Shown piece by piece: positions 1-64,000 of a DNA stretch of 64,000 nucleotides (positions within the stretch are counted from its first letter, which is position 1; each line of letters opens with the position of its first letter). Below the pieces are notes generated by a model that saw only the letters and a program-made list of their open reading frames with translations, was not told where the DNA came from and did not search any database. Source of the stretch: Akkermansia sp. (lineage in GTDB: Bacteria > Verrucomicrobiota > Verrucomicrobiia > Verrucomicrobiales > Akkermansiaceae); NCBI GenBank assembly GCA_017521405.1, contig JAFXCP010000005.1, positions 84,009-148,008 on the forward strand, written 5' to 3'. The position numbers and the translations under genes are program-made.

Positions 1-1767
1 CGCTGTGTCGGTGATGAGTTTGAGGTACTCTGCACATTCCTTTTGGAAAGCATTGAGATTCTTCGCTTCAAAGGCTGCTTTACACTTGGGTAACTGTTCT
101 CGTGCCTGATCCGCTAAAATCTGACGGCAAAGATCTGCCATATCGTAGCGGAAGGTTTCTAACCGGGAGAGTTTATGTTTCTTGCCTGCGCTTAGCATCA
201 GCTTAGCAGCCTGACGCACCTTGTCCGTGCTGTAATAAGGATTCGGATTTGCCCATGTAGATGCCTTGCGGGCATCTAAAGAGGGGCGGGCACAAAGAAT
301 GCTCTCTAGGCAGCCTTCGCGCAAGCCTTTCGGAGAGTAGACGGATTCTGCCAGCAAGTGGAAAGCGCTCTGAAGTTCTTGGGAATCCACCCCATAGCGA
401 GCAAGTGTATATTTGCGGATGAATTCCGACCGATCGATGACATCTCGGTTGCTGATACGTTCTGCTAACAAGGCATAGTAGAAGGGATTTGTTTCCAGCC
501 CTTCCGAAATGAGCCCGATACCACTGGCTCCGCCTGCATTGCCAGCCATTTTTTCCAGCAAACCGGCACCGCCGTACAAACCGTGATTGCCGCCAAAGTT
601 CAGAAGTTCACACCACACATGCCGGCGTCCTTGGTAGTTGCGGTTAATGTTGTGCCCCTCGCTCATATCTTTATCCAATGCGAGGATAACTGTGTACTCC
701 GGGTCTGTTCCGGAGAGCAGGACCGGGCTGGGGTTGTACCCCCAAGCCTGCAATAACCATATGGACTTGGGAGATGCCTGATGCATGGCTTTTTGTACGG
801 CTTGTGCAGCCTCCTTAAGAGGAGTGTTCCCGGCGTGCCCGCCTTCATGGAAAAGGTCTCCACCGTATACTTTGGCTTTTCCACCGTACACACGATGCAA
901 ATGTTTGTACCACAGGGCTGCCAGTTTCGGAAAATCCGGTGCAGTGGGTTGCAAAACGGCAGGGCGTTTATAGTGGCCACACCACTTTCCTTGCCCCAGA
1001 ATAGTGCCGGAAACGGAGGTCTGGTCGAAATCATGTGGCAAAAAGCCCACGTAACCTTGCAACACCGGCTCCATACCAAGTTGGCGCATGCGCTTAACAA
1101 TAAACGCACCCAGCTCTGCTTCCTGCTGTATAATATCCGGATGCACAGGGCCACCCTCGCCCTCCAAATTCCCCATGTGCCACCATGCACTGTATGCAGG
1201 GTTTGCTATGTAGGCTTTAATTTTATCCTCCGGGTATCCCAAATCTTTCAGGAAGCGTTGCCAGACGGTTTCCAAGCCGGCAGTGACAAGGATATAGCGG
1301 TAGCCGTCCAGCGCAAGGCGGTCCAGCTCCTTTGTCCAGCGTTTCTTATCCCAATGTACACCGGTGTAGCTGAGTGTGCAGTAATTATAGGCATAGTTAA
1401 ATGGTAAAGCCGCAGGAACATGTATGGTTTCCTTGGGAATTACCAAGCGGGCAGCACTGTTGTTATTTCCATTCCAGGAAATATGCACCATGGCTACGTT
1501 TCTCAGGTAGTATCCATATGCTCGGAGGCATTCGGACATATCGCTCCCCTGAATAAGGATGCCTTCGCCTTGGGCTTGAATAGTAGGATTACTAAGTTTC
1601 TTGTGAATGGAGAAATTAACTTTCCCGGCAAACTCCGGGGTTACACGCTTGACGAGGCGTAATGCCGGTTTGATGTTTTCGGAAGGGGCTGCTGCATACA
1701 CTGGCGCCACCAATGCCGCAAGGGCACCGGTGGCGGCCAGAAATGCAGGAATGGAGGGATTCTGCAT
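1..1767 (-). CDS. Alpha-N-acetylglucosaminidase (GH89, NAGLU family), secreted; 3' end cut by window edge
   Basis: Removes terminal alpha-linked GlcNAc, as found on gastric-type mucin O-glycans and heparan sulfate. Translation from the ATG at 1767 runs 589 codons to the window edge without a stop. It opens with a signal peptide (MQNPSIPAFLAATGALAALV, then APVYA-A). The family core is recognisable: LPFNYAYNYCTLSYTGVHWD near residue 130, then YANPAYSAWWHMGNLEG-type sequence and LGMEPVLQGYVGFLPHDF, followed by IWLLQAWGYNP and WCELLNFGGNHGLYGG. GH89 enzymes use two glutamates; I did not assign them. The start lies 19 bp after gspG, so the gene is probably the last of the secretion operon and may be a cargo of that system. 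The family is clear; the substrate is inferred. Confidence 0.93.
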   Translation of the reverse strand, partial: MQNPSIPAFLAATGALAALVAPVYAAAPSENIKPALRLVKRVTPEFAGKVNFSIHKKLSNPTIQAQGEGILIQGSDMSECLRAYGYYLRNVAMVHISWNGNNNSAARLVIPKETIHVPAALPFNYAYNYCTLSYTGVHWDKKRWTKELDRLALDGYRYILVTAGLETVWQRFLKDLGYPEDKIKAYIANPAYSAWWHMGNLEGEGGPVHPDIIQQEAELGAFIVKRMRQLGMEPVLQGYVGFLPHDFDQTSVSGTILGQGKWCGHYKRPAVLQPTAPDFPKLAALWYKHLHRVYGGKAKVYGGDLFHEGGHAGNTPLKEAAQAVQKAMHQASPKSIWLLQAWGYNPSPVLLSGTDPEYTVILALDKDMSEGHNINRNYQGRRHVWCELLNFGGNHGLYGGAGLLEKMAGNAGGASGIGLISEGLETNPFYYALLAERISNRDVIDRSEFIRKYTLARYGVDSQELQSAFHLLAESVYSPKGLREGCLESILCARPSLDARKASTWANPNPYYSTDKVRQAAKLMLSAGKKHKLSRLETFRYDMADLCRQILADQAREQLPKCKAAFEAKNLNAFQKECAEYLKLITDTA

Positions 1768-1786
1768 TATGATGTGTAGTTTGGGT

Positions 1787-2428
1787 TTACCAGTTACGGA
1801 TGTTCGTAATGTTGTCCTCGTTCTCTCCGTCATTGGTTTTGCCATCGCCTAAACCATCCGGTCCCAGAGAGAATACATCGAAGTCAGGATTCATCCCCGG
1901 TCCTTCCTTGCCGTTTTCATCCATGGCTTCATAGCCAAGGCGGTAGCGGTAGGGATTTCCCCAGGGGTCGAGGATGAGGAAGAATTTTCCGGCTTTTCGC
2001 TTACCATCGATGTTGGCAGTAATTTTGGCGCGCACTACGGGGATACCTTCTTGCTGCTCGGGCTCTTTCGTGTTTTTAATCACGTTGAGGGAAGGGCAGT
2101 AAGGCATCCGCGCCACACCATTATCTACATCCGGTTCCCCATCGTTGTTATAATCACAGAAGAGCGCACTGTACAGGATATGAGAGCTGTATTCATCGCC
2201 TCGGGCAAAGGGGAGAATGCCTCCATTATCGGTGCGGTATTCGTTCATGGAAGCCTCCAGCAGTTGCAATTCGCTATTGGCTTGGTTTACCATGGATTTG
2301 TTCTTCACATAGGCGTTCGCCTCCCACATGCCGGCTGCGAGAAGTGCCAGCACGGACACTGCGATAAGCACCTCCACGAGGGTGAAACCTTTACGATATA
2401 CCTTGGGTTGGAATTTCATACGCTGCAC
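1787..2428 (-). CDS. gspG: Type II secretion system major pseudopilin GspG-like
   Basis: Pseudopilin subunit of a type II secretion (or related type IV pilus-like) fibre, 213 residues. The N-terminus has a short basic leader and a class III prepilin signal: KGFTLVEVLIAVSVLALLAA, with cleavage expected after the Gly and Glu at mature position 5. The C-terminal half has the GspG hallmarks DPWGNPYRYRLG and FDVFSLGPDGLGD, the second being the calcium-binding region of major pseudopilins. A longer insert than usual (about residues 60-125) separates helix from beta domain. An internal ATG three codons downstream is an alternative start. It follows gspF by 9 bp. No prepilin peptidase is in the window. 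Confidence 0.93.
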   Translation of the reverse strand: MQRMKFQPKVYRKGFTLVEVLIAVSVLALLAAGMWEANAYVKNKSMVNQANSELQLLEASMNEYRTDNGGILPFARGDEYSSHILYSALFCDYNNDGEPDVDNGVARMPYCPSLNVIKNTKEPEQQEGIPVVRAKITANIDGKRKAGKFFLILDPWGNPYRYRLGYEAMDENGKEGPGMNPDFDVFSLGPDGLGDGKTNDGENEDNITNIRNW

Positions 2429-2437
2429 CTCCGCTGT

Positions 2438-3718
2438 TTAGACGTTCTTGATAATTTCCATCATGGGCATGAACATGGCCAACACGATGCTACCCACTAC
2501 CACCGCAAGGAATACAATCATAAGCGGTTCCAACATGGCGGTAAGGGCGGTTACGGAGTTGTCCACTTCTTCATCATACACCTCGGCTACTTTCATGAGC
2601 ATGTCCGGGAGCTGACCTGTTTCTTCACCCACGTCCACCATGGAAATCATCATCGGCGGGAATACGGGGCAGGTGCTCATCGGGGAGACGATGGACTCAC
2701 CTTCACGAACGGAGTCGTGAATTTTGGTGACGGCATCGGATACAATAACATTGCCCGCTGTGTCTCGGGTAATCAGCAGAGCTTGAAGAATCGGCACGCC
2801 GGAGGATACAAGTGTGCCAAAGGTGCGGGAGAAACGAGCTACGGCACTCACCTTCGTCAGCTGCCCAATCTTGGGGACCTTAAGAATCATGGCATCCACG
2901 GCTCGGCCACCCTTGGGGGTTTTCTTCCAGAAAGAAATGCCTGTTATAGCAGCACCAATGAGAGCAAGTACCAATACGGCATTCGGCACCATCGGGATGA
3001 GACTGTCGGCCATGCAGTTATCGGAGAAGTTGAACACGAACTGGGAAAGCCCGGGCAGTTCCATGTTTTGGCCTTCGAACATTTCCTTGAACTTAGGCAC
3101 GATAACGAGCATAAGGAATACCAGAATGCCTACTGCAATGACCAAGATGATGGTGGGATACACCATGGCGGAGACAATTTTACTACGGAGTCGATTGGCC
3201 TTTTCTTCATATTCTGCCAAGCGCTTGAGTACCACTTCCAGTACACCGCCAATCTCACCGGCTTTCACCATGTTCACAAAGAGTTTGTTGAACATTTTCG
3301 GGTATGCAGAGAGTGCTTCGGAGAAGGTGGAGCCGCCTTGCACGGATTCTCCCAACGCCACAATTGTGGCACGCAGGTTGGGATTGGGTTCCTGCTTGCT
3401 AAGTACGTTGAGACTCTGAAGAAGAGGGAGCCCCGCGTCAATCAGCGTGGCAAGCTGGCGGGTAAACACCATCATCTCCTTCTGCTTTACAGCACCACCG
3501 GCTTTACCCTTGCTTTCTTTCTTCTTGCTGCCTTTGCCTTCTTTTTTGGATTTCTGCTTGGTGGCTGCGGGGGCAGCTTTATCGCTTTCGACACATTCGC
3601 GCACCAAAAGTCCTTGGGCACGCACCATTTCCATGGCTGCAATTTTGTTATCTGCCGTCACGAAGCCGGTCTTTTCAGCACCATTCTGATCCAGTGCAGT
3701 GTATTTAAAGTTTGGCAT
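2438..3718 (-). CDS. gspF: Type II secretion / type IV pilus inner-membrane platform protein GspF/PilC
   Basis: Polytopic platform protein that couples the ATPase to pseudopilus assembly, 426 residues. An N-terminal extension contains a Lys-rich low-complexity stretch (about residues 50-75). Two T2SSF domains follow, each with the FTRQLATLIDAGLPLLQSL / FSRTFGTLVSSGVPILQAL motif (near residues 85 and 295). The hydrophobic segments (TIILVIAVGILVFLMLVIV; LMIVFLAVVVGSIVLAMFMP) lie where the family has its three transmembrane helices. It is located between the ATPase gene (73 bp upstream) and gspG (9 bp downstream), the usual E-F-G order. Confidence 0.95.
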   Translation of the reverse strand: MPNFKYTALDQNGAEKTGFVTADNKIAAMEMVRAQGLLVRECVESDKAAPAATKQKSKKEGKGSKKKESKGKAGGAVKQKEMMVFTRQLATLIDAGLPLLQSLNVLSKQEPNPNLRATIVALGESVQGGSTFSEALSAYPKMFNKLFVNMVKAGEIGGVLEVVLKRLAEYEEKANRLRSKIVSAMVYPTIILVIAVGILVFLMLVIVPKFKEMFEGQNMELPGLSQFVFNFSDNCMADSLIPMVPNAVLVLALIGAAITGISFWKKTPKGGRAVDAMILKVPKIGQLTKVSAVARFSRTFGTLVSSGVPILQALLITRDTAGNVIVSDAVTKIHDSVREGESIVSPMSTCPVFPPMMISMVDVGEETGQLPDMLMKVAEVYDEEVDNSVTALTAMLEPLMIVFLAVVVGSIVLAMFMPMMEIIKNV

Positions 3719-3791
3719 GGTTTGATTGTAAGTTGAGGAAAATTGTGGTTATGTTTAGAAAATACCAGATGTGTGGGATGCCGTCAAGTTA

Positions 3792-5459
3792 TTAGGTGTA
3801 CTTGAGTACTTCTTCGATGGTGGTATTGCCTTCAAAGATGTTTTGGATGCCGTCCTCGCGAAGCGTCGTCATGCCAAGCTCTATGGCTTTCTGCTTCAAA
3901 ACGATGGAAGGTACGTTCTGCGTAATCAGCTCTTTGATGGGGTCGGTAACATTCAGCAACTCATGAATGCCTTTACGACCTTTGTAACCCGTATTGGCGC
4001 ATTTATCGCAGCGCGCTCCGGTAAAGAACTGTTGCCCGCCCAAAAGTGCCGGGTTAATGCCAAGCTGGTTCAACAGTGTGTTGGACGGACGGTAGGGGGT
4101 TTTGCAGTATGGGCAAATTGTACGCACAAGACGCTGCCCCAGCACGCCCAAGAGCGTGGCTGCCAGCAAGAAGGGCTGCACCCCCATATCGATGAAACGA
4201 GTGACGGCTCCTGCGGCATCATTCGTGTGGAGGGTGGAAAGCACAAGGTGACCTGTCAGTGCTGCCTGAATGGCAATTTGCGCTGTATCGGTGTCACGAA
4301 TTTCGCCCACAAGAATGCGGTCCGGGTCCTGACGAAGGAAGGCTCGAAGTACCCGGGGGAATGTGACGCCAATTGCCTCGTTAATGGGTACTTGTACGAT
4401 GCCGTCAATGTCATATTCCACGGGGTCCTCTGCTGTAAGAAGTTTTGAATCCTCGGTGTTCACCTCACGGAGGGCTGCGTACAGCGTGGTGGTTTTGCCG
4501 GAACCCGTGGGACCGGTAACCACAAAGATACCATTAGGCTTGTTAACGGTATCGATGATGTACTCGTGCAGCTGCGGGGAAAGGTTGAGGTTGTCCAGAT
4601 TCAGGCTGACACTGTTGCGATCCAGCACACGCATTACCACGGATTCACCGTACTGGGTGGGCAGGGAGTTAACACGCATATCCACTCCGGCATCACCCAC
4701 TTTCATCACGATTCGTCCATCCTGAGGCACACGGCGCTCGGCAATGTTCATGCCGGCCATCACCTTTACACGAGAGATGACGGAATTAGCCAAATGTACG
4801 GGGGGAGGAGCCATCTCATACAAGGCACCATCTACTCGATAACGGATTTTAAATTCCTTCTCGAAGGGTTCCAAGTGAATATCGGAGGCCTTTTCCTTAA
4901 TGGCTTGAAGGATAACCAAATTTACAAATTTAATCACCGGGGCGGCATTGGCTTCATCTGCTCCGTCCTGACTGCCTACGCTCATGCTGTCCAGCTCGTT
5001 GAGCAGGTCGTTCATGGCGGCTTCAGCACCGCCGTAGCATTCTGTGATGCGGGCTCGCACCTCGTAATCCGCTGCAACGTAGAGGTAAATATCCAAGCCG
5101 GTAGCCACGCGCAAATCGTCCACCGTTTGGGGGTTCAATGGGTCTTCAAGGCAAACGTACAGGCCTTCTCCTTCGCGATATTCGATGGGGAAGGCTCCGT
5201 GCAGGCGTGCTTGGGCGGCAGGGAGGCGGTCCAGCACGTCTTGTGGCGGTGTGAAGTCCACCAGAGAGATATATTGGGCACCCACTTCCGTGGCTATGAC
5301 GTTCCAGAAATCCTCCGGAGCACCGATGATGCCGAAATCCATGAGGGTTTCCCACAATTCTTTACCGCTGTTAGAAATTTCGTCCGTGATGTCTCGAGCC
5401 ACGGAACGATCCAGCATGCCGTTGTTAATGAAAACGTCGAGTGCTACTTCGTTGTTCAT
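3792..5459 (-). CDS. gspE: Type II secretion ATPase GspE/PilB (second of two paralogues)
   Basis: Hexameric AAA+-like secretion ATPase, 555 residues. It has an N-terminal MshEN/GspE-N domain (about 1-150), then a RecA-like core with Walker A GPTGSGKTTTLYAA (near 320), Asp box and Walker B ILVGEIRDTDTAQIAIQAAL and His box GHLVLSTLHTND. The zinc-binding insert has two cysteine pairs, ICPYC and RCDKC. Ends with the usual TLREDGI helix. It follows a paralogous ATPase by 35 bp; the two share order and motifs but differ throughout, so they are old paralogues rather than a recent duplication. Confidence 0.95.
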   Translation of the reverse strand: MNNEVALDVFINNGMLDRSVARDITDEISNSGKELWETLMDFGIIGAPEDFWNVIATEVGAQYISLVDFTPPQDVLDRLPAAQARLHGAFPIEYREGEGLYVCLEDPLNPQTVDDLRVATGLDIYLYVAADYEVRARITECYGGAEAAMNDLLNELDSMSVGSQDGADEANAAPVIKFVNLVILQAIKEKASDIHLEPFEKEFKIRYRVDGALYEMAPPPVHLANSVISRVKVMAGMNIAERRVPQDGRIVMKVGDAGVDMRVNSLPTQYGESVVMRVLDRNSVSLNLDNLNLSPQLHEYIIDTVNKPNGIFVVTGPTGSGKTTTLYAALREVNTEDSKLLTAEDPVEYDIDGIVQVPINEAIGVTFPRVLRAFLRQDPDRILVGEIRDTDTAQIAIQAALTGHLVLSTLHTNDAAGAVTRFIDMGVQPFLLAATLLGVLGQRLVRTICPYCKTPYRPSNTLLNQLGINPALLGGQQFFTGARCDKCANTGYKGRKGIHELLNVTDPIKELITQNVPSIVLKQKAIELGMTTLREDGIQNIFEGNTTIEEVLKYT

Positions 5460-5494
5460 GTTTGTATAAGTCTTTCGTTTGCGGTTGGGGAAAA

Positions 5495-7117
5495 TCAGCT
5501 GGCATCACCGGTGGTTACACGGATAACTTCATCCGCAGAGGTGAGACCTGCAAGAACCTTACGGATGCCGTCCTCGCGCAGGGTGCGCATACCGAGTTCC
5601 CGCGCTTTCTTGCGAAGTTGTGCAGAGGTGAGGTTGGAGTTGATAAGGCCACGCACATCGTCCGATACTTCAAAAATCTCGAAAATGCCCATACGACCTT
5701 TCATTCCTTTGCCGCGGCACTTATCGCACCCTCCAATGCGAGGAATCTTCACAGGGCGGGAAATATCAATACCCAAAGTGGAGGCTTGTTTAGGTGTCAG
5801 TTGTCCATCCTGCTTGCAGCTGCACAGGCAGCGGCACAGGCGCTGTGCCATGATGGCACGAACCGCGGAAGCAATCAGGAAACGATCCACTCCCATATCC
5901 GCCAGACGTGCTACGGAGGAGGGTGCATCGTTGGTGTGCAGGGTGGAAAGTACGAGGTGACCAGTCATGGCGGCTTGGATGGCGATACTTGCAGTCTCGC
6001 CATCACGAATTTCACCAATCATGATAATGTTTGGTGCCTGACGGAGCATGGCGCGCAAAGCTGCTGCGAATGTCATGCCGATTTCCGTGCGAATCATCAC
6101 CTGATTGATGCCGGACATTTCGTATTCCACCGGGTCTTCTGCCGTGATGATTTTCTTGTCGGGGCGGTTCAGGTGGTTCAGGCAGGCATATAGCGTAGTG
6201 GTTTTACCGGAACCAGTAGGTCCGGTAACGAGAATGACACCATCGGGCAGAGTGACGAGACGATCAAACGTCGCTTCGTCGTCCGAAAGGAAGCCCAGCT
6301 GCGGCAGCCCCAAAGCAAGTGCGGATTTATCCAGAATACGCATCACCACAGATTCGCCGTGATTGGTCGGAACGGTGCTGACACGGAGGTCAATGTGGGA
6401 GCCGTCCCGCAGATCCATTTCGATACGACCATCCTGAGGTACGCGTTTTTCTGCAATACTCATGGAGGAGCTCATCACCTTGAGGCGTGCCACAATAGGA
6501 CCGAGCAGTTTCTTCGGGTGGTTAGCAACCTCAATGAGGCGGCCGTCCACGCGGAAACGCAGGCGAACGCGGTCCTCCATAGGTTCGATGTGGATATCGG
6601 AGGCGCGCATGTTATGGGCATCGTTGAACATGCCATCCACCAGCTCAATGATGGGACCCTCGGTGTCTCCTTTAGCAAATTGCTTCTTCTCGGGGTAATA
6701 CTTATCGAGGGCCTTGGTCAGACCCTGCTCGGAGGTGATGAAGAAGCTCACATCCCGCCCCAGAAACTGGGACAAGCTGTCCATCATTTCCATATCGAAG
6801 GGGTCTACAATGGCTACTTGCAGGGAGAAGCCATCGTCTCCGATGGGAATAAATTTGACGCGGCGGGCAAGCTCTCCGTTAACGGTAGCAAGGATGGAGG
6901 GGTCCACCTCAAAGGCACTCAAATCCACGTACTCCAAGCCGGAGTTTACAGCGGCCACCTGTGCAATATATTCGCCGGAAAGGTAATTGTTGTCGATAAG
7001 GTAAGAGATGGTGCTATCCAAGGGACCAATTTGCATGCTGACATCGTCCAGCGTGCCTTGGTCGATTGCGCCTGATTCTACCAGTAACTGCAGAAGAAAA
7101 TTTTCGTTCGAGTACAC
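5495..7117 (-). CDS. Type II secretion / type IV pilus assembly ATPase GspE/PilB (first of two paralogues), GTG start
   Basis: Secretion/pilus extension ATPase, 540 residues. N-terminal MshEN-like domain (about 1-140), then Walker A GPTGSGKTTTLYAC (near 305), Walker B IIMIGEIRDGETASIAIQAAM and His box GHLVLSTLHTND. The cysteine pairs of the zinc insert are kept (CRCLCSC and CDKC). The initiator is GTG (complement of 7115-7117); I see no in-frame ATG upstream and no Shine-Dalgarno sequence. It is the first gene of the operon, about 54 nt downstream of a good promoter. Which of the two ATPases serves secretion and which serves a pilus cannot be told from sequence. Confidence 0.93.
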   Translation of the reverse strand: MYSNENFLLQLLVESGAIDQGTLDDVSMQIGPLDSTISYLIDNNYLSGEYIAQVAAVNSGLEYVDLSAFEVDPSILATVNGELARRVKFIPIGDDGFSLQVAIVDPFDMEMMDSLSQFLGRDVSFFITSEQGLTKALDKYYPEKKQFAKGDTEGPIIELVDGMFNDAHNMRASDIHIEPMEDRVRLRFRVDGRLIEVANHPKKLLGPIVARLKVMSSSMSIAEKRVPQDGRIEMDLRDGSHIDLRVSTVPTNHGESVVMRILDKSALALGLPQLGFLSDDEATFDRLVTLPDGVILVTGPTGSGKTTTLYACLNHLNRPDKKIITAEDPVEYEMSGINQVMIRTEIGMTFAAALRAMLRQAPNIIMIGEIRDGETASIAIQAAMTGHLVLSTLHTNDAPSSVARLADMGVDRFLIASAVRAIMAQRLCRCLCSCKQDGQLTPKQASTLGIDISRPVKIPRIGGCDKCRGKGMKGRMGIFEIFEVSDDVRGLINSNLTSAQLRKKARELGMRTLREDGIRKVLAGLTSADEVIRVTTGDAS

Positions 7118-7177
7118 GGAAGTAATGGATTGGGGTGGATATGAAAGAGGCGGAGAGAGAGTTTTCGCCCTTCGTGT

Positions 7178-7206
7178 AGTCTACACCAATCGTTCCGCCT
7201 CGTCAA
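7178..7206 (-). promoter_or_regulatory. Sigma70-type promoter of the secretion operon
   Basis: On the minus strand TTGACG (7206-7201), a 17-bp spacer and TAGACT (7183-7178). The expected start near 7171 leaves a leader of about 54 nt before the GTG at 7117. Confidence 0.7.
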
Positions 7207-7256
7207 TCTTCCTGTTCAAAAAACGGATAATTTTTTAAGAAAAGTGTACTTTCTTC

Positions 7257-7286
7257 TTGCTGAAGGGTGGTGTGGCATGCTATAAG
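7257..7286 (+). promoter_or_regulatory. Probable promoter of the 7311 gene
   Basis: TTGCTG (7257-7262), 18-bp spacer, TATAAG (7281-7286). The predicted start is near 7293, giving a leader of about 18 nt. The 193-bp gap 7118-7310 holds this promoter and the divergent secretion-operon promoter and nothing else that I can see. Confidence 0.5.
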
Positions 7287-7310
7287 GACGAGAAATTCAG
7301 TCTAACAATC

Positions 7311-7760
7311 ATGAAAAAAAGCATTTTCACCATGCTGGTTGTGTTTTGTTGTGCCGCTGCGGCATCTCCCGATGCGCAGATTTTGCTGCAATACCCCGAA
7401 CAGGAGACTGAGGAAATTCTTCAGGAAAAAGAGGAATTAGGGCAAGAGGTGCAGCAAATAATAGCGGATTTGCAAGCGCAGCTCCGGCGGCTGCATTACC
7501 TCTTAAGCCAAATAACAAGTGAAGAAACGGCAGCCGCTTACACTAAGGAGGTTCAGGGCGCATTGCAAGGGCTTCGCGGTGTGGATTTGAGTATTTTTGA
7601 AAATGAGGATGAGGAAAGGATCGCGAGTGAATTTTCAACGGCTTTTACCTTATTGGAAGAGGAAGGTACGCGCTTGATGGAAAATGATTATTACGGGAAT
7701 CAAGTGTTAAAAACCTTACTTGAGGAGGGGGACTCTCCGATATACACCATTGGGCATTAA
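7311..7760 (+). CDS. Small secreted protein of unknown function
   Basis: 149 residues. MKKSIFTMLVVFCCAAAASP is a signal peptide with cleavage likely after the Ala run. The mature part is acidic and mostly helical, with a heptad-like stretch (about residues 35-70, EEILQEKEELGQEVQQIIAD) that may form a coiled coil. No family recognised. The ATG at 7311 is preferred over an in-frame codon 18 positions earlier because it places the signal peptide at the very N-terminus. It is followed by another small unknown gene 10 bp on. Confidence 0.7.
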   Translation: MKKSIFTMLVVFCCAAAASPDAQILLQYPEQETEEILQEKEELGQEVQQIIADLQAQLRRLHYLLSQITSEETAAAYTKEVQGALQGLRGVDLSIFENEDEERIASEFSTAFTLLEEEGTRLMENDYYGNQVLKTLLEEGDSPIYTIGH

Positions 7761-7770
7761 ACAAGGAAAG

Positions 7771-8079
7771 ATGGAAGAGGAAATTTCTGTTTCATTGGCG
7801 GAGTTGCAAAAGCGCACAGCGGATGCTTGCGTGAATTATCTGCTGTCGCACCAGGGAGTAACCGGGGGCCCCGGGTTCACTCGCAGTACGGCTTGGCGTA
7901 TCCTGCGCGGCTGTGAAGATTCGCAAGGAGAAGCTTACAGCATTGCCCGGCAGGTACTGGGTGGAAGGGTTGTAAACGAACAATTTTGCGAAGTGGATGG
8001 TCGGCGGTATAATGTACTTGCTGTTCAAATGCCGACTGTTGGAACCGTTCAGCTCTGGATAGATACAACGGCGTGTTGA
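7771..8079 (+). CDS. Small protein of unknown function
   Basis: 102 residues, cytoplasmic by appearance (no signal or membrane segment). The ATG at 7771 is chosen because an AAGGAAAG purine run directly precedes it; a longer frame reaches back to 7720 but overlaps the previous gene. Predominantly mixed alpha/beta: LAELQKRTADACVNYLLSHQ is helical and the end is strand-rich. No recognised domain. Probably cotranscribed with the secreted protein gene 10 bp upstream. Confidence 0.6.
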   Translation: MEEEISVSLAELQKRTADACVNYLLSHQGVTGGPGFTRSTAWRILRGCEDSQGEAYSIARQVLGGRVVNEQFCEVDGRRYNVLAVQMPTVGTVQLWIDTTAC

Positions 8080-8105
8080 ATACGGCGTGGTGACACATTC
8101 CAAGA

Positions 8106-8134
8106 TTGCTCCGGGTCGCGTTTTTTGCTAGGCT
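8106..8134 (+). promoter_or_regulatory. Promoter of the ylbF-like gene, near-leaderless
   Basis: TTGCTC (8106-8111), 17-bp spacer, TAGGCT (8129-8134). Initiation would fall near 8141, about 3 nt before the ATG at 8144. Confidence 0.6.
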
Positions 8135-8143
8135 CTTTGCGTT

Positions 8144-8686
8144 ATGGCTCACACGTCACTCACACCTGAACTTGTTTCCCACGCGATTGCTCTGGCGGCA
8201 GAGTTTGCTAAAAGCCAGAAGGTAATTGCCGCTAAAGCTCGCATCGGCCTTTTTTACCAGAATGCAGAAGCCACAGACCTCTTCCGCAAGGTAAGCGAAT
8301 ATGGGGAGGAATTACGCAACAAGCATATGGCAGGTATGCCTCCGGCGGAGGAGGAATTAAGCAAGTTCGACCAGCTTCGCGCGGCGGTGGTGGAGAATGA
8401 GTTGTGCAAAGGTTTCCTGGAGAGTCGCCAGATTTTGGACGATATGCTTTCAGTGGTTAATCAGTACCTGTGCTTGGCAATTGAAAAAGGCACGGCTCCT
8501 ACGGATGAGGAAGTGGCAGAAAGCATGAACCAACAAATGAGCGCATGCTCCTGCGGGGGCGGCTGCCACGGCGATTGCGGCGATTGCAGCAACGATTCCT
8601 GCGAAAAGCACGAGTGCAAGTGCGGTAAGAGCGAGGATGAATGCTGTGGCGGGGGAGACCACGCCTGCCAATGTGGTAAGCATTAA
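8144..8686 (+). CDS. YlbF/YmcA family protein with cysteine-rich C-terminal tail
   Basis: 180 residues. Residues 1-125 match the all-helical YlbF/YmcA (Com_YlbF) fold: an ALAAEFAKSQ helix, the family-like FRKVSEYGEELRNKHMAG and LESRQILDDMLSVVNQYLC. In Bacillus YlbF, YmcA and YaaT form a complex that influences RNase Y and carries Fe-S clusters. Residues 130-180 form a Gly/Asp/Glu/His-rich tail with 12 cysteines (CSCGGGC, CGDC, CKCG, ECCGGG, CQCGKH) that looks able to bind metal. The tail is unlike the rest of the protein and is the unusual feature here. No YaaT partner is nearby. Downstream is the EptA-like gene, 20 bp on. Confidence 0.82.
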   Translation: MAHTSLTPELVSHAIALAAEFAKSQKVIAAKARIGLFYQNAEATDLFRKVSEYGEELRNKHMAGMPPAEEELSKFDQLRAAVVENELCKGFLESRQILDDMLSVVNQYLCLAIEKGTAPTDEEVAESMNQQMSACSCGGGCHGDCGDCSNDSCEKHECKCGKSEDECCGGGDHACQCGKH

Positions 8687-8706
8687 CCCCTATTTGACAC
8701 CCGCCC

Positions 8707-10485
8707 ATGCTTAACTTTTTGAAAAGCCGCCTGTTCTTCCTCTTGGTAGTACTGGTGCTTTCCGGGTACATGGCATGGGAGGGGTGTTATCGTTGGTACG
8801 GTCCTTTTGAGTTGCCGCTATGGAGCATAGGCGCGGCAGCTCTGTTGGCTGGCAGCTGCTGCGGTATGCAGCTTATGCGCCGTTTGAAGAAGCAGGTGCT
8901 TCCCACTCCTGCTTCCTTGTGGCTGCTTCTGTTGCTTTCCATTGTGGTGGATGGATCGTGTAACTTATATGCCTTTCAAACACCTTGGCAGTTGCATTTG
9001 TCGGTGTTAATGACGATGGCATGCTTTTGCCTCGTATGGGCGTTGCTGCGGGTGTGGTCCTTGTTGTTTTGGCTCACCTTTCTTCTGTTGGAGTTGATTC
9101 AGTACGGCGCCTTCCTTCAGTATGGTTCCCGCATTAACTCCTTAGTCGTGGCGGAAACTCTGGAGGCTTCGATGGAGGAAATCCTCATTTATCTTACACC
9201 GATGAATGGCTGCCTTCTTGTGGGTGGTATTCTTGCAAGCCTTGCATGCTGCTGGGTGCTATACCGCATCCTACGGAAGCAAAAGAGTCCGGCTTTGTTA
9301 AATGCGGCATGCCTGTTTGGCGGTCTTTCTCTCTTATTTGCTCTTTTGGTGCCGCCTAATCGGCAAGTGCAGGATTTTTACTGGCCTGCCGCGGAAATGC
9401 CTGTGCTTTGGGAATCCGTTTCTGAGGCACTCACCATCAATCAGGCCACAATTAACCAAGTGGAGAATTTACCATCACCCACGGAGCAGCCTTCCGAAAT
9501 CCTTTCCCTAAAAGGAGGGGAAGGCGTGGTTCTTATTGTTCATGTGGGTGAAAGTATTCGAGCCGACCGAATGAGCATTAACGGATATGTCCGGAATACT
9601 ACACCTTGGTTGAAAGAGCAGAAGAATCTCATCAATTTTCCGGTTTGTATCTCTTCCGCATGCGATACTTGCCAAGCTCAGATAGCCATTTTGACGGATG
9701 GTCGCCGCGATATTTACGAGAAAAACCCCGAATTAATGCCCAAGACAGGTTCCGTGCTGGACCTGTTCGAAGCTAATGGTTTTGATATCTATTCATTTTT
9801 TGGGCGGCGCTGTGCACAAAAGCTCAAGTATGACCGCGTTGTTCGAATTCTGACGCGCCGCTCGGTCAAACGCTACAATGCACCGGGCAGTCCATGGACG
9901 TCCGTGCCGCAGATGAAGGAGGTGCTGGAGGCTCAGGAGCAAGGGCAGAACCTCGTTTTCTTTATCAACAACGAAGGAAGCCACACTCCCTTCTACCATT
10001 ACAATAGGGAGAATCCTCCTTTTGCACCGGCTTCTTCCGATTTCCATAATCCGGCGGCGCAGGCTAAGGAGGTAAATAATGCCTACGATAGCACTATCCA
10101 CTATACGGATGAGTTCGTGCGCCGTGTAGCCGAGTTGCTTAAAGGACGCCCCTTCGTGTATGTCTATGTGAGCGACCACGGAGAATATCTGGGGCATGAT
10201 GGTATCTGGGGGCGTGCCGGACTGGGGGAAAGCCACCTGAGTTATCACGCTACGGATGGCTGCAAGGTGGGTATGTTTGTTTTAGCCTCCCCGGAGTTTT
10301 ACGAACTGCATCCGCACTTCGATGCTGCTTTGCAGCAAATGCGTGCAAATAGTACAAAAACAGTGGCTCACGAACATATTTTCCATACGCTTTTGGGGCT
10401 CTTCAAGCTGAAAACGCCGCATTACAATGCGGAGCTGGATTTAACGCAGCCGCAGGTACAGCCATATACCGGCTCCATGCCTTAA
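8707..10485 (+). CDS. Membrane phosphoethanolamine transferase-like protein (EptA/sulfatase superfamily)
   Basis: 592 residues. About five transmembrane helices occupy residues 1-215 (e.g. LFFLLVVLVLSGYMAW; LLLFWLTFLLLELIQYGAFL-like region). From about 270 an alkaline-phosphatase-fold domain follows: VVLIVHVGESIRADRMSING (metal-binding Glu), NTTPWL, and SACDTCQAQI containing the Thr expected as nucleophile. A late YVSDHGEYLG supplies further metal ligands. Family members transfer phosphoethanolamine from phosphatidylethanolamine to lipid A or surface glycans on the periplasmic side. The true acceptor is unknown. It lies between the ylbF-like gene and rmuC (12 bp gap). Confidence 0.85.
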   Translation: MLNFLKSRLFFLLVVLVLSGYMAWEGCYRWYGPFELPLWSIGAAALLAGSCCGMQLMRRLKKQVLPTPASLWLLLLLSIVVDGSCNLYAFQTPWQLHLSVLMTMACFCLVWALLRVWSLLFWLTFLLLELIQYGAFLQYGSRINSLVVAETLEASMEEILIYLTPMNGCLLVGGILASLACCWVLYRILRKQKSPALLNAACLFGGLSLLFALLVPPNRQVQDFYWPAAEMPVLWESVSEALTINQATINQVENLPSPTEQPSEILSLKGGEGVVLIVHVGESIRADRMSINGYVRNTTPWLKEQKNLINFPVCISSACDTCQAQIAILTDGRRDIYEKNPELMPKTGSVLDLFEANGFDIYSFFGRRCAQKLKYDRVVRILTRRSVKRYNAPGSPWTSVPQMKEVLEAQEQGQNLVFFINNEGSHTPFYHYNRENPPFAPASSDFHNPAAQAKEVNNAYDSTIHYTDEFVRRVAELLKGRPFVYVYVSDHGEYLGHDGIWGRAGLGESHLSYHATDGCKVGMFVLASPEFYELHPHFDAALQQMRANSTKTVAHEHIFHTLLGLFKLKTPHYNAELDLTQPQVQPYTGSMP

Positions 10486-10497
10486 TCAATATACAAT

Positions 10498-11742
10498 ATG
10501 CTCGAGAGCATTCTGATGTTTGCCCTGCTTGGGCTTGGCTTTGTGGCCGGAGGGTGGTTTTTTACGCAGCGCCTCCAGAAACGTTTCCATGGGGAAAAAG
10601 AGGACATGCAAGCTCGTCTCAATGAGGCGGAGCAGCAGCGCGAGCTTTTGGCTCAACAGAAGGATTTCCTCCTGCAACAGCACAAGCGGGAATTAGACCT
10701 TCTGCGCCAAACGGCAGAGAAAGAAGAAAACCGCTGGGAAGAACGCATGAAGCAGCAGGAGGAACGCTTTGCAAGCCTCTCCCGGAAGGTGCTGGAAACG
10801 AATACCAACAAGCTCAAGGAAGATAATGCGGAACAAATGTCGGCTGTTCTTGCTCCTCTGAAAATACAGTTAGAGCAGCTTGGTAAAGCCGTACACGATA
10901 CAAATACCAATGGTGCCAGCCATAAGGCTTCTCTGGAAACGGCCATTAAATCCATGATGGCTAAGGCAGAGGCTCTTGGTCGAGATGCCCAAAATCTGGC
11001 ATTGGCTCTCAAAGGTGACTCTAAAAAACAAGGGGATTGGGGTGAGATGGTGCTGGAACGCATGCTGGAGGAATCCGGTCTCCGTAAAAACGAGGAGTAT
11101 TTCATCCAAGAGGTTCATAAAACAGAGGAAGGGAAAAACCTTCGTCCGGATGTGGTGATTCGCTTCCCGGAGGAGCGCTGCGTGGTGGTGGATTCTAAAG
11201 TGTCGCTCACCGCATATGCAAATTATATGGCCGCCGAGGAGGAGGAGACCCGCCAAGCTGCTTTGCGGGCACATGTGGCCTCGGTTCGTTCCCATATCGG
11301 AGAGTTACATGCTAAGGACTATCAGCATGTGGTGAAGGATACCATCAGTTATGTGCTGATGTTTATTCCCAATGAAGCATCGTATATTGCAGCGGTGCAG
11401 GCAGAACCGTCTCTTCCCTTGGAAGCATACCAAAAGGGCATACTCATTATTAGCCCGAGTAATTTATTGATGGCTTTGCAACTAGCCTATAATCTGTGGC
11501 AAAAGGAACGACAGGTGCGTAATGTGGAGGCAATTTACGACCGCGCGTGTAAAATGTATGAGAAAATGGTAGGCTTCCAGAAAAGTTTTCTCTCCGTTGG
11601 GGCGGAGTTGAAACAGGCTCAGGAGCGTTATGACCAAGCACTTGGTCAGCTGAGCAAGGGGCGGGGTAATGTGCTGCACCAAATGGAGGACCTTCGCCAA
11701 ATGGGCATCAATACCTCTAAACGCCTTGAATTGGAGGATTGA
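10498..11742 (+). CDS. rmuC: RmuC-family DNA recombination protein
   Basis: 414 residues. An N-terminal membrane anchor (LIMFALLGLGFVAGGWFF-like segment, residues 5-22) is followed by a long Gln/Glu-rich coiled coil (about 25-120) and the RmuC nuclease-like core: KGDSKKQGDWGEMVLERMLE, RPDVVIRFPEERCVVVDSKV, ISYVLMFIPNEASYIAAVQ and IISPSNLLMALQLAYNLW. RmuC proteins are linked to limiting inversions at short inverted repeats and to phage defence; the biochemical role is not settled. The stop codon lies 1 bp from the stop of the convergent ABC transporter gene. Confidence 0.95.
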   Translation: MLESILMFALLGLGFVAGGWFFTQRLQKRFHGEKEDMQARLNEAEQQRELLAQQKDFLLQQHKRELDLLRQTAEKEENRWEERMKQQEERFASLSRKVLETNTNKLKEDNAEQMSAVLAPLKIQLEQLGKAVHDTNTNGASHKASLETAIKSMMAKAEALGRDAQNLALALKGDSKKQGDWGEMVLERMLEESGLRKNEEYFIQEVHKTEEGKNLRPDVVIRFPEERCVVVDSKVSLTAYANYMAAEEEETRQAALRAHVASVRSHIGELHAKDYQHVVKDTISYVLMFIPNEASYIAAVQAEPSLPLEAYQKGILIISPSNLLMALQLAYNLWQKERQVRNVEAIYDRACKMYEKMVGFQKSFLSVGAELKQAQERYDQALGQLSKGRGNVLHQMEDLRQMGINTSKRLELED

Positions 11743-11743
11743 T

Positions 11744-14700
11744 TTACTTGCCCCGGCCTATACGCTGCATGCGCCATGCTGCCACAAGAATGGGCATTAA
11801 GCCCATGATGAAGAGGTAAACCGCATTGCGCGTAATGGTGGGGATGGAGTTTTCATCCGTTTCCTGGTCAATGCCGGAGAATGGGCGTGCCTGTCTGGGA
11901 GCCAGATAGAAGCCTCTATGCTCGTTTTGGCGGCGATCCTTGCGAGCGGTTTTAACACCTTCCCGGATTTCACTCAACTTCCGGTTGGAGAAAAAGAACT
12001 CCATAGGCTGGTCTTGCTCTGTGTTCTCCCGCTCAGAAAGCATCGTAAGAATACTTTCAAGGTAATCCTCGTTATGTTCCAATGCGGCTTTTCGCACGCG
12101 GCGTAACATGCGGCGGGCTTCATCCGGAGTGGTTACTGTGGCATTAAAAACGAGGGCGGCGCGCTGGATGAAGCGTAGTTCTTCCTCTGAGCCGTTTTCT
12201 TTGTATTGCTCGCGTAATTGGTTGACTCGGTTCGTTTCCCTATCCCAAAGGTTTTGAGAAGACTGCACGACGAATAACATCTCGAAGGCATAACGAAGGG
12301 GGCAAAACTCCGCAATGAGTGGTACCGGCTTACTGCTGATTTCGTGTGTCACCTCATCTTGGTAGGCTACACGGTGGCGCATATTGGAGAGTCTGTAATC
12401 CACGGCTGCGGGAATGATGCCATCCGGTATCCGTGGGCTGAATTCATTCATTTCCTCAAAACGAATAAGGGCTCCTGCCAGCAAGATTTGGGGAACCAGA
12501 AGAAGCGGCACGATATTGAGCGCCGTTCGTTCTGAGCGGACGAAGGCCGATACCATAAGAGAAAGAGAAATACCCACGAAGGCTGTGAGCAACATCACCA
12601 AAAAGTGAGGCCAGAACATGAAGTGAATTTCCAGAATCGCGTTGCCCACCAATAGGTATAGGGCACACTGCAATCCGGCAATTCCCGTTAGAACAATTGT
12701 TTTGGCCAAAAGATACCCACCGGTAAAGAGCTTGTAGTTACTTTCCCGCCGCAGAAGGGGTCTATCCCGAAGTATCTCGCAGGCGGCATCCGTCAGGCCA
12801 AAAAACATGGCCAACACGAGCGATAGAAAGAGATACTCATTGATATGAAGAGATTTATAGTAAGTGTACGGCACATCGCGAGCCACGCGGAGTGTGCCGG
12901 CTATCAAAGCGGCCAATACAGGTCCTTCCAGTAGCACAGCGTACAAGCCCATGCGGCTTCGCACTCGGGAAAGGAAGGTGCGAGCCATCCATAAACGGAA
13001 AAGCCTCCACAATTCCATCGGGGTGCGGGGGGGCAGCTCCGGTATGTCTTTTTCTTGGATATTGAATCCCGGTTGGGTGGATTTTGCTTCTTGTTCTTTC
13101 TTTCTGTTGGTAAAGTTGTATTTCTCGAATCGTTCCTGCCAAAGTCTTGGATTAGTTGTTTGGGTATCGCCAATGCGGCGGAAGGGGGCTTCCAGTACCT
13201 CAAACACATAATCGGCGCCTCCGGCAGCAATGGTTTCCCGGGGGACGCGCAAGCGCATTTCCCGCGCTGCATTCCGGAAGTATTCCGACATTTCCTGAGG
13301 CGTCCCCCAGAATGCCATTTGGCCGTGGGCATCAAGTACCATTACTTTCTTAAAGCGGTTAAGCAGCACTTGCGCCGGGCGGTGCAGGGTGCAGAGTAAT
13401 ATGCGGCTCTTGGAAATCTCTTCCAATGTGTCAATCACATGCTCCGAATCCATGGAGGATAAGCCACTAATCGGCTCATCTATCAGGAAGACCTCTGCTG
13501 TGCCGGTGAGGTCCAAGCCCAGGTTGAGGCGCGTACGCTCACCATCGGAAAGGGTGCGTTCTCCTGCCCGCCCTACGTTTCTGGAAGCCAAGTGCCCGAT
13601 GCCTACGAAATTCAGTACCGTTTGCACCCGTCGTTCTCGGTCTGCGTGGCTCAGGCGCGGTCTGCGGGTGATGGATGCCTGATAGATGTGTTCGCTCACG
13701 GTCATTGCCTCATCGAGGATGTCCTCCCTTGGGATGAATGCGATGTGGCGTCGCAGGCTCTCGGATTCGGGCGTGAGCCGCTCGTTATTGTACATGATTG
13801 TGCCAAACGTGGGGCGCATATGCCCGGCAAGCATGGCCAGCAGAGAGCTTTTCCCGGAGCCGCTAGGCCCAAGAATACAGGCCATTTCTCCGCGTTTGAG
13901 CGCAAAGTCGATATTGTTCACCACTCGCCCGGCACGCACGAAATCTCGCGTAAGTCCGCGCACGACAAGGGATGTTACTGTGGAGGATTCTTCCTCCAAC
14001 ACGCCGGAGGAAAGGCGGCAGCGCAGGAACTGTTCCGGGCTAAGAGCTATCAATGCACCATCATGCAGGTTGGTATCCCCCCTTACAGGCACGCCATCCA
14101 CACTCAAATCAGATGCATCTCCTTCCAGCACGCGAAGCAGACCCGTATTGGATGCACGAGAGAAGGAAACTTCCAAAACCGCGCCCGGCGCAAGACCGGG
14201 GGTAAGTTTCAGTACTCCCGGCCTATTCATGTATGGCAAGTTTGTTACGAGGATTTTACGGTTTGCCGGATCGAGCTGGAAGCTGCTGCCGGCAGTAGCA
14301 TTATCCGCCAAGTCCGCAAAGAGGAATGGCCCGGCTTCTTGCACGGAAAAGGGGGTATAATAGCCGGTGCAGACAGATACGCCGTTTTGCAGAGGGACAC
14401 CATCCAGCTCCAGCCCGGCATCGGAGCGGAGGATTTCCAATTCGGCATGAACCCCCAGCTTGACGCGTGCTATACTGTTTATGGAGCGTTGGCGAGTCAG
14501 GGTGATGCGGTCGCCATCCAGCTGGAGGTGGTTCACCAGTTTAGCCCCTGTGTATCGGGCTTGGAGTAGGGAAAGTAAGGTTTTATGGTGGAAGAAGCAG
14601 GTTTCCAGTTTAATGCTTTGCCCCGGGGAAAGAGGGAGAATGCCCCCCTTGTGCAAATCGATACCACGAACCTGCAAAGGGATATCGGAATCGTTGATGA

Positions 14701-15334
14701 CCAGCAGAATGTTTACGCAGCGTAAAATGCGGAAACCGGTGTGCCGTTCTGCTGAAGGAAGCAAAATGTTTTCTGCCCCCAGTCGATGAGAAAATGAGAG
14801 GCTTTCTATGGGGCGAATAGCATGAGCCCCGGGGGTGCGTACCAAATCCTCGATGATGGTGGCCATTCCCGGCAGGTTCAAGCCATAGGTTACATCCTCA
14901 AAAAGCGTGGGATTTGTTAAATCCCCGCCTACGCGGTGCAACAGGGCAAAAACCTCCAAAGCCAGGGAAATGCGTTCCTCCTCCGTGCGTCGGGCTGCTG
15001 CCAGTGTGAGTGTGGCGGGCAGGGGATATTGTGCTTCGTACGCCATCTGGAAGCGTTCCGCCAGCCATATATGCTCCACATTGGGGAATTCATGGCGCAA
15101 GATATCCATGGCGGTATCGAGCTTGTCAATATCAAGCCCCTCCACTTGCACCATGATGGAGGCAAAAAGGTTTACAATGGTGAGAGCATGTTCTCGCCTC
15201 GATTCTTCCTTGGCTGTAATGCGCTGCGGCGTAAAGGGAATTAACACCACAAGGGCACTACGCCAGCGGAGAATACGGCGGCGCAGCCCACGAAGAAAGG
15301 AATTCACGAGGCGCTGAATCCGAGGGCGTTTCAT
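11744..15334 (-). CDS. Large ABCG-like ABC transporter with N-terminal TerB-like and FHA-like regions
   Basis: 1196 residues, ATP-binding and membrane domains in one chain. Residues 40-150 are helical and resemble a TerB-like domain (LFASIMVQVEGLDIDKLDTA, then ALEVFALLHRVGG). Residues 170-450 are strand-rich and could hold FHA-like modules (SVDGVPVRGDTNLHDGALIA). The ATPase spans about 460-690: Walker A LGPSGSGKSSLLAML, signature TLSDGERTRLNLGL, Walker B EVFLIDEPISGLSSMDSE, and H-loop LCTLHRPA. The membrane domain (about 790-1000) is of ABC-2 type, and one more helix ends the protein. Substrate unknown. The start overlaps the preceding stop by 4 bp. The N-terminal domain calls are inference; the ABC core is certain. 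Confidence 0.88.
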   Translation of the reverse strand: MKRPRIQRLVNSFLRGLRRRILRWRSALVVLIPFTPQRITAKEESRREHALTIVNLFASIMVQVEGLDIDKLDTAMDILRHEFPNVEHIWLAERFQMAYEAQYPLPATLTLAAARRTEEERISLALEVFALLHRVGGDLTNPTLFEDVTYGLNLPGMATIIEDLVRTPGAHAIRPIESLSFSHRLGAENILLPSAERHTGFRILRCVNILLVINDSDIPLQVRGIDLHKGGILPLSPGQSIKLETCFFHHKTLLSLLQARYTGAKLVNHLQLDGDRITLTRQRSINSIARVKLGVHAELEILRSDAGLELDGVPLQNGVSVCTGYYTPFSVQEAGPFLFADLADNATAGSSFQLDPANRKILVTNLPYMNRPGVLKLTPGLAPGAVLEVSFSRASNTGLLRVLEGDASDLSVDGVPVRGDTNLHDGALIALSPEQFLRCRLSSGVLEEESSTVTSLVVRGLTRDFVRAGRVVNNIDFALKRGEMACILGPSGSGKSSLLAMLAGHMRPTFGTIMYNNERLTPESESLRRHIAFIPREDILDEAMTVSEHIYQASITRRPRLSHADRERRVQTVLNFVGIGHLASRNVGRAGERTLSDGERTRLNLGLDLTGTAEVFLIDEPISGLSSMDSEHVIDTLEEISKSRILLCTLHRPAQVLLNRFKKVMVLDAHGQMAFWGTPQEMSEYFRNAAREMRLRVPRETIAAGGADYVFEVLEAPFRRIGDTQTTNPRLWQERFEKYNFTNRKKEQEAKSTQPGFNIQEKDIPELPPRTPMELWRLFRLWMARTFLSRVRSRMGLYAVLLEGPVLAALIAGTLRVARDVPYTYYKSLHINEYLFLSLVLAMFFGLTDAACEILRDRPLLRRESNYKLFTGGYLLAKTIVLTGIAGLQCALYLLVGNAILEIHFMFWPHFLVMLLTAFVGISLSLMVSAFVRSERTALNIVPLLLVPQILLAGALIRFEEMNEFSPRIPDGIIPAAVDYRLSNMRHRVAYQDEVTHEISSKPVPLIAEFCPLRYAFEMLFVVQSSQNLWDRETNRVNQLREQYKENGSEEELRFIQRAALVFNATVTTPDEARRMLRRVRKAALEHNEDYLESILTMLSERENTEQDQPMEFFFSNRKLSEIREGVKTARKDRRQNEHRGFYLAPRQARPFSGIDQETDENSIPTITRNAVYLFIMGLMPILVAAWRMQRIGRGK

Positions 15335-15687
15335 GAGGGCGTTTGAGCAATTTTACCTGCTCCGGGGCAGCGTTCTTCCCATCCCGGGAAGTTCCATTTG
15401 TAGGGAAAGTCTCTGCATTGGCGCGGTTTAACCGATTGGATGCGGCAAGTGTTGTCCTTTTCCAACATGATACATGCTCCATCCGGAGCATCAATGAGGG
15501 AAAGACCCCGCCGATTACGCTGTAAATGGCACCATTTGTTGATGAAATCCGTTTCCTCCATTTGCAGATAAGCAGCAATAGCACTTATATCTTCATCCGT
15601 AAGGCAAACGTCCCCCTCCCAGCGGCAGCAGGCACCACAGCGCTGGCAAGAATGCACGATTTTCTCTGGTTCTTGGCTTTCGGACAT
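15331..15687 (-). CDS. YkgJ-family cysteine cluster protein
   Basis: 118 residues. The family motif appears as CQRCGACCRWEGDVC near residue 14, and further cysteines follow in CIMLEKDNTCRIQ and PRQCRDFPY. This is the CxxCxxCC zinc/iron-chelating domain (PF03692 type); the function of most members is unknown. It shares ATGA with the ABC transporter gene downstream and lies 4 bp after tsaB. Confidence 0.9.
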   Translation of the reverse strand: MSESQEPEKIVHSCQRCGACCRWEGDVCLTDEDISAIAAYLQMEETDFINKWCHLQRNRRGLSLIDAPDGACIMLEKDNTCRIQSVKPRQCRDFPYKWNFPGWEERCPGAGKIAQTPS

Positions 15688-15691
15688 CGCT

Positions 15692-16330
15692 TTAGTGAGG
15701 AATTTCCCAAGGTTTACGCACAGCTTTAGTAATATGGGGCGGACGAACGTAAATCGGTTCTGCCGGACGCTCTAATGCCTTCTGCTGTTCTGCCGCCGAC
15801 ATCTGCAACCACGTTTCCACCAATCCGGATGCTGTGGGTACAAGGGATTCCTGAGCCGGCGGCAATAAACCTTTCTCAGTAAGAGTGGAGGATGTTTCCA
15901 CGGAATAGAGCAGGGTACCATTTTGCTGTTCTTTAAGGATTTCCGGAGTGGAAAGAACAGAAATCTCTCCGGTCGGGCGGCGCAGTGTCCACCCCCCTCT
16001 TCGAGCATCGGAAATAATGCAAGCCTGTCTCGCCCCTACCAGCTGAGCCCAGGAATCAATGGCCACAAGGCGAGCGCCTGTCACAGCACTAATGCCCACT
16101 CCCGCAGCCAAGGCTACACGAACGCCGCCATAACTGCCGGGACCGGCCCCCACAAGAATGTAATGAAGAGAGTCTCCCTCTAATGCTTCTAATGCCTTCT
16201 CCAAAGCAGGGAATAAATGAGCATCGTGATTTCGCTCTGCTTGCCAGGATGCAAGGTACGAAAGGTTCCCCCGGCGATTAAGACACAGGGAGGCTTGGGA
16301 GACGGATGTTTCTATGGCGAGGATATTCAT
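15692..16330 (-). CDS. tsaB: tRNA threonylcarbamoyladenosine biosynthesis protein TsaB
   Basis: 212 residues, ASKHA-fold partner of TsaD in making t6A at position 37 of ANN-decoding tRNAs. Motifs: MNILAIETSVSQASLCL at the N-terminus, GAGPGSYGGVRVALAAGVGI (the typical GPGSFTGLR-type motif, with YGGVR here) and LVAIDSWAQLVG. The start at 16330 is chosen because the conserved N-terminus begins there and because it forms an ATGA overlap with prmA. The C-terminal half is less conserved, as usual. Confidence 0.93.
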   Translation of the reverse strand: MNILAIETSVSQASLCLNRRGNLSYLASWQAERNHDAHLFPALEKALEALEGDSLHYILVGAGPGSYGGVRVALAAGVGISAVTGARLVAIDSWAQLVGARQACIISDARRGGWTLRRPTGEISVLSTPEILKEQQNGTLLYSVETSSTLTEKGLLPPAQESLVPTASGLVETWLQMSAAEQQKALERPAEPIYVRPPHITKAVRKPWEIPH

Positions 16331-17175
16331 GCCAAAGTAAGTTGTGCGGTGGTCCACTTTCCCCGGGAAACGACTTTAACACGGCGCAATCCGGCAGCTT
16401 CGGCGGCTTGCAGAGTCTCCTCGGCCTGAGAGTTCAGAATCCCGGAAACGATGAGGATACCATCGCGTTTCATGGCTGTAATTAAGCGGGGAAACGCCTT
16501 TTGCAGCACCGTGGAAAAGAGGTTGGCCAGCACCACATCTGCCTTTTGGTCTGCGCGAGGAGCCCATTCAAACACATCCGCTTGGAAGAGGTCCAGTCCT
16601 TCCGCTCCGCCGTTGCGCTCAATGTTCCTGGCGGCAACTTCTACCGCCACCGGGTCGAAGTCGAAACTAAGAGCAGAACGTGCGCCCAAACGCAGTCCGG
16701 CCAAGGCAAGCACTCCTGTGCCGCAGCCTACATCCGTAAGAGTCCAAGGTGTTTTCAGGGTGCGTACATAATCACACAGCATACGCAGGCAGGTAGCAGT
16801 TGTGGCATGATTCCCCGTGCCGAATGCACGTTCTGCCGGGAAACAGAGAATAATGCGAGCGGGATACTTTTTCTGCAATTCCTGCAGCACCTGCGGATTG
16901 GAGGATGCGGAAATGACAATTCTATCCCGAATCATGAGGGGCGCTGTATTTTCCGGGGCTGTGGCGGCCACCCAATCCGTGGTGTGAAGCTCCTCCACCT
17001 GCCCACCAAAGCATGCATACAGCGCAAGAGCTTCTTCCTGCGTTTCGGTGTACACATCCACAGAAAGACGCCCTGCATGGAATCCCCCGGAAATTACGGC
17101 TCCGGGATGGTTGCCTACCTTTTCCTGCCACTCCGCCTCTTTTTCTGCGGAGATGTTTTTATGCCATTGCCACAT
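16327..17175 (-). CDS. prmA: Ribosomal protein L11 methyltransferase PrmA
   Basis: 282 residues, class I SAM-dependent methyltransferase that trimethylates L11. The N-terminal substrate-recognition domain is about 1-110. Family motifs: AFGTGNHATTATCLRML (the PrmA GTGxHxTT signature), DVGCGTGVLALAGLRLGA (SAM-binding motif I), FDFDPVAVEVAARNIERNG and ADVVLANLFSTVL (NPPY-like motif position). It starts 7 bp after the GH29 gene ends and overlaps tsaB by 4 bp. Confidence 0.95.
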   Translation of the reverse strand: MWQWHKNISAEKEAEWQEKVGNHPGAVISGGFHAGRLSVDVYTETQEEALALYACFGGQVEELHTTDWVAATAPENTAPLMIRDRIVISASSNPQVLQELQKKYPARIILCFPAERAFGTGNHATTATCLRMLCDYVRTLKTPWTLTDVGCGTGVLALAGLRLGARSALSFDFDPVAVEVAARNIERNGGAEGLDLFQADVFEWAPRADQKADVVLANLFSTVLQKAFPRLITAMKRDGILIVSGILNSQAEETLQAAEAAGLRRVKVVSRGKWTTAQLTLA

Positions 17176-17182
17176 GACCTAC

Positions 17183-19315
17183 TTACCTACGATTACGTGT
17201 TTTGTTTGATTTGCGACGATTTTTTTTAGATTTTTCCGTATCGGAATCTGCTTCTTCTTTTTGGGGCGGATAGAATTTCAATTCTGCCACACTGCACCCC
17301 TTGCCTTCCAAAGCACGAGTTGCAGTCAAACGAGCAAAACGAGCCTGCTGAGGAGTAATGGCAACCTCCAATTCCACGGGGTTTGCTCGGAGGTTCGAGA
17401 ACTCTCCTTCTGCCACATTCTTCCATTGCTTACCATCGTTACTCAGTTCCAGCAGATAACGATCCGTCATATCCTGCACCTTGCCATCCTGCCGAGGCAA
17501 ATAGGAGAAAGAGGCAATTTCCCGTTTGCTTCCTAAATCAAGCTCAATAGTAGCCGGACGTGTGGCACTGTGCCAGAAGGTATCGGGATTGTCATCGCAT
17601 GCGGCGGCGGCATCCCCCTTAGCTTGGCGGGGATATCCCACATTCAACGTGCCGACAGGGCCGGAATTGCCTGTTCTGTTGTTGATGTAACAGGCTTTAA
17701 TTTGCCCCGGTCCTTGGAAGCTGATAGTACTCCCTTCCTTGTAGACGGGAGAAGAATTCCTTGGTGTGCTGCCATCCAGCGTGTAGTACGTTGTGCAGTC
17801 CGCATGCGTTTCCAAGGTGTATTGCCCATTGCCTTGAGCCCGAATTGCCGGTTTGGGGAGAATCTCCGGCATGCGGAGTAGCGATAATTCGCTTATGCAG
17901 GGGCAAGCCTTTGCACGCACTATATTCAGGCGAATTTTCCGGGTGGTAACCGGCTCATTGAGCCAGCGCATTACCTGATGCCCAATGGTATGCCCTTTGC
18001 CGCCACGCACGGCGTCCAGCCCTCGTTCCTTTTCTCCGGGCTTGCCGGCTTCAACAATGGTTTTCCACTCACCATCTAGCCAAGCATCCACACTGAAGGA
18101 TTCCACGCGCTGGCCAAGGCGTATTTGTTCACGCAATCGGATGACATCAAAGGTGGTTTCCCGTTCCAATCTGATTTCGACACTGCCGGAAGTCGTACCA
18201 TCATTGGGGCACCAGTAACTTTCGATATTACCATCCGTTAATTTAGCGGCGTTAAAACGCTTATCTTTTCCGCGGACTTCGGAAGCTTTAGCAGCAGCAC
18301 CCAGTGCGTAATCCTTAGAAAGTAATTCTCTGCGAGCTGCACCAAATGCAAGCAAAGAGTCCACATCCGCTTGATCGAGCCGTCCATTTCGATCCGGAGC
18401 TAAATTGAGGATGAGGTTAGCGCCAAGTCCCACACTGGAAAGGTACACCTTCATCAGGGTTTGCGGGTCCTTAACGGCATTTTTCTGTCCCGGGTGCCAA
18501 AACCATCCACGGTGGTTAATAGGGGTATCTCCTTCCAGAGAAATCCATTTGTTGTTTTGAATGTTCCAGAGGGGATAGGATACAAAGCCTTTCTCGGAGC
18601 CACCCCATACGGCATCCCCACGGCCGGAAGCTCCCCAAATAATGCAATCCGGTTGTAATCTGCGGATGCGGCGGACTACCTCTGCGTAGTCATAGTACTT
18701 ATCAGCTTCGCCAATGTTTCTGTTTTCCTTGGCTCCGCCATAGTAGCCATCCCCGCCCATGGCTCCATCGAACCAAATCTCAAAGATATCTCCGTATTGG
18801 GTCAGGAGTTCCTCTATTTGTTTGTAATACACCCTCAGGTATCCGGGGCGTCCGTATTCCGCACAGTTGCGATCCCAAGGGGAAAGGTAGGTGCCGAACT
18901 TTATACCGCTGGCTTTACACGCATTTGCGAATTCGCGCACCACATCTCCTTTACCGTTCTTCCAAGCCGCTTTCCGAATGTTGTGTTCTGTGCTTTTGGT
19001 GGGCCATGCACACCAGCCATCATGATGTTTGGCTGTGTAAATCATCCCGGACATGCCGGCTTCCTTAAATACGGAAGTGATTTTTTTTGCATCGAAAGCT
19101 ACCGGGTTAAATTGTGCAGGGCTTTCATCGCCGTAGCCCCATTCTCGGTTGGTGTATGTATTTAGGCCAAAGTGAACAAAGGCATACCATTCCATTCTGA
19201 GCCAATCTACCTGTTGTGAGGTAGGGGTAGGTCCGTAGACCGGGGGCGGTGAGGCTGCTCCGGCGAAGCTGGCAAGTGCACCTAAGGTGCAGAGGGTCGT
19301 CGCAAACAGTTTCAT
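17183..19315 (-). CDS. Secreted alpha-L-fucosidase (GH29) with two discoidin-type domains
   Basis: 710 residues. Signal peptide MKLFATTLCTLGALASFAGA. The GH29 barrel spans about 30-340: WYAFVHFGLNTYTNREWGYG, YTAKHHDGWCAWPT and GDIFEIWFDGAMGGDG, whose Asp (about residue 184) is at the nucleophile position. Two F5/8 type C-like domains (about 345-490 and 575-690) flank a chitobiase/FN3-like module (TTYYTLDGSTPRNSSPVY). The C-terminus is strongly basic (KKNRRKSNKTRNRR), an unusual end for a secreted enzyme. Likely removes fucose from mucin or milk-type glycans; linkage not predictable. It sits inside a transporter and housekeeping gene run, 22 bp after the DUF4340 gene. Confidence 0.95.
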   Translation of the reverse strand: MKLFATTLCTLGALASFAGAASPPPVYGPTPTSQQVDWLRMEWYAFVHFGLNTYTNREWGYGDESPAQFNPVAFDAKKITSVFKEAGMSGMIYTAKHHDGWCAWPTKSTEHNIRKAAWKNGKGDVVREFANACKASGIKFGTYLSPWDRNCAEYGRPGYLRVYYKQIEELLTQYGDIFEIWFDGAMGGDGYYGGAKENRNIGEADKYYDYAEVVRRIRRLQPDCIIWGASGRGDAVWGGSEKGFVSYPLWNIQNNKWISLEGDTPINHRGWFWHPGQKNAVKDPQTLMKVYLSSVGLGANLILNLAPDRNGRLDQADVDSLLAFGAARRELLSKDYALGAAAKASEVRGKDKRFNAAKLTDGNIESYWCPNDGTTSGSVEIRLERETTFDVIRLREQIRLGQRVESFSVDAWLDGEWKTIVEAGKPGEKERGLDAVRGGKGHTIGHQVMRWLNEPVTTRKIRLNIVRAKACPCISELSLLRMPEILPKPAIRAQGNGQYTLETHADCTTYYTLDGSTPRNSSPVYKEGSTISFQGPGQIKACYINNRTGNSGPVGTLNVGYPRQAKGDAAAACDDNPDTFWHSATRPATIELDLGSKREIASFSYLPRQDGKVQDMTDRYLLELSNDGKQWKNVAEGEFSNLRANPVELEVAITPQQARFARLTATRALEGKGCSVAELKFYPPQKEEADSDTEKSKKNRRKSNKTRNRR

Positions 19316-19337
19316 TGTGGTATATGTTCTTTTTGGG

Positions 19338-21584
19338 TTAGATATCGAGAAGGTCTCCTGCTAAGCTTTGGGCTCTTTCAAAAGGCAGAATGAACAGTTG
19401 ATTAGTCTCCCTTACTCGGCCGTAAAAGAAGGGCTTATCTGAATCCATAGCCGCCGGGGCAATCTCTATGGTTCGGATTTCTTTGATGGTTTTCCTCTCA
19501 GCCGTGGCCAAATTGCGGAAAAGTGCAGCATCCTCGGAATCTTCCAGTAGCATGGATTGCCCGGAATCCTCCATTACCGTAGTATGATGGTTAACGTCAT
19601 CCTGCTGTTCAATGACCGCGCTTTCCGCATCGGAATAATCGGTTTGTTCCAGCTCTAAAGAGACAGCGAAAGCCGGATTTTGCAAGGCAAGCAAAGCATC
19701 GGAATCCCCGGCATCAAGCCACTGTGATACTTTGAGCTTCTGGAGGCTACGTACATAATACTCCGCTCTATGCGGATTGATACGAGGCGTTACATCCTCT
19801 CCTCCGAGTGTTCCTGTCCAGCTTTCTCCTCTGTAATCATAATCCAGCACCAGAGGTGCCTGCTGGAAATGGAAACAGATGCGGCGCACCGCAGAAATGG
19901 GGAAGGAGAGCAGGGTGCGCTCTTTCCATTTTTCAGCTCTCAGAGAGAGCAGTTTAGTGAATTTTGTGCTAAGCCTGCAGATGGAATTTCCCCCGGCTTC
20001 CATGCCAAACCATGCGCGCTTGCCGGTTTGCGGATGCGCTGTATAACGCAGTAGGAAGGTGTGTGGCATTCTATCCTTCACTAAGGGGAGGTCTTCTCCA
20101 AATAAGGTAGCACGTACCATGCATGGTTTGGGGAGAATAGAAAGCACATAGTCCGGCGTATTCAAGCCAAATTGTTTCATTTGGTCTTCCATGGTTGCCC
20201 CGGGGGCAGCATCGGCCACAATTTCAAGTACGGGAATGTTGCTTAGTCCCTTGAGGAAACTCTGCACAATAGAATCCTCCGCTTTGGTATATCGATGTCC
20301 GGGCGTTGCAAACATCCAAGTGTCAGGTACTTGGCTCTCCTTGTCGCCGGGAATGAGCATAAGGCGGACGGCTGCATTTCTGTCATATGTTGCACGCAGG
20401 GAAACCCGGGCAATATCTTTTGCATCCAACTCGGTAAACTGCATGGAACGCAGAGCGGAAACGGTCAACGGCAGTTCATTGGTGTAAACGTGCTGATTAC
20501 TGATTCGCACCTGAGCCATGGCCTTATCGGGGAGGACAGGTAGCTCGCAGATGGCGTTAATCAAGCGGGCATAGCTGCCTTTTCTGCTAATACGGCGATC
20601 CGCTTGCAAGATAAAATACACAGGACGGTTCGATACCGTCGCATAACAATACACCTGCTCATCCCCCGGTGTTGTATATTGCTCGTATATGTTGAGCTGT
20701 ATCGGGGTGTCTCCCCAGCTTCCTTTTAGCGAGATTTGGTGCAGGGGCTGTTCCGATAGGGGGGTACTTGGCGCATCTTCTACCCGAACGGCTTTAAGAT
20801 TAACAAGACTTTGTACCAGTTTAGAAACGTTGTCCTCATCAGCACTGGTAATAATGGGGGCTGTAATGTTCCATTTAGCCTCCGCACTCAGGCGATTTAG
20901 TTCGACGGATTCTGTGCCTTGTGTTTTAATGGAGATACTTAAAAGCTGTTCCGGGTTAATTTGCAAGGGATTGGAATCGCGCAAAGCCTCTAGCCCATCT
21001 TTGAATAAATCCAGAATGTTGCCGCTTACCACATGAATGCGTTTATCTCTGCCATAAAAATTGGTACGCAGGTAAGTTGTGGGCAACAGGGTTTCACCAT
21101 CGCCGGCATCGTCCAGCCAAGGGGAGGTGCTGCCCAAAGTATAGCGAGCAATCGTGGTCATTCTATCCTCATCCACTCGTGTTTTGAGGGTAATGCGGTG
21201 GGGTGCCGTTTCCACCCCAAACTCACGCATGTTGCTGCGGGTTAATTTATTGAGCGGCAGAGTATCCACCAGTCGAGCTTTGGCTGTAAAGGCTAAAATG
21301 GCTTGCGCTACACCGGGGGAAAGTCTGTCTCGGAAAGGTTTGATAATCCACCAATTGCCTTGTTCATCGCGTTCGCATTCGATAGTATCGTGCATGTCTT
21401 CGATTCGCATCCAACACACCTCTCCCAATCGAGAGGTGTTTTCCTGCGAGAAGAGGGGCATGCCGGGCTCAAAACGATACCATCCCGTGATGCGAGCCAA
21501 ATTCCCATCGACTGTCAGGAATACCGCCAGCGTAACGCTGATGATACTCAGAACAACAAGAAAGATGGTGTTAAAGATTCTCAT
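19338..21584 (-). CDS. DUF4340 domain-containing membrane-anchored protein
   Basis: 748 residues. One N-terminal membrane helix (FLVVLSIISVTLAVFLTV), then a long extracytoplasmic region with repeated beta-rich DUF4340-like segments (for example WWIIKPFRDRLSPGVAQAIL and WNITAPIITSADEDNVSKLV). Such proteins are encoded next to GldG-like ABC components in many Verrucomicrobiota and Bacteroidota and probably act with them; the molecular role is unknown. It begins 9 bp after the GldG-like gene. Confidence 0.85.
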   Translation of the reverse strand: MRIFNTIFLVVLSIISVTLAVFLTVDGNLARITGWYRFEPGMPLFSQENTSRLGEVCWMRIEDMHDTIECERDEQGNWWIIKPFRDRLSPGVAQAILAFTAKARLVDTLPLNKLTRSNMREFGVETAPHRITLKTRVDEDRMTTIARYTLGSTSPWLDDAGDGETLLPTTYLRTNFYGRDKRIHVVSGNILDLFKDGLEALRDSNPLQINPEQLLSISIKTQGTESVELNRLSAEAKWNITAPIITSADEDNVSKLVQSLVNLKAVRVEDAPSTPLSEQPLHQISLKGSWGDTPIQLNIYEQYTTPGDEQVYCYATVSNRPVYFILQADRRISRKGSYARLINAICELPVLPDKAMAQVRISNQHVYTNELPLTVSALRSMQFTELDAKDIARVSLRATYDRNAAVRLMLIPGDKESQVPDTWMFATPGHRYTKAEDSIVQSFLKGLSNIPVLEIVADAAPGATMEDQMKQFGLNTPDYVLSILPKPCMVRATLFGEDLPLVKDRMPHTFLLRYTAHPQTGKRAWFGMEAGGNSICRLSTKFTKLLSLRAEKWKERTLLSFPISAVRRICFHFQQAPLVLDYDYRGESWTGTLGGEDVTPRINPHRAEYYVRSLQKLKVSQWLDAGDSDALLALQNPAFAVSLELEQTDYSDAESAVIEQQDDVNHHTTVMEDSGQSMLLEDSEDAALFRNLATAERKTIKEIRTIEIAPAAMDSDKPFFYGRVRETNQLFILPFERAQSLAGDLLDI

Positions 21585-21593
21585 ATAGGAAGT

Positions 21594-23117
21594 TTAATGG
21601 CGGCGAGTGTTCCAAATAATGAGAGCCACAAGGAGTGCCAACAGGGGCATCACAATGAGGGTAAGATGTTCCAAGGCACTGCGTGTATGGCGATTGAGGT
21701 CAATCCTCATCGTTAAGTCCTGATTGGCACTTTTGCCACCGTATTCAGGACGGCTGCACATCCACGCCCACAGCGTGTGCATGTAATCCCTTTGTTCTGT
21801 TTTAGCATTTTCCTTGGAAAGCATATCCACATTTCCCAGAACAACCATGGTGGAAAGATTGTTCGGATCTTTGGGATTTCCTCGTGTCACAGCTGCCTCC
21901 AAACACAGCGGGCCCAAGCGGTCCTCCTTGTCATTGTAAGCGGGGTCCAATCCTTGCCGTGTTTCTCCGTAATAAGCAGCTGTGGTCATGAGCAAAGGAT
22001 AACTGCTCAGCTTGCGCATGGCAGCTTCGTTTTCGTCCCCATGTTCCAGAGTGAGGGACATACACTGGCCCTCTACCTGAGTGGTGCCGTTCCAGAAAGC
22101 CTTTGTGCAATTCAGGCTCTTGGGGAACACTGCGGTGATGTCGTAATATGCTCGCTTGCGGTCTCGCAAAAGTACTCGGTCGGCATTGGGACGGATGCCC
22201 TGTTCTCTGAGGAATCGGTACAAGCGCGGCAGCTTTTCTGCTGTGGGGTTCAATGCTACAAAGATGGCGTTTCGCCCCTCTCTTTCCCAAAATTCACGTA
22301 CCACATCCATTTCTTTTTCCGAGAAGTCCGTGTTGGGGGAAATAATGATGAGCCCTTCCGCATTATCCGGCAGGCGCTCCGCATTGGCTATCTCCACCCA
22401 CGAAAGCTGGATATTCAAGGAATTGGTAATGGTGCCTATGGATTCAAGCAAGGTTTGGTCATCCCGAGATACGCCGCCTTTACCTTCTACCACGTACATA
22501 TGGCGCATCTTGCCTTCCACGGCTTCCGTAATGGCAGAGCAGACGACCTCATCCATCATCAGGGCCACAGCTCGGCGGCTTTCATCCGGCAGCGTCTCAT
22601 ATTTCACGAAGGCTGTTCCGGGGCGCACGCGTACATGATGCCGGTCACTAAGGCGTTCCTCGAAGGTTCTGAGGGCTATGGTGGGGTCTTTTCTGGCATC
22701 CACAATGCAGAGATTTTGGTTGAATTCCACACCATAGATTTGAGCAATCTCGCGGGCTCGGTTCGGCTGGCGAATGGGGTCAAAACACTCCACTTCAATT
22801 TTACCATTGCCGTAGCGCTTATATTCCTCCAGGAGCGAATACATGCGCGCATAATTGGGAGTGGAGCGCTTGAAGGCAAAAATGATACGGACCGGCGTAT
22901 CGCGTTTCTGAATACGCTCACTCGTCAGCACATTGACGGAGCGTTCAGAAATGGTATATTTCATATCCTCCGTCAAATCGTGGCGAGCATACTCGTGACA
23001 TCCGATATAGTTGCAGGCAATAACAATGATGCCCAATAAAACCAGATTTAGCCAAGCAAGGGGATTGTACTTTACCTTACGCGCCTCGGGGTGTTTTCCT
23101 GTGTCGTTCTTACTCAT
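21594..23117 (-). CDS. GldG-like ABC transporter auxiliary protein
   Basis: 507 residues. Two membrane helices at the ends: LAWLNLVLLGIIVIACNYIG near residue 20 and LTLIVMPLLALLVALIIWN at the C-terminus. Between them lies the GldG/IFT52-like domain: TPVRIIFAFKRSTPNYARMY, a RMYSLLEEYKRYGNGKIEVE stretch, and GLIIISPNTDFSEKEMDVV. In gliding Bacteroidota GldA, GldF and GldG form an ABC complex; in non-gliding phyla the role is unknown. Gene order here is ATPase, permease, GldG, DUF4340. Confidence 0.88.
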   Translation of the reverse strand: MSKNDTGKHPEARKVKYNPLAWLNLVLLGIIVIACNYIGCHEYARHDLTEDMKYTISERSVNVLTSERIQKRDTPVRIIFAFKRSTPNYARMYSLLEEYKRYGNGKIEVECFDPIRQPNRAREIAQIYGVEFNQNLCIVDARKDPTIALRTFEERLSDRHHVRVRPGTAFVKYETLPDESRRAVALMMDEVVCSAITEAVEGKMRHMYVVEGKGGVSRDDQTLLESIGTITNSLNIQLSWVEIANAERLPDNAEGLIIISPNTDFSEKEMDVVREFWEREGRNAIFVALNPTAEKLPRLYRFLREQGIRPNADRVLLRDRKRAYYDITAVFPKSLNCTKAFWNGTTQVEGQCMSLTLEHGDENEAAMRKLSSYPLLMTTAAYYGETRQGLDPAYNDKEDRLGPLCLEAAVTRGNPKDPNNLSTMVVLGNVDMLSKENAKTEQRDYMHTLWAWMCSRPEYGGKSANQDLTMRIDLNRHTRSALEHLTLIVMPLLALLVALIIWNTRRH

Positions 23118-23156
23118 ACAGAGAAAAATAATAAAGTCAAAGAGAAGGGGGATTGT

Positions 23157-23975
23157 TTAACGGTGCCAGCGGCGGTAATCCACCACGCGTTTGGTGAGAG
23201 CCAGTGTGAAAATGGCTAAGGAAAGATACAACACCAAGGGGCGTGTGTCCACCAAGCCTCGGGAGAAGGCACTTATTTGCTCCGTGCAGGAGAGGTAATG
23301 GAATACCGGGGCCGCCGGGAATTCCCCCCACAGTTCAGTTACGCGACCAATGAAATAGTACATAATCATCAGACATGTGCACACAATACCTGCAATGATT
23401 TGACTACGAGTTAATGAGGAGCAAAATAATCCGAGAGCAATAAAGAAAGAACCGGATATCGTCAAAATGCTAATGGGTCCATACCAATCAGCCGGAGTGT
23501 ATTCGATGCGTCCTTCCGGTATGATGCCGTAACGAGTTTCTGTGTAAAGGTTGCCTAACTCGCTCATCCACGGATACAGCAGCATGGGCAGCCAAAGGAC
23601 TACGTAAAAGAGCAGGGCGGCAAAGTATTTCCCCAGAACAATTTGTGTGGTGGTTACGGGTGCCGTCAGTAGTCCTTCCAATGTTCCTTGGCGTTCTTCA
23701 TCCGCAAAGGTTCGCATGGTGATGAGCGGGAAAATAAAAATGAAATAGAACCAAAAATGCACGTTGTTAAGCATATAGAACATAACGCTTTCGCCGGAGG
23801 CTTGGCTCATGGTTTGGATTACTGCTTGCAGCCAGAAGCCTTGCAGTGCCATTGTGCAGGCCAGAATAACCCACCCAAAGGGCGTGCCTAAATAGCTTTT
23901 GAGTTCTTTCCCGAAAATAGTGCGTGTGGTATATAACCAGCTGCGGGTTCGTTTAATGGTGTCGGTCTTAGACAT
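23157..23975 (-). CDS. ABC transporter permease, GldF-like (ABC-2 family)
   Basis: 272 residues with about six transmembrane helices. Hallmarks: FGKELKSYLGTPFGWVILAC near the N-terminus, FIFPLITMRTFADEERQGTLEGLLTAPVTTTQIVLGKYFA (the conserved cytoplasmic loop of ABC-2/GldF permeases, positions about 80-118) and hydrophobic C-terminal segments. Pairs with the ATPase gene 18 bp upstream and the GldG-like gene 39 bp downstream. Confidence 0.92.
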   Translation of the reverse strand: MSKTDTIKRTRSWLYTTRTIFGKELKSYLGTPFGWVILACTMALQGFWLQAVIQTMSQASGESVMFYMLNNVHFWFYFIFIFPLITMRTFADEERQGTLEGLLTAPVTTTQIVLGKYFAALLFYVVLWLPMLLYPWMSELGNLYTETRYGIIPEGRIEYTPADWYGPISILTISGSFFIALGLFCSSLTRSQIIAGIVCTCLMIMYYFIGRVTELWGEFPAAPVFHYLSCTEQISAFSRGLVDTRPLVLYLSLAIFTLALTKRVVDYRRWHR

Positions 23976-23993
23976 GGGGAGAATATGATAGGA

Positions 23994-24935
23994 TTAATCG
24001 CGGCGGGTCATTTCCACGAAAACGTTTTCAAGATTGGGAATGTGTCGATAGATGTGGCGCATGGGTAACCCATGCGCGGCAATGATGGCTGCCGCTTTTT
24101 CCCGCGTATCGGTGCCGGGTTCTGCACGCACTAAAATGCGGTTCCAGCCACCGGGTAGGGGGTCTTCTATAATGACTTTCTTTACAGGTTCAAAGGCTTC
24201 TAACTCCTTAATCACCTCTGTCGGATCTCCCTTAAACTCAATGGATACTCGTCCTGCAGCGCGGAGGTCTCGCGTAAGATTACTCGGTGTATCCGATGCT
24301 TTAATGATGCCTTGGTCGATGATAATTACCTTATTGCAAATCATTTCCACCTCGCTCAGAATGTGTGTGGAAAGGATGACGGTATGTTCTTCCGCCAAGG
24401 AGCGAATGAGTTCGCGGATTTGCCGTATCTGGTTGGGGTCTAATCCATTTGTGGGTTCATCCAATATAAGCAAATCCGGGTTGCCAAGCAGAGCGTCCGC
24501 CAGTCCGGTTCTTTGCCGATATCCTTTTGATAAAGTGCTGATGAGATTCTTCCGCTTTGCCTCAAGACCACAACGCTCAATGGCTAAGCCAATCTGTTTC
24601 CTCACGGAAGAACCGCATATTCCTTTAAGACGAGCCCGGTACTCTAAATACTCGTATACTCGCATCTCCTCGTACAACGGTACATTCTCCGGCATGTAGC
24701 CCAGATGTCTGCGGGCTTCCAACGGATGGTCGATGATATCGTACCCGGCGATGCTTGCTGTGCCGGCACTAGGTGGTAAATATCCCGTCAGCATCTTCAT
24801 CGTTGTTGTCTTACCGGCTCCGTTTGGTCCAAGAAATCCAACGATTTCTCCTTTCTCAATCGAAAATGTGGCATCTTTCACAGCCGTAAATCGGCCAAAC
24901 ACTTTGTGAAGATGCTGTGCGGTCACCATACTCAT
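23994..24935 (-). CDS. ABC transporter ATP-binding protein, GldA-like
   Basis: 313 residues. Walker A GFLGPNGAGKTTTMKMLTG (near 40), Q-loop region YMPENVPLYEEMRVYEYL, signature LSKGYRQRTGLADAL, Walker B LLILDEPTNGLDPNQI and H-loop ILSTHILSEVE. A C-terminal regulatory-like domain of about 80 residues follows. The ATG at 24935 is preferred to an upstream ATG because a TTGAAA/TAGAAT promoter ends 11 nt before it, so the longer N-terminus would lie in the promoter. First gene of the nine-gene minus-strand run. Confidence 0.93.
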   Translation of the reverse strand: MSMVTAQHLHKVFGRFTAVKDATFSIEKGEIVGFLGPNGAGKTTTMKMLTGYLPPSAGTASIAGYDIIDHPLEARRHLGYMPENVPLYEEMRVYEYLEYRARLKGICGSSVRKQIGLAIERCGLEAKRKNLISTLSKGYRQRTGLADALLGNPDLLILDEPTNGLDPNQIRQIRELIRSLAEEHTVILSTHILSEVEMICNKVIIIDQGIIKASDTPSNLTRDLRAAGRVSIEFKGDPTEVIKELEAFEPVKKVIIEDPLPGGWNRILVRAEPGTDTREKAAAIIAAHGLPMRHIYRHIPNLENVFVEMTRRD

Positions 24936-24946
24936 ATGCGAGCGTA

Positions 24947-24974
24947 ATTCTAGCAGAATAATCTGATTTTTCAA
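24947..24974 (-). promoter_or_regulatory. Promoter of the gld-like operon, near-leaderless
   Basis: Minus strand TTGAAA (24974-24969), 16-bp spacer, TAGAAT (24952-24947). The start is expected about 4 nt before the ATG at 24935. It is the only promoter I see for the whole run down to 11744. Confidence 0.65.
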
Positions 24975-25088
24975 GTTGAATCTGCGGGACTGGCACATAG
25001 CACCTGATATCCGGCGTAAAAATTAGGCATTACATATATTATGCGCAGTTGTAAATCTGCCTGCTTTTTCGTGTCCACTGCGGTGAGC

Positions 25089-25117
25089 TTGACGATGAAA
25101 CGGAGCTATGGTAAGAT
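25089..25117 (+). promoter_or_regulatory. Promoter of ruvB
   Basis: TTGACG (25089-25094), 17-bp spacer, TAAGAT (25112-25117). Initiation near 25124 leaves about 12 nt before the ATG at 25137. Confidence 0.65.
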
Positions 25118-25136
25118 TTGCTGCACGAAAAAAAGT

Positions 25137-26156
25137 ATGGCAGACACCCTCTACACACGCATGGCAGATGCCCCGGTCAGCAGTTACGATTTATCTCTGC
25201 GACCACCGGCCTTTAGTGAATTTTGCGGTCAGGAGAAAGTTAAAGAGCGTTTGATGCTGATGGTTCAGGCCGCCAAGCTGCGAGGAGACGTGCTGGACCA
25301 TGTGTTACTGAGTGGTCCTCCCGGTTTGGGAAAGACAACCTTGGCCAACATTATAGCGAATGCTGTCGGGCATCGTTTGCACACCACATCCGGTCCCCAG
25401 ATAGAAAAAGCCGGAGATTTAGCCGGGATTCTGACGAATGTAGAACGAGGAGACGTCCTATTTATCGATGAGATTCATCGTTTACACCCGGCCATAGAAG
25501 AATACCTGTATCCGGCTATGGAGGATTTTCGGCTGGATATCATCATCGATCAAGGCCCCAGTGCGCGCTCCATTCAGCTGAATCTGCCGAAATTCACCCT
25601 TGTAGGGGCAACCACGCGAGCCGGAATGCTCACCGGCCCCCTGCGCTCTCGCTTTGGCTTGGTGAATCGGCTGGATTACTACACAGCAGAGGAACTGTGC
25701 CGCATATTGCATCGTTCTGCCGGATTGCTGGACATTCAGCTCTCTCAGGCCGGAGCGTTGGCCATAGCGCGCCGCTCCCGCGGGACACCACGCGTAGCAA
25801 ATGCCCTGCTCCGTTGGGTTCGGGATTACGCGCAAGTAAAGGCCGACGGACACATTACGGACAGTGTGGCGCAAGCAGCGCTGGGAATGATAGATATTGA
25901 CGATGATGGCTTAGATGAAATGGATAAGCGTCTGCTGGAAACAATCATCTATAAATTCGGAGGCGGCCCGGTAGGTCTATCCTCTCTGGCTGTAGCCGTA
26001 GGGGAGGATGAATCGACCATTGAGGACGTACACGAGCCTTTTCTCATCATGCAAGGCTATGTGAAGCGCACTCCCCGCGGGCGTGAGGCTATGCCGGCAG
26101 CTTACCGTAAATTGGGTGCAACACTTCCCGGCGGGCAAACGGAATTGGGTTTGTAA
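25137..26156 (+). CDS. ruvB: Holliday junction branch migration ATPase RuvB
   Basis: 339 residues, the usual RuvB length. Motifs: [19 protein letters not shown], Walker [21 protein letters not shown], Walker [21 protein letters not shown], sensor 1 [20 protein letters not shown] (with the Arg finger) and the winged-helix C-terminus ending in [18 protein letters not shown] longer frame begins at 25041 but would include the promoter, so 25137 is chosen. It drives RuvA-bound junctions together with RuvC; neither is in the window. Confidence 0.97.
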
Positions 26157-26169
26157 TATTTCATTCAAT

Positions 26170-26985
26170 ATGTTGCATTTCAACAAATTATTGCTCATTT
26201 TAAGCGCTCCCCTGCTCCTTTTATCCTGTGCACAGCAACGTATGCGTGCCATTGTTGCAGAGTCTCGTACGGTAGTATTGGATATAGGCCATTATTACCA
26301 CCCGGAGCGCGGTGGGCAAGGAGCCAGAACCCCAGATTCCCGCTATGGAAAAATAGAAGAATGTGAATTTTGGTATCAGTATACCAAATATACAAAAAAG
26401 GTTATAGAGGATGCAGGCTATCAATGTATTGTCTGCAATCGGGGAAGTGAGCCTTCACATAAGAAATTAGCTGCCGCGTCCAGAGAAACGGGAGTATTCC
26501 ATGTGAACACTCCGGAGCCTAACGCCATTTATCGCTCGGCGCAGCACCCACACCGCATGGCTGTGGGCATGCTTAGCACCAACTTTGCTTTGGAACAGAA
26601 CCCTGCCGCAGTAGTATATCTCCACCATAATAGCCACAGTGACGATTGGCAGGTATACAACAAAGGAGGAATATACTGCAACGAGGTGGGCGGACCTTTG
26701 GGCTTTGCTGTGGCAAATGTAATTAACCAAGAGGTTTACGAAAAATTCCTACCCAATAACGGAGTGCCTTGCGAAGTGATACTGCGCACCGATGGTCGCA
26801 GAGGCGGTGGCGATTGGCTCAACGCCTGCAACGAATCCTATGTGCCTGCCATCATCACTGAGGCAACATTCCTTTCTAATCCGGAGCATGCACGCAGCCT
26901 TTCTCGCAAGGAAAATGCCATACGTTACGCCGAAGCCGTAGGCCGGGGCGTTGTCAACTACTTACAGCAAAGGGAGCAGGAATAA
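26170..26985 (+). CDS. N-acetylmuramoyl-L-alanine amidase (Amidase_3) lipoprotein
   Basis: 271 residues. Lipoprotein signal MLHFNKLLLILSAPLLLLSC with a LLSC lipobox (Cys20). The zinc amidase domain follows: VVLDIGHYYHPERG (first His), ECEFWYQYTKYTKKVIE (Glu), AVVYLHHNSHSDDW (second His in HxN) and AIITEATFLSN (catalytic Glu). It cleaves the amide between MurNAc and L-Ala of peptidoglycan, here from a membrane anchor. Starts 13 bp after ruvB; its stop is 10 bp from the convergent Sel1 gene. Confidence 0.9.
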   Translation: MLHFNKLLLILSAPLLLLSCAQQRMRAIVAESRTVVLDIGHYYHPERGGQGARTPDSRYGKIEECEFWYQYTKYTKKVIEDAGYQCIVCNRGSEPSHKKLAAASRETGVFHVNTPEPNAIYRSAQHPHRMAVGMLSTNFALEQNPAAVVYLHHNSHSDDWQVYNKGGIYCNEVGGPLGFAVANVINQEVYEKFLPNNGVPCEVILRTDGRRGGGDWLNACNESYVPAIITEATFLSNPEHARSLSRKENAIRYAEAVGRGVVNYLQQREQE

Positions 26986-26994
26986 GGGAGCCTA

Positions 26995-28380
26995 TTATGG
27001 CTTCTCTTCTGCCGGTGGTAGAAAATGCCATTGTCCTGCGGAGATAATCTTCTGATATACATTTTTACAATCCGGCTCACCTTGTTCCTCCGCCATTTGG
27101 AGGAAAATGGCTGCTCTGTCGGCATCTGCGGGCATATCCGCATTTCCCAGAGCGGATAGCGCAGCCATTGTTGTATAAGCGTGGATTTCTCCGGCAGCAG
27201 CAGCTTCCCCCAACGCATTGATAGCTGCCAAAGTATCCGGCTCCGTTCCGCTTCCGTTAAAATACAAATCAGCCATGGCCATATGGGCTGCAGCGACACC
27301 TTCATCCCCCATTTGCCGCAGGAGGCGCCACCCTTCTTCAGCATTTATCGTGCATCCGCGCCCTTTTACCAAGCAATAAGCATAGGCACAAGTACCTCTG
27401 GGGTCTCCCTGTTCCGTGGCTCTGCGGTATAGCCGGAACACTCTCTGCGGGGTACTTTGGCGCAGTGAATAGCCGGCTAAAAGAGTTGTGGCCGGGGCGT
27501 AGCCTAATAAGGAGGCCTCCTGTAATCGTCGAAGAGCCTTAGCAGCATCCTGTGTGAGCTTTCCTTGCAAAGGAATCGGTAAGGTCGTACCCGGCCATTC
27601 CAAAATGGCCCATTGAGTAAGAGCTTCCGGCAAATGGCGTTCTACAGCCAGTCTCAAAAAAGCCAAAGCGTCTTCCGGTTTAACCCCGGGGTAATAGCTT
27701 TGAGACAGCAGATATGGAGCTGCGGCACTACCGTGTTCTGTGGCTTGGCGCAGCCAACGCTCGGATTCTTCCTCCCTGCCCTGATGAATAAACGCCAATA
27801 CTTCCTCCAAGTAGAAGTTTTTCTTTTTTAATTCCGAGGCTACCTCCGGAGCCTCTAAATTATCCATCTTACCTTGCATTTGCAGGTAAATGGTGCGAGC
27901 TTTGGAATCTCCTTCCCTGCAAGCACGCATCAGCCATTCTATAGCTTGTGCTGCATCTTCTTCCCCACCCCTGCCATTTCCCAGTATTTGCGCCAGTTCC
28001 AGCATGGCGGGATGAAACCCGGACTCCGCAGAACGCTGCAGTTTGTTCCGAACGTCCCGCCACAGATTTTCATCATTTATCTGCTGGTTTTGCAATTGTT
28101 TGAGCAAGGCAAAAGCTTCTGCATACAAAGCTACCGGATGTCCTGCATCCGCAGCGCTTTTCATGAGGGGATAAAACTGTTCGTCATCCCCTGTTCCATC
28201 CAATACAGCCTGAACTGCGGGAAAAAGGTTACTCGAATTTTGCTCTCGGATGCGTTGCAACGCCTTCCCAAAAAAGGTAAGAGTCCCTTCCTGCTGTTGC
28301 ACTGCTGTGTTCTCTGCTTTCGCATTATTCACAGGACACAAAAGCGACAGACCGGACAATAAAAGGAAAAATCGTTTCAT
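26995..28380 (-). CDS. Secreted Sel1/TPR-like repeat protein
   Basis: 461 residues. Signal peptide MKRFFLLLSGLSLLCPVNNA-KA. The mature protein is a series of Sel1-like repeats of about 36 residues, e.g. GFHPAMLELAQILGNGRGGE, GDPRGTCAYAYCLVKGRGC and GVAAAHMAMADLYFNGSG, with the typical G.A.A...L...G.G spacing. Such alpha-solenoids bind other proteins in the periplasm or at the cell surface; the partner is unknown. Confidence 0.85.
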   Translation of the reverse strand: MKRFFLLLSGLSLLCPVNNAKAENTAVQQQEGTLTFFGKALQRIREQNSSNLFPAVQAVLDGTGDDEQFYPLMKSAADAGHPVALYAEAFALLKQLQNQQINDENLWRDVRNKLQRSAESGFHPAMLELAQILGNGRGGEEDAAQAIEWLMRACREGDSKARTIYLQMQGKMDNLEAPEVASELKKKNFYLEEVLAFIHQGREEESERWLRQATEHGSAAAPYLLSQSYYPGVKPEDALAFLRLAVERHLPEALTQWAILEWPGTTLPIPLQGKLTQDAAKALRRLQEASLLGYAPATTLLAGYSLRQSTPQRVFRLYRRATEQGDPRGTCAYAYCLVKGRGCTINAEEGWRLLRQMGDEGVAAAHMAMADLYFNGSGTEPDTLAAINALGEAAAAGEIHAYTTMAALSALGNADMPADADRAAIFLQMAEEQGEPDCKNVYQKIISAGQWHFLPPAEEKP

Positions 28381-28388
28381 TTCCCACC

Positions 28389-28416
28389 ATTATACCCGCT
28401 TATTCTCGTCTTTCAA
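28389..28416 (-). promoter_or_regulatory. Promoter of the Sel1 gene, leaderless
   Basis: Minus strand TTGAAA (28416-28411), 16-bp spacer, TATAAT (28394-28389), then 8 nt to the ATG at 28380. Initiation falls within about 2 nt of the start codon. Confidence 0.7.
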
Positions 28417-28455
28417 GAAGCATTATTTTGTCTTCCGGGGGAGCCTCTGTTTGGC

Positions 28456-28484
28456 TTGACTAATGGGGAGGCTTGGGATAGAGT
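28456..28484 (+). promoter_or_regulatory. Promoter of the CDF gene, leaderless
   Basis: TTGACT (28456-28461), 17-bp spacer, TAGAGT (28479-28484), then 7 nt to the ATG at 28492. The start point coincides with the start codon. Confidence 0.6.
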
Positions 28485-28491
28485 CTGCGGA

Positions 28492-29892
28492 ATGGAAATG
28501 GATAAACAGAAATCTGCTGCGGCATGGTCCTCCGTCATCTGGAGTGGCTTGCTTGCCTGCACTAAGCTCATTGTCGGTCTCATGACCGGTTCTCTGGGTA
28601 TCCTTTCCGAAGCTTTGCATAGCCTGCTGGATTTGCTTGCCGCCGGGGGGACTGTGTATGCCGTCAAAATTTCTGCACTTCCCGCAGATGAGGACCATCC
28701 CTATGGACACGGCAAGGTGGAAAACCTCATGGCGCTTGGAGAAACCATACTCTTATTGACCGTGGCTGCGTGGGTAATCATGGAGGGGTGCGAACGTCTT
28801 TGGAGCGATTCTGCGGATGCCTTGCATGTGGAGACCTCCGCTTGGGCCTTTGCTGTGGTTTGCGTGTCCATCTTTGTAGATGTAAACCGAGCCGCCATGT
28901 TGAAGCGCGTGGCGAAGGAAACCCGAAGTGCAGCTTTGGAAGCCGATGCCGCTCATTTTTCCACCGATATCTGGAGCAGTGCCGCCGTGCTATTAGGTAT
29001 TACAGGAGCTGCTTTTTCTCCTTTTGTGCAGGATATTCCGTGGCTGTACTGGTTCTTGCTTCGGGCGGACGTGTTTGCCTCGCTTATCGTAGCAGGCTTC
29101 ATTCTTCATGTATGCCGGGAATTGGGTTTTAAAGCCATTAACGACCTCATGGATAAAGCCGATAATGAAGCTGCACAGAAAGTCCGGCAGGTAATGCAAG
29201 AACGCATGCCCTCCTACCCAGTGCTTCAATTGAGGGTGCGAGAAGTAGGAAACAAGCCTTATGTGGATATGGTTGTTCGAGTGCCGCGCCATTTGCACGT
29301 TGATACCGCCCATGAAATTGCGGATGCTATCGAAACCTTGGTATCCGCAACGCTGGAGAATGCAGAAACCATGGTTCACATGCAGCCTCTGGAAGAAGCC
29401 CCGGATACACCGGAATTCATCATCCGAAGACTTGCGCTTACCCACCGTTTTGGTGTACATGGTGTGGTGCTGATGCGGAACGACGAGGGGCAGTTACTCG
29501 TTGCTGTGGATTTGGAGCTGCCCCGCCATGCCGCACTGGGAGCCTGGCAAGTGGCTATCGATGCTTTTCGGTCGGAAATTAAACGCCATCTGAAGGCGGA
29601 TTTGGTTGCTTTGCATGTAGAACCGGACATTCGGGAAGTGCCTATATATTCCAATCCTCTGCCCGATGATTGGGAGGACCAAGTACGGCAAGCCATGATA
29701 CGCATGGGAGCGCCCCTGCCCGTATCTTTGCATTGCCACATGCAGGGGAACCAGCGCTTCTGCCTTATCTGCATCCCTCAGGAAGCCTCCCTCACCGTGG
29801 AAGAAAGCCACACCCGCCTTACACAGCTCAACAAAAGATTGGCAGAAAGTCTGCCACCTATGGCTAAGATAATGGTCACCTATACCGATTAG
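28492..29892 (+). CDS. Cation diffusion facilitator transporter with extended C-terminus
   Basis: 466 residues, against about 300 for typical CDF proteins. Six-helix membrane domain (about 1-205) with the two HxxxD metal sites: ALHSLLD in TM2 and AHFSTD in TM5, plus the YGHGKVENL loop. The cytoplasmic part seems to hold three successive beta-alpha-beta modules like the CDF dimerisation domain (ZT_dimer): about 235-300, 315-380 and 405-466, each with a [VI]P-x(4-6)-V..AH-type stretch (VPRHLHVDTAHEIADAIE; IPQEASLTVEESHTRL). Exports Zn, Mn or Fe by proton antiport. Start chosen from the promoter position. Its stop is 2 bp from the convergent ROK gene. Confidence 0.9.
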   Translation: MEMDKQKSAAAWSSVIWSGLLACTKLIVGLMTGSLGILSEALHSLLDLLAAGGTVYAVKISALPADEDHPYGHGKVENLMALGETILLLTVAAWVIMEGCERLWSDSADALHVETSAWAFAVVCVSIFVDVNRAAMLKRVAKETRSAALEADAAHFSTDIWSSAAVLLGITGAAFSPFVQDIPWLYWFLLRADVFASLIVAGFILHVCRELGFKAINDLMDKADNEAAQKVRQVMQERMPSYPVLQLRVREVGNKPYVDMVVRVPRHLHVDTAHEIADAIETLVSATLENAETMVHMQPLEEAPDTPEFIIRRLALTHRFGVHGVVLMRNDEGQLLVAVDLELPRHAALGAWQVAIDAFRSEIKRHLKADLVALHVEPDIREVPIYSNPLPDDWEDQVRQAMIRMGAPLPVSLHCHMQGNQRFCLICIPQEASLTVEESHTRLTQLNKRLAESLPPMAKIMVTYTD

Positions 29893-29894
29893 CT

Positions 29895-30851
29895 TTATAG
29901 GAGCTTGCCTTCTGCATAATCGGAAGCCATGAGCCCGGCGCCTATGAGACCGGCATCTGCCCCGAAATGCGCCGATTTGATGCGAAGAGCCTCGTAATGC
30001 ACCGGGAAAAGCTGGGCTTTTAAGCACTGTTGCAGCGGTATAAACAGCAAATCTCCGGCAGCAGCCACCCCGCCACCTATGATGAAGGCGTCCGGCACAA
30101 TGGCGTACATCATATTCATGATGAGGCAGCCTAATTTCTCCGCAAAGGATTGGTACATTTGCTGCGCGATAGCATCGCCCTCACGTGCAGCCAATTCCAG
30201 AAGGTAGGGAGTACACTCCTGCGGAGCCTTGCGGATTCCTGCGGCGGCGTAAAGAGCCACGGCATCTGCAGCCATCTCATTATTACCGATGTATTCTTCC
30301 ACTGCGCCCCTGTTACCAAAGGGCCCCACCCTGCCATTAAAACAAATACTGGTTTGCCCCAATTCTGCGGCGGAAACACGCTTCCCTCTCAGCATGCGGT
30401 TATGCAGGACAATTCCTCCCCCTATCCCTGTGCCCAAAGTAAGGCAAACTATATTTTCCAATCCCTTTCCGGCGCCCAATTTCCACTCGGCGTATGCCAT
30501 GCAATTGGCATCGTTATCCAAAACTACCGGCAAGCCAAGTTCTTGCTGCATGATTTCTCGCACCGGTTCTTCGTGGTCCCATACCGGTACATTTGTGAGT
30601 TGGTACAGCACCCCTCGGTAAAAATCCACCCATCCCGGCATTCCCAAACCTACGGCTTGCACCTCGGGATGCTTTTTTTGCAAAGCTCGCATAGTGCGAC
30701 ACATAGCAGCCATAATGGCGGCAGGACTATCGTACTCCCCGGTGATGAGCGACTCTGCCTTTTCGATGATGCTCCCCCCCTGAGTAACGCCTATTTTGAT
30801 ACTTGTCCCGCCGAAATCGACCGCGAGGCTCGGCTTTCCGCTTGCATTCAT
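29895..30851 (-). CDS. ROK-family sugar kinase (glucokinase-like) lacking the zinc motif
   Basis: 318 residues. ATP-binding DFGGTSIKIGVTQGG at the N-terminus, VVLDNDANCMAYAEWKLGAG (catalytic DNDAN) and LTLGTGIGGGIVL. The ROK zinc site is gone: where the family reads EIGH...CxCGxxGCxE this protein has AELGQTSICFNGRVGPFGNR then GAVEEY, so the His is Gln and the three Cys are Gly/Phe/Ala. The catalytic Asp is kept, so activity is possible. Likely phosphorylates glucose or a mucin-derived sugar. Monocistronic, next to a strong leaderless promoter. Confidence 0.88.
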   Translation of the reverse strand: MNASGKPSLAVDFGGTSIKIGVTQGGSIIEKAESLITGEYDSPAAIMAAMCRTMRALQKKHPEVQAVGLGMPGWVDFYRGVLYQLTNVPVWDHEEPVREIMQQELGLPVVLDNDANCMAYAEWKLGAGKGLENIVCLTLGTGIGGGIVLHNRMLRGKRVSAAELGQTSICFNGRVGPFGNRGAVEEYIGNNEMAADAVALYAAAGIRKAPQECTPYLLELAAREGDAIAQQMYQSFAEKLGCLIMNMMYAIVPDAFIIGGGVAAAGDLLFIPLQQCLKAQLFPVHYEALRIKSAHFGADAGLIGAGLMASDYAEGKLL

Positions 30852-30857
30852 GCGCTA

Positions 30858-30887
30858 GTTATACTCGCATACCTCCCTAAAGAGCAA
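30858..30887 (-). promoter_or_regulatory. Promoter of the ROK kinase, leaderless
   Basis: Minus strand TTGCTC (30887-30882), 18-bp spacer, TATAAC (30863-30858), then 6 nt to the ATG at 30851. The -35 box touches the T-tract of the glyA terminator. Confidence 0.65.
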
Positions 30888-30923
30888 GAAAAAAAGGTGG
30901 CAGGGGGAAATTCCCCTGCCACC
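30888..30923 (-). terminator. Intrinsic terminator of rpiB-glyA
   Basis: Perfect 11-bp stem GGTGGCAGGGG / CCCCTGCCACC (30896-30906 with 30913-30923), followed on the minus strand by TTTTTTTC. It lies 27 bp past the glyA stop. Confidence 0.9.
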
Positions 30924-30950
30924 ACCTGCAAATTAAAATGAGAACGAGTC

Positions 30951-32636
30951 TTAGGGCATCGGGAATGCCTTGTTGAACTCGGAGACCTCGGCACGGAGTT
31001 CATCGTATGCATTCGGCGTTTCGCATACCTTTTGGGCAGCAAGAATGGCCAAGCAACGAGCAATAAACTCCGCAACCTTGCATACATCCTGCTCCTTCAT
31101 GCCGCGAGTCGTCACAGCGGGGGTGCCGATACGGATGCCGGAGGGCTTAAACGTGGACCCCTTATCATAGGGAATCGCATTTTTGTTGACTGTAATGCCC
31201 ACCTTATCCAAAGCCACCTGAGCCTCGGCACCATTCAACCCCTTGCCACTCAAATCCACCAAGAAGCAGTGGTTATCCGTGCCTCCGGCAACGATACGGA
31301 AGCCCAGCTTGGTCAATTTATCGGCCATGGCCTTGGCGTTTTTAACAATTTGCTGGGCATAGGTGCGGAACTCCGGGCGCAGACACTCACCCAAGCAAGC
31401 AGCCTTACCGGCAATAATGTGCATAAGCGGCCCGCCCTGCAGCCCGGGGAACGTGGCACTATCCAACTTCTTAGCCCATTTCTCCTTGCACATTACCAGA
31501 CCACCGCGAGGCCCGCGCAGACTCTTATGCGTGGTGGTGGAAACAAAGTCGGCATACGGAACAGGTGACGGATGTACACCGGCGGCCACAAGACCGGCAA
31601 TGTGTGCCATATCCACGAACATAATAGCGCCCACCTCGTCGCAAATCTTGCGAATGCGGGCAAAATCAATCGTGCGGGAATAGGCGGATGCACCGGCAAG
31701 AATAAGAGCCGGTTTCACCTCCTTCGCCTTGGCTTCCAACGCATCGTAATCAATGCACTCCGTCTCGGGGCTTACACCATAATGCTCCACCTTGTACTGC
31801 TTGCCGGAGAAGTTGGCGAAGAAACCATGGGAAAGGTGACCGCCGCAGGCAAGGTCCATGGTAAGGATAGTATCTCCCGGGTTAATGCAGGCATGGTAGA
31901 CGGACATATTAGCGGAAGAACCGGAGTGAGCCTGCACATTTACCGCATCGCAACCGAAGAGTGCCTTTGCGCGGTCGATTGCCAACTGCTCCACTTTATC
32001 GACAACTTCGCATCCGCCGTACCAGCGCTTGCCGGGATACCCCTCGGCATATTTATTCGTAAGCACGGAGCCTTGTGCTTCCATTACTGCGGGAGAAGTG
32101 AAGTTTTCGGAAGCAATCAGCTCGATGTTATTGGTCTGGCGGCGGCGTTCCTCCTCAATATAAGCGGCCAATTCGGGGTCGGACGCGGATAAGGGAGAAC
32201 CGGAAGCCTTCTGCAAACGTGCAATATGGCGGCCACCCTCAAACTCGGACTCAAGCCATGTATGCAGCACATCGTCCAGATTATCCACAGAGAGGAATGC
32301 GGAGGCAAGGCAAAGCACATTGGAATCGTTGTGGTGGCGGGAGAGGGCCGCTTCCTGAGGCGTGCGGCACAAGGTGGCGCGGATACCCTTCCAGCGGTTA
32401 GCGGCAATGCTCATCCCCAGCCCGGAGAAGCATATAAGGATACCGCGATCCGCCCGACCATCCACCACACGGCGGCAGACGGTTTCTGCGTAGTCTGCGT
32501 AGTTGCAGGATTCCTTGGTGGAGGGTCCAATATCTTCCACCTTGTAACCCCAGCTCTCCAGGATTTCAACTGCAGCTTCCTTCAAATCCACGCCTTTGTG
32601 GTCTGAACCGATAACGATGCGGAGTTCCGTATTCAT
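30951..32636 (-). CDS. Fusion of ribose-5-phosphate isomerase B and serine hydroxymethyltransferase
   Basis: 561 residues holding two complete enzymes. Residues 1-143 are Rpi[32 protein letters not shown] (catalytic Cys69) and [12 protein letters not shown] linker of only a few residues (about 144-150) leads into Gly[39 protein letters not shown] and [14 protein letters not shown], whose Lys (near 370) binds PLP. One chain would interconvert Rib5P/Ru5P and also make glycine plus 5,10-methylene-THF from serine, both inputs for nucleotide synthesis. The ATG at 32636 is where RpiB homology begins; an open frame continues 41 codons upstream through the promoter. Fusion seen directly; cofunction inferred. 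Confidence 0.95.
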
Positions 32637-32668
32637 GCGCTTATATGCTGGGAAAAACGTACCCGGGT

Positions 32669-32697
32669 ATCCTACCACAAAAGCTATATCGGCGCAA
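32669..32697 (-). promoter_or_regulatory. Promoter of rpiB-glyA
   Basis: Minus strand TTGCGC (32697-32692), 17-bp spacer, TAGGAT (32674-32669). Initiation near 32662 gives a leader of about 26 nt. Confidence 0.55.
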
Positions 32698-32774
32698 GTG
32701 TTATTTCTGTTCAGCATGGTAGCCCTTGTTTTTGATTTTTTTCCATATGGTGCGGGCAATGCTTTGTTTTATGC

Positions 32775-32803
32775 CTGACAGGAAAGAAAATCTGTGGTAG
32801 AAT
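32775..32803 (+). promoter_or_regulatory. Promoter of dnaE, short leader
   Basis: CTGACA (32775-32780), 17-bp spacer, TAGAAT (32798-32803). Initiation near 32810 leaves about 7 nt before the ATG at 32817. Confidence 0.6.
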
Positions 32804-32816
32804 CCTTCTACGCACC

Positions 32817-35800
32817 ATGGCTTTTACCCATTTACACGTTCATACCGAATATTCCCTGCTGGATGGCATGATCCATACAAAGGATTTAATAAAGAAATGT
32901 GCCTCCATGGGAATGAACTCCGTTGCCATTACGGATCATGGTAACGTGTTTGCTGCCATTGAATTCATGGTGAACGTCAAGAAACATAACAAGGGGATTT
33001 TAGAGTGGAATAAAGAACATCCGGAGGAGAAAAAAACGGTATTTAAACCTATTTTGGGCTGCGAAGTCTATGTGGCACCCACTCCGCTAGATGTCAAAAA
33101 ACAAATCCCCGGGCGCAACAAATATGGGCATTTGGTGCTGCTTTGCGAAAACAATATCGGCTGGGAAAACCTCATCAAAATTGTGTCTCGGGGGCACTTG
33201 GATGGGTTTTATTACAAACCTCGCATCGATTATGATACCTTGCGGGAATTCAGCCGTGGGCTTATCTGCCTGACGGGGTGTATTTCCGGTCCCATTCAGG
33301 AGTGGTTATTACGGGACGAGCCGGAAAAGGCGGAAGCGGTACTTTTAGAACTCATCGACATCTTTGGAAAGGATAATCTGTTTGTGGAGCTCCAGGACCA
33401 CGAGCTGGAGGAAGAGCGCCGTGTTACACCGGAGCTTGTACGCTTGGCTCGCAAGCACGACGTGCCTTTAGTGGTGACGAACGATGCCCACTTTCTGAAC
33501 GAGGATGACCACGATGCCCACGATATTCTCATTTGCGTGGGAACGGGTAATAAACGCATGGACGGCAAGCGCATGCGCTATCCCAAAAGCGTTTATCTGA
33601 AGAGTGAGGAAGAAATGCGTCTTCTCTTCCCGGAATACCCGGATGCATACGAAAATACAAACATTATCGCCGAACGCTGCAATACCTCTATCAAGCTGGA
33701 TTCCACCTCCACAGAACGCTACCCGGAATTTGCCACTCCCGATGGCTCCCCCCGCGAGGAATACCTCAAAAAAATTTGTTACGAAGGACTGGCTGAGCGC
33801 TATGGCAAAGAGCGTGCGGAAAACGACCAGGAATTGCGCGCTCGCTTGGATTACGAGCTGGAGATTATCAACATGCTCCGTTTCCCCAGTTATTTCCTCA
33901 TTACGGCGGATTTTATCAACTGGGCTAAGAATCACGATATCCCCGTGGGCCCGGGGCGTGGCTCCGCCGCCGGTTCTTTGGTGGCTTATGTGATGAAAAT
34001 CACCAATATCGACCCTTATGCCTTTGGCCTCATCTTCGAGCGATTCCTGAATCCTGAGCGTGTGAGCCCTCCGGATATCGATATCGACTTCTGCCAGAGC
34101 CGGCGCCCGGAGGTTATCGACTATGTTCGCCGTAAATATGGTGAGCGTGCCGTGACTCACATCATCACCTACGGCACCATGGGTGCCAAATCCGTCATTA
34201 AGGACGTAGCCCGTGTATTGGACATGAGCTACTCTGACAGTGATAAAATAGCCAAGCTGATTGAGAGCGGCCCCGGCGTCACGTTGGATAAGAGCTATGC
34301 AGCCAACGAAGATTTGCGGAATTTGTTGGAACAGGACGATACCTATAAGGAGGTGTGGTCCTATGCCAAAAAGCTGGAAGGAACCATCCGAAACGTAGGA
34401 ATGCACGCTGCCGGTGTGGTGATTGGCGACCGCCCGCTGGATGAGTACGTGGCTCTTACCCGCGATGATTTGAGTAATCCCCAAGGGGAAGTTGTGGCCC
34501 AGTGCGATATGGGCGCCATTTACAATGCCGGTTTGCTAAAGATGGATTTCCTCGGGCTCAAAACGCTCACGGTCATGAAAGATGCCGAGGGCTACGTGCG
34601 AAATCGAGTGCCGGATTTCCGCTACGATACGGTGGATATTAAAGACCAGCTTACCCTCGATTTGCTGAACAGGGGAGACACCATGGGGGTCTTCCAGCTG
34701 GAATCCGGCGGCATGGTGGATACCTGCCGCCGCTATGGCATTGATTCTATTGATGATATTATTGCCCTGCTTGCCCTTTATCGCCCCGGTGCCATGCAAT
34801 TCATGGATGACATGATTGCTGTGAAAAAGGGGCTCAAACAAGCCGAATACGAGCATCCCCTGCTGGAAACGGTTTCCGGTCCCACCTATGGCGTAATGAT
34901 TTATCAGGAACAGGTGCAGGCGGCAGCCAAATTGCTGGCAGGCTATACGCTGGGTGGTGCAGACCTTCTGCGCCGAGCCATGGGACACAAAGATATGCAG
35001 GAAATGGCGGAGCAACGCCGTCGCTTTGTGAAAGGCTGCTGGGAGGTAAACCAGATTGAGGAGAATACGGCAAATGCTATTTTCGATAAAATTCAAAAGT
35101 TTGCCGGATACGGTTTCAATAAATCGCACTCAGCCTGCTATGGGCATATTTCGTACTGGACGGCATACCTCAAGGCTCACTACCCGGTAGAGTTTCTTTG
35201 CGGCTTGATGTCCAACGAATCCACAAACGAGAAAATCGGTGTCTTTATTCAGGAGGCCAACCGCATGGGTATAGAGGTATTGGGTCCCTGTGTGAACCAC
35301 TCCGACATCAAATTCTGCCCGGAAACGATGCCCAATGGTCATTTGGCGGTGCGTTTTGGGTTGGCCTCGGTAAAAAGCATGAGTTCTGAAACAGTACGAG
35401 TCATTGTGGAGGAACGAAAAAAGAACGGACCTTACGCCAGCTTGGAGGATTTTTGCTACCGTATCCCCCCCCAGTCGGTACGCCGCAACCAAATTGAAGT
35501 TTTGGTGCAGTGTGGTGCTTTCGATTGGATGCATGTATGCCGGGCGGCCATTTTTGAGCGAATAGAACAGTGCATTGATGGTGCAGCTAGTGTTCATAAG
35601 GACAATGAAGCCGGCCAAATGGCGCTTTTCGATATGACGGAGACTACCACCACGCCTGCCCCCAATGCGGAACTATTGCAGGAATGGCCCAAGGAGAAAC
35701 GATTGGATGAGGAAAAATTCTTAACCGGTGCCTATTTTACCGGCAACCCTTTGGATAGCATGCGAGGTATCATCGACCAGCCAAAGTATGTACCCATTGG

Positions 35801-36338
35801 TACCCTGCCCGATTTGACGGCAGAGGAAATCCGAGGTTCTCGGGATATGGCAGGAATGCTGCGCGCAGTTAACATCAAAATCAGCAAAAATAGCGGGCAA
35901 AAATTTGCAATTATTACGGTGGAGGACTTCACCGGCAGCACGGAAGCTCTCCTATGGGGGGATTCGTACGCCAAGGCCTCTGCCGTGGAAGGGCTATTGC
36001 AAGTAGGTTCCTTTGTCCAATTCCGAGCCCGTATTCAGGAAGATGAAAAATCCGGAGGCAAAAAAGTATCTGCCAATAATTTAGAACTCATCAGCACCGG
36101 AAATGGGCGGCGTCGCAGCAAGGCTCCGGCTCATTACGAAATTACCCTCAATACGGCACGTCACGATGCCGGGGATATTACCCTCATTAAGGAAATCCTG
36201 CTGCGGCATCCCGGCAAGACTAAGGTGCAGATGACATTCCGAAACTCCTTAGGTAATCGCCTTAGTATAGAGTTGGGAGAACGCTATTGTGTTACGCCCT
36301 CTCCAAGGCTTAATGAAGAACTTTCCCTCTACTCCTAA
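32817..36338 (+). CDS. dnaE: DNA polymerase III subunit alpha
   Basis: 1173 residues, replicative polymerase of the DnaE type. PHP domain at the N-terminus (THLHVHTEYSLLDGM, ITDHGN). The palm carries GPGRGSAAGSLVAYVM and PPDIDIDFCQSRRPEVIDYV near 420, with the catalytic Asp pair; the thumb/finger region includes GFNKSHSACYGHISY-type sequence. An OB-fold (AGMLRAVNIKISKNSGQKFA, about 1015-1090) precedes the tail. Length and order agree with a standard DnaE1. The serpin-like gene follows after 9 bp. Confidence 0.98.
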   Translation: MAFTHLHVHTEYSLLDGMIHTKDLIKKCASMGMNSVAITDHGNVFAAIEFMVNVKKHNKGILEWNKEHPEEKKTVFKPILGCEVYVAPTPLDVKKQIPGRNKYGHLVLLCENNIGWENLIKIVSRGHLDGFYYKPRIDYDTLREFSRGLICLTGCISGPIQEWLLRDEPEKAEAVLLELIDIFGKDNLFVELQDHELEEERRVTPELVRLARKHDVPLVVTNDAHFLNEDDHDAHDILICVGTGNKRMDGKRMRYPKSVYLKSEEEMRLLFPEYPDAYENTNIIAERCNTSIKLDSTSTERYPEFATPDGSPREEYLKKICYEGLAERYGKERAENDQELRARLDYELEIINMLRFPSYFLITADFINWAKNHDIPVGPGRGSAAGSLVAYVMKITNIDPYAFGLIFERFLNPERVSPPDIDIDFCQSRRPEVIDYVRRKYGERAVTHIITYGTMGAKSVIKDVARVLDMSYSDSDKIAKLIESGPGVTLDKSYAANEDLRNLLEQDDTYKEVWSYAKKLEGTIRNVGMHAAGVVIGDRPLDEYVALTRDDLSNPQGEVVAQCDMGAIYNAGLLKMDFLGLKTLTVMKDAEGYVRNRVPDFRYDTVDIKDQLTLDLLNRGDTMGVFQLESGGMVDTCRRYGIDSIDDIIALLALYRPGAMQFMDDMIAVKKGLKQAEYEHPLLETVSGPTYGVMIYQEQVQAAAKLLAGYTLGGADLLRRAMGHKDMQEMAEQRRRFVKGCWEVNQIEENTANAIFDKIQKFAGYGFNKSHSACYGHISYWTAYLKAHYPVEFLCGLMSNESTNEKIGVFIQEANRMGIEVLGPCVNHSDIKFCPETMPNGHLAVRFGLASVKSMSSETVRVIVEERKKNGPYASLEDFCYRIPPQSVRRNQIEVLVQCGAFDWMHVCRAAIFERIEQCIDGAASVHKDNEAGQMALFDMTETTTTPAPNAELLQEWPKEKRLDEEKFLTGAYFTGNPLDSMRGIIDQPKYVPIGTLPDLTAEEIRGSRDMAGMLRAVNIKISKNSGQKFAIITVEDFTGSTEALLWGDSYAKASAVEGLLQVGSFVQFRARIQEDEKSGGKKVSANNLELISTGNGRRRSKAPAHYEITLNTARHDAGDITLIKEILLRHPGKTKVQMTFRNSLGNRLSIELGERYCVTPSPRLNEELSLYS

Positions 36339-36347
36339 ATCTTGGTT

Positions 36348-37517
36348 ATGAAAAAATGGATACTTCCACTATGGGTGGTAGTGGCTGCTATGGGCGCTAC
36401 TGCCGGTTTCTGGGTGGGGCTGCACAAGGCTCCGCAGCAGGATACTGCTGCGGAAGGTTCACACCCCGCCGTGCAAGATGCAGCGGAAACGGATTCTTTT
36501 TCGCTCAAACTTTTTCAAATGGAACTGGCGGATTCCCGCAAGACCAACGCCACGGTGGCACCTTACGCGATGGCGGAACTATTGCACACCTTAGCCCCGA
36601 TTCTTGGTGGCGTATCACAAGAAGAATGGAAGCGTATCGGTCTGCCGGATATAGGAGAGCCCCCCTTCCGGGCTCCGGCGTTGACTGTTTTGCGGGCCCT
36701 CGATAAGCGAGTGGCAATACTCCCGGGTGCTCCCTCCTGCCTTCCCCTCCCTATGGCGGAGGATTTACCCCAGGCATTGAGTTTGTTTAACAGAACACTG
36801 GCAGAGGATTTGGGATATCCCAATGCCATTGTTGCCAGTACAACCATGGTTCCGGCGCATACAAAGCTATTATTAGGAGCCACAACGCATCTAAGGGCAG
36901 ATTGGACAATTCCCTTTAATGCAGGTCATACACAAACGGCAGATTTTTACAACGCTAATGGTGCTATGCCACACCATCAGCAAATGCACAATAGAGGACA
37001 GTTCCAAACAGCGGAGGCTGCGGATGGTAGCTGGAAAGCGGCAAAACTTCCCCTCAATAATGGAGCCGATAAGAATTCTGCAACCTTATCCCTCACGGTC
37101 ATCATGCCGCAAACGAACGCGCGGGAACTGGCGACTTCGCTTACCCCGGAGTTCCTGAATCTGGTGAGAAAGGAATTAGCGAATAGCCGTCCGAAAGATT
37201 GCGAGATAAAAATGCCCCGTATTTCATTTACCCCACCTTCTGCAGATGTGCGGCAACTATTTCGCCAAATGGGGTTGAAAAGTATATACGATGCCGAAGC
37301 GGCGGATTTCTCACCGCTCACGCCGGATAAAATTACCATGGGTGCTGCTGTTTTTGCCTTTGCTCTGGAGTTGACGGAAAACGATAAAACACCGCATGTT
37401 CCCCAGCCGGAAGGCGCAGAAAGCAGCATTGTGTTTGACCACCCCTTTATCTGGTTTATCAGCGAAGAGGAAAGTAAACTCCCCTTCTACTTTATGGGGA
37501 TGGTGGAGAATCTTTAA
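36348..37517 (+). CDS. Serpin-like protein, membrane-anchored or secreted, with degenerate hinge
   Basis: 389 residues. N-terminal hydrophobic signal/anchor (WILPLWVVVAAMGATAGFWV). Serpin-fold landmarks follow: DSFSLKLFQMELA, TVAPYAMAELLHTLAPILGG, HLRADWTIPFNAGHTQTADF, MPRISFTPPSADVRQLFRQM then GLKSIYDAEAADFSPLT, and the C-terminal FDHPFIWFI...LPFYFMGMVENL. In inhibitory serpins the hinge before the reactive loop is Gly/Ala-rich (EEGTEAAAAT type); here it reads KITMGAAVFAFALELTENDK, which is not canonical. It may not inhibit proteases. The ATG at 36348 is chosen over an upstream in-frame TTG. The 3' end overlaps the convergent BASS gene by 26 bp. Confidence 0.85.
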   Translation: MKKWILPLWVVVAAMGATAGFWVGLHKAPQQDTAAEGSHPAVQDAAETDSFSLKLFQMELADSRKTNATVAPYAMAELLHTLAPILGGVSQEEWKRIGLPDIGEPPFRAPALTVLRALDKRVAILPGAPSCLPLPMAEDLPQALSLFNRTLAEDLGYPNAIVASTTMVPAHTKLLLGATTHLRADWTIPFNAGHTQTADFYNANGAMPHHQQMHNRGQFQTAEAADGSWKAAKLPLNNGADKNSATLSLTVIMPQTNARELATSLTPEFLNLVRKELANSRPKDCEIKMPRISFTPPSADVRQLFRQMGLKSIYDAEAADFSPLTPDKITMGAAVFAFALELTENDKTPHVPQPEGAESSIVFDHPFIWFISEEESKLPFYFMGMVENL

Positions 37518-38418
37518 TCATACGGCGGCGCTCCTCTCTCGCTGCGAGAGAAAGTTGGATGGCGTTAGCCGTATTGTGGCAAAAAACGTAGAATGCCGGG
37601 CCTATGTACGCCAAAGGAGAAGCGAAGCCCTGCCCGGCCATATATAAGGTCAAAATAGTATTTTTTTGCCCGAGAGCCTGAGAACACTCCCTCTTTAAAT
37701 GGGGATAGCCCAACCAATAGCCCCCCACAAACCCCACGGCACAAACCACCATGGCACCTAACGCCATGGGCAGCATTTCCTGCCAAGAGCTTTCTATTTC
37801 CAACACGCGATGTGTCCCACCCGCTGCCACAATAGTCAGATTCACAATCCAAACAGCTAAAGAAAAATCCCGAAGACGCGGAGCCCAGTATCGGCAACTC
37901 GGGTATATCCGACGCAGGATAATAGCTACCAATGCAGGAATGGCCAGCACTGTGCTTAATTGCATGGCTACCTCCCCCGCTAAATGGAAGTAACTAAACT
38001 CCGGGGCATGCAATATGAGAGGCATGAGCAGGGGCATCAGCAGCCCAAAACAGATGTGGCTCAGCACAACTGCTGTGGTGCTGAATTCAACATCCCCCTT
38101 TAATAGGCTTACAATAATGGGACTGGCGGATGCTATGGGTGCCATGGCACAGTAAAACAGGCATTCGGCCAATACCGGTTGCCCGAGCAGCATGGCCACT
38201 CCCCAAAAAGCAAACCCCAAAAGCTGAATCACGAGCAATACCCATAAGTGCATGCGCCTGGGTTTGAGACGTTTTACATCTATCCCGATGAAGGTGATGC
38301 TAAGCATCAGCGCAATGCCCCATGGCAGAAAACTCCGCATCGGGGCAATTTCTGCATGGAAGATGCCGCCCACAACAAAGGCCAGCACCATGAATATGCT
38401 GCGCAGCTGCTGAATCAT
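37492..38418 (-). CDS. Bile acid:sodium symporter (BASS)-like transporter
   Basis: 308 residues, about nine to ten transmembrane helices. Family features: ALMLSITFIGIDVKRLKPRR near the N-terminus, YCAMAPIASASPIIVSLLKG (first crossover region) and CSQALGQKNTILTLYMAGQG (the second, matching the R/QKNT motif of BASS proteins). Members carry organic anions or amino-acid precursors with Na+; the substrate is not predictable. It overlaps the upstream 7TM-HD gene by 4 bp and the serpin gene on the other strand by 26 bp. Confidence 0.85.
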   Translation of the reverse strand: MIQQLRSIFMVLAFVVGGIFHAEIAPMRSFLPWGIALMLSITFIGIDVKRLKPRRMHLWVLLVIQLLGFAFWGVAMLLGQPVLAECLFYCAMAPIASASPIIVSLLKGDVEFSTTAVVLSHICFGLLMPLLMPLILHAPEFSYFHLAGEVAMQLSTVLAIPALVAIILRRIYPSCRYWAPRLRDFSLAVWIVNLTIVAAGGTHRVLEIESSWQEMLPMALGAMVVCAVGFVGGYWLGYPHLKRECSQALGQKNTILTLYMAGQGFASPLAYIGPAFYVFCHNTANAIQLSLAAREERRRMIKDSPPSP

Positions 38419-40028
38419 ACGGCAGGAGCCTGAGGCTTACTCTCCTCCATGCGTTTCTCAACCACGGCGGTGGTGGCATCGTCCTTCCGGGGTCGGGGAT
38501 AGGCTATGCGATTGTGGTGCATGGTGCGGATGGTGCTGAAGAATGTCTCCTTCAGCTTCTCGATATCCCCCAGTGTCAGTTGGCAATCCTGCAAATGCCC
38601 ATCCAAAATACGGCCTTTAAAAATGCCGTTAATCATGGTACGAATATCCTCCTCCGTAGGATGCTGAAGCGAGCGGGTGGCACTTTCTACCGCATCTGCC
38701 ATGCTGACAATGCCGGATTCCCGCGTTTGAGGAATGGGACCTTTGTATGTGAAAATATCCTTATCCACTTCCTCCGGGCATGTATCGATAAGCCCCTCTT
38801 CGAATTTTCGCTTCTCTTCCTCGTAGAAGTCCATGGCCTTGCGGTAGAAGAAATAAGCCGTGGAAACACCGTGATGTTCACGTATTACATTGATAATACG
38901 TCGATTCAACCCATATTCCTGAGCCATTTCCACACCTTCGCTTACATGGCCGGTAATAATACGGGCACTGGCTTCCGGCGTAAGCTCTGCATGAGGGGAG
39001 TTACCCATATCCGCGATATTCTCCGCAAAATACTGAGGATTGCTTATTTTACCAATATCGTGGTAGAGACCACACACTCCGGCCCGAGTCACATCGGCAC
39101 CCACGGCTTCTGCACCGGCTTCCGCCAGACGCTGCACCACCAAGCTATGGTGGAATGTTCCCGGGGCTACGATTTGCAGCTTACGCAGAAGCGGGTGATT
39201 CATATCCGCCCATTCGAGCCATGTGATGGGGGTGGATATGTTGAAAAGCCGTTCCAAGGCGGGCATCATCCCCCCCACCAAAGCGGAAAGAATAAAATTA
39301 ACCCCCACCGTGACACCTAACTCCGCAGCAAAACCACCCACGCTAAAACCGCCACGAAGCCCCAGCAAAGGGGCCTCTGTATTCTCCGGCTGGCTGGCAA
39401 AGCCAAAAAGCAACATTACACCAATAAACACTACTGCGCTGGCTGCAAACCCTGCGCGTAAAATCTGCTCTCGCTTGTGTACACGCCCTGCCATATTGGC
39501 GCATATAAGCCCGGTTACTAAGCTGACACAGCCATAATTAAGCAATACGCTATGAGATGTATTTGCCGGAAAAAACGCCACGCCCAGCATAGTGCAGCAC
39601 AGTGCAGTATAGGCGCCTATGCTGCGACCTTCCATTACAGCCAGCACAGTGGGAGCCAGCACATAAGGCAGCCAAAGCAGCCCCTGCGCCATCGTTTTAT
39701 AACCGGGCACAACATTGCAAAGGGCTGTAACACATGTCATAATGAGCATCTGGCACACTACCATTACAACCAGCAAGAGCGCACGGCGCACAGTAAGTTG
39801 CATGTGTAAACGGGAAAGAAAGGCCAATAGCACAAGGGAACATCCCGTAAGAGCAAGCCAACAGACACGGAACGCCGCATCCCACCAATCGGCTGCAACG
39901 GAGGTGGTTACAAATCCCAGCACGGCAAGCCCAAGCAGAGCCAAGAAAATCATCACCTGAAAACTACCGCTAAAATGTACCGTAGGATCATCCCCCGAGC
40001 GGCGGATGGAAGCTAGAATCTTAAACAT
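38415..40028 (-). CDS. 7TM-HD phosphohydrolase without the extracellular domain (PgpH-like)
   Basis: 537 residues. About seven transmembrane helices (residues 25-270), then a cytoplasmic HD domain: APGTFHHSLVVQRLAEAGA, GLYHDIGKISNPQYFAEN (HD metal pair), ITGHVSEGVEMAQEYGL and INVIREHHG. The family (PgpH) degrades c-di-AMP. The large N-terminal extracellular 7TMR-HDED domain of classical PgpH is absent. In many bacteria it neighbours ybeY; not here. Substrate inferred from family. Confidence 0.9.
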   Translation of the reverse strand: MFKILASIRRSGDDPTVHFSGSFQVMIFLALLGLAVLGFVTTSVAADWWDAAFRVCWLALTGCSLVLLAFLSRLHMQLTVRRALLLVVMVVCQMLIMTCVTALCNVVPGYKTMAQGLLWLPYVLAPTVLAVMEGRSIGAYTALCCTMLGVAFFPANTSHSVLLNYGCVSLVTGLICANMAGRVHKREQILRAGFAASAVVFIGVMLLFGFASQPENTEAPLLGLRGGFSVGGFAAELGVTVGVNFILSALVGGMMPALERLFNISTPITWLEWADMNHPLLRKLQIVAPGTFHHSLVVQRLAEAGAEAVGADVTRAGVCGLYHDIGKISNPQYFAENIADMGNSPHAELTPEASARIITGHVSEGVEMAQEYGLNRRIINVIREHHGVSTAYFFYRKAMDFYEEEKRKFEEGLIDTCPEEVDKDIFTYKGPIPQTRESGIVSMADAVESATRSLQHPTEEDIRTMINGIFKGRILDGHLQDCQLTLGDIEKLKETFFSTIRTMHHNRIAYPRPRKDDATTAVVEKRMEESKPQAPAV

Positions 40029-40075
40029 ATCACACAGGGTTAAAACTTATGGTACCCGGCACGGGGCACTTCGCC

Positions 40076-40103
40076 ATTATACCAGCAGGTGCATCCAAAG
40101 CAA
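40076..40103 (-). promoter_or_regulatory. Promoter of the 7TM-HD gene
   Basis: Minus strand TTGCTT (40103-40098), 16-bp spacer, TATAAT (40081-40076). Leader about 40 nt. Confidence 0.6.
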
Positions 40104-40123
40104 GAAAATTTACATTGGTGGTC

Positions 40124-40906
40124 TCAGAGCAAACGGAACCACAGGAGGAAGGCTGGCACCAGAAGACTAAGCCAGCAGAACCCTCTAGCATATTCTCGCG
40201 GCCAGCGGGAAGAAAGCTGGGCATAGCCCTGCAAGCACCCGGCTCCCACAGCCACGGCAAGGCACGTACCCCGCTCATAATGGGGGAGAATCCACGCTGC
40301 GTACAAAGTAGCACATACCAGAGCCAGCAAACCGCAAATGGTGAGAGTATCCATTTCGCTGCCTTTTTCAATCCGCTCTGTCTCTCTTGCCGCCAAGTAG
40401 AAAAGCAGCCCCACATAGCAAAGTGGGGCAGAAAACAGCTGGTTCACAGGGGTATGGATGAAACTGTAATAGAAAGCCGGCATGGCACACAACTGGGCGG
40501 CAGCCAGCGCAAACAACAAGCGGCGCAGCTCTTTTCCCATTTCTCCCAGAATGCGCGCAATAGTACCCACCAACAAAAAGAACAACACGCCGAAGGAATA
40601 CCCCAAAAGAGCTTGGCCCACATAGTACAGCTGAATCCAAATGGCTGCCATTGTCACGCCAAACAGCAGGAGGATCATGGGCACAAGATGGCTGCGGTAA
40701 TAGCCTGCCCCGCTCGAATTTTCCTCCCTCAATCCACGATAAAGCCGCCCGGCTACCACCCATACCCAAGCTGCCGAACTTGTAACAACCAATGGACCGG
40801 GAGTCACCATGGTTGTGTCCATGTGGGCAGCATAGGCTAACGCCCACACCAGAGCGAGGATGAATACATCCGCACCCCAGAACTTCAACTGCAATACCCG
40901 GTTCAT
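40124..40906 (-). CDS. Polytopic membrane protein of unknown function
   Basis: 260 residues with about eight predicted transmembrane helices covering nearly the whole chain (e.g. VFILALVWALAYAAHMDTTM; LLGYSFGVLFFLLVGTIARI; LTICGLLALVCATLYAAWIL). No signature motif recognised. It lies 95 bp upstream of the 7TM-HD gene and has its own consensus promoter. Confidence 0.7.
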   Translation of the reverse strand: MNRVLQLKFWGADVFILALVWALAYAAHMDTTMVTPGPLVVTSSAAWVWVVAGRLYRGLREENSSGAGYYRSHLVPMILLLFGVTMAAIWIQLYYVGQALLGYSFGVLFFLLVGTIARILGEMGKELRRLLFALAAAQLCAMPAFYYSFIHTPVNQLFSAPLCYVGLLFYLAARETERIEKGSEMDTLTICGLLALVCATLYAAWILPHYERGTCLAVAVGAGCLQGYAQLSSRWPREYARGFCWLSLLVPAFLLWFRLL

Positions 40907-40941
40907 TTATTCGGCAAGCTCAGTGTACCAAAGGAGCGGGA

Positions 40942-40970
40942 ATTATAGGTCAAAAAGCGGCTGTTGACAA
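40942..40970 (-). promoter_or_regulatory. Promoter of the 40124-40906 membrane protein gene
   Basis: Minus strand TTGTCA (40970-40965), 17-bp spacer, TATAAT (40947-40942). Leader about 29 nt. The -35 box lies in the TGTTGACA palindromic stretch between the divergent genes. Confidence 0.7.
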
Positions 40971-40997
40971 GACGTTAATCTGCGTATTTTTTTCTCC

Positions 40998-41026
40998 TTG
41001 AAATCATCTATCCAGGATGCTAGAAT
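40998..41026 (+). promoter_or_regulatory. Promoter of the sulfatase gene, leaderless
   Basis: TTGAAA (40998-41003), 17-bp spacer, TAGAAT (41021-41026), then 6 nt to the ATG at 41033, which is the expected start point itself. Confidence 0.75.
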
Positions 41027-41032
41027 GCACGC

Positions 41033-43282
41033 ATGTTATCAAGGTTTCTACGTTTTGCATTGGTATTAATGGCTGGGTGCCAATTTCTCTATGCAGCAGA
41101 GAAACCCAACATTGTGTTCATTCTCGTTGATGATATGGGGTGGGGTGATATGACCCTGAAGAAAGGTGGAATGGCTGCAAATTCCGGGCGTAAGACACCC
41201 AGAATCCACACGCCGAGATTAGCAGAAATCGCGGAGGGAGGCGTACAGCTACTGCGCCACTACACAGCGGCTCCCGTATGCGCGCCGGCGCGTGCGTCCC
41301 TGTTCTCCGGTGTACACCAAGGCCATGCGGAGGTGATTCGCAATAACAGCTTCGATTCAGCCCTCGAAAACTCCCACACACTGGCCAGTGTATTGAGAGA
41401 GGCGGGATATGCCACTGCGCTCATCGGCAAATGGGGTATTGGCGGAGGTAATGAAAGTGGTGGCACCCCGGAATCTGCTGCGGCTTGGCCGACTAAGCGC
41501 GGTTTTGATTACTTTTTTGGCTATCACAACCACCTTGCCGGGCACCGCCATTATCCCAAGGAAGAACATGCCTACGACCCGGATACCGGCATGAATGCCA
41601 TTTGGGATGGGAATGAGATGATTACCCCCAATTTGGACAACTGCTATTCAACGGACCTCTTTACAGCTCGCTCCAAAAAGTGGATTACCGACCATGTGCG
41701 GAAACAGCCCGATAAGCCGTTTTTTATGGCTCTCACTCTCATTGCTCCCCATGCACGTTTGGGAATTCCTTCCACTGCTTATCCCAAGGGCGGCGGTCTC
41801 AATGGGGGCGTGCAATGGATTGGCAAGCCCGGCAAGATGATTAATACCGCCACCGGTGCTTGGGATTCCTACATTGACCCCCGCTATGCCAACTCCCGCA
41901 AGTTGGAGCAGTACGCTCAGGAAACATTCGGCAACAATGCTTCCCGAGCCTTGGAATCCGCCCGGCGCCACGCCACGATGATTACTCGCGTGGATGATGC
42001 CGTGGGCGATATCATCCAACTGCTGAAAGACCTTCGTATTGATAAAAACACCTTTCTGGTATTCACCAGCGATAACGGACCGCACGATGAACCCGGCGCC
42101 GTTCCGTGGCGCCAGAATCACCCCGCAGTAGCACAAAACCCGGCATTCTTCCGCAGTTACGGTCGAATGGATGGTATTAAGCGCGACCTCTTGGAGGGCG
42201 GCTTACGAGTCCCCTGCCTTGTTTACGCTCCCGGCATGATTAAGAAAGGCAGCATTAGTGATTTTCCCTGCCAGTTCCACGATTGGATGGCCACCTTTGC
42301 CGATTTGGCCGGAGTCCCCAAGCCCATGCGCTGCGATGGCGTGAGCCTTCTGCCTACGCTCCGCGGGCAGAAAAACCTCCAGAAAGATGGCGTTGTCTAT
42401 TCCGAATACTTCTTTGGCGGAGGCATTGCCCAATACATGGACTATGCGCCCAACAAGCAAGGGCGTAAACGCGGGGAGCAGCAAATGATTGTGTTCCGCA
42501 GCGATGATGGACGCTATTTGAAGGCTCTACGCACAGCCATCGGCAGCGACCAAGACCCCTTCGAAATTTACGACGTACAGAAGGACCCACAGGAAACCAC
42601 CAATTTGGCAGACCAGATGCCGCAGGTGCAACAACAACTTCAAACAGCTGTGCTGTATAACCGCCGCGCGTATGACTATGTGCGCGACCCGCAAGCCGGC
42701 CGTCGCAACAATGGCTGCGGAGGCTCCCGTCTGTACGATATGGCATTGGTGCCGGCGCAGGAAGGGTTGAATACTGCCCCGGGGCTCCAGATGCGCCGTC
42801 TCATGGTGCAAACACCATGGGTGCCGGAGTTTGATACTATTCCCGGTGCGGAAAAAGCCGCTGCTACCGTGGTGCCTGAACCAGCATCTGTGGAACTTCC
42901 GGCAGGAAGTGTAACGGAGTTCCATGGTTTCCTCCGCATTCCGAATGACGGAAACCATTGGCATTTCTACCTTACCTTGGATAAGGTTCCCGGCACCAGA
43001 GCATACATGAAGATGCACAACTTCCAGCTGGTGGATGCAGATGCCAACTACATTCCCGGCACCACCGCAACAGAATCCTCTGCTGCGAACACGGAAGAGC
43101 GAATTGATGAAAAGAGCGGGCGCCGAGGTATTCCTCTTAAAGCAGGCCTTCACGAAATCCGCCTGACTGTGGTACAAGGTGCAGATGCTCCCGGCAAACT
43201 GCGCTTGGAATGGAATCGCGGGCCTGTGGGAGGGCAGCAAACGCCCCGCGTGAATATCCCTGCCGATGCATACAGCTATTAA
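41033..43282 (+). CDS. Secreted sulfatase (formylglycine-dependent) with C-terminal beta domain
   Basis: 749 residues. Signal peptide FLRFALVLMAGCQFLYA-A. Sulfatase domain about 22-545: IVFILVDDMGWGDM (metal Asp pair), AAPVCAPARASLFSG with the CxPxR motif whose Cys (about 83) becomes formylglycine, LIGKWGIGG and VFTSDNGPHDEPG. The final 120 residues (FLRIPNDGNHWHFYLTLDKV onward) form a separate beta-rich, PA14-like sugar-binding domain. Likely removes sulfate from mucin glycans. A maturase is not in the window. The aldo/keto reductase gene follows by 17 bp. Confidence 0.95.
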   Translation: MLSRFLRFALVLMAGCQFLYAAEKPNIVFILVDDMGWGDMTLKKGGMAANSGRKTPRIHTPRLAEIAEGGVQLLRHYTAAPVCAPARASLFSGVHQGHAEVIRNNSFDSALENSHTLASVLREAGYATALIGKWGIGGGNESGGTPESAAAWPTKRGFDYFFGYHNHLAGHRHYPKEEHAYDPDTGMNAIWDGNEMITPNLDNCYSTDLFTARSKKWITDHVRKQPDKPFFMALTLIAPHARLGIPSTAYPKGGGLNGGVQWIGKPGKMINTATGAWDSYIDPRYANSRKLEQYAQETFGNNASRALESARRHATMITRVDDAVGDIIQLLKDLRIDKNTFLVFTSDNGPHDEPGAVPWRQNHPAVAQNPAFFRSYGRMDGIKRDLLEGGLRVPCLVYAPGMIKKGSISDFPCQFHDWMATFADLAGVPKPMRCDGVSLLPTLRGQKNLQKDGVVYSEYFFGGGIAQYMDYAPNKQGRKRGEQQMIVFRSDDGRYLKALRTAIGSDQDPFEIYDVQKDPQETTNLADQMPQVQQQLQTAVLYNRRAYDYVRDPQAGRRNNGCGGSRLYDMALVPAQEGLNTAPGLQMRRLMVQTPWVPEFDTIPGAEKAAATVVPEPASVELPAGSVTEFHGFLRIPNDGNHWHFYLTLDKVPGTRAYMKMHNFQLVDADANYIPGTTATESSAANTEERIDEKSGRRGIPLKAGLHEIRLTVVQGADAPGKLRLEWNRGPVGGQQTPRVNIPADAYSY

Positions 43283-43299
43283 AAACTCCGTTTCTCACT

Positions 43300-44274
43300 A
43301 TGACATCCGTCAACTATCGTCGTTGTGGTCGCAGCGGTATTCTTCTTCCGGAGATATCGCTGGGGCTGTGGCATAATTTTGGTGAAACCGATAGCCGCAG
43401 CACTGCTGCGGCTCTCCTTACTCGCTGCTTGGAGCTGGGAATTTGCCATTTTGATTTGGCTGATAATTACGGCCCCCCTCCCGGAGCGGCAGAAAGCATG
43501 CTTGGGGATATTCTGGGAAAAGAATTAGCCGGGCATCGGGATGAGCTTTTTATCTCCACCAAGGCCGGTCACCTCATGTGGCCGGGGCCTTATGGGGATT
43601 GGGGCTCTCGCAAACACCTCATTGCCGGAATAGACCAATCCTTGCGGCGGCTTCGCTTGGACTATGTAGACGTCTTTTACTCCCACCGCCCGGATCCGGA
43701 AACGCCCATCGAAGAAACGGTGGAGGCTCTGGTACAAATAGTTCGTAGCGGCAAGGCTCTATATGTGGGGCTTTCCAAATATCCGCCCCCTTTATTCAAC
43801 CGAGCCTGTGCATTACTGGCGGAAGCCGGGGTGCCCTGCCTGCTGCACCAATTCCGTTACAATCTACTGGAACGGAATTGTGAACAAGGTATTATTCCTG
43901 CCGTAAAGTCCCAGCATACAGGAGCCATCGTGTTCTCACCCTTAGCTCAGGGAATGCTTACAGGTAAATACTTGCACGGAAGATTCCCCGCCGATTCCCG
44001 CGCAGTGCGCAGCGATTCCCCTTTTTTGGATTCGGCAAAAGTTCATTCTCAAGCCGTCGGCGTTGCACAGTTTGCCTCTATTGCGGACGAAGCCGGCATC
44101 CCGCTTACTCAAATGGCTCTGCGCTGGCTCCTCCGCAGCCCGGATATTACCAGCGTTCTTATTGGTGCCCGCAATTTGGAGCAGCTGGAGCAATGTGCAA
44201 CGGCTTCCGGCGCCGAAGCTCTTCCGCCCGATGTCCTTCAGGCCATCGATGCCGTGTCTGTCCTCACCGCATGA
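43300..44274 (+). CDS. Aldo/keto reductase (YghZ-like)
   Basis: 324 residues, NADPH-dependent (alpha/beta)8 oxidoreductase. Family sequence: YRRCGRSGILLPEISLGLWH, FDLADNYGPPPGAAESMLGD (catalytic Asp and Tyr), LFISTKAGHLMWPGPYGDWG (Lys), YVDVFYSHRPDPETPIEET (His) and VFSPLAQGMLTGKYL. This is the subgroup of E. coli YghZ/Kv-beta-like reductases. The ATG at 43300 marks the conserved N-terminus. Probably cotranscribed with the sulfatase gene. Confidence 0.93.
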   Translation: MTSVNYRRCGRSGILLPEISLGLWHNFGETDSRSTAAALLTRCLELGICHFDLADNYGPPPGAAESMLGDILGKELAGHRDELFISTKAGHLMWPGPYGDWGSRKHLIAGIDQSLRRLRLDYVDVFYSHRPDPETPIEETVEALVQIVRSGKALYVGLSKYPPPLFNRACALLAEAGVPCLLHQFRYNLLERNCEQGIIPAVKSQHTGAIVFSPLAQGMLTGKYLHGRFPADSRAVRSDSPFLDSAKVHSQAVGVAQFASIADEAGIPLTQMALRWLLRSPDITSVLIGARNLEQLEQCATASGAEALPPDVLQAIDAVSVLTA

Positions 44275-44339
44275 ATCGTAAAGCAGACCGGGATTCTTCC
44301 CCGGAGCCTACAAAAGCCCGGTGCGGGCATATTTTGGGC

Positions 44340-44368
44340 TTGCATTTTGGCGCGCTTCGGTGTAAGTT
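44340..44368 (+). promoter_or_regulatory. Possible promoter of purH
   Basis: TTGCAT (44340-44345), 17-bp spacer, TAAGTT (44363-44368). Leader about 36 nt to the ATG at 44411. Weak -10 box. Confidence 0.4.
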
Positions 44369-44410
44369 ACCGCGCCGCGTCCGCGCGGAGCAACCCATCG
44401 TACCAGACTC

Positions 44411-45967
44411 ATGGAAAACACGAGAATTCAACGTGCCCTGTTGTCCGTATCGGATAAGACCGGGCTTGATAAGTTTGCCAAGGGCCTCGTGGCCCAGAAT
44501 GTTCAGCTCATCTCCACCGGCGGCACCTGCCGTTACCTTGCTGAGTTGGGACTTCCTGTAACGGAAATTTCCGACTACACCGGGGCGCCGGAGCTGTTTG
44601 ACGGACGAGTCAAAACCCTGCATCCGAAAGTGCATGGTGGGCTCCTGCAGCGCCGCGATTTAGAAGAACACCAGCAGCAGGCCAAGGATAACAATATCCC
44701 CACCATCGACCTCGTCTGTGTTAATCTCTATCCCTTCGAGGAAACCATTGCCAAGGAAGGCGTCACCCTTGCGGAAGCCATCGAGAAGATAGACATCGGT
44801 GGTCCTTCCATGCTGCGCTCCGCCGCCAAAAATTATGCTTCCGTAACCGTTGTGTCCGACCCGGCTGACTACGATACCGTGCTGGAGGAAATGGAAACGC
44901 ACCAAGGAAACACCACCCTTAAGACTCGCGAGAAACTCGCCGTCAAGGTATTCATGCGTACCTCCTCATATGACACGGCCATCTCTAACTATTTGGGGCA
45001 CCGTGCAGAGGATAGCACCAAGAACAACCTGACTGTTTCCCTGCCCTTTAATCAGACTCTGCGCTATGGGGATAACCCCCACCAGCCCAGCGTGCTGTAC
45101 GGAAACTTTGATTCCATCTTCACCCAGCTTCAAGGCAAGGAGCTTTCCTATACAAACGTACTGGACTTGGATGCAGCCGCCTCTCTCATCATGAACTTCC
45201 GCCGCCCCACTGTGGGCATTCTGAAGCACACCAATCCTTGCGGCGTCGGGCAAGATGATGAGGACCTTGTGGAAGCATGGAAACGCGCCTACCAGACGGA
45301 CACTCAGGCTCCCTTTGGTGGTGTCATCGTCATGAATCGTCCGATGACGGAGGCTTTGGCTCGTATTGTGGGCGCTATCTTTACGGATGTCATCATTGCT
45401 CCGGATTTCGAACCGGAGGCACGCGCCATTCTCCAGAAAAAGAAGAACTGCCGCATTATGCGAATTGATATGGATGCGTGGCGGGAATTCTGCAAAACGC
45501 CCATGGTGCGCACTGCTCCCGGCGGTCTGATGACGGTGAAGCGTGACGATGAAGTGATGGGGCTGGATAATTTGGAGGCCAAGGTAGTCACCAAGCGCAT
45601 TCCCACCGCAGATGAGCTGGAAGCCATGCGCTTTGCATGGCGTGTGTGCAAACAAGTGCATTCCAACGCTATTGTCTTTACCAACAAGAACGGTACGCTT
45701 GGCATCGGAGCCGGCCAGATGAGCCGTGTGGACTCCGCCAAGATTGCAGTATGGAAAGCCGGCCAAGCCGGTTTGGACCTCAAGGGCAGCGTCATCGCCT
45801 CCGATGGACTCTTCCCCTTTGCCGATGGTTTGCAAACCGCCATCGATGCCGGTGCCACAGCCTGCATCCAGCCGGGAGGTTCCATTCGCGATGAAGAGGT
45901 AATCGCCGCTGCAGATGCAGCCGGCATTGCCATGGTGTTCACCGGCGCCCGCCACTTCCTGCACTAA
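44411..45967 (+). CDS. purH: Bifunctional AICAR transformylase / IMP cyclohydrolase
   Basis: 518 residues, last two steps of IMP synthesis. MGS-like cyclohydrolase domain (about 1-195): SVSDKTGLDKFAKGLV, STGGTCRYLAELGLPVTEIS, LFDGRVKTLHPKVHGGLL. Transformylase domain from about 200: LRYGDNPHQPSVLYG, ILKHTNPCGVGQDDE and GIGAGQMSRVDSAKIA, ending FTGARHFLH as in most PurH. Confidence 0.97.
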   Translation: MENTRIQRALLSVSDKTGLDKFAKGLVAQNVQLISTGGTCRYLAELGLPVTEISDYTGAPELFDGRVKTLHPKVHGGLLQRRDLEEHQQQAKDNNIPTIDLVCVNLYPFEETIAKEGVTLAEAIEKIDIGGPSMLRSAAKNYASVTVVSDPADYDTVLEEMETHQGNTTLKTREKLAVKVFMRTSSYDTAISNYLGHRAEDSTKNNLTVSLPFNQTLRYGDNPHQPSVLYGNFDSIFTQLQGKELSYTNVLDLDAAASLIMNFRRPTVGILKHTNPCGVGQDDEDLVEAWKRAYQTDTQAPFGGVIVMNRPMTEALARIVGAIFTDVIIAPDFEPEARAILQKKKNCRIMRIDMDAWREFCKTPMVRTAPGGLMTVKRDDEVMGLDNLEAKVVTKRIPTADELEAMRFAWRVCKQVHSNAIVFTNKNGTLGIGAGQMSRVDSAKIAVWKAGQAGLDLKGSVIASDGLFPFADGLQTAIDAGATACIQPGGSIRDEEVIAAADAAGIAMVFTGARHFLH

Positions 45968-45993
45968 AGCGCAGGGTTCGCAAAAAACGTCTA

Positions 45994-46032
45994 AATCCCC
46001 CGGTAGCAGCACCAAAGCGGCTCCGGGGGATT
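45994..46032. terminator. Hairpin after purH, possible terminator
   Basis: Perfect 10-bp inverted repeat AATCCCCCGG / CCGGGGGATT (45994-46003 with 46023-46032) starting 26 bp after the purH stop. There is no T-run on the plus side, so termination may be partial or the hairpin may only stabilise mRNA ends. Confidence 0.5.
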
Positions 46033-46060
46033 ATCTCATCCCTCAGTTCATTTCCAAATT

Positions 46061-46801
46061 ATGTTACTCGGAGTCAATATCGACCATGTAGCCACCCTCC
46101 GGCAGGCGCGTTACGCCACCATGCTTCAAGCGCACAATACGGAGCCGGACATCGTGACCGCAGCACAGGCAGCCCTTGCCGGCGGAGCAGATTCCATCAC
46201 CCTCCATGTGAGAGAAGATCGCCGCCATATGCAGGATGCGGATGCTTTTGCCGTAAAAAAGCAAATTCCGCTGCCCTTGAATCTGGAAATGGGTGCCACC
46301 CCGGCCATGCTGGAATTTGCCCTCAAGCTCCGCCCGGATTATGTATGTTTAGTACCGGAACGCCGCGAGGAAATTACAACGGAAGGAGGGCTCGATGTAG
46401 CGGGAAATCAGGAAATGCTTCGCCCGCTTGTAGCCGCTCTAATGGAAAACGGGAGCAAGGTAAGTATGTTTATCGATCCGGAGGAAAGCCAAGTAAGAGC
46501 CAGTGCAGCCATTGGTGCCCCTATGATTGAACTACACACGGGCTGCTTTGCCAACACACTGGGAGATGCTCGCGCCAAGGAAACCGCACGCCTTGCGGCA
46601 GCGGCCGCTCTGGCACATTCACTCGGCACGGAGGTGCATGCCGGGCATGGTATCCAACTGGGCAATCTGGAGGATTTGACCCAAGTACCCCACCTGACGG
46701 AACTTAACATTGGCCACACGCTTATCTGCCGAGCTATTTTCTGTGGTTTGGAAGCTGCCGTGCGCGAGATGAAAACGGCTATTAACCGACTCAACTGGTA
46801 A
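46061..46801 (+). CDS. pdxJ: Pyridoxine 5'-phosphate synthase PdxJ
   Basis: 246 residues. Condenses 1-deoxyxylulose-5-phosphate with 3-amino-2-oxopropyl phosphate. Motifs: LLGVNIDHVATLRQARY (active-site His/Arg), DSITLHVREDRRHMQDAD, LNLEMGATPAMLEFALKLRP, VCLVPERREEITTEGGLDV and VHAGHGIQLGNLEDL. Clear family match. The GNAT gene follows after 10 bp. Confidence 0.97.
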   Translation: MLLGVNIDHVATLRQARYATMLQAHNTEPDIVTAAQAALAGGADSITLHVREDRRHMQDADAFAVKKQIPLPLNLEMGATPAMLEFALKLRPDYVCLVPERREEITTEGGLDVAGNQEMLRPLVAALMENGSKVSMFIDPEESQVRASAAIGAPMIELHTGCFANTLGDARAKETARLAAAAALAHSLGTEVHAGHGIQLGNLEDLTQVPHLTELNIGHTLICRAIFCGLEAAVREMKTAINRLNW

Positions 46802-46811
46802 AAGCATACCC

Positions 46812-47354
46812 ATGTCCGCTATTCCGGTTTTTCGACAGGCAATCGCCGCAGATTTTCCCGTTTTGCGGGAGATGTACAACGCTATTATCGAAGAAATGTA
46901 TAAATGCCGTTGGCACGCCCAATGGCGCAAGGACGGATACCCCACGGATGATTTTCTGTACACCGCTGCCGCCAAAGGAGAAATGTGGTTGGCGGAAGTA
47001 GACGGAGAAATAGCGGGTGCTGTTGTTTTGAATCATGTATGCAATCCGGGATACGAGCAGGTAGAGTGGCTGGTATCCTGCCCTCCGGAAAAGGTATTAG
47101 GTATCCACACGCTGGGCATCGCCCCTGCTTTCCAGCGTCAGGGCATGGCCTCCGCCATAGTTCGCTTCTCCATAGAATTAGCACGTGCGCAGGGGATGCA
47201 AAGTGTCCGGCTGGATGTGATAGATAATAACCTTCCGGCGGATAAGCTATACACGCAGCTCGGATTCAGCTTTCGCGGGCGCGTAACCCTGAATTACGAA
47301 GGAGACGTATGCACGGAGTTCAACCTGTACGAATACCCCTTATCGGAAGGTTGA
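46812..47354 (+). CDS. GNAT family N-acetyltransferase
   Basis: 180 residues. The acetyl-CoA-binding motif A is LGIAPAFQRQGMASAIVRFS (Q/RxxGxxxA type) and motif B ends in YTQLGFSFRGRVTLNYEG. Substrate unknown. Cotranscribed with pdxJ; a strong terminator follows. Confidence 0.9.
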   Translation: MSAIPVFRQAIAADFPVLREMYNAIIEEMYKCRWHAQWRKDGYPTDDFLYTAAAKGEMWLAEVDGEIAGAVVLNHVCNPGYEQVEWLVSCPPEKVLGIHTLGIAPAFQRQGMASAIVRFSIELARAQGMQSVRLDVIDNNLPADKLYTQLGFSFRGRVTLNYEGDVCTEFNLYEYPLSEG

Positions 47355-47376
47355 CCCCTATTTTTCAGCATTATTA

Positions 47377-47410
47377 AAAAAGCCCCATATGCATGGGGCT
47401 TTTCTTTTTC
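47377..47410 (+). terminator. Intrinsic terminator of pdxJ-GNAT
   Basis: Stem AGCCCCAT / ATGGGGCT (47381-47388 with 47393-47400), A-run before and TTTTCTTTTT after. Confidence 0.9.
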
Positions 47411-47448
47411 TCAAAAAACACCCCCGGAGATAATCCTCTCCGAGGGTG
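47411..47448 (-). terminator. Intrinsic terminator of the GH109 gene
   Basis: Stem CACCCCCGGAGA / TCTCCGAGGGTG (47419-47430 with 47437-47448, one mismatch), followed on the minus strand by TTTTTT. Confidence 0.85.
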
Positions 47449-47470
47449 AAAAATAAGTTTTTATGCAGAA

Positions 47471-49177
47471 TTACTTGCGAGAAGATTCCACTTCTGCATA
47501 GGTTTCTGCGTATGCCTTTTCTGCGGCAGCTTTGGCAGCAGCGGTGGCCACCTCAGCCGTAGCAGTCTCGGCATCCAAGCGGGCAGCGGCATCCTCGTAT
47601 GCTTTCTTAGCGGCAGCATTGCCGGTCTTGGCAGCATCGTACAGGTTCCACAGGTCCAGCTTAGCCACAGCAGTCTTGTGAGCCTCCGTATAGGCGGCAG
47701 CGGCGGCATCCGTAGCGGCTTCCTGCTCGGGGGTGGCCCAAGCATGCTGATAACCCTTCACATCGTTCCAGTGTCCACGGGTGAAATCCGGGAAGGACAC
47801 GGAGCAGTTGTTGTTATCCATGGAGAGGGAACCCAGCTCGGCAAGGCAGCACCATTCAGCCAAGTCGTACACATCCATATCCAGGGGGAGACCATTCTGC
47901 AGGCAGTAAACCATGCGGACATCCATAAAGAAATCCATACCACCATGACCACCTACCTTCTCAGCCATCTCACCATACTTCTTAATGATGGGGTGGCGGT
48001 AGTGCTTGCGAAGCGCCTCCATGTTCTCTTCGGACATAAAGGCGTGAGAGTTCAGGTTCTCCAGATTCGGAGCACCCTCAGCCCCCTTCATATGGCTGCT
48101 CTCCAGTACAAAGCCCTCGATGGGGTACTTGTTGGCAAAACCGCGAGTACCCGTCAGTTGGAACAAACGGTTGTACGGCTGGGGATTCATCACATTATGC
48201 TGGATTTCCACCACCTTGCCGTTAGCCGTGCGCATAAGGGTGGTGGTGTGGTCGCCATTGCGGAACTCCTTGCAGGGCTTGCCTGTTTTGGCTTCCACAT
48301 ACTCTTTGCCATGTACGGACTTGGTATCCATGGCCACCAGCGTGGTAAAGCGGTCGCCACGGTGAATGTTCATAACCTGAGCCACAGGACCAAGGCCGTG
48401 GGTAGCATACACATCGCCGCGGTTCTCCATGTTGTACTTCATGCGCCAGCCGAGTTTCTCGGGGTCATTGGCGGGGTTGGACCAGTAGGAGCCCCAGAAA
48501 TCATCCAGATTGTGGATATAAGCGCCCTTGGCGTAAAGCACTTCCCCCAGCACACCCTGCTGAGCCATGTTAAGAGCATCCAGCTCGAACCAGTCGTAGC
48601 AGCAGTTCTCCAGAATCATGCAGTGCTTGCGGGTCTTCTCGGACAGGTTAATCAGCTCCCAGCACTGCTCCAAATTCATAGCACTGGGCACCTCGATAGC
48701 GGTGTGCTTGCCATTCTCGAGGGCGCACTTGGCCACCGGGAAGTGGTGGTCCCAGTCCGTCGCAATGTACACGAGGTCAATATCCGGGCGTTTGCAAAGC
48801 TCCTCGTAGCCCTTAGCTCCGGAATAGATAGCAGCGGGAGCCAGCCCTGCCTTACGCAAAGCCTTCTGGCACTTTTCTGCACGTGCAGCTTCGTAATCGC
48901 AAAGGGCAACAATTTCTACGCCGGGGATGTAGGTGAAACGGGTCACGGCACCGGGACCACGCATACCAAGTCCCACAAAGGCCACACGAACAGTTTTCAT
49001 CTTCGGGGCTGTCAGACCGATAACATGTTTCTGCCCATCCGGACGAACGGGAGATTCTACAACAAGCGTCCCCTTATCCCAATGGGTTTTGGTGGACGGT
49101 GACAGCGACTGCGCGTTAAGACAGCTCAGAGACATGAGCGCCACAACGGCCATGGTAATCACGTTTTTCAGTTTCAT
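47471..49177 (-). CDS. GH109 alpha-N-acetylgalactosaminidase (Gfo/Idh/MocA fold), secreted, with Ala-rich tail
   Basis: 568 residues. Signal peptide about 1-22 (VVALMSLSCLNA). NAD-binding Rossmann domain: VRVAFVGLGMRGPGAVTRF near 63. GH109 sequence follows: YIATDWDHHFPVAKCALENG, ENCCYDWFELDALNMAQQGV, VYATHGLGPVAQVMNIHRGD, GGHGGMDFFMDVRMVYC near 410, and SLSMDNNNCSVSFPDFTRGH. NAD+-dependent enzymes of this family release terminal alpha-GalNAc (blood group A, mucin cores). Residues 480-568 form an Ala/Glu/Lys-rich helical tail not needed in most members, perhaps a spacer or coiled coil. Confidence 0.95.
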   Translation of the reverse strand: MKLKNVITMAVVALMSLSCLNAQSLSPSTKTHWDKGTLVVESPVRPDGQKHVIGLTAPKMKTVRVAFVGLGMRGPGAVTRFTYIPGVEIVALCDYEAARAEKCQKALRKAGLAPAAIYSGAKGYEELCKRPDIDLVYIATDWDHHFPVAKCALENGKHTAIEVPSAMNLEQCWELINLSEKTRKHCMILENCCYDWFELDALNMAQQGVLGEVLYAKGAYIHNLDDFWGSYWSNPANDPEKLGWRMKYNMENRGDVYATHGLGPVAQVMNIHRGDRFTTLVAMDTKSVHGKEYVEAKTGKPCKEFRNGDHTTTLMRTANGKVVEIQHNVMNPQPYNRLFQLTGTRGFANKYPIEGFVLESSHMKGAEGAPNLENLNSHAFMSEENMEALRKHYRHPIIKKYGEMAEKVGGHGGMDFFMDVRMVYCLQNGLPLDMDVYDLAEWCCLAELGSLSMDNNNCSVSFPDFTRGHWNDVKGYQHAWATPEQEAATDAAAAAYTEAHKTAVAKLDLWNLYDAAKTGNAAAKKAYEDAAARLDAETATAEVATAAAKAAAEKAYAETYAEVESSRK

Positions 49178-49266
49178 AAATGTTCGGGGGTTATCCTGTT
49201 AATGGCAGGGGTTCGCCTGTTCATAAAACATATCAGCAGACGAAACACCGGCCGGATACCGAGCCA

Positions 49267-49295
49267 AGCATAAAGATACAAGGAGGCTGAGTCAA
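49267..49295 (-). promoter_or_regulatory. Promoter of the GH109 gene
   Basis: Minus strand TTGACT (49295-49290), 17-bp spacer, TATGCT (49272-49267). The leader is about 83 nt, much longer than at other genes in this window. Confidence 0.65.
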
Positions 49296-49400
49296 GCGAA
49301 TTTTTCCGAACGTTGCCCTCCTTTCTTTTGTAAAGCTCTTAAAAACAAAAAGTTTAACTAAGAGCGCATGCCATAGATTCCTGGAGGTCGGGCTTTAGAC

Positions 49401-49427
49401 TTTACAAGGGTCGGCCGCTGCTATATC
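49401..49427 (+). promoter_or_regulatory. Possible extended -10 promoter of nadC
   Basis: TGC-TATATC (49419-49427) with TTTACA at 49401-49406 (15-bp spacing). Start near 49434, a few bases before the ATG at 49437. Confidence 0.45.
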
Positions 49428-49436
49428 ATGAGCGGC

Positions 49437-50303
49437 ATGAGCCAGATGAAGGTATCTGATAATATGGAAGCGCTTATTCGCTTAGCGCTCGAAGAAGATT
49501 TTGGGGATGGGGATGTAACGTCCCTTTACTTTGTGCCCGGGGAGCTTCAGGCAAAAGCACTGTTGCGTCCGCGCACGCATGGTGTACTCTCCGGGGTGGA
49601 AGTGGCTCGCGCCGTATTCAAGGCCGTGGACCCCGAGCTTAAGGTGGAAGTTTACCTGCACGATGGGGATGAAGTATCCCCCGGAGCCGTGGTAATGAGT
49701 ATTGAAGGCAAGGCCCAGTCCATCCTTGGAGCGGAGCGCACAGCACTCAACTTTATTCAGCGTCTTTCCGGCGTGGCCAGTATGACTCGTAAATATGTAA
49801 AAGCAATTGCTCACACCGATTGCAAACTGCTGGATACGCGCAAAACAACTCCCGGTTACCGTCTGCTGGAGAAAGCCGCTGTGGTACATGGCGGCGGAAA
49901 CAATCACCGCCTCGGGCTGTATGACCGAGCCATGGTGAAGGATAACCACCTGATGACGGATGGTAACACTGCCCACTTGCAGGAATGCATCAATAAGCTC
50001 AAGGCGGATCGCCCCGGGGTGGAGGTGGAACTGGAGGCCGATAACCTGCAGCAAGTAGAGGCTTTCCTGGGCTTGGAAGGTGTGGACTACATTCTGCTGG
50101 ACAACATGAGCAATGATGACATGTGCAAAGCTGTCGAAATGCGAGGAAATCATTGCAAGCCCTATTTCGAAGCCTCCGGCGGTCTCACTTTGGCTACGGC
50201 TCCGGCCGCTGCGGAAACAGGTGTGGACTTTATGAGCTTCGGTTGCCTTACCCACTCCGTTCCGTCTCTGGATTTAGGCTTGGACTTCACAGTCGAACGC
50301 TAA
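49437..50303 (+). CDS. nadC: Nicotinate-nucleotide pyrophosphorylase (quinolinate phosphoribosyltransferase)
   Basis: 288 residues from the ATG at 49437 (an ATG at 49428 adds three residues but abuts the -10 box). Converts quinolinate and PRPP to nicotinate mononucleotide. Motifs: LALEEDFGDGDVTSLYF, LNFIQRLSGVASMTRKYV, LLDTRKTTPGYRLLEKAAV then HGGGNNHRLGLYDRAMVKDN, VEVELEADNLQQVEAFL and ILLDNMSNDDM. dprA follows after 13 bp. Confidence 0.96.
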   Translation: MSQMKVSDNMEALIRLALEEDFGDGDVTSLYFVPGELQAKALLRPRTHGVLSGVEVARAVFKAVDPELKVEVYLHDGDEVSPGAVVMSIEGKAQSILGAERTALNFIQRLSGVASMTRKYVKAIAHTDCKLLDTRKTTPGYRLLEKAAVVHGGGNNHRLGLYDRAMVKDNHLMTDGNTAHLQECINKLKADRPGVEVELEADNLQQVEAFLGLEGVDYILLDNMSNDDMCKAVEMRGNHCKPYFEASGGLTLATAPAAAETGVDFMSFGCLTHSVPSLDLGLDFTVER

Positions 50304-50316
50304 CATAACCCTCCCG

Positions 50317-51447
50317 ATGCTCAGCCCCCGGGAAGCTCTGATTACGCTGAACCTGCTGCCCCGGCTGGGTTCCATTCGCATTCAGGCTCTGTTGGAATTT
50401 TTCGGTTCCGCAGAGCTTGCATTGCATGCGCCCAAAAACATGCTGGCGCAGGTACCCCGCATCGGGGCTAATTTGGCGGAAATCATCACCAGCTGGAGAG
50501 ACTGTACCAATGTACATGCCGAATTGGAGTGTGCCGAGTGCCATGGGGTGCGAGTCATTACCCTGCTGGATGATGATTATCCTTCCGTTCTGCGCCGCAT
50601 GGCAGACCCGCCCATCGTTCTCTATTGCCGGGGAGAATGGAAAGAGAGTGATGCCGAGAGAAGCGTAGCCCTCGTGGGTACACGGCAAGCCACAGCCTAC
50701 GGCATTTCGGCAGCGCGCCACTTTGGCAGGGCTCTGGCAGAACGCGGCTGCACCATCATCTCCGGCTTAGCAAGAGGGATTGATACTGCGGCTCATTTCG
50801 GCGCATTGGATGCCGGAGGTCGCACTCTGGCCGTGCTGGGATTCGGCATGGCAGAGTTTTATCCCTCGGAGAATCGGGAGTTGGCAGACCAGATATGTGC
50901 CGGGCATGGGGCACTCATCTCGGAGTTCCCCATGCTCATGCGCCCCAGCCGCACCACTTTTCCCCAGCGCAACCGCATCGTAGCCGCCTGGAGCCGTGCC
51001 ACAGTCGTTGTGGAAGCACCCTTGCGGAGCGGAGCCCTGCACACAGCATCCATGGCTGCGGCGGATTATGGTAACAGTATTTTTGCCATTCCCGGGCCAA
51101 TCAACCGCCACAGCTCCGATGGCTGCCATGCCCTCATTCGGGATGGTGCTATACTTTGCACTACCCCGGAGGAGCTTCTTCAGGATATGCAATGGACGAG
51201 AGAGCCCCGCCAAATGGAGCTATTTGAAGAAGCAGAGAAAACACCCGCATCTTCCGCAGCAGTGGAGCCTATTATCCCGGAGGGGACAGGCATTCTCAAG
51301 GCAATTCAAGCCGGGCACGACACGTTGGATGCGCTTTGCACAGCTCTGGGTATGCCCAGCTATGAGCTTTCCCCTCTTCTTTTGCGGCTGCAAATCGCCC
51401 ATCAAATCGTCCCCCTTCCCGGTGCGCGCTTTGCCTGTTGCCGCTGA
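50317..51447 (+). CDS. dprA: DNA processing protein DprA
   Basis: 376 residues. Loads RecA on incoming single-stranded DNA during transformation. An N-terminal helix-hairpin/SAM-like region (about 1-60) is followed by the Rossmann core: SVALVGTRQATAYGISAARH, TIISGLARGIDTAAHFGALD, LAVLGFGMAEFYPSENREL, ISEFPMLMRPSRTTFPQRN, RIVAAWSRATVVVEAPLRSG and IFAIPGPINRHSSDGCHALI. A C-terminal winged helix (about 310-370) completes it. No other competence genes are nearby. Confidence 0.96.
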   Translation: MLSPREALITLNLLPRLGSIRIQALLEFFGSAELALHAPKNMLAQVPRIGANLAEIITSWRDCTNVHAELECAECHGVRVITLLDDDYPSVLRRMADPPIVLYCRGEWKESDAERSVALVGTRQATAYGISAARHFGRALAERGCTIISGLARGIDTAAHFGALDAGGRTLAVLGFGMAEFYPSENRELADQICAGHGALISEFPMLMRPSRTTFPQRNRIVAAWSRATVVVEAPLRSGALHTASMAAADYGNSIFAIPGPINRHSSDGCHALIRDGAILCTTPEELLQDMQWTREPRQMELFEEAEKTPASSAAVEPIIPEGTGILKAIQAGHDTLDALCTALGMPSYELSPLLLRLQIAHQIVPLPGARFACCR

Positions 51448-51475
51448 GCAGCAAAGGAAAATTCCGATTTTTGGC

Positions 51476-51504
51476 TTGTAAATCAGCCATTCGGTGTGTA
51501 TAAA
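51476..51504 (+). promoter_or_regulatory. Promoter of the 36-residue lipoprotein gene, leaderless
   Basis: TTGTAA (51476-51481), 17-bp spacer, TATAAA (51499-51504). The start is near 51511, one base before the ATG at 51512. Confidence 0.6.
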
Positions 51505-51511
51505 TGGAACT

Positions 51512-51622
51512 ATGGAACGGAAATGGGGGATTTTTTTAATGGTTGTATTACTGCAAGGCATGCTTGTATGTGCATGCCAGCCTCGTCCCCACGATGTCCC
51601 CGTGCTGGAAGTACACCACTAA
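51512..51622 (+). CDS. Small lipoprotein (36 residues), entericidin-like in layout
   Basis: Encodes MERKWGIFLMVVLLQGMLVC then ACQPRPHDVPVLEVHH. A basic N-terminus, a hydrophobic helix and a LVCAC lipobox-like end give a lipoprotein of about 15 mature residues. Its existence is supported by a well-spaced promoter placed exactly for leaderless initiation. No homology recognised. It fills the gap between dprA and the gatB terminator. Confidence 0.55.
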   Translation: MERKWGIFLMVVLLQGMLVCACQPRPHDVPVLEVHH

Positions 51623-51625
51623 AAA

Positions 51626-51655
51626 CCCCTTCCCCGCACATGCAGGAAAGGGGGG
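51626..51655 (-). terminator. Terminator of gatB
   Basis: Stem CCCCTTCC / GGAAAGGGG with one bulged A (51626-51633 with 51645-51653), followed on the minus strand by TTTTT (51625-51621). Confidence 0.7.
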
Positions 51656-51673
51656 ATAAAAGGGGACGCCTCC

Positions 51674-53140
51674 TCACATTCCCAATCGGGAAAGAATAAT
51701 CTCCGTTACTAACTTAGGATTAGGTTTGGGGGTGCTCACTTTCATTACCTTGCCCGTAAGAGCATTGATGAGCTTGGTATTTCCCTTACGCACAATCTCC
51801 ACCATATCGGGATTTTCTGCAAGAACCTGCTCCACCACCGCTTCCAGCGCATTTGTATCCGTTTTGCGGAAGCCGAGGGAAGCCGCCGCCTCCGCCGCAG
51901 GCATGGTCGGATTTTGCCACATCACCTCCAGCACCTCTCGCGCCTGATTATTGGAAACAATTCCCTCCTCAATAATATCCACCAGCCCGGCCAGTGCCGC
52001 CGGAGCCAGCGGGCAGGTATGAATATCCAGCTCCTTCTCCGCCAGCACGGAAGTAAGGTTATTTATCACCCAGTTTGCCACCTTGCGCGGTGCTTTAGAA
52101 GCCGCCGCGGCTGCCTCGAAATAGCGGCAAAGCCCCAAATCACCCACGAGCGTATCCGCATCCGCCACCGGCAAGCCATAGCTGCTTACCAATCGACCGT
52201 GGAGAGCATCGGGGAGTTCGGGCATATCCCCCCGCACTTTTTCCACAATGGGAGCCGTATGCACCGGGATGAGATCCGGGCAGGTATGGTAGCGGTAATC
52301 ATGAGCATTCTCCTTCGTACGCATCACAATGCTCTCCCCGAGGGCATCATCCCAACGGCGGGTGGACTGCACTTGCGGAATTCCCATATCCAGTTCCTCC
52401 GCTTGGCGGCGGATTTCGTAAATGAGAGCCCGGCGTGCGGCCGACATGGAGTTAATGTTCTTCATCTCGATTTTGGCGCCGAGTTCCTTCTGCCCCTTGG
52501 GGCGTAAAGAAACATTCACATCGCAACGCATCTGCCCTTTTTCCATATCCGCATCGGAAATACCGCCGCAGATTAAAATCTGCTGAAGGCTCTTCAAATA
52601 CGCATATGTTTCCTCGGGGCTGGTAAGATCCGGGGCGGAGACTATCTCCATCAGCGGCGTGCCGCCACGGTTATAATCCACCAAAGAATAGCCATTGTAG
52701 TGGGTCAACTTCGCGGCATCCTCCTCCAAGTGGATGTGGTCCAGCTTCACGGTACGCACCACGGCACCCTCTGCCTTCACCTTGGCATCTGCCGGGTATG
52801 CCCAAGCATATAAAGGAACTTCCCCGCCTATGCACAGGGGTAAATCCAGCTGGCTGGTCTGGTAATTCTTAGGCATATCGGCGTAAAAATAATTTTTACG
52901 GTCCCATTTGGAGACAGGCGGCGTGGAACAGCCCAGCATCATCCCCGTAAGCACCGTGCGTTCAATCGCGTACTTGTTCAGCACAGGAAGCGCACCGGGC
53001 ATTCCCAGGCAAGTGGGGCAAACATTGGTATTGGGTTCGTAGCCAAAACCTGCCCGGCAGGAGCAGAACATCTTGGTCTGAGTCTTAATCTGGCAGTGAA
53101 CTTCCAGGCCAATGGTAACGAGGTAATCCGATACAGGCAT
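51674..53140 (-). CDS. gatB: Aspartyl/glutamyl-tRNA amidotransferase subunit B
   Basis: 488 residues. Kinase/amidation subunit of GatCAB that converts Glu-tRNA(Gln) or Asp-tRNA(Asn). Motifs: TIGLEVHCQIKTQTKMFCSC, NVCPTCLGMPGALPVLN, FYADMPKNYQTSQLDLPL, HLEEDAAKLTH, VDYNRGGTPLMEIVSAPD and MRCDVNVSLRP. The C-terminal YqeY-like tail is present (KGNTKLINALTGKVMKVS). gatA and gatC are not in the window. Begins 26 bp after an unknown secreted protein gene. Confidence 0.97.
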   Translation of the reverse strand: MPVSDYLVTIGLEVHCQIKTQTKMFCSCRAGFGYEPNTNVCPTCLGMPGALPVLNKYAIERTVLTGMMLGCSTPPVSKWDRKNYFYADMPKNYQTSQLDLPLCIGGEVPLYAWAYPADAKVKAEGAVVRTVKLDHIHLEEDAAKLTHYNGYSLVDYNRGGTPLMEIVSAPDLTSPEETYAYLKSLQQILICGGISDADMEKGQMRCDVNVSLRPKGQKELGAKIEMKNINSMSAARRALIYEIRRQAEELDMGIPQVQSTRRWDDALGESIVMRTKENAHDYRYHTCPDLIPVHTAPIVEKVRGDMPELPDALHGRLVSSYGLPVADADTLVGDLGLCRYFEAAAAASKAPRKVANWVINNLTSVLAEKELDIHTCPLAPAALAGLVDIIEEGIVSNNQAREVLEVMWQNPTMPAAEAAASLGFRKTDTNALEAVVEQVLAENPDMVEIVRKGNTKLINALTGKVMKVSTPKPNPKLVTEIILSRLGM

Positions 53141-53166
53141 AAGTGGTAATGGATAATCTGAAAAAA

Positions 53167-54123
53167 CTAATGAGAGGAGGTAACATTTTGTTGTAAGGCC
53201 TCATCCAAATCGGTACGGAAAGAGGCATCGAACACGCTGTCCGACAAGCCGCAGTGCGCTTCGCAAAGGTATTGGAACGCTATGTCCAGCGTATCAGAAA
53301 AAGCATCATAACATTCTGCCTCATACCCCGGAAGGGCGGCAATGCGGACAATCTCGTTCCGAATCCCCCAGAGGAGAGGCTGTAAAGGAGCAATCGCATC
53401 CTGCATCAGGCGGGCATCTGCATCAGAATAGGCATTGTGAGCCATATGCTCCGGAGGCAGCAGCACTTGCAGTCGTTCTGCCAAGCGCACCAAAGCAGGC
53501 ACCGCCTGCCGGGCACTATCCGCATCCAGCACAGCCGCCAGTACAGCCAGCATCACCCTATCCGGTTCCTGCAAGCGCTGCAAGCGGTTCATTTCCTGCT
53601 GGGCATCCGCCTTTGCCATAGGGGGGGAGGAAATGCGCACAAGGGCAAAATCTTCCTCGGCAAACATGCCCATTTTAACAGCCGAGCGGAAAGCATCCCG
53701 AAGGAGGGCGGAATCGTAGCAATTGACACGGCAAAGGCTCACGAACTCGCTGTTGATATCATCCATCGCCTCCAGAATTCGTACTTGCAGCGTCTCCAGC
53801 ATTCCCACGGCCAAATCATCCGCCAGCGGCACAATGGGCAAGCGGCTCATCAGCTCATCCAGCTCAAAGATTTTATGCACCTGCTCCGAGAACCTCGGTG
53901 CAGCGGCATCTGCATCCTTGGTATCCCGAATGCCGGAGAGAAGAAACCACATTTCGGAAGCCGTTTTCAGAAACTCCTGGCCCAGAGTTTCGGCCTGTGC
54001 GGAGGCTGTAGCATTCCCCATGGGGGAGCCGGGTTCCGCTTCCAACACAGCCTCAACAGCCTGCACCCCGGGGGCAGCCCCGAGAGCAAGAGCCAAACCG
54101 GCTGTGTAGAAAAGACCTTTCAT
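53167..54123 (-). CDS. Secreted protein of unknown function
   Basis: 318 residues. Signal peptide MKGLFYTAGLALALGAAPGV-QA; the ATG at 54123 is chosen because it starts there. The mature protein is predicted mostly helical and acidic, with two Cys (RVNCYDSALL; ECYDAFSDTL) plus one near the C-terminus (LCEAHCGLSD). No family recognised. It lies between mutL (73 bp) and gatB (26 bp), so it is expressed with housekeeping genes. Confidence 0.75.
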   Translation of the reverse strand: MKGLFYTAGLALALGAAPGVQAVEAVLEAEPGSPMGNATASAQAETLGQEFLKTASEMWFLLSGIRDTKDADAAAPRFSEQVHKIFELDELMSRLPIVPLADDLAVGMLETLQVRILEAMDDINSEFVSLCRVNCYDSALLRDAFRSAVKMGMFAEEDFALVRISSPPMAKADAQQEMNRLQRLQEPDRVMLAVLAAVLDADSARQAVPALVRLAERLQVLLPPEHMAHNAYSDADARLMQDAIAPLQPLLWGIRNEIVRIAALPGYEAECYDAFSDTLDIAFQYLCEAHCGLSDSVFDASFRTDLDEALQQNVTSSH

Positions 54124-54196
54124 GTGCGCCCGGACATTATACGCCATCACGCCTTATTTGCAAGCCGTGATTCAGCCGCAGACACACAAAAAACAA

Positions 54197-56023
54197 CTAC
54201 TGAGCTTGCAATTTGCGTTGAATTTCGCTCATCGGGAATGGAAGCAAGGTAGGCTTACCGCCGGGAGTACAGTAAGGAATCTCGCAGCGTAAGAGCTGAG
54301 CCAGCAGCCGCATGGGCTCTGCCAGCCACATCGCCGTATTCTCCTGGCGCGCATAGCGTGCAGCTAATTGGCGAGCAAAAGGTTCAAAAGGATTTCGGCT
54401 CCTGTTGAGTCGCAGCTCTCCACGGGTGTACACTTGCAAAAGCTCATGCACAAACACGGAAGCCTGCTGTAGCGGCAGGAATACCGGCACGGCTTCCAAA
54501 CGCAAGGTGTTGCGGCCAAACTCTGCCACATGGAAGCCGGCCTGCTCCAACTGGGGTTGAATATCCCGCACCACGCCCATATCCCGCACATCCATCTCAA
54601 TTATCTCCGGCACAAGAAGCCGCTGGGATTCTATCGGGCGGCGTTCACTTTGCAAAAGACGTTCAAAAATAATGCGTTCCCGTGCGGCACGGGGTGCCAT
54701 CAGCACCAGTCCCTCGCTATTCTCAAAGAGAGCGTACTGGTCCTTCAGCGTGCCGATGTGGCGAAATCCGGGCACATCCTCCGTGGGGCACTCCGGCGCA
54801 GTGGGGGCAGCTTTGCGTGCCTGTGGTTCCGGCGGGCGAGAGGGGGAATGAATTTCCGTTTTTTCCCGCAGCGGGGGTAGCGGTGTGGGAGGAGCCTTTC
54901 GCAGTGGCTCACTTGGCGGCAGCGTCAGCTCCTGCTGAATCGGCTGCACCACAGGGCGCAGCACCAAGGGCGGCACCGGCACAGAAGAAGTTTTCTCCTC
55001 CGGCATATCCCCGCCGCGGGCATGCGCCGCGAGCGTGGAAGCCACAGCCTCCAGCACCGCCATGGTAAGCTCCGAAGGGCGGCGAAAGCGTACCTCTCTC
55101 TTAGCCGGATGCACATTCACATCCACCAGTGCCGGCTCCACCTCCAGATACAAAAACAAGGCCGGATGCTGCCCGGTGGGAAATCCGCCGTATCCATCCC
55201 GCACAGCGCGGGTAATGATGGTATCCTCTATCGGGCGACCGTTCAGAAAGAAAAACTGCATACGGCGGTTGCGCCGAGCGGCGGAAAGCGGCATCAGGAA
55301 GCCGCTCACGCGCACCCCCGGAGCCTCCGTGGGGCGCACGCGCATGAGAGCCGAGGCCATTTCCCGGCCAATGAATCCGGCTATACGCTGCCGCAAATCC
55401 TGCGTACCGGGCACATCGAACACCACTTGCCCATCCCGCACAAAAACAAAACGAATATGGGGGAATGCCAAGGCATGCAAACGCACCTGATGCTCCACAT
55501 GTCCGGCCTCCGTCTCATCACTTTTCAGGAACTTGCGCCGCACAGGGGTGTTAAAAAACAAATTGGCCACGCTCATTTCCGTGCCGGGAGCGCAGCCGGC
55601 ATTCGTCAAAGGAGAAATCACTCCGCCCTCACAGCTAATGCGGCTCCCCTCCACATCCTCTGCCCTGCGTGTTGTAATGCTAATCAGAGAAACAGAGGCA
55701 ATACTCGGCAAAGCCTCACCCCGGAATCCTAGCTGCTTAATATCGAACAAATCCGCAGAGGAATACAGCTTACTTGTAGCATGGCGGAGCAAGCACATCC
55801 CCACATCTTCCCGGCTCATGCCGCAGCCATTATCCGTTACCTTTATGAGGGACACCCCCCCACGGCGAATTTCCACGCGAATAAAATCCGCCCCGGCATC
55901 AATACTGTTTTCCACCAATTCCTTCACCACGGAAGCAGGGCGTTCCACCACCTCGCCGGCAGCCACTTGGCTGGCCAGCACATCATCCATCAATCGTATT
56001 TTCTGTTCACTAGGCTCGGGCAT
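54197..56023 (-). CDS. mutL: DNA mismatch repair protein MutL
   Basis: 608 residues from the ATG at 56023. GHKL ATPase: LASQVAAGEVVERPASVVKE, LVENSIDAGAD, VTDNGCGM and FRGEALPSIASVSLISITTR. Transducer domain ends in VDVNVHPAKREVRF. A Pro-rich linker (about 330-430) leads to the dimerisation domain. There the endonuclease motif DQHAxxE of most MutH-less bacteria reads APRAARE, and the terminal CPHGRPT-type motif reads CTPGGKPT. A nick-making activity is therefore doubtful. Leads the mutL-unknown-gatB unit. Confidence 0.95.
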   Translation of the reverse strand: MPEPSEQKIRLMDDVLASQVAAGEVVERPASVVKELVENSIDAGADFIRVEIRRGGVSLIKVTDNGCGMSREDVGMCLLRHATSKLYSSADLFDIKQLGFRGEALPSIASVSLISITTRRAEDVEGSRISCEGGVISPLTNAGCAPGTEMSVANLFFNTPVRRKFLKSDETEAGHVEHQVRLHALAFPHIRFVFVRDGQVVFDVPGTQDLRQRIAGFIGREMASALMRVRPTEAPGVRVSGFLMPLSAARRNRRMQFFFLNGRPIEDTIITRAVRDGYGGFPTGQHPALFLYLEVEPALVDVNVHPAKREVRFRRPSELTMAVLEAVASTLAAHARGGDMPEEKTSSVPVPPLVLRPVVQPIQQELTLPPSEPLRKAPPTPLPPLREKTEIHSPSRPPEPQARKAAPTAPECPTEDVPGFRHIGTLKDQYALFENSEGLVLMAPRAARERIIFERLLQSERRPIESQRLLVPEIIEMDVRDMGVVRDIQPQLEQAGFHVAEFGRNTLRLEAVPVFLPLQQASVFVHELLQVYTRGELRLNRSRNPFEPFARQLAARYARQENTAMWLAEPMRLLAQLLRCEIPYCTPGGKPTLLPFPMSEIQRKLQAQ

Positions 56024-56039
56024 CTCTCTCGCTCCGCGC

Positions 56040-56068
56040 ACTGTACCATGCAGAATGCACGGCGTCAA
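56040..56068 (-). promoter_or_regulatory. Promoter of mutL, short leader
   Basis: Minus strand TTGACG (56068-56063), 17-bp spacer, TACAGT (56045-56040). Leader about 10 nt. Confidence 0.7.
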
Positions 56069-56122
56069 CTCCACAATTCCGCTCCATACCCGGGTGCTGA
56101 CACAAAAAGACACGCTGAATAC

Positions 56123-56151
56123 TGGAAAAAAGCACCTTTCCCATGTACGAT
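56123..56151 (+). promoter_or_regulatory. Possible promoter of mcsA-mcsB-clpC
   Basis: TGGAAA (56123-56128), 17-bp spacer, TACGAT (56146-56151). Initiation near 56158 would make the GTG at 56159, rather than the ATG at 56150, the working start of mcsA. No CIRCE or CtsR-type operator recognised. Confidence 0.4.
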
Positions 56152-56686
56152 GTGTGACGTGAAAAAATGCCAGATATGTGGCCGCCGCGCCACCATGTTC
56201 CTTACACAAATAGTCAACGGCCAAGCTACGGATTTGGTGCTCTGCGAGAACTGTGCCAAGGAAAAGGGGCTATTCGACCCCCAAACCCTCACCTTTGCAG
56301 AAAAATTCTTCCCGGAGGAGTTTAAGGCAAGAGTGGATAAAATCGTGCGTGAACTTTCCGAGAAAAAGGAGGAAGAAAGCTCTACCCTCTCCCCCCAGAG
56401 TGCCGATTGCGACCTACTCACCCAATGCCCTGTCTGTCATTTCACCCTCGACCAGCATCGCGCCACAGGCCACATGGGCTGCCCCGCTTGCTACGATGTT
56501 TTTGCCCGAGAACTTAATCCGGATTCCATGGAAAACAGCGAAAACTCCCCGGCCGAAGGGCATACCGCCTCTCCCTCCCTCCTTCAGCTCAAAAAACAAC
56601 TGCAATACGCAGTGGAGCAGGAGGACTACGAAGAAGCCGCCAAACTGAGGGACCTCATCAACTCTCTTTCCGGTAAACAAGGATGA
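56150..56686 (+). CDS. mcsA: McsA-like UVR-motif zinc protein
   Basis: 178 residues from ATG 56150 (175 from GTG 56159). Two zinc-finger pairs: CQICG with LCENCAKEKG (about 7-45) and CPVCHFTLDQHRATGHMGCP then ACYDVF (about 90-118). A UVR helix hairpin closes the protein (LKKQLQYAVEQEDYEEAAKL, RDLINSL). In Firmicutes McsA activates the arginine kinase McsB and links it to ClpC. It shares ATGA with mcsB. Start uncertain by three codons. Confidence 0.9.
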   Translation: MCDVKKCQICGRRATMFLTQIVNGQATDLVLCENCAKEKGLFDPQTLTFAEKFFPEEFKARVDKIVRELSEKKEEESSTLSPQSADCDLLTQCPVCHFTLDQHRATGHMGCPACYDVFARELNPDSMENSENSPAEGHTASPSLLQLKKQLQYAVEQEDYEEAAKLRDLINSLSGKQG

Positions 56687-57780
56687 CCACCACCTCCACA
56701 GCAACGGCACACATCCCGGAATGGCTTTTCCACCAACCGGGGGACGATGGGATTGTACTGGGCACCCTTGGGCGGCTGGTACGCAATCTTCCCAATCACC
56801 CCTTTCCCGGATGGAGTACTGCAGAGAGCCGCAAAGCCGTGGCAGAGCAGCTACTGCCGGGGCTTCGGGAAATTCGCGGGTTCAAGACAGCCCAAGCCAT
56901 TGAAATCTCCGCCTTGGACTACACACAGCGTTGCCATTTACTCTGCTGTAAACAGCTTACCCCTTGCATGGCCGCTCGTCAGGAAGGCTGCCATGTTCTC
57001 CTGCCTGCCAAAAAGGATACCTATTTCATGGTAAACGAGGAGGAACACCTCGTGGCTCATATTGGTCGCCATGGTTTTGCCGTGAAAAAGGTGATTCAGG
57101 ACATGGAAAACATAGCGGAAAAGCTGGCGGAGAAATGGAACTTTGCGTACGATTCCCGCTATGGTTATCTGACCAGCATCCCCACGGAAGCCGGGGACGG
57201 CATGCAGCTGTACTGCATTCTGCACCTCCCTGCCCTCAGCATCACAGGCATGATGGGGCAGATATGCAAAGCCATGGAAAAGCTGCACCTCACCTTCACG
57301 CCCTACTACTCGGATGGGCAGGACGATACCGGGCACAAATACATCCTCTGCTCCATCCCGGGCCCGGAGGACAGCATATGGGAGATTGCGGAGCACTTTA
57401 GCGGAGTAGCCAATCATCTTATCCGCAGGGAAAAACAAGTTCGGATTAGACTGCTCCAAAGTCCCGGCGAACTCCTCCGCGACAACATCGGCAGAGCATA
57501 CGGGATGCTTCGCCATGCCCGCCGCCTCAGCATTCAGGAAATGAGAAACGCCTTTTCACTCATTCAGATGGCCACGCATACAGGACATCTGGAATGGCAG
57601 GATGGGAGTGATGCGATGCTGCTCCGAATAAGTAAAACGGAGCTGGAGCAAGCCCTCCAAGCCGGAGCAAACGCCGAGGCGGACGATGCAGGCATGCGCC
57701 AACTCGCCATCCGAAGAGCCTCCCAAATCCGGCAATTTTTCCACCAACACCCGCACCGCCTCTTCCCGGAAGACAATTAA
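56683..57780 (+). CDS. mcsB: McsB-like guanidino kinase, probably catalytically altered
   Basis: 365 residues, phosphagen/arginine kinase fold. Alignable features: DDGIVLGTLGRLVRNLPNHP then FPGW (family: VLSSRxRLARN), YFMVNEEEHL (catalytic NEEDH loop, kept), WNFAYDSRYGYLTSIPTEAG (family: GYLTSCPTNxGTGxRAS), and GRAYGMLRHARRLSIQEMRN. The first ATP-binding Arg of SSRxR is Leu, CPTN is IPTE, the Arg of GTGxRA is Gln, the RGxYGEG loop reads TPYYSDG, and the C-terminal RDxxRA pArg-sensor motif is LAIRRA. This pattern suggests a pseudokinase or changed chemistry. Comparison is from memory of the family. In operon with mcsA and clpC. Confidence 0.85.
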   Translation: MTTTSTATAHIPEWLFHQPGDDGIVLGTLGRLVRNLPNHPFPGWSTAESRKAVAEQLLPGLREIRGFKTAQAIEISALDYTQRCHLLCCKQLTPCMAARQEGCHVLLPAKKDTYFMVNEEEHLVAHIGRHGFAVKKVIQDMENIAEKLAEKWNFAYDSRYGYLTSIPTEAGDGMQLYCILHLPALSITGMMGQICKAMEKLHLTFTPYYSDGQDDTGHKYILCSIPGPEDSIWEIAEHFSGVANHLIRREKQVRIRLLQSPGELLRDNIGRAYGMLRHARRLSIQEMRNAFSLIQMATHTGHLEWQDGSDAMLLRISKTELEQALQAGANAEADDAGMRQLAIRRASQIRQFFHQHPHRLFPEDN

Positions 57781-57808
57781 CCCTCAGATACCTTTTTTTG
57801 CACCATTT

Positions 57809-60412
57809 ATGAATAATTTTACCCCACGCGCCCAGCAGGTACTCAACCTTGCCCGCCGGGAGTCGGATCGCTTTCACCACCACTTTATCGGCGCCGAGCA
57901 TCTTCTGCTGGGGCTGCTGAAACTGGGGCAAGGAGTGGCCATCAGCGTCATGGAGAATGCCGGCATCGATTTGGCTAAACTCATCCAGCGCATAGAGGAA
58001 TCCCTTGTCCCCGGGGACACCACCGCCACCTCCGGTTCCAAGAATTACACCCCAAGAGTACGCAAATTGCTGAGTCTTGCGGGAGAGGAGGGGCGCAAAC
58101 TCCGCCACACCTACATCGGCACGGAGCATTTGCTCCTTGCCATGCTGCGGGATGAGGACGGCTTGGCATGGCATGCACTCTCCTCCTCCGGGCTGACCTA
58201 CGAAGCCGCCAAGCGCGGCGTGCTGGAGGAAATTGACCCCAAGTTCGAAATCGATAACGCCATGCGCCCCGAGGACGGAGGAAACGCCATGCCCCCGCGC
58301 GATGAGGAAGAAGATGAAAACGCCTTCCTCCACCATACCGCAGGCAGCGGCAACTCCGGCAGCTACGAGCGCTCCCGCACCCCTGCCCTCACCGCCTTTG
58401 GACGCGACCTCACGGAACGCGCCCGCAAAGGCGAGCTGGACCCCGTCATCGGTCGCGATGCAGAAACGGAACGAGTCATCCAAATCCTTTGCCGCCGCAC
58501 TAAAAATAACCCCGTCCTTCTGGGAGAAGCCGGCGTGGGCAAAACAGCCATTGTGGAAGGTTTGGCACAAAAAATCGTGGCGGGGAACGTGCCGGAATTC
58601 CTGCTGGAGCGCAAAATCATTTCCTTGGATTTGGCTCTCATGGTCGCCGGCACCAAATATCGCGGGCAATTTGAGGAACGCCTCAAAGCTGTCATGGACG
58701 AAATTCGCCGGGAAAAGAACATCATCCTCTTTATCGATGAGATGCACACCCTCATGGGTGCCGGCTCTGCAGAAGGCACCATGGATGCCTCAAACATCAT
58801 CAAACCCGCCCTCTCCCGAGGCGAGATGCAGGCCATAGGTGCCACCACGCTCAACGAATACCGCAAGCATGTGGAAAAGGATGCCGCCTTCGAACGCCGC
58901 TTCCAGCAAGTGCAGGTAGGTGAGCCATCCATCGAGGATTCCATCCGCATCCTCAAAGGTATTGCCCCGCGCTACGAGCAGCACCACCACGCCACATACA
59001 CCCCCAAAGCACTGGAAATGGCCGTCATCCTTTCCAAACGCTATGTGAACGACCGCTTCCTGCCGGATAAAGCCATCGACCTCATGGACGAAGCCGCCTC
59101 GTATTTGACGGTGAAACGCACCACCCGCCCCGAATCCATCAAAGCGGAGGAAGCCCGCTGTGTCGAGCTGGAGGAGGCAAAAAAAGCCGCCATTTCCGGG
59201 CAGGATTTTGAGCGTGCCGCCTCCCTGCGCGATGAAATCAAAGCCCTCCGCACCCGCCTGAGCGAAACGGTGAGCAAATGGAAAAGCGACACGGATGCCA
59301 CCCGCACCACGATTACGGAAGAACACATCATGGCAGTTGTTTCCCGCTGGACCGGCATCCCACTGGCTCGCATGGAGGAAAAAGAAACCGAAAAGCTCCT
59401 GCGCATGGAAGATGCGCTGAAAAGCAAGGTCATCGGGCAGGATGTAGCCTGCTCCGCCATCTCCCGAGCCCTGCGCCGCAGCCGCGCCGATATTAAGGAT
59501 CCCCGCCGCCCCATTGGCTCCTTCCTCTTCATGGGGCCCACCGGCGTGGGCAAAACCTATCTGGCCCGGAATCTGGCGGAAATCATGTTCGGCACATCGG
59601 ATGCTCTTATCCAAGTGGATATGAGCGAATACATGGAGAAATTCAGCACCAGCCGCATGATTGGCTCTCCCCCCGGCTATGTGGGACACGATGAAGGAGG
59701 GCAGCTTACAGAGCGCATCCGCCGCCGTCCCTATTCCGTCATCCTCTTCGATGAGGTGGAAAAAGCCCACCCGGACGTAATGAATCTTCTGCTGCAAGTG
59801 CTGGAAGAAGGCAGCCTTACGGACTCCCTCGGCCGCAAAGTAAACTTCTGCAACACCATCATCATCCTCACCTCAAACGTGGGCGCAAGCCTCGCAAACC
59901 GCCAAGGCACCATGGGATTTAGCGCCATGGCTAACGAGGAAGCGAATTACGACAGCATGAAAGAAAAAATCACCGAAGCAGCCACCAAACACTTCCGCCC
60001 GGAATTCATCAACCGCTTCGATGAACTCATCGTCTTCCGCATGCTGGAACGCCGGGACTTGGAGCAAATCGTGGAGCTGGAGGCGCGCAAACTCATCCGG
60101 CGTTTGGCAGAAAATAAACAAATCCGGCTTTCCCTCTCCCCGGAGGTCATCAGCCTGCTCACGGATAAAGGCTACGACCCGCAATACGGAGCGCGCCCCA
60201 TGCGCCGTGCCATCGAACGCCTGCTGGAGGACCCCATCGCGGAAGCCATTTTACGCGGCGATCTGAAAGAAGGCCAAAGCTCCCGAGCCGTCCTCAAAGA
60301 AGGCTCGGACACCATCACCTTCTGTCCCGAGGAGGCGGAGAAGAAGAAATCGGCAGCTCGTAAATCACCTGCTCGGCAGCGTAAAGCCGCTCCCCGTAAA
60401 AAGGAGGCTTAA
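57809..60412 (+). CDS. clpC: ATP-dependent unfoldase ClpC
   Basis: 867 residues. Double Clp-N repeat ([38 protein letters not shown]), NBD1 with Walker [17 protein letters not shown] (near 241) and Walker [14 protein letters not shown], a middle domain with UVR motif ([19 protein letters not shown], about 468-486), and NBD2 with [16 protein letters not shown] (near 574) and [23 protein letters not shown] loop fits ClpP docking. The last 25 residues are Lys/Arg-rich, an uncommon extension. The ATG at 57809 is where the Clp-N domain begins. Works with ClpP on damaged proteins. Confidence 0.97.
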
Positions 60413-60437
60413 AAAACCGGTTCTCCACCCCGCACAC

Positions 60438-60476
60438 GGGAAAGCCCCGCTCCCTATTCGAGAGCGGGGCTTTCCC
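60438..60476 (+). terminator. Terminator of clpC
   Basis: Perfect 15-bp stem GGGAAAGCCCCGCTC / GAGCGGGGCTTTCCC (60438-60452 with 60462-60476). The A and T tracts are inside the stem, so it may work in both directions, between clpC and the convergent gene at 60500. Confidence 0.8.
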
Positions 60477-60499
60477 ATACATCGCCGGGTAAAAAAAAC

Positions 60500-61198
60500 T
60501 TACTGCACCCATTTACCGGCACCCTCCGGCAGCAGACCGCGCCCCACCGGCTGGTAACGCGTGGAATCCGTATTCCCCCACATCGGCACCCCAAAAGCCT
60601 CCTTCCAATAGCGACTCATGCTCATCCCCGTGTAGCAACCATAGCTCCAGCATTCCGCATTCGGGGCAAAAGCACTGCGCTTAATACGCTTTGCCAAATC
60701 TCGCTCATGTATCCACTGCTTGGAAGCAGCCATAATATCATTACTGTAATCCAGCATAAAAGCATGCGGATTAGAATGCCCGAAATACACAAAGAAACTA
60801 ATGGGGTCCTTCTTACGCGGTGCCTTATTGATGGCGGCATAGGCCTCATCCGCATTATCCACAAACACCAATTGAACCCCCTTACGCTTCGATGCCGTCT
60901 CCCGAATCCGGGAAATATAGTCGATTTGGTTTTCCTTACCGCGAGTAATATAAGCAGGGCGATACACAATCCACACAATCCTAGCCTTAGGATTCTTAGC
61001 CAAGGAAGAATCTATGTAAATCGTAGAGGCTCGAACAAAATTAGCCCACCAGTTATCGTGCGCCGAGGGCCCTCGCAAATTCTCCCAGGAACGCAGAGCC
61101 ACACCACCCGTCAACACCACCTCCACTCCATGGGAATTTCCCGGAGCAGCAAAACCCAATACGGAGACCGCAACAAGCAGAGAACGCAGCAGCTTCAT
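60500..61198 (-). CDS. Secreted protein of unknown function with a possible His/Cys dyad
   Basis: 232 residues. Signal peptide LLRSLLVAVSVLGFAAPGNS. The mature part is alpha/beta: ARIVWIVYRPAYITRG and GVQLVFVDNADEAYAAI are strand-helix units, then FFVYFGHSNPHAFMLDYSND and AECWSYGCYTGMSMSRYWKE. A His after a hydrophobic strand (FGHSN) and a Cys after the next strand (YGCYTG) is the arrangement seen in clan CD (caspase/CHAT-like) peptidases. This is suggestive only; I do not recognise a named family. Monocistronic with its own promoter. Confidence 0.7.
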   Translation of the reverse strand: MKLLRSLLVAVSVLGFAAPGNSHGVEVVLTGGVALRSWENLRGPSAHDNWWANFVRASTIYIDSSLAKNPKARIVWIVYRPAYITRGKENQIDYISRIRETASKRKGVQLVFVDNADEAYAAINKAPRKKDPISFFVYFGHSNPHAFMLDYSNDIMAASKQWIHERDLAKRIKRSAFAPNAECWSYGCYTGMSMSRYWKEAFGVPMWGNTDSTRYQPVGRGLLPEGAGKWVQ

Positions 61199-61209
61199 AT
61201 CTGCCCCAT

Positions 61210-61239
61210 AGAATACCCCATGCTCCCCCCTTCTGTCAA
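61210..61239 (-). promoter_or_regulatory. Promoter of the 60500-61198 gene, near-leaderless
   Basis: Minus strand TTGACA (61239-61234), 18-bp spacer, TATTCT (61215-61210). Start about 4 nt before the ATG at 61198. Confidence 0.65.
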
Positions 61240-61281
61240 GAAAAGCCGTGTTTTACTCCCTGTCATGCGGCATCCTTCCAC

Positions 61282-61322
61282 TCAAAAATATCCCCCGCTC
61301 TGCCTCAAACAAAGCGGGGGAT
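61282..61322 (-). terminator. Terminator of the PEP-CTERM gene
   Basis: Perfect 10-bp stem ATCCCCCGCT / AGCGGGGGAT (61290-61299 with 61313-61322) followed on the minus strand by ATTTTTGAG. Confidence 0.85.
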
Positions 61323-61351
61323 GCATTCGAGTAGTTAGACCTCTCTCAGAC

Positions 61352-63772
61352 TCAGCCCCGGCGGCGGCGCGCAGCCAAGGCCGCCAACGCCAGCAAGCTC
61401 AGCGTCGCCGTGGAAGGCTCCGGAATCGTGGGTAGCGTAAAGCCCGCCACATTGCCCTCTATGCCCTCATAAGTGGCACCCTCCATACTCAGCGTCAGAT
61501 TGCTGTAATCCTCATCCGCATCACTGCCGAAATCGAACTCCACACCTGTGTACCCGGAGGCCACCAAAGCCTCCGTATCCACATCGAAACTCAAATCACC
61601 CTTCACCGTGCATTGGAACAGATGGCTCAGGTCCACGTGGTAAATACCGCCATTCCCGGCCTCCGGCAGAGTAATGCGCAAAATAGCATCAGAGAGGATA
61701 ATACTCCCCCCCGCACCCACGGAGAACGAGCAATCCGTATCGAAGCCTACATCCGCCAGCGTCAGCGTGGCCAGTGCCGCGGAGAAATGCACATTCTCCA
61801 TCTCCACGCCGGAGATACCGTAAGCCTCGCCCACGGCTTCCATCCACACATCCTGCATGCGGGCGGATTCGCCATTGCCGCTCACTTGGCCGGAAAGGAG
61901 GCTCACCCCTTCCAGCGAAGCCGCAGTATCACCGGATTTCAGGCTCAAGCCCCCATCCAGAGCAGCCGTGCCGCTCACACTCATGGCGGCACCATCCTTC
62001 AGCACCACATTGCCGCTAATGGTGCTGCTGCCTTCCACCTCCAGCTTTGTGCCGGAGTTAAAGGTCAGTTCGTATCCGGCATGGTTCAGCGTGGCATCCT
62101 TCATCCGCACCGTGGCTTCCGAACCCTCATGGGCAGTGATACCTTGTCCTTGGTACACCGCGCCATCCTCCACACGCAAACGCCCGCCGTACAGATTCGT
62201 CATCGCAAGCACCTCCGTGGTGCGGGAATTCAGGATTTCCTCCGCAGTGCCGGCACTGCCCTTGGCCGCCAGCAAATCAGCCTCCGTGGTGGCGCCGGTA
62301 AAGAGGATATCGCCCTTCTGCTTCAGACCATTGTAATCGGCATTCAAATCCACACTGCTGCTGCTATACATGGTATCCCGGAAAATGATGCTCTTCCCCT
62401 CCGCTGCGGAGAGGGAAACTGAGCTTGTGGCATAAATGCTCCGCAGTCGATAACCGGAATCGGATATCTCCACATTACCCGCAAATTCCACGGAATCATT
62501 GTTGCGGATGGTCAAGGTACCATAAGCATAAATCGCGCCGCCGGAGCCGGAAGCCGTGTTCCCGCTGAAGGTCACCGTGCCGTTGTCGCTCAGAGTAATG
62601 ATGCTGTACTCATCCCCATAAATCGCGCCGCCGCCGTAGCCGTCGGAGGAGCTGGAAGCCGTGTTCCCGCTGAAGGTCACCGTGCCGTTGTTGCTCAGCC
62701 CGATGTAGCCATAGCACCCATAAATCGCGCCGCCGCCGGAGGAAGCCGTGTTCTCGCTGAAGGTCACCGTGCCGTTGTTGCTCAGCTTGATGCTGCCGCA
62801 GGTGCCCCCATCAATCGCGCCGCCGGAGTTGTAAGCCTTGTTCCCACTGAAGGTCACTGTGCCGTTGTTACTCAGCGTGATGGTGCTGCTGTCGTACCCA
62901 AAAATCGCGCCGCCTCTGGAAGCCGTGTTCCCGCTAAAGGTGACCGTGTCGTTGTTGCTCAGCGTGATGGTGCTGTACTCAACCCCATAAATCGCGCCGC
63001 CGTAGCCGTAGGTGGAGCCGGAAGCCGTGTTCCCGCTGAAGCTCACCGTGCCGTTGTTGCTCAGCGTGATGGTGCTTTCGTAGCTCCCATAAATCGCGCC
63101 GCCGTAGAAAGTCGTGTTCCCGCTAAAGGTGACCGTGTCGTTGTTGCTCAGCGTGATGGTGCTGGAGGAGCCCCCATAAATCGCACCGCCGTAGGCGTAG
63201 GTGGAGCCGGAAGCCGTGTTCCCACTGAAGCTCACCTCGCCGTTGTTGCTCAGCGTGATGGTGCTTTCGTAGCTCCCACAAATCGCGCCGCCTCTGGAAG
63301 CCGTGTTCCCGCTAAAGGTGACCGCCTCGTTACAATTTAAGGTGATGGAGCTGTTCCTGTCGCCATGAATGGGGCCGGAGTTTTTCTTGAAACTGACATC
63401 CTGAAGCGCGATGAATTCCAGGAATTTTTCTGCGCTTACATTGAAGAGCCAAGCGGTATTATCCGAGAAGCTCAGGGATTTGAGTGCCTCCGGGGTATGG
63501 CTGGTGAAATAGAAGGAACCCACCCCCGGCTCCATCAGCACATAATCCAGAGCGCTGATGCTCACATCCTCGATGAGCCGGAAGGCCACATTGGAGGAGG
63601 ACATGGAATAAGCAAAAATATCGGCAAAGGCATCTGTTTGCGTTCTGAAGCTATATTGCTCCGGAATCACAATTTCCGTGGGCGCCGTGTAGGCAGCATA
63701 CAGAGCGGAGGGAACTGCCACCATCAAAGCGATGACGGCACGAAATAAACGAGAGGGAAGATGCAGTCTCAT
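61352..63772 (-). CDS. Surface beta-helix protein with Pmp-like repeats and PEP-CTERM anchor
   Basis: 806 residues. Signal peptide MRLHLPSRLFRAVIALMVAV then PSALYA-A. Residues about 135-440 hold nine full repeats and one degenerate repeat of 27-34 residues with the pattern STITLSNNGTVTFSGNTAS then GGAIYG. The paired FSGN and GGAI motifs are those of chlamydial polymorphic membrane proteins (FxxN and GGAI). A second beta-rich region follows (about 470-770). The end IPEPSTATLSLLALAALAAR then RRRG is a PEP-CTERM sorting tail, so there is no autotransporter barrel. Probably exported and anchored by an exosortase system. The ATG at 63772 lies inside a 54-bp inverted repeat shared with a divergent paralogue. 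Confidence 0.9.
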   Translation of the reverse strand: MRLHLPSRLFRAVIALMVAVPSALYAAYTAPTEIVIPEQYSFRTQTDAFADIFAYSMSSSNVAFRLIEDVSISALDYVLMEPGVGSFYFTSHTPEALKSLSFSDNTAWLFNVSAEKFLEFIALQDVSFKKNSGPIHGDRNSSITLNCNEAVTFSGNTASRGGAICGSYESTITLSNNGEVSFSGNTASGSTYAYGGAIYGGSSSTITLSNNDTVTFSGNTTFYGGAIYGSYESTITLSNNGTVSFSGNTASGSTYGYGGAIYGVEYSTITLSNNDTVTFSGNTASRGGAIFGYDSSTITLSNNGTVTFSGNKAYNSGGAIDGGTCGSIKLSNNGTVTFSENTASSGGGAIYGCYGYIGLSNNGTVTFSGNTASSSSDGYGGGAIYGDEYSIITLSDNGTVTFSGNTASGSGGAIYAYGTLTIRNNDSVEFAGNVEISDSGYRLRSIYATSSVSLSAAEGKSIIFRDTMYSSSSVDLNADYNGLKQKGDILFTGATTEADLLAAKGSAGTAEEILNSRTTEVLAMTNLYGGRLRVEDGAVYQGQGITAHEGSEATVRMKDATLNHAGYELTFNSGTKLEVEGSSTISGNVVLKDGAAMSVSGTAALDGGLSLKSGDTAASLEGVSLLSGQVSGNGESARMQDVWMEAVGEAYGISGVEMENVHFSAALATLTLADVGFDTDCSFSVGAGGSIILSDAILRITLPEAGNGGIYHVDLSHLFQCTVKGDLSFDVDTEALVASGYTGVEFDFGSDADEDYSNLTLSMEGATYEGIEGNVAGFTLPTIPEPSTATLSLLALAALAARRRRG
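62510..63330 (-). repeat. Tandem coding repeats (about 80-100 bp units) of the Pmp-like protein
   Basis: Repeating DNA units with near-identical cores (for example TTGCTCAGCGTGATGGTGCT recurs at roughly 62955, 63058, 63145 and 63247) and variable-length Gly/Ser/Tyr insertions between them. Units of 27-34 codons differ in length by whole codons, as expected if slippage or unequal recombination changes copy number in frame. Boundaries are approximate. Confidence 0.85.
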
Positions 63773-63803
63773 AGTGTCATCATGATAGCGGTTTCTAAAA
63801 CCG
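63750..63803. repeat. Left arm of a perfect 54-bp inverted repeat
   Basis: Base-for-base reverse complement of 63947-64000. It contains the first 23 bases of the PEP-CTERM gene (start codon at 63772), the TATCAT -10 box on the minus strand (63787-63782) and the palindrome CGGTTTTAGAAACCG. Identity stops at 63804. Its outer limit cannot be seen because the right arm reaches the window end. Confidence 0.97.
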
Positions 63804-63946
63804 CAAGAATTCTTTCCTAACACTCAGGTATACCTCAGCTTGCATTTTCTCTTTCAAGGCCCATGTGTTTTTTTATTGCCCATAGATGAAAAATATAACT
63901 CTCTTGCATCTCAATGTTGATTTTTTCCGTATTTCATGCTTGACTA
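63804..63946. other. Segment between the inverted repeat arms, possibly invertible
   Basis: 143 bp, AT-rich, no coding capacity seen. At its right end TTGACT (63940-63945) forms the -35 box for the rightward gene. At its left end the corresponding position for the leftward gene is ATTCTT, a poor -35. Two short perfect palindromes lie near the left arm: AAGAATTCTT (63805-63814) and AGGTATACCT (63826-63835). Confidence 0.6.
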
Positions 63947-63968
63947 CGGTTTTAGAAACCGCTATCAT
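63940..63968 (+). promoter_or_regulatory. Promoter of the rightward paralogue, with palindrome in its spacer
   Basis: TTGACT (63940-63945), 17-bp spacer, TATCAT (63963-63968). Start near 63975, about 3 nt before the ATG at 63978. The spacer is almost filled by CGGTTTTAGAAACCG (63947-63961), a 6+3+6 palindrome that could be an operator or a recombinase site. Confidence 0.7.
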
Positions 63969-64000
63969 GATGACACTATGAGACTGCATCTTCCCTCTCG
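63947..64000. repeat. Right arm of the 54-bp inverted repeat (continues to window end)
   Basis: Exact reverse complement of 63750-63803, up to the last base of the window, so the true repeat is at least 54 bp and may extend further into the rightward gene. Confidence 0.97.
63978..64000 (+). CDS. Start of a divergent paralogue of the Pmp/PEP-CTERM protein (partial)
   Basis: ATG at 63978 opens a frame reading MRLHLPS before the window ends, identical at DNA level to the first codons of the leftward gene at 63772. With the promoter just upstream this is almost certainly the start of a related signal peptide. The rest of the protein is outside the window. Confidence 0.75.

Follow-up and report, generated by a model that had tools for sequence, protein, structure and literature searches.

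Does the inverted repeat that closes this 64,000-nucleotide stretch of Akkermansia DNA (hereafter the window) form part of a switch and, if so, what is switched? The two arms (63750–63803 and 63947–64000) are complementary at 54/54 positions and enclose 143 bp, and window base 64000 is also the end of the contig (C30, 148,008 bp). The 54 bp of the preliminary description thus hold as to identity but are a minimum length, the right arm being cut by the contig edge. Its exact inverted repeat with a single good -35 box is confirmed: on the right, TTGACT (63940–63945), a 17-bp spacer and TATCAT (63963–63968) precede an ATG at 63978, whereas the left side, read along the minus strand, has ATTCTT (63810–63805) at the same 17-bp distance from TATCAT (63787–63782), with an ATG at 63772. 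Upon a swap of 63805–63945 the left gene would gain TTGACT-N17-TATCAT. The features of the locus are as follows.

61352–63772, minus strand: gene A (open reading frame), coding for an 806-residue protein whose N-terminus (MRLHLPSRLF) is signal-like and which has polymorphic-membrane-protein repeats followed by a PEP-CTERM tail; proposed target of the switch
63782–63787, minus strand: TATCAT, the -10 box of gene A, which stays in place outside the putative invertible segment (from the sequence)
63788–63804, no strand: left recombination site of 17 bp, GCGGTTTCTAAAACCGC, doubling as promoter spacer (sequence and genome comparison)
63805–63945, no strand: putative invertible segment of 141 bp with one -35 box aboard (sequence; paralogues in opposite orientation and a near-identical inverted pair in relatives)
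63940–63945, plus strand: -35 box TTGACT, now pointing rightward, away from gene A (sequence; seven such -35-plus-site copies in the genome)
63946–63962, no strand: right 17-bp site ACGGTTTTAGAAACCGC (sequence and genome comparison)
63963–63968, plus strand: -10 box TATCAT of the right arm, within the part that mirrors the left arm exactly (from the sequence)
63978–64000, plus strand: putative start of a second surface-protein gene, or mirror of the gene A start; 23 nt, seven codons (MRLHLPS), ending at the contig end (from the sequence)

This arrangement is most probably an Akkermansia-type promoter inverton, in which a recombinase flips the 141-bp segment and thereby moves the -35 box to or from gene A; we assign to this reading a probability of about 0.88. 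The 17-bp site is the working part of the repeat and doubles as the promoter spacer. A tyrosine recombinase from sister copies would act on the two inverted 17-bp sites, which are of the GCGGTTTTAGAAACCGC type, and flip the 141-bp segment between them. The site serves as spacer in a promoter of sigma-70 type, whose -10 box would remain outside with the target gene and whose -35 box would travel aboard the segment. One orientation would then complete TTGACT-N17-TATCAT and lead to production of the PEP-CTERM surface protein A; in the other, which is the one assembled, gene A is left without a -35 box and would be OFF. The spacing agrees with that of such invertons, inverted sites of about 17 bp lying 141 bp apart here and 110–170 bp apart in relatives, and the positions of TTGACT and TATCAT are such that only one orientation completes the promoter of the target. 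The product of gene A gives domain matches to POMP_repeat (2.1e-40), Chlam_PMP (5.7e-27) and PEP-CTERM (1.1e-4), and its first 133 residues have five matches in the window genome, namely gene A itself and four other loci, each matching from residue 1.

Comparison within the same genome reveals that the cassette is not solitary. The core 12-mer of the site, GGTTTTAGAAAC, occurs 10 times in 1.99 Mb against none for the reversed control, and all 10 occurrences sit at paralogous cassettes (C10, C11, C18, C21, C22, C27 and C30), so that the repeat is not a product of chance. The -35-plus-site sequence CTTGACNNCGGTTTTAGAAAC, with at most two mismatches, is likewise found in seven copies (control 0). 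Two recognisable sites are kept in five of the seven cassettes; the best partner site has 6/15 mismatches at C18 and 4/15 at C27, and these two sister cassettes look locked as judged from their sites. Segments are inverted relative to their flanks both between C10 and C11 (flank 98% over 101 bp, interior 79%) and between C27 and C30 (flank 84%, interior 91%). Gene starts in this surface-protein family are alike anyway, and the repeat might be taken for a mere by-product of recent duplication, two divergent family members sharing promoter and signal-peptide start with no switch involved. We consider this very improbable, because the identity sets in where a 17-bp site has its inner edge and this site is found again between flanks that are not surface genes (C22, whose cassette lies between an MBOAT acyltransferase and a recombinase), because the segments are inverted between fixed flanks, and because a recombinase is linked to the cassettes of relatives.

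This last point was examined on the best 80 of 366 recombinase loci in related genomes. Inverted repeats of 10 bp or more lie upstream in 64 of the 80; of the 16 others, 10 have less than 220 bp upstream, and the six that are without a repeat despite 600 bp upstream are a point against the switch reading. Promoter boxes were counted at 61 loci, a set from which L170, L176 and L207 were left out (no TTG near the inner edge), which includes the contig-edge mirror L159, and whose members are not independent, many being from related MAGs. At exactly 17 bp, a -10-like box is present on the side of the opposing gene in 46/61 and on the recombinase side in 2/61. The latter figure does not support a self-driven recombinase, transcribed from the -35 box when this points off target; recombinase-side boxes at a spacer of 20 (16/61) were discounted, since in 14 of the 16 an ATG falls at the hexamer. 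Cassettes were also sought independently of the recombinase, with the pattern CTTGACTTACGGATTNNNAA (42 matches in relatives, control 0), and a recombinase adjoins 27 of 30 cassettes found in this way; pattern-found cassettes with a partner repeat number 55, of which 17 are without an adjoining recombinase. Pfam matches among the 61 opposing proteins, trimmed to 780 residues ahead of the family scan, comprise PMP repeats (14), ankyrin (6), Acyl_transf_3 (5), autotransporter (4), GtrA (2) and HsdM (1), and are thus mostly of phase-variable kinds.

Recombinase and site sequences co-vary, the site appearing to drift with the recombinase: over 59 loci (L159, L170, L176 and L195 removed by hand, L207 failing the TTG rule) their distances correlate with r = 0.59 (0/5000 shuffles), and within genomes with r = 0.53 (8/5000). 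This recombinase family is the probable agent of the flip, and transcription would be expected to follow the box swap. Among human-associated Akkermansia, 40 matches to a -35-plus-CGGATT-site pattern were fetched; a partner repeat lies 70–260 bp away in 11/40 and a recombinase adjoins in 2/40. With such low numbers, a lone -35-plus-site is no proof of an inverton, and the low 2/40 indicates that cassette and recombinase are most firmly linked in the lineages closest to that of the window.

Opposite orientations are observed between paralogues of the window genome, as described above, and between relatives. At L211 and L218, from different genomes, the flanks are 97% and 94% identical and the sites identical, and the interior is 97% identical by gapped BLAST but inverted; an ungapped comparison of the interiors gives 81/155 in the inverted against 39/155 in the direct sense. 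Over all pairs of loci that share a collinear flank and whose interiors can be aligned, the interior is inverted in 22 and not in 83. The -35 box points toward the recombinase in 54/61 assembled relatives, which would be mostly "off" and counts against the switch reading, and toward the target in 7/61, of which L147 and L195 are doubtful; under a stricter count the box faces the recombinase at 48 loci, the target at 8, both at 3 and neither at 5. The claim of an invertible segment carrying the sole good -35 box is, on balance, well supported by the conserved architecture, the opposite orientations of near-identical loci and the linked tyrosine recombinase, and by extension the C30 copy presumably flips as well.

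The absence of a visible recombinase, also claimed, is correct for the window and for the whole of C30, where a profile search yields no PF00589 match, but not for the genome, which has recombinases at sister cassettes: a gene beside C11 and C22, remnants beside C10 and C21. The family matches Phage_integrase (PF00589, 1.2e-9), its PDB relatives being XerA, XerC and XerD, and residues R202, K229, D285xxR288, H311 and Y321, which we take to fill the catalytic roles, are invariant in 15 sequences; domain and R-K-(H/D)xxR-H-Y set together identify it as a tyrosine recombinase. A sister-copy enzyme would presumably act in trans on the C30 cassette. Five C-terminal recombinase pieces lie at contig edges, whereas N-terminal pieces, besides the remnants, occur only at C11 and C22, indicating that recombinase-side flanks are missing from the assembly.

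What lies to the right of the segment is a separate question. The preliminary description saw here a two-way choice between two surface proteins; the segment moving a -35 box stands, the choice is not established, the right-hand gene consisting of seven codons at a contig edge. All seven are identical to the start of the left gene, and we lean slightly towards the right arm being a mirror image rather than a real second target, i.e. the gene A start reproduced by the assembler from cells of the sample in which the segment was flipped and TTGACT joined to gene A. In that case the actual neighbour on the right would be different, perhaps one of the recombinases; such an origin is compatible with the inverton explanation. 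It accords with the 54/54 identity running up to the contig edge, and of 76 contig ends (5 read as N) that of C30 alone matches itself in the inverted sense over 20 bp or more within 900 bp. The paralogues differ from the arm over the 54 positions, by 1 at the nearest (C27), 8 at C11, 15 at C18, 17 at C21 and 19 at C10. The like is seen in a relative (one stretch, listed as L159 and as L240), where the start of a recombinase gene is mirrored over exactly 59 bp next to a contig edge; MEGAHIT commonly uses a k-mer of 59. Moreover, the other side of the cassette is a recombinase start or its remnant at C10, C11, C21 and C22, and the assembly has lost recombinase-side flanks. On the other hand, 54 is not the typical overlap of this assembly, which is 141 (18/76 ends); an explanation of 54 as k-1 for k = 55 failed for C30 on this ground, although the mirrored arm in the relative is exactly 59. 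In addition, ten contig edges have surface genes without 5' ends, so that a real second gene could have been lost too.

These same ten edges speak for a real surface gene B on the right, with the single -35 box choosing A or B, a possible arrangement to which we give somewhat less than even odds. The right arm does have a proper -10 box at 17 bp and a start codon, and near-identical gene starts exist in the genome (C27 is 98% identical to window 63700–63805). The surface genes at the start of C2 and at the end of C37 possibly lack only their first 130–160 residues, the register being uncertain through the repeats, and at L251 of a relative secreted-protein-like genes lie on both sides of the cassette. 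Gene B itself, however, is visible for seven codons only, and searches with the first 133 residues of A and with edge frames found no continuation of it in the window genome's assembly, from which surface-gene and recombinase 5' ends alike are missing. Two-target cassettes could be detected only in the pattern-found set, the 61 loci chosen by their recombinase being unable to reveal them; among its 17 recombinase-less cassettes with partner repeat no convincing one was found. Of these, L222 is the only one flanked by two -10-like boxes, one to each side, and has a doubtful second ORF of 78 residues; at L251 just one side offers a good -10 at 17 bp, and this cassette was rejected as a precedent. 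The full proposal, in which a 141-bp segment moving the -35 box alone would alternate two divergent PEP-CTERM proteins, with -10 boxes and start codons in identical arms and a multi-copy recombinase family acting in trans, we regard as doubtful. The mirror image remains slightly favoured for the right arm.

How does the cassette compare with known systems? The capsule and SusC/D invertible promoters of Bacteroidota are run by Mpi or by local tyrosine invertases, and the whole promoter lies inside the segment. They resemble the present cassette in their intergenic inverted repeats, their several sites per genome and their surface targets, whereas here only the -35 box would move and the site itself is the spacer. 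Such promoters are also cited in PMC11892184. The statement that no described case built this way is known from Verrucomicrobiota was wrong: invertible promoters of Akkermansia have been published (PMC13343947 and PMC11892184, both citing Jiang 2019). Those with a CGGATT..AATCCG repeat (Jiang 2019 as cited in PMC13343947; inverton group 138 in PMC11892184) share with the window the genus, inverted sites of about 17 bp and promoter elements on the intergenic segment between these; PEP-CTERM genes are enriched in their vicinity, and one of the invertons lies near two autotransporter genes (PMC13343947, PMC11892184). The cps1 inverton of A. muciniphila, whose ON/OFF association was shown by experiment, likewise adjoins a Verrucomicrobiota surface locus and is present in both orientations in one population, but controls a capsule locus and not a surface protein (PMC13343947); the words "recombinase" and "integrase" are absent from the main text on it. 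In literature listings and in passages of the cited papers, no paper naming the recombinase of Akkermansia invertons was found. Should gene B be real, the mba/UU376 inversion of Ureaplasma (PMC3047005), an unrelated organism, would resemble the choice between two surface proteins.

The switch is therefore of a known kind in Akkermansia, and the detail of its anatomy is the new part. In this widely studied gut genus, where recent work links invertible promoters to the capsule and to colonisation (PMC13343947), the combination of a site that is the spacer, a fixed -10, a moving -35 and an adjoining, co-varying tyrosine recombinase provides a simple rule for finding switches, for calling ON versus OFF by sequence alone and for choosing a candidate recombinase. 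In the published inverton near two autotransporter genes the arm starts are 174 bp apart, and equally spaced arms lie beside an MKLRLP-type gene in a relative's genome (G040), shifted by 1,966 bases against the coordinates in print; no second MKLRLP-type gene faces this A. muciniphila inverton from the other side (ORFs of at least 150 residues, 9 kb). The window cassette differs from the CGGATT-NNN-AATCCG invertons in its core, CGGTTT-TAG-AAACCG, in the recombinase genes beside its sister cassettes and in a right flank cut by the contig end. Its site, CGGTTTTAGAAACCG, does not conform to the published CGGATT..AATCCG motif, and the CGGATT pattern has 0 matches in the window genome; the sites of relatives vary too (CGGTTT.., CGGCTT..).

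Analysis of the end of the window reveals an element lying between gene A, a surface-protein gene, and the end of contig C30, with the following features.

61352–63772, minus strand: gene A, 806 aa, with polymorphic-membrane-protein (PMP) repeats and a PEP-CTERM tail
63750–63803 and 63947–64000: arms, exact reverse complements, separated by 143 bp
63788–63804: 17-bp site, left copy
63946–63962: 17-bp site, right copy
Left gene promoter: ATTCTT-N17-TATCAT, then ATG
Right arm promoter: TTGACT-N17-TATCAT, then ATG

The geometry given in the preliminary description, which proposed a two-way switch between two surface proteins, is borne out: the arms and gap are as described, TTGACT occurs only on the right and TATCAT on both sides. 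The two-way choice itself is one of two candidate readings of the right arm, taken up below. The core of the switch unit is the 17-bp site. Within gene A, nine imperfect PMP-type repeats (62527–63380) are spaced 87–105 bp apart, and are possibly a second source of variation through their copy number.

The same genome contains 10 copies of GGTTTTAGAAAC (reversed control 0) and, allowing up to two mismatches, seven of CTTGACNNCGGTTTTAGAAAC (control 0), on contigs C10, C11, C18, C21, C22, C27 and C30. The far side of the cassette is the N-terminus of a tyrosine recombinase, truncated by the contig start, in C11 and C22, the target gene of the latter being an MBOAT acyltransferase. Recombinase remnants lie by the cassettes of C10 and C21, which retain a second site with 2 mismatches. 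In C18 and C27 the −35 box is directed at the surface gene and a good second site is absent (6/15 and 4/15 mismatches). It may be noted that the promoter faces the surface gene at C10 and C21, and the recombinase at C11 and C22, where the assembled part of the recombinase looks intact (four cases in all).

The start of C11 and the end of contig C31 overlap by exactly 135 bp and, when joined, encode a 335-aa protein with a Phage_integrase match (1.2e-9), whose relatives among solved structures include XerA, XerC and XerD. Residues R202, K229, R288, H311 and Y321 are invariant in the 15 recombinase sequences compared. Five C-terminal pieces are found at contig edges (C20 twice, C31, C32, C38); therefore the genome holds at least five similar recombinase genes. 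At E ≤ 0.001, the 91-aa N-terminus found matches in all 15 same-genus relatives searched (weakest 4.4e-8) and in none of nine genomes from other genera.

A scan of named genomes yielded 366 recombinase relatives. The best 80 were retained, and every one carries the title of an Akkermansia or Akkermansiaceae MAG. In 64 of these 80 loci the 600 bp upstream contain an inverted repeat of 10 bp or more; for 10 of the other 16, the upstream sequence is shorter than 220 bp. A pattern search of 77 genus genomes with CTTGACTTACGGATTNNNAA, independent of the recombinase, returned 42 hits spread over 10 of them (control 0), and a recombinase adjoins the cassette in 27 of the 30 loci examined. An opposing ORF is present in 61 of the 64 repeat-bearing loci. 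For 61 loci drawn from the best 80 of 366, the −35 box was used as the reference point of an alignment: 46 have a −10-like box (4/6 bases or more, exactly 17 bp away) on the side of the opposing gene, against 2 with such a box on the recombinase side. The site thus doubles as the promoter spacer, with the −10 box staying beside the target and the −35 box travelling with the segment. As assembled, the −35 box faces the recombinase (target predicted off) in 54 of 61 cassettes (loci L140–L219) and the target in 7. The 61 opposing genes with an ORF include PMP-repeat proteins (14), ankyrin (6), Acyl_transf_3 (5), autotransporters (4), GtrA (2) and HsdM (1), and 28 of the proteins begin with an MKLHLP-type signal sequence like that of gene A. 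Genes for proteins other than surface proteins also face cassettes, namely type I restriction HsdM (L212) and ankyrin-repeat genes (L206, L211, L214 and L219).

Evidence for flipping comes from comparison of L211 and L218, from MAGs Lapin-032 bin68 and Lapin-024 bin76, respectively. Their flanks are 97% identical over 190 bp (left) and 94% over 296 bp (right), the sites agree fully, as do the 60 bp to their left, and the interiors align at 97% identity over 156 bp in opposite orientations. On its opposing side L218 has only a 73-aa ORF with no Pfam match. Paralogues L190 and L191 from one MAG, and C10 and C11, likewise have inverted interiors, at lower identity. Among locus pairs with a collinear flank, the interior is inverted in 22 and not inverted in 83. 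Recombinase and site distances are correlated (59 loci, r = 0.59, 0/5000 shuffles), also within genomes (74 pairs, r = 0.53, 8/5000 shuffles), a relation that recombinases each specific for their own site would produce.

The window corresponds to positions 84009–148008 of C30. The right gene is known for 7 codons only, because C30 stops (contig position 148008) at the end of the right arm. We slightly favor the arm being a mirror image: in cells with the flipped segment TTGACT would lie next to gene A, and this junction would have been placed at the contig end during assembly. A relative offers an analogous case, a single contig (L159 at its start, L240 at its end) that terminates in a mirror image of its own recombinase start. 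This mirror is exact over 59 bp, lies across the invertible segment from that start, and resembles what assembly of mixed orientations would leave behind. Contig-end mirrors of this type might serve as an inexpensive indicator of active invertons in MAGs. Only slightly less probable is a real second gene B beginning on the right arm, given that a paralogue with a near-identical start exists on C27 (1/54 differences) and that surface genes lacking 5′ ends lie at ten contig edges; however, no continuation of gene B was found in this assembly. A recombinase lies to one side in 38 of the 55 pattern-found cassettes that have a partner repeat, and none of the other 17 is a convincing two-target cassette, L222 and L251 being nearest.

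The novelty in Verrucomicrobiota originally claimed does not hold, since Akkermansia invertons are published. PMC13343947 describes numerous invertons in Verrucomicrobiota and both orientations of the A. muciniphila cps1 inverton, associated with capsule ON/OFF. PMC11892184 reports inverton group 138 of A. muciniphila, with PEP-CTERM genes enriched nearby and one inverton near two autotransporter genes. The orientation of that inverton, whose arm starts are 174 bp apart, shifts over mouse generations. Arms with identical 174-bp spacing occur in Akkermansia genome G040, displaced by 1,966 bases relative to the published coordinates. The same paper states that invertases near invertons are generally not positioned for inverton-driven expression, in agreement with the absent −10 box on the recombinase side here. 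The window element is very probably a real promoter switch of a kind already published, and its host species has a diverged site.

Of the 77 genomes, 31 contain matches to CTTGNNNNCGGATTNNNAATCC (control 0). Forty matches (L280–L319) were examined, from G017, G040, G041, G045 and G004, which appear to belong to human-associated species; 11 have a partner repeat within 70–260 bp, 29 have none in that range, and 2 have a recombinase beside them. The architecture in human-associated Akkermansia is looser than in the relatives described above. Partnerless matches, several of which precede MKK-type secreted-protein genes, could be locked promoters, have their partners farther away or carry a palindromic operator within the spacer.
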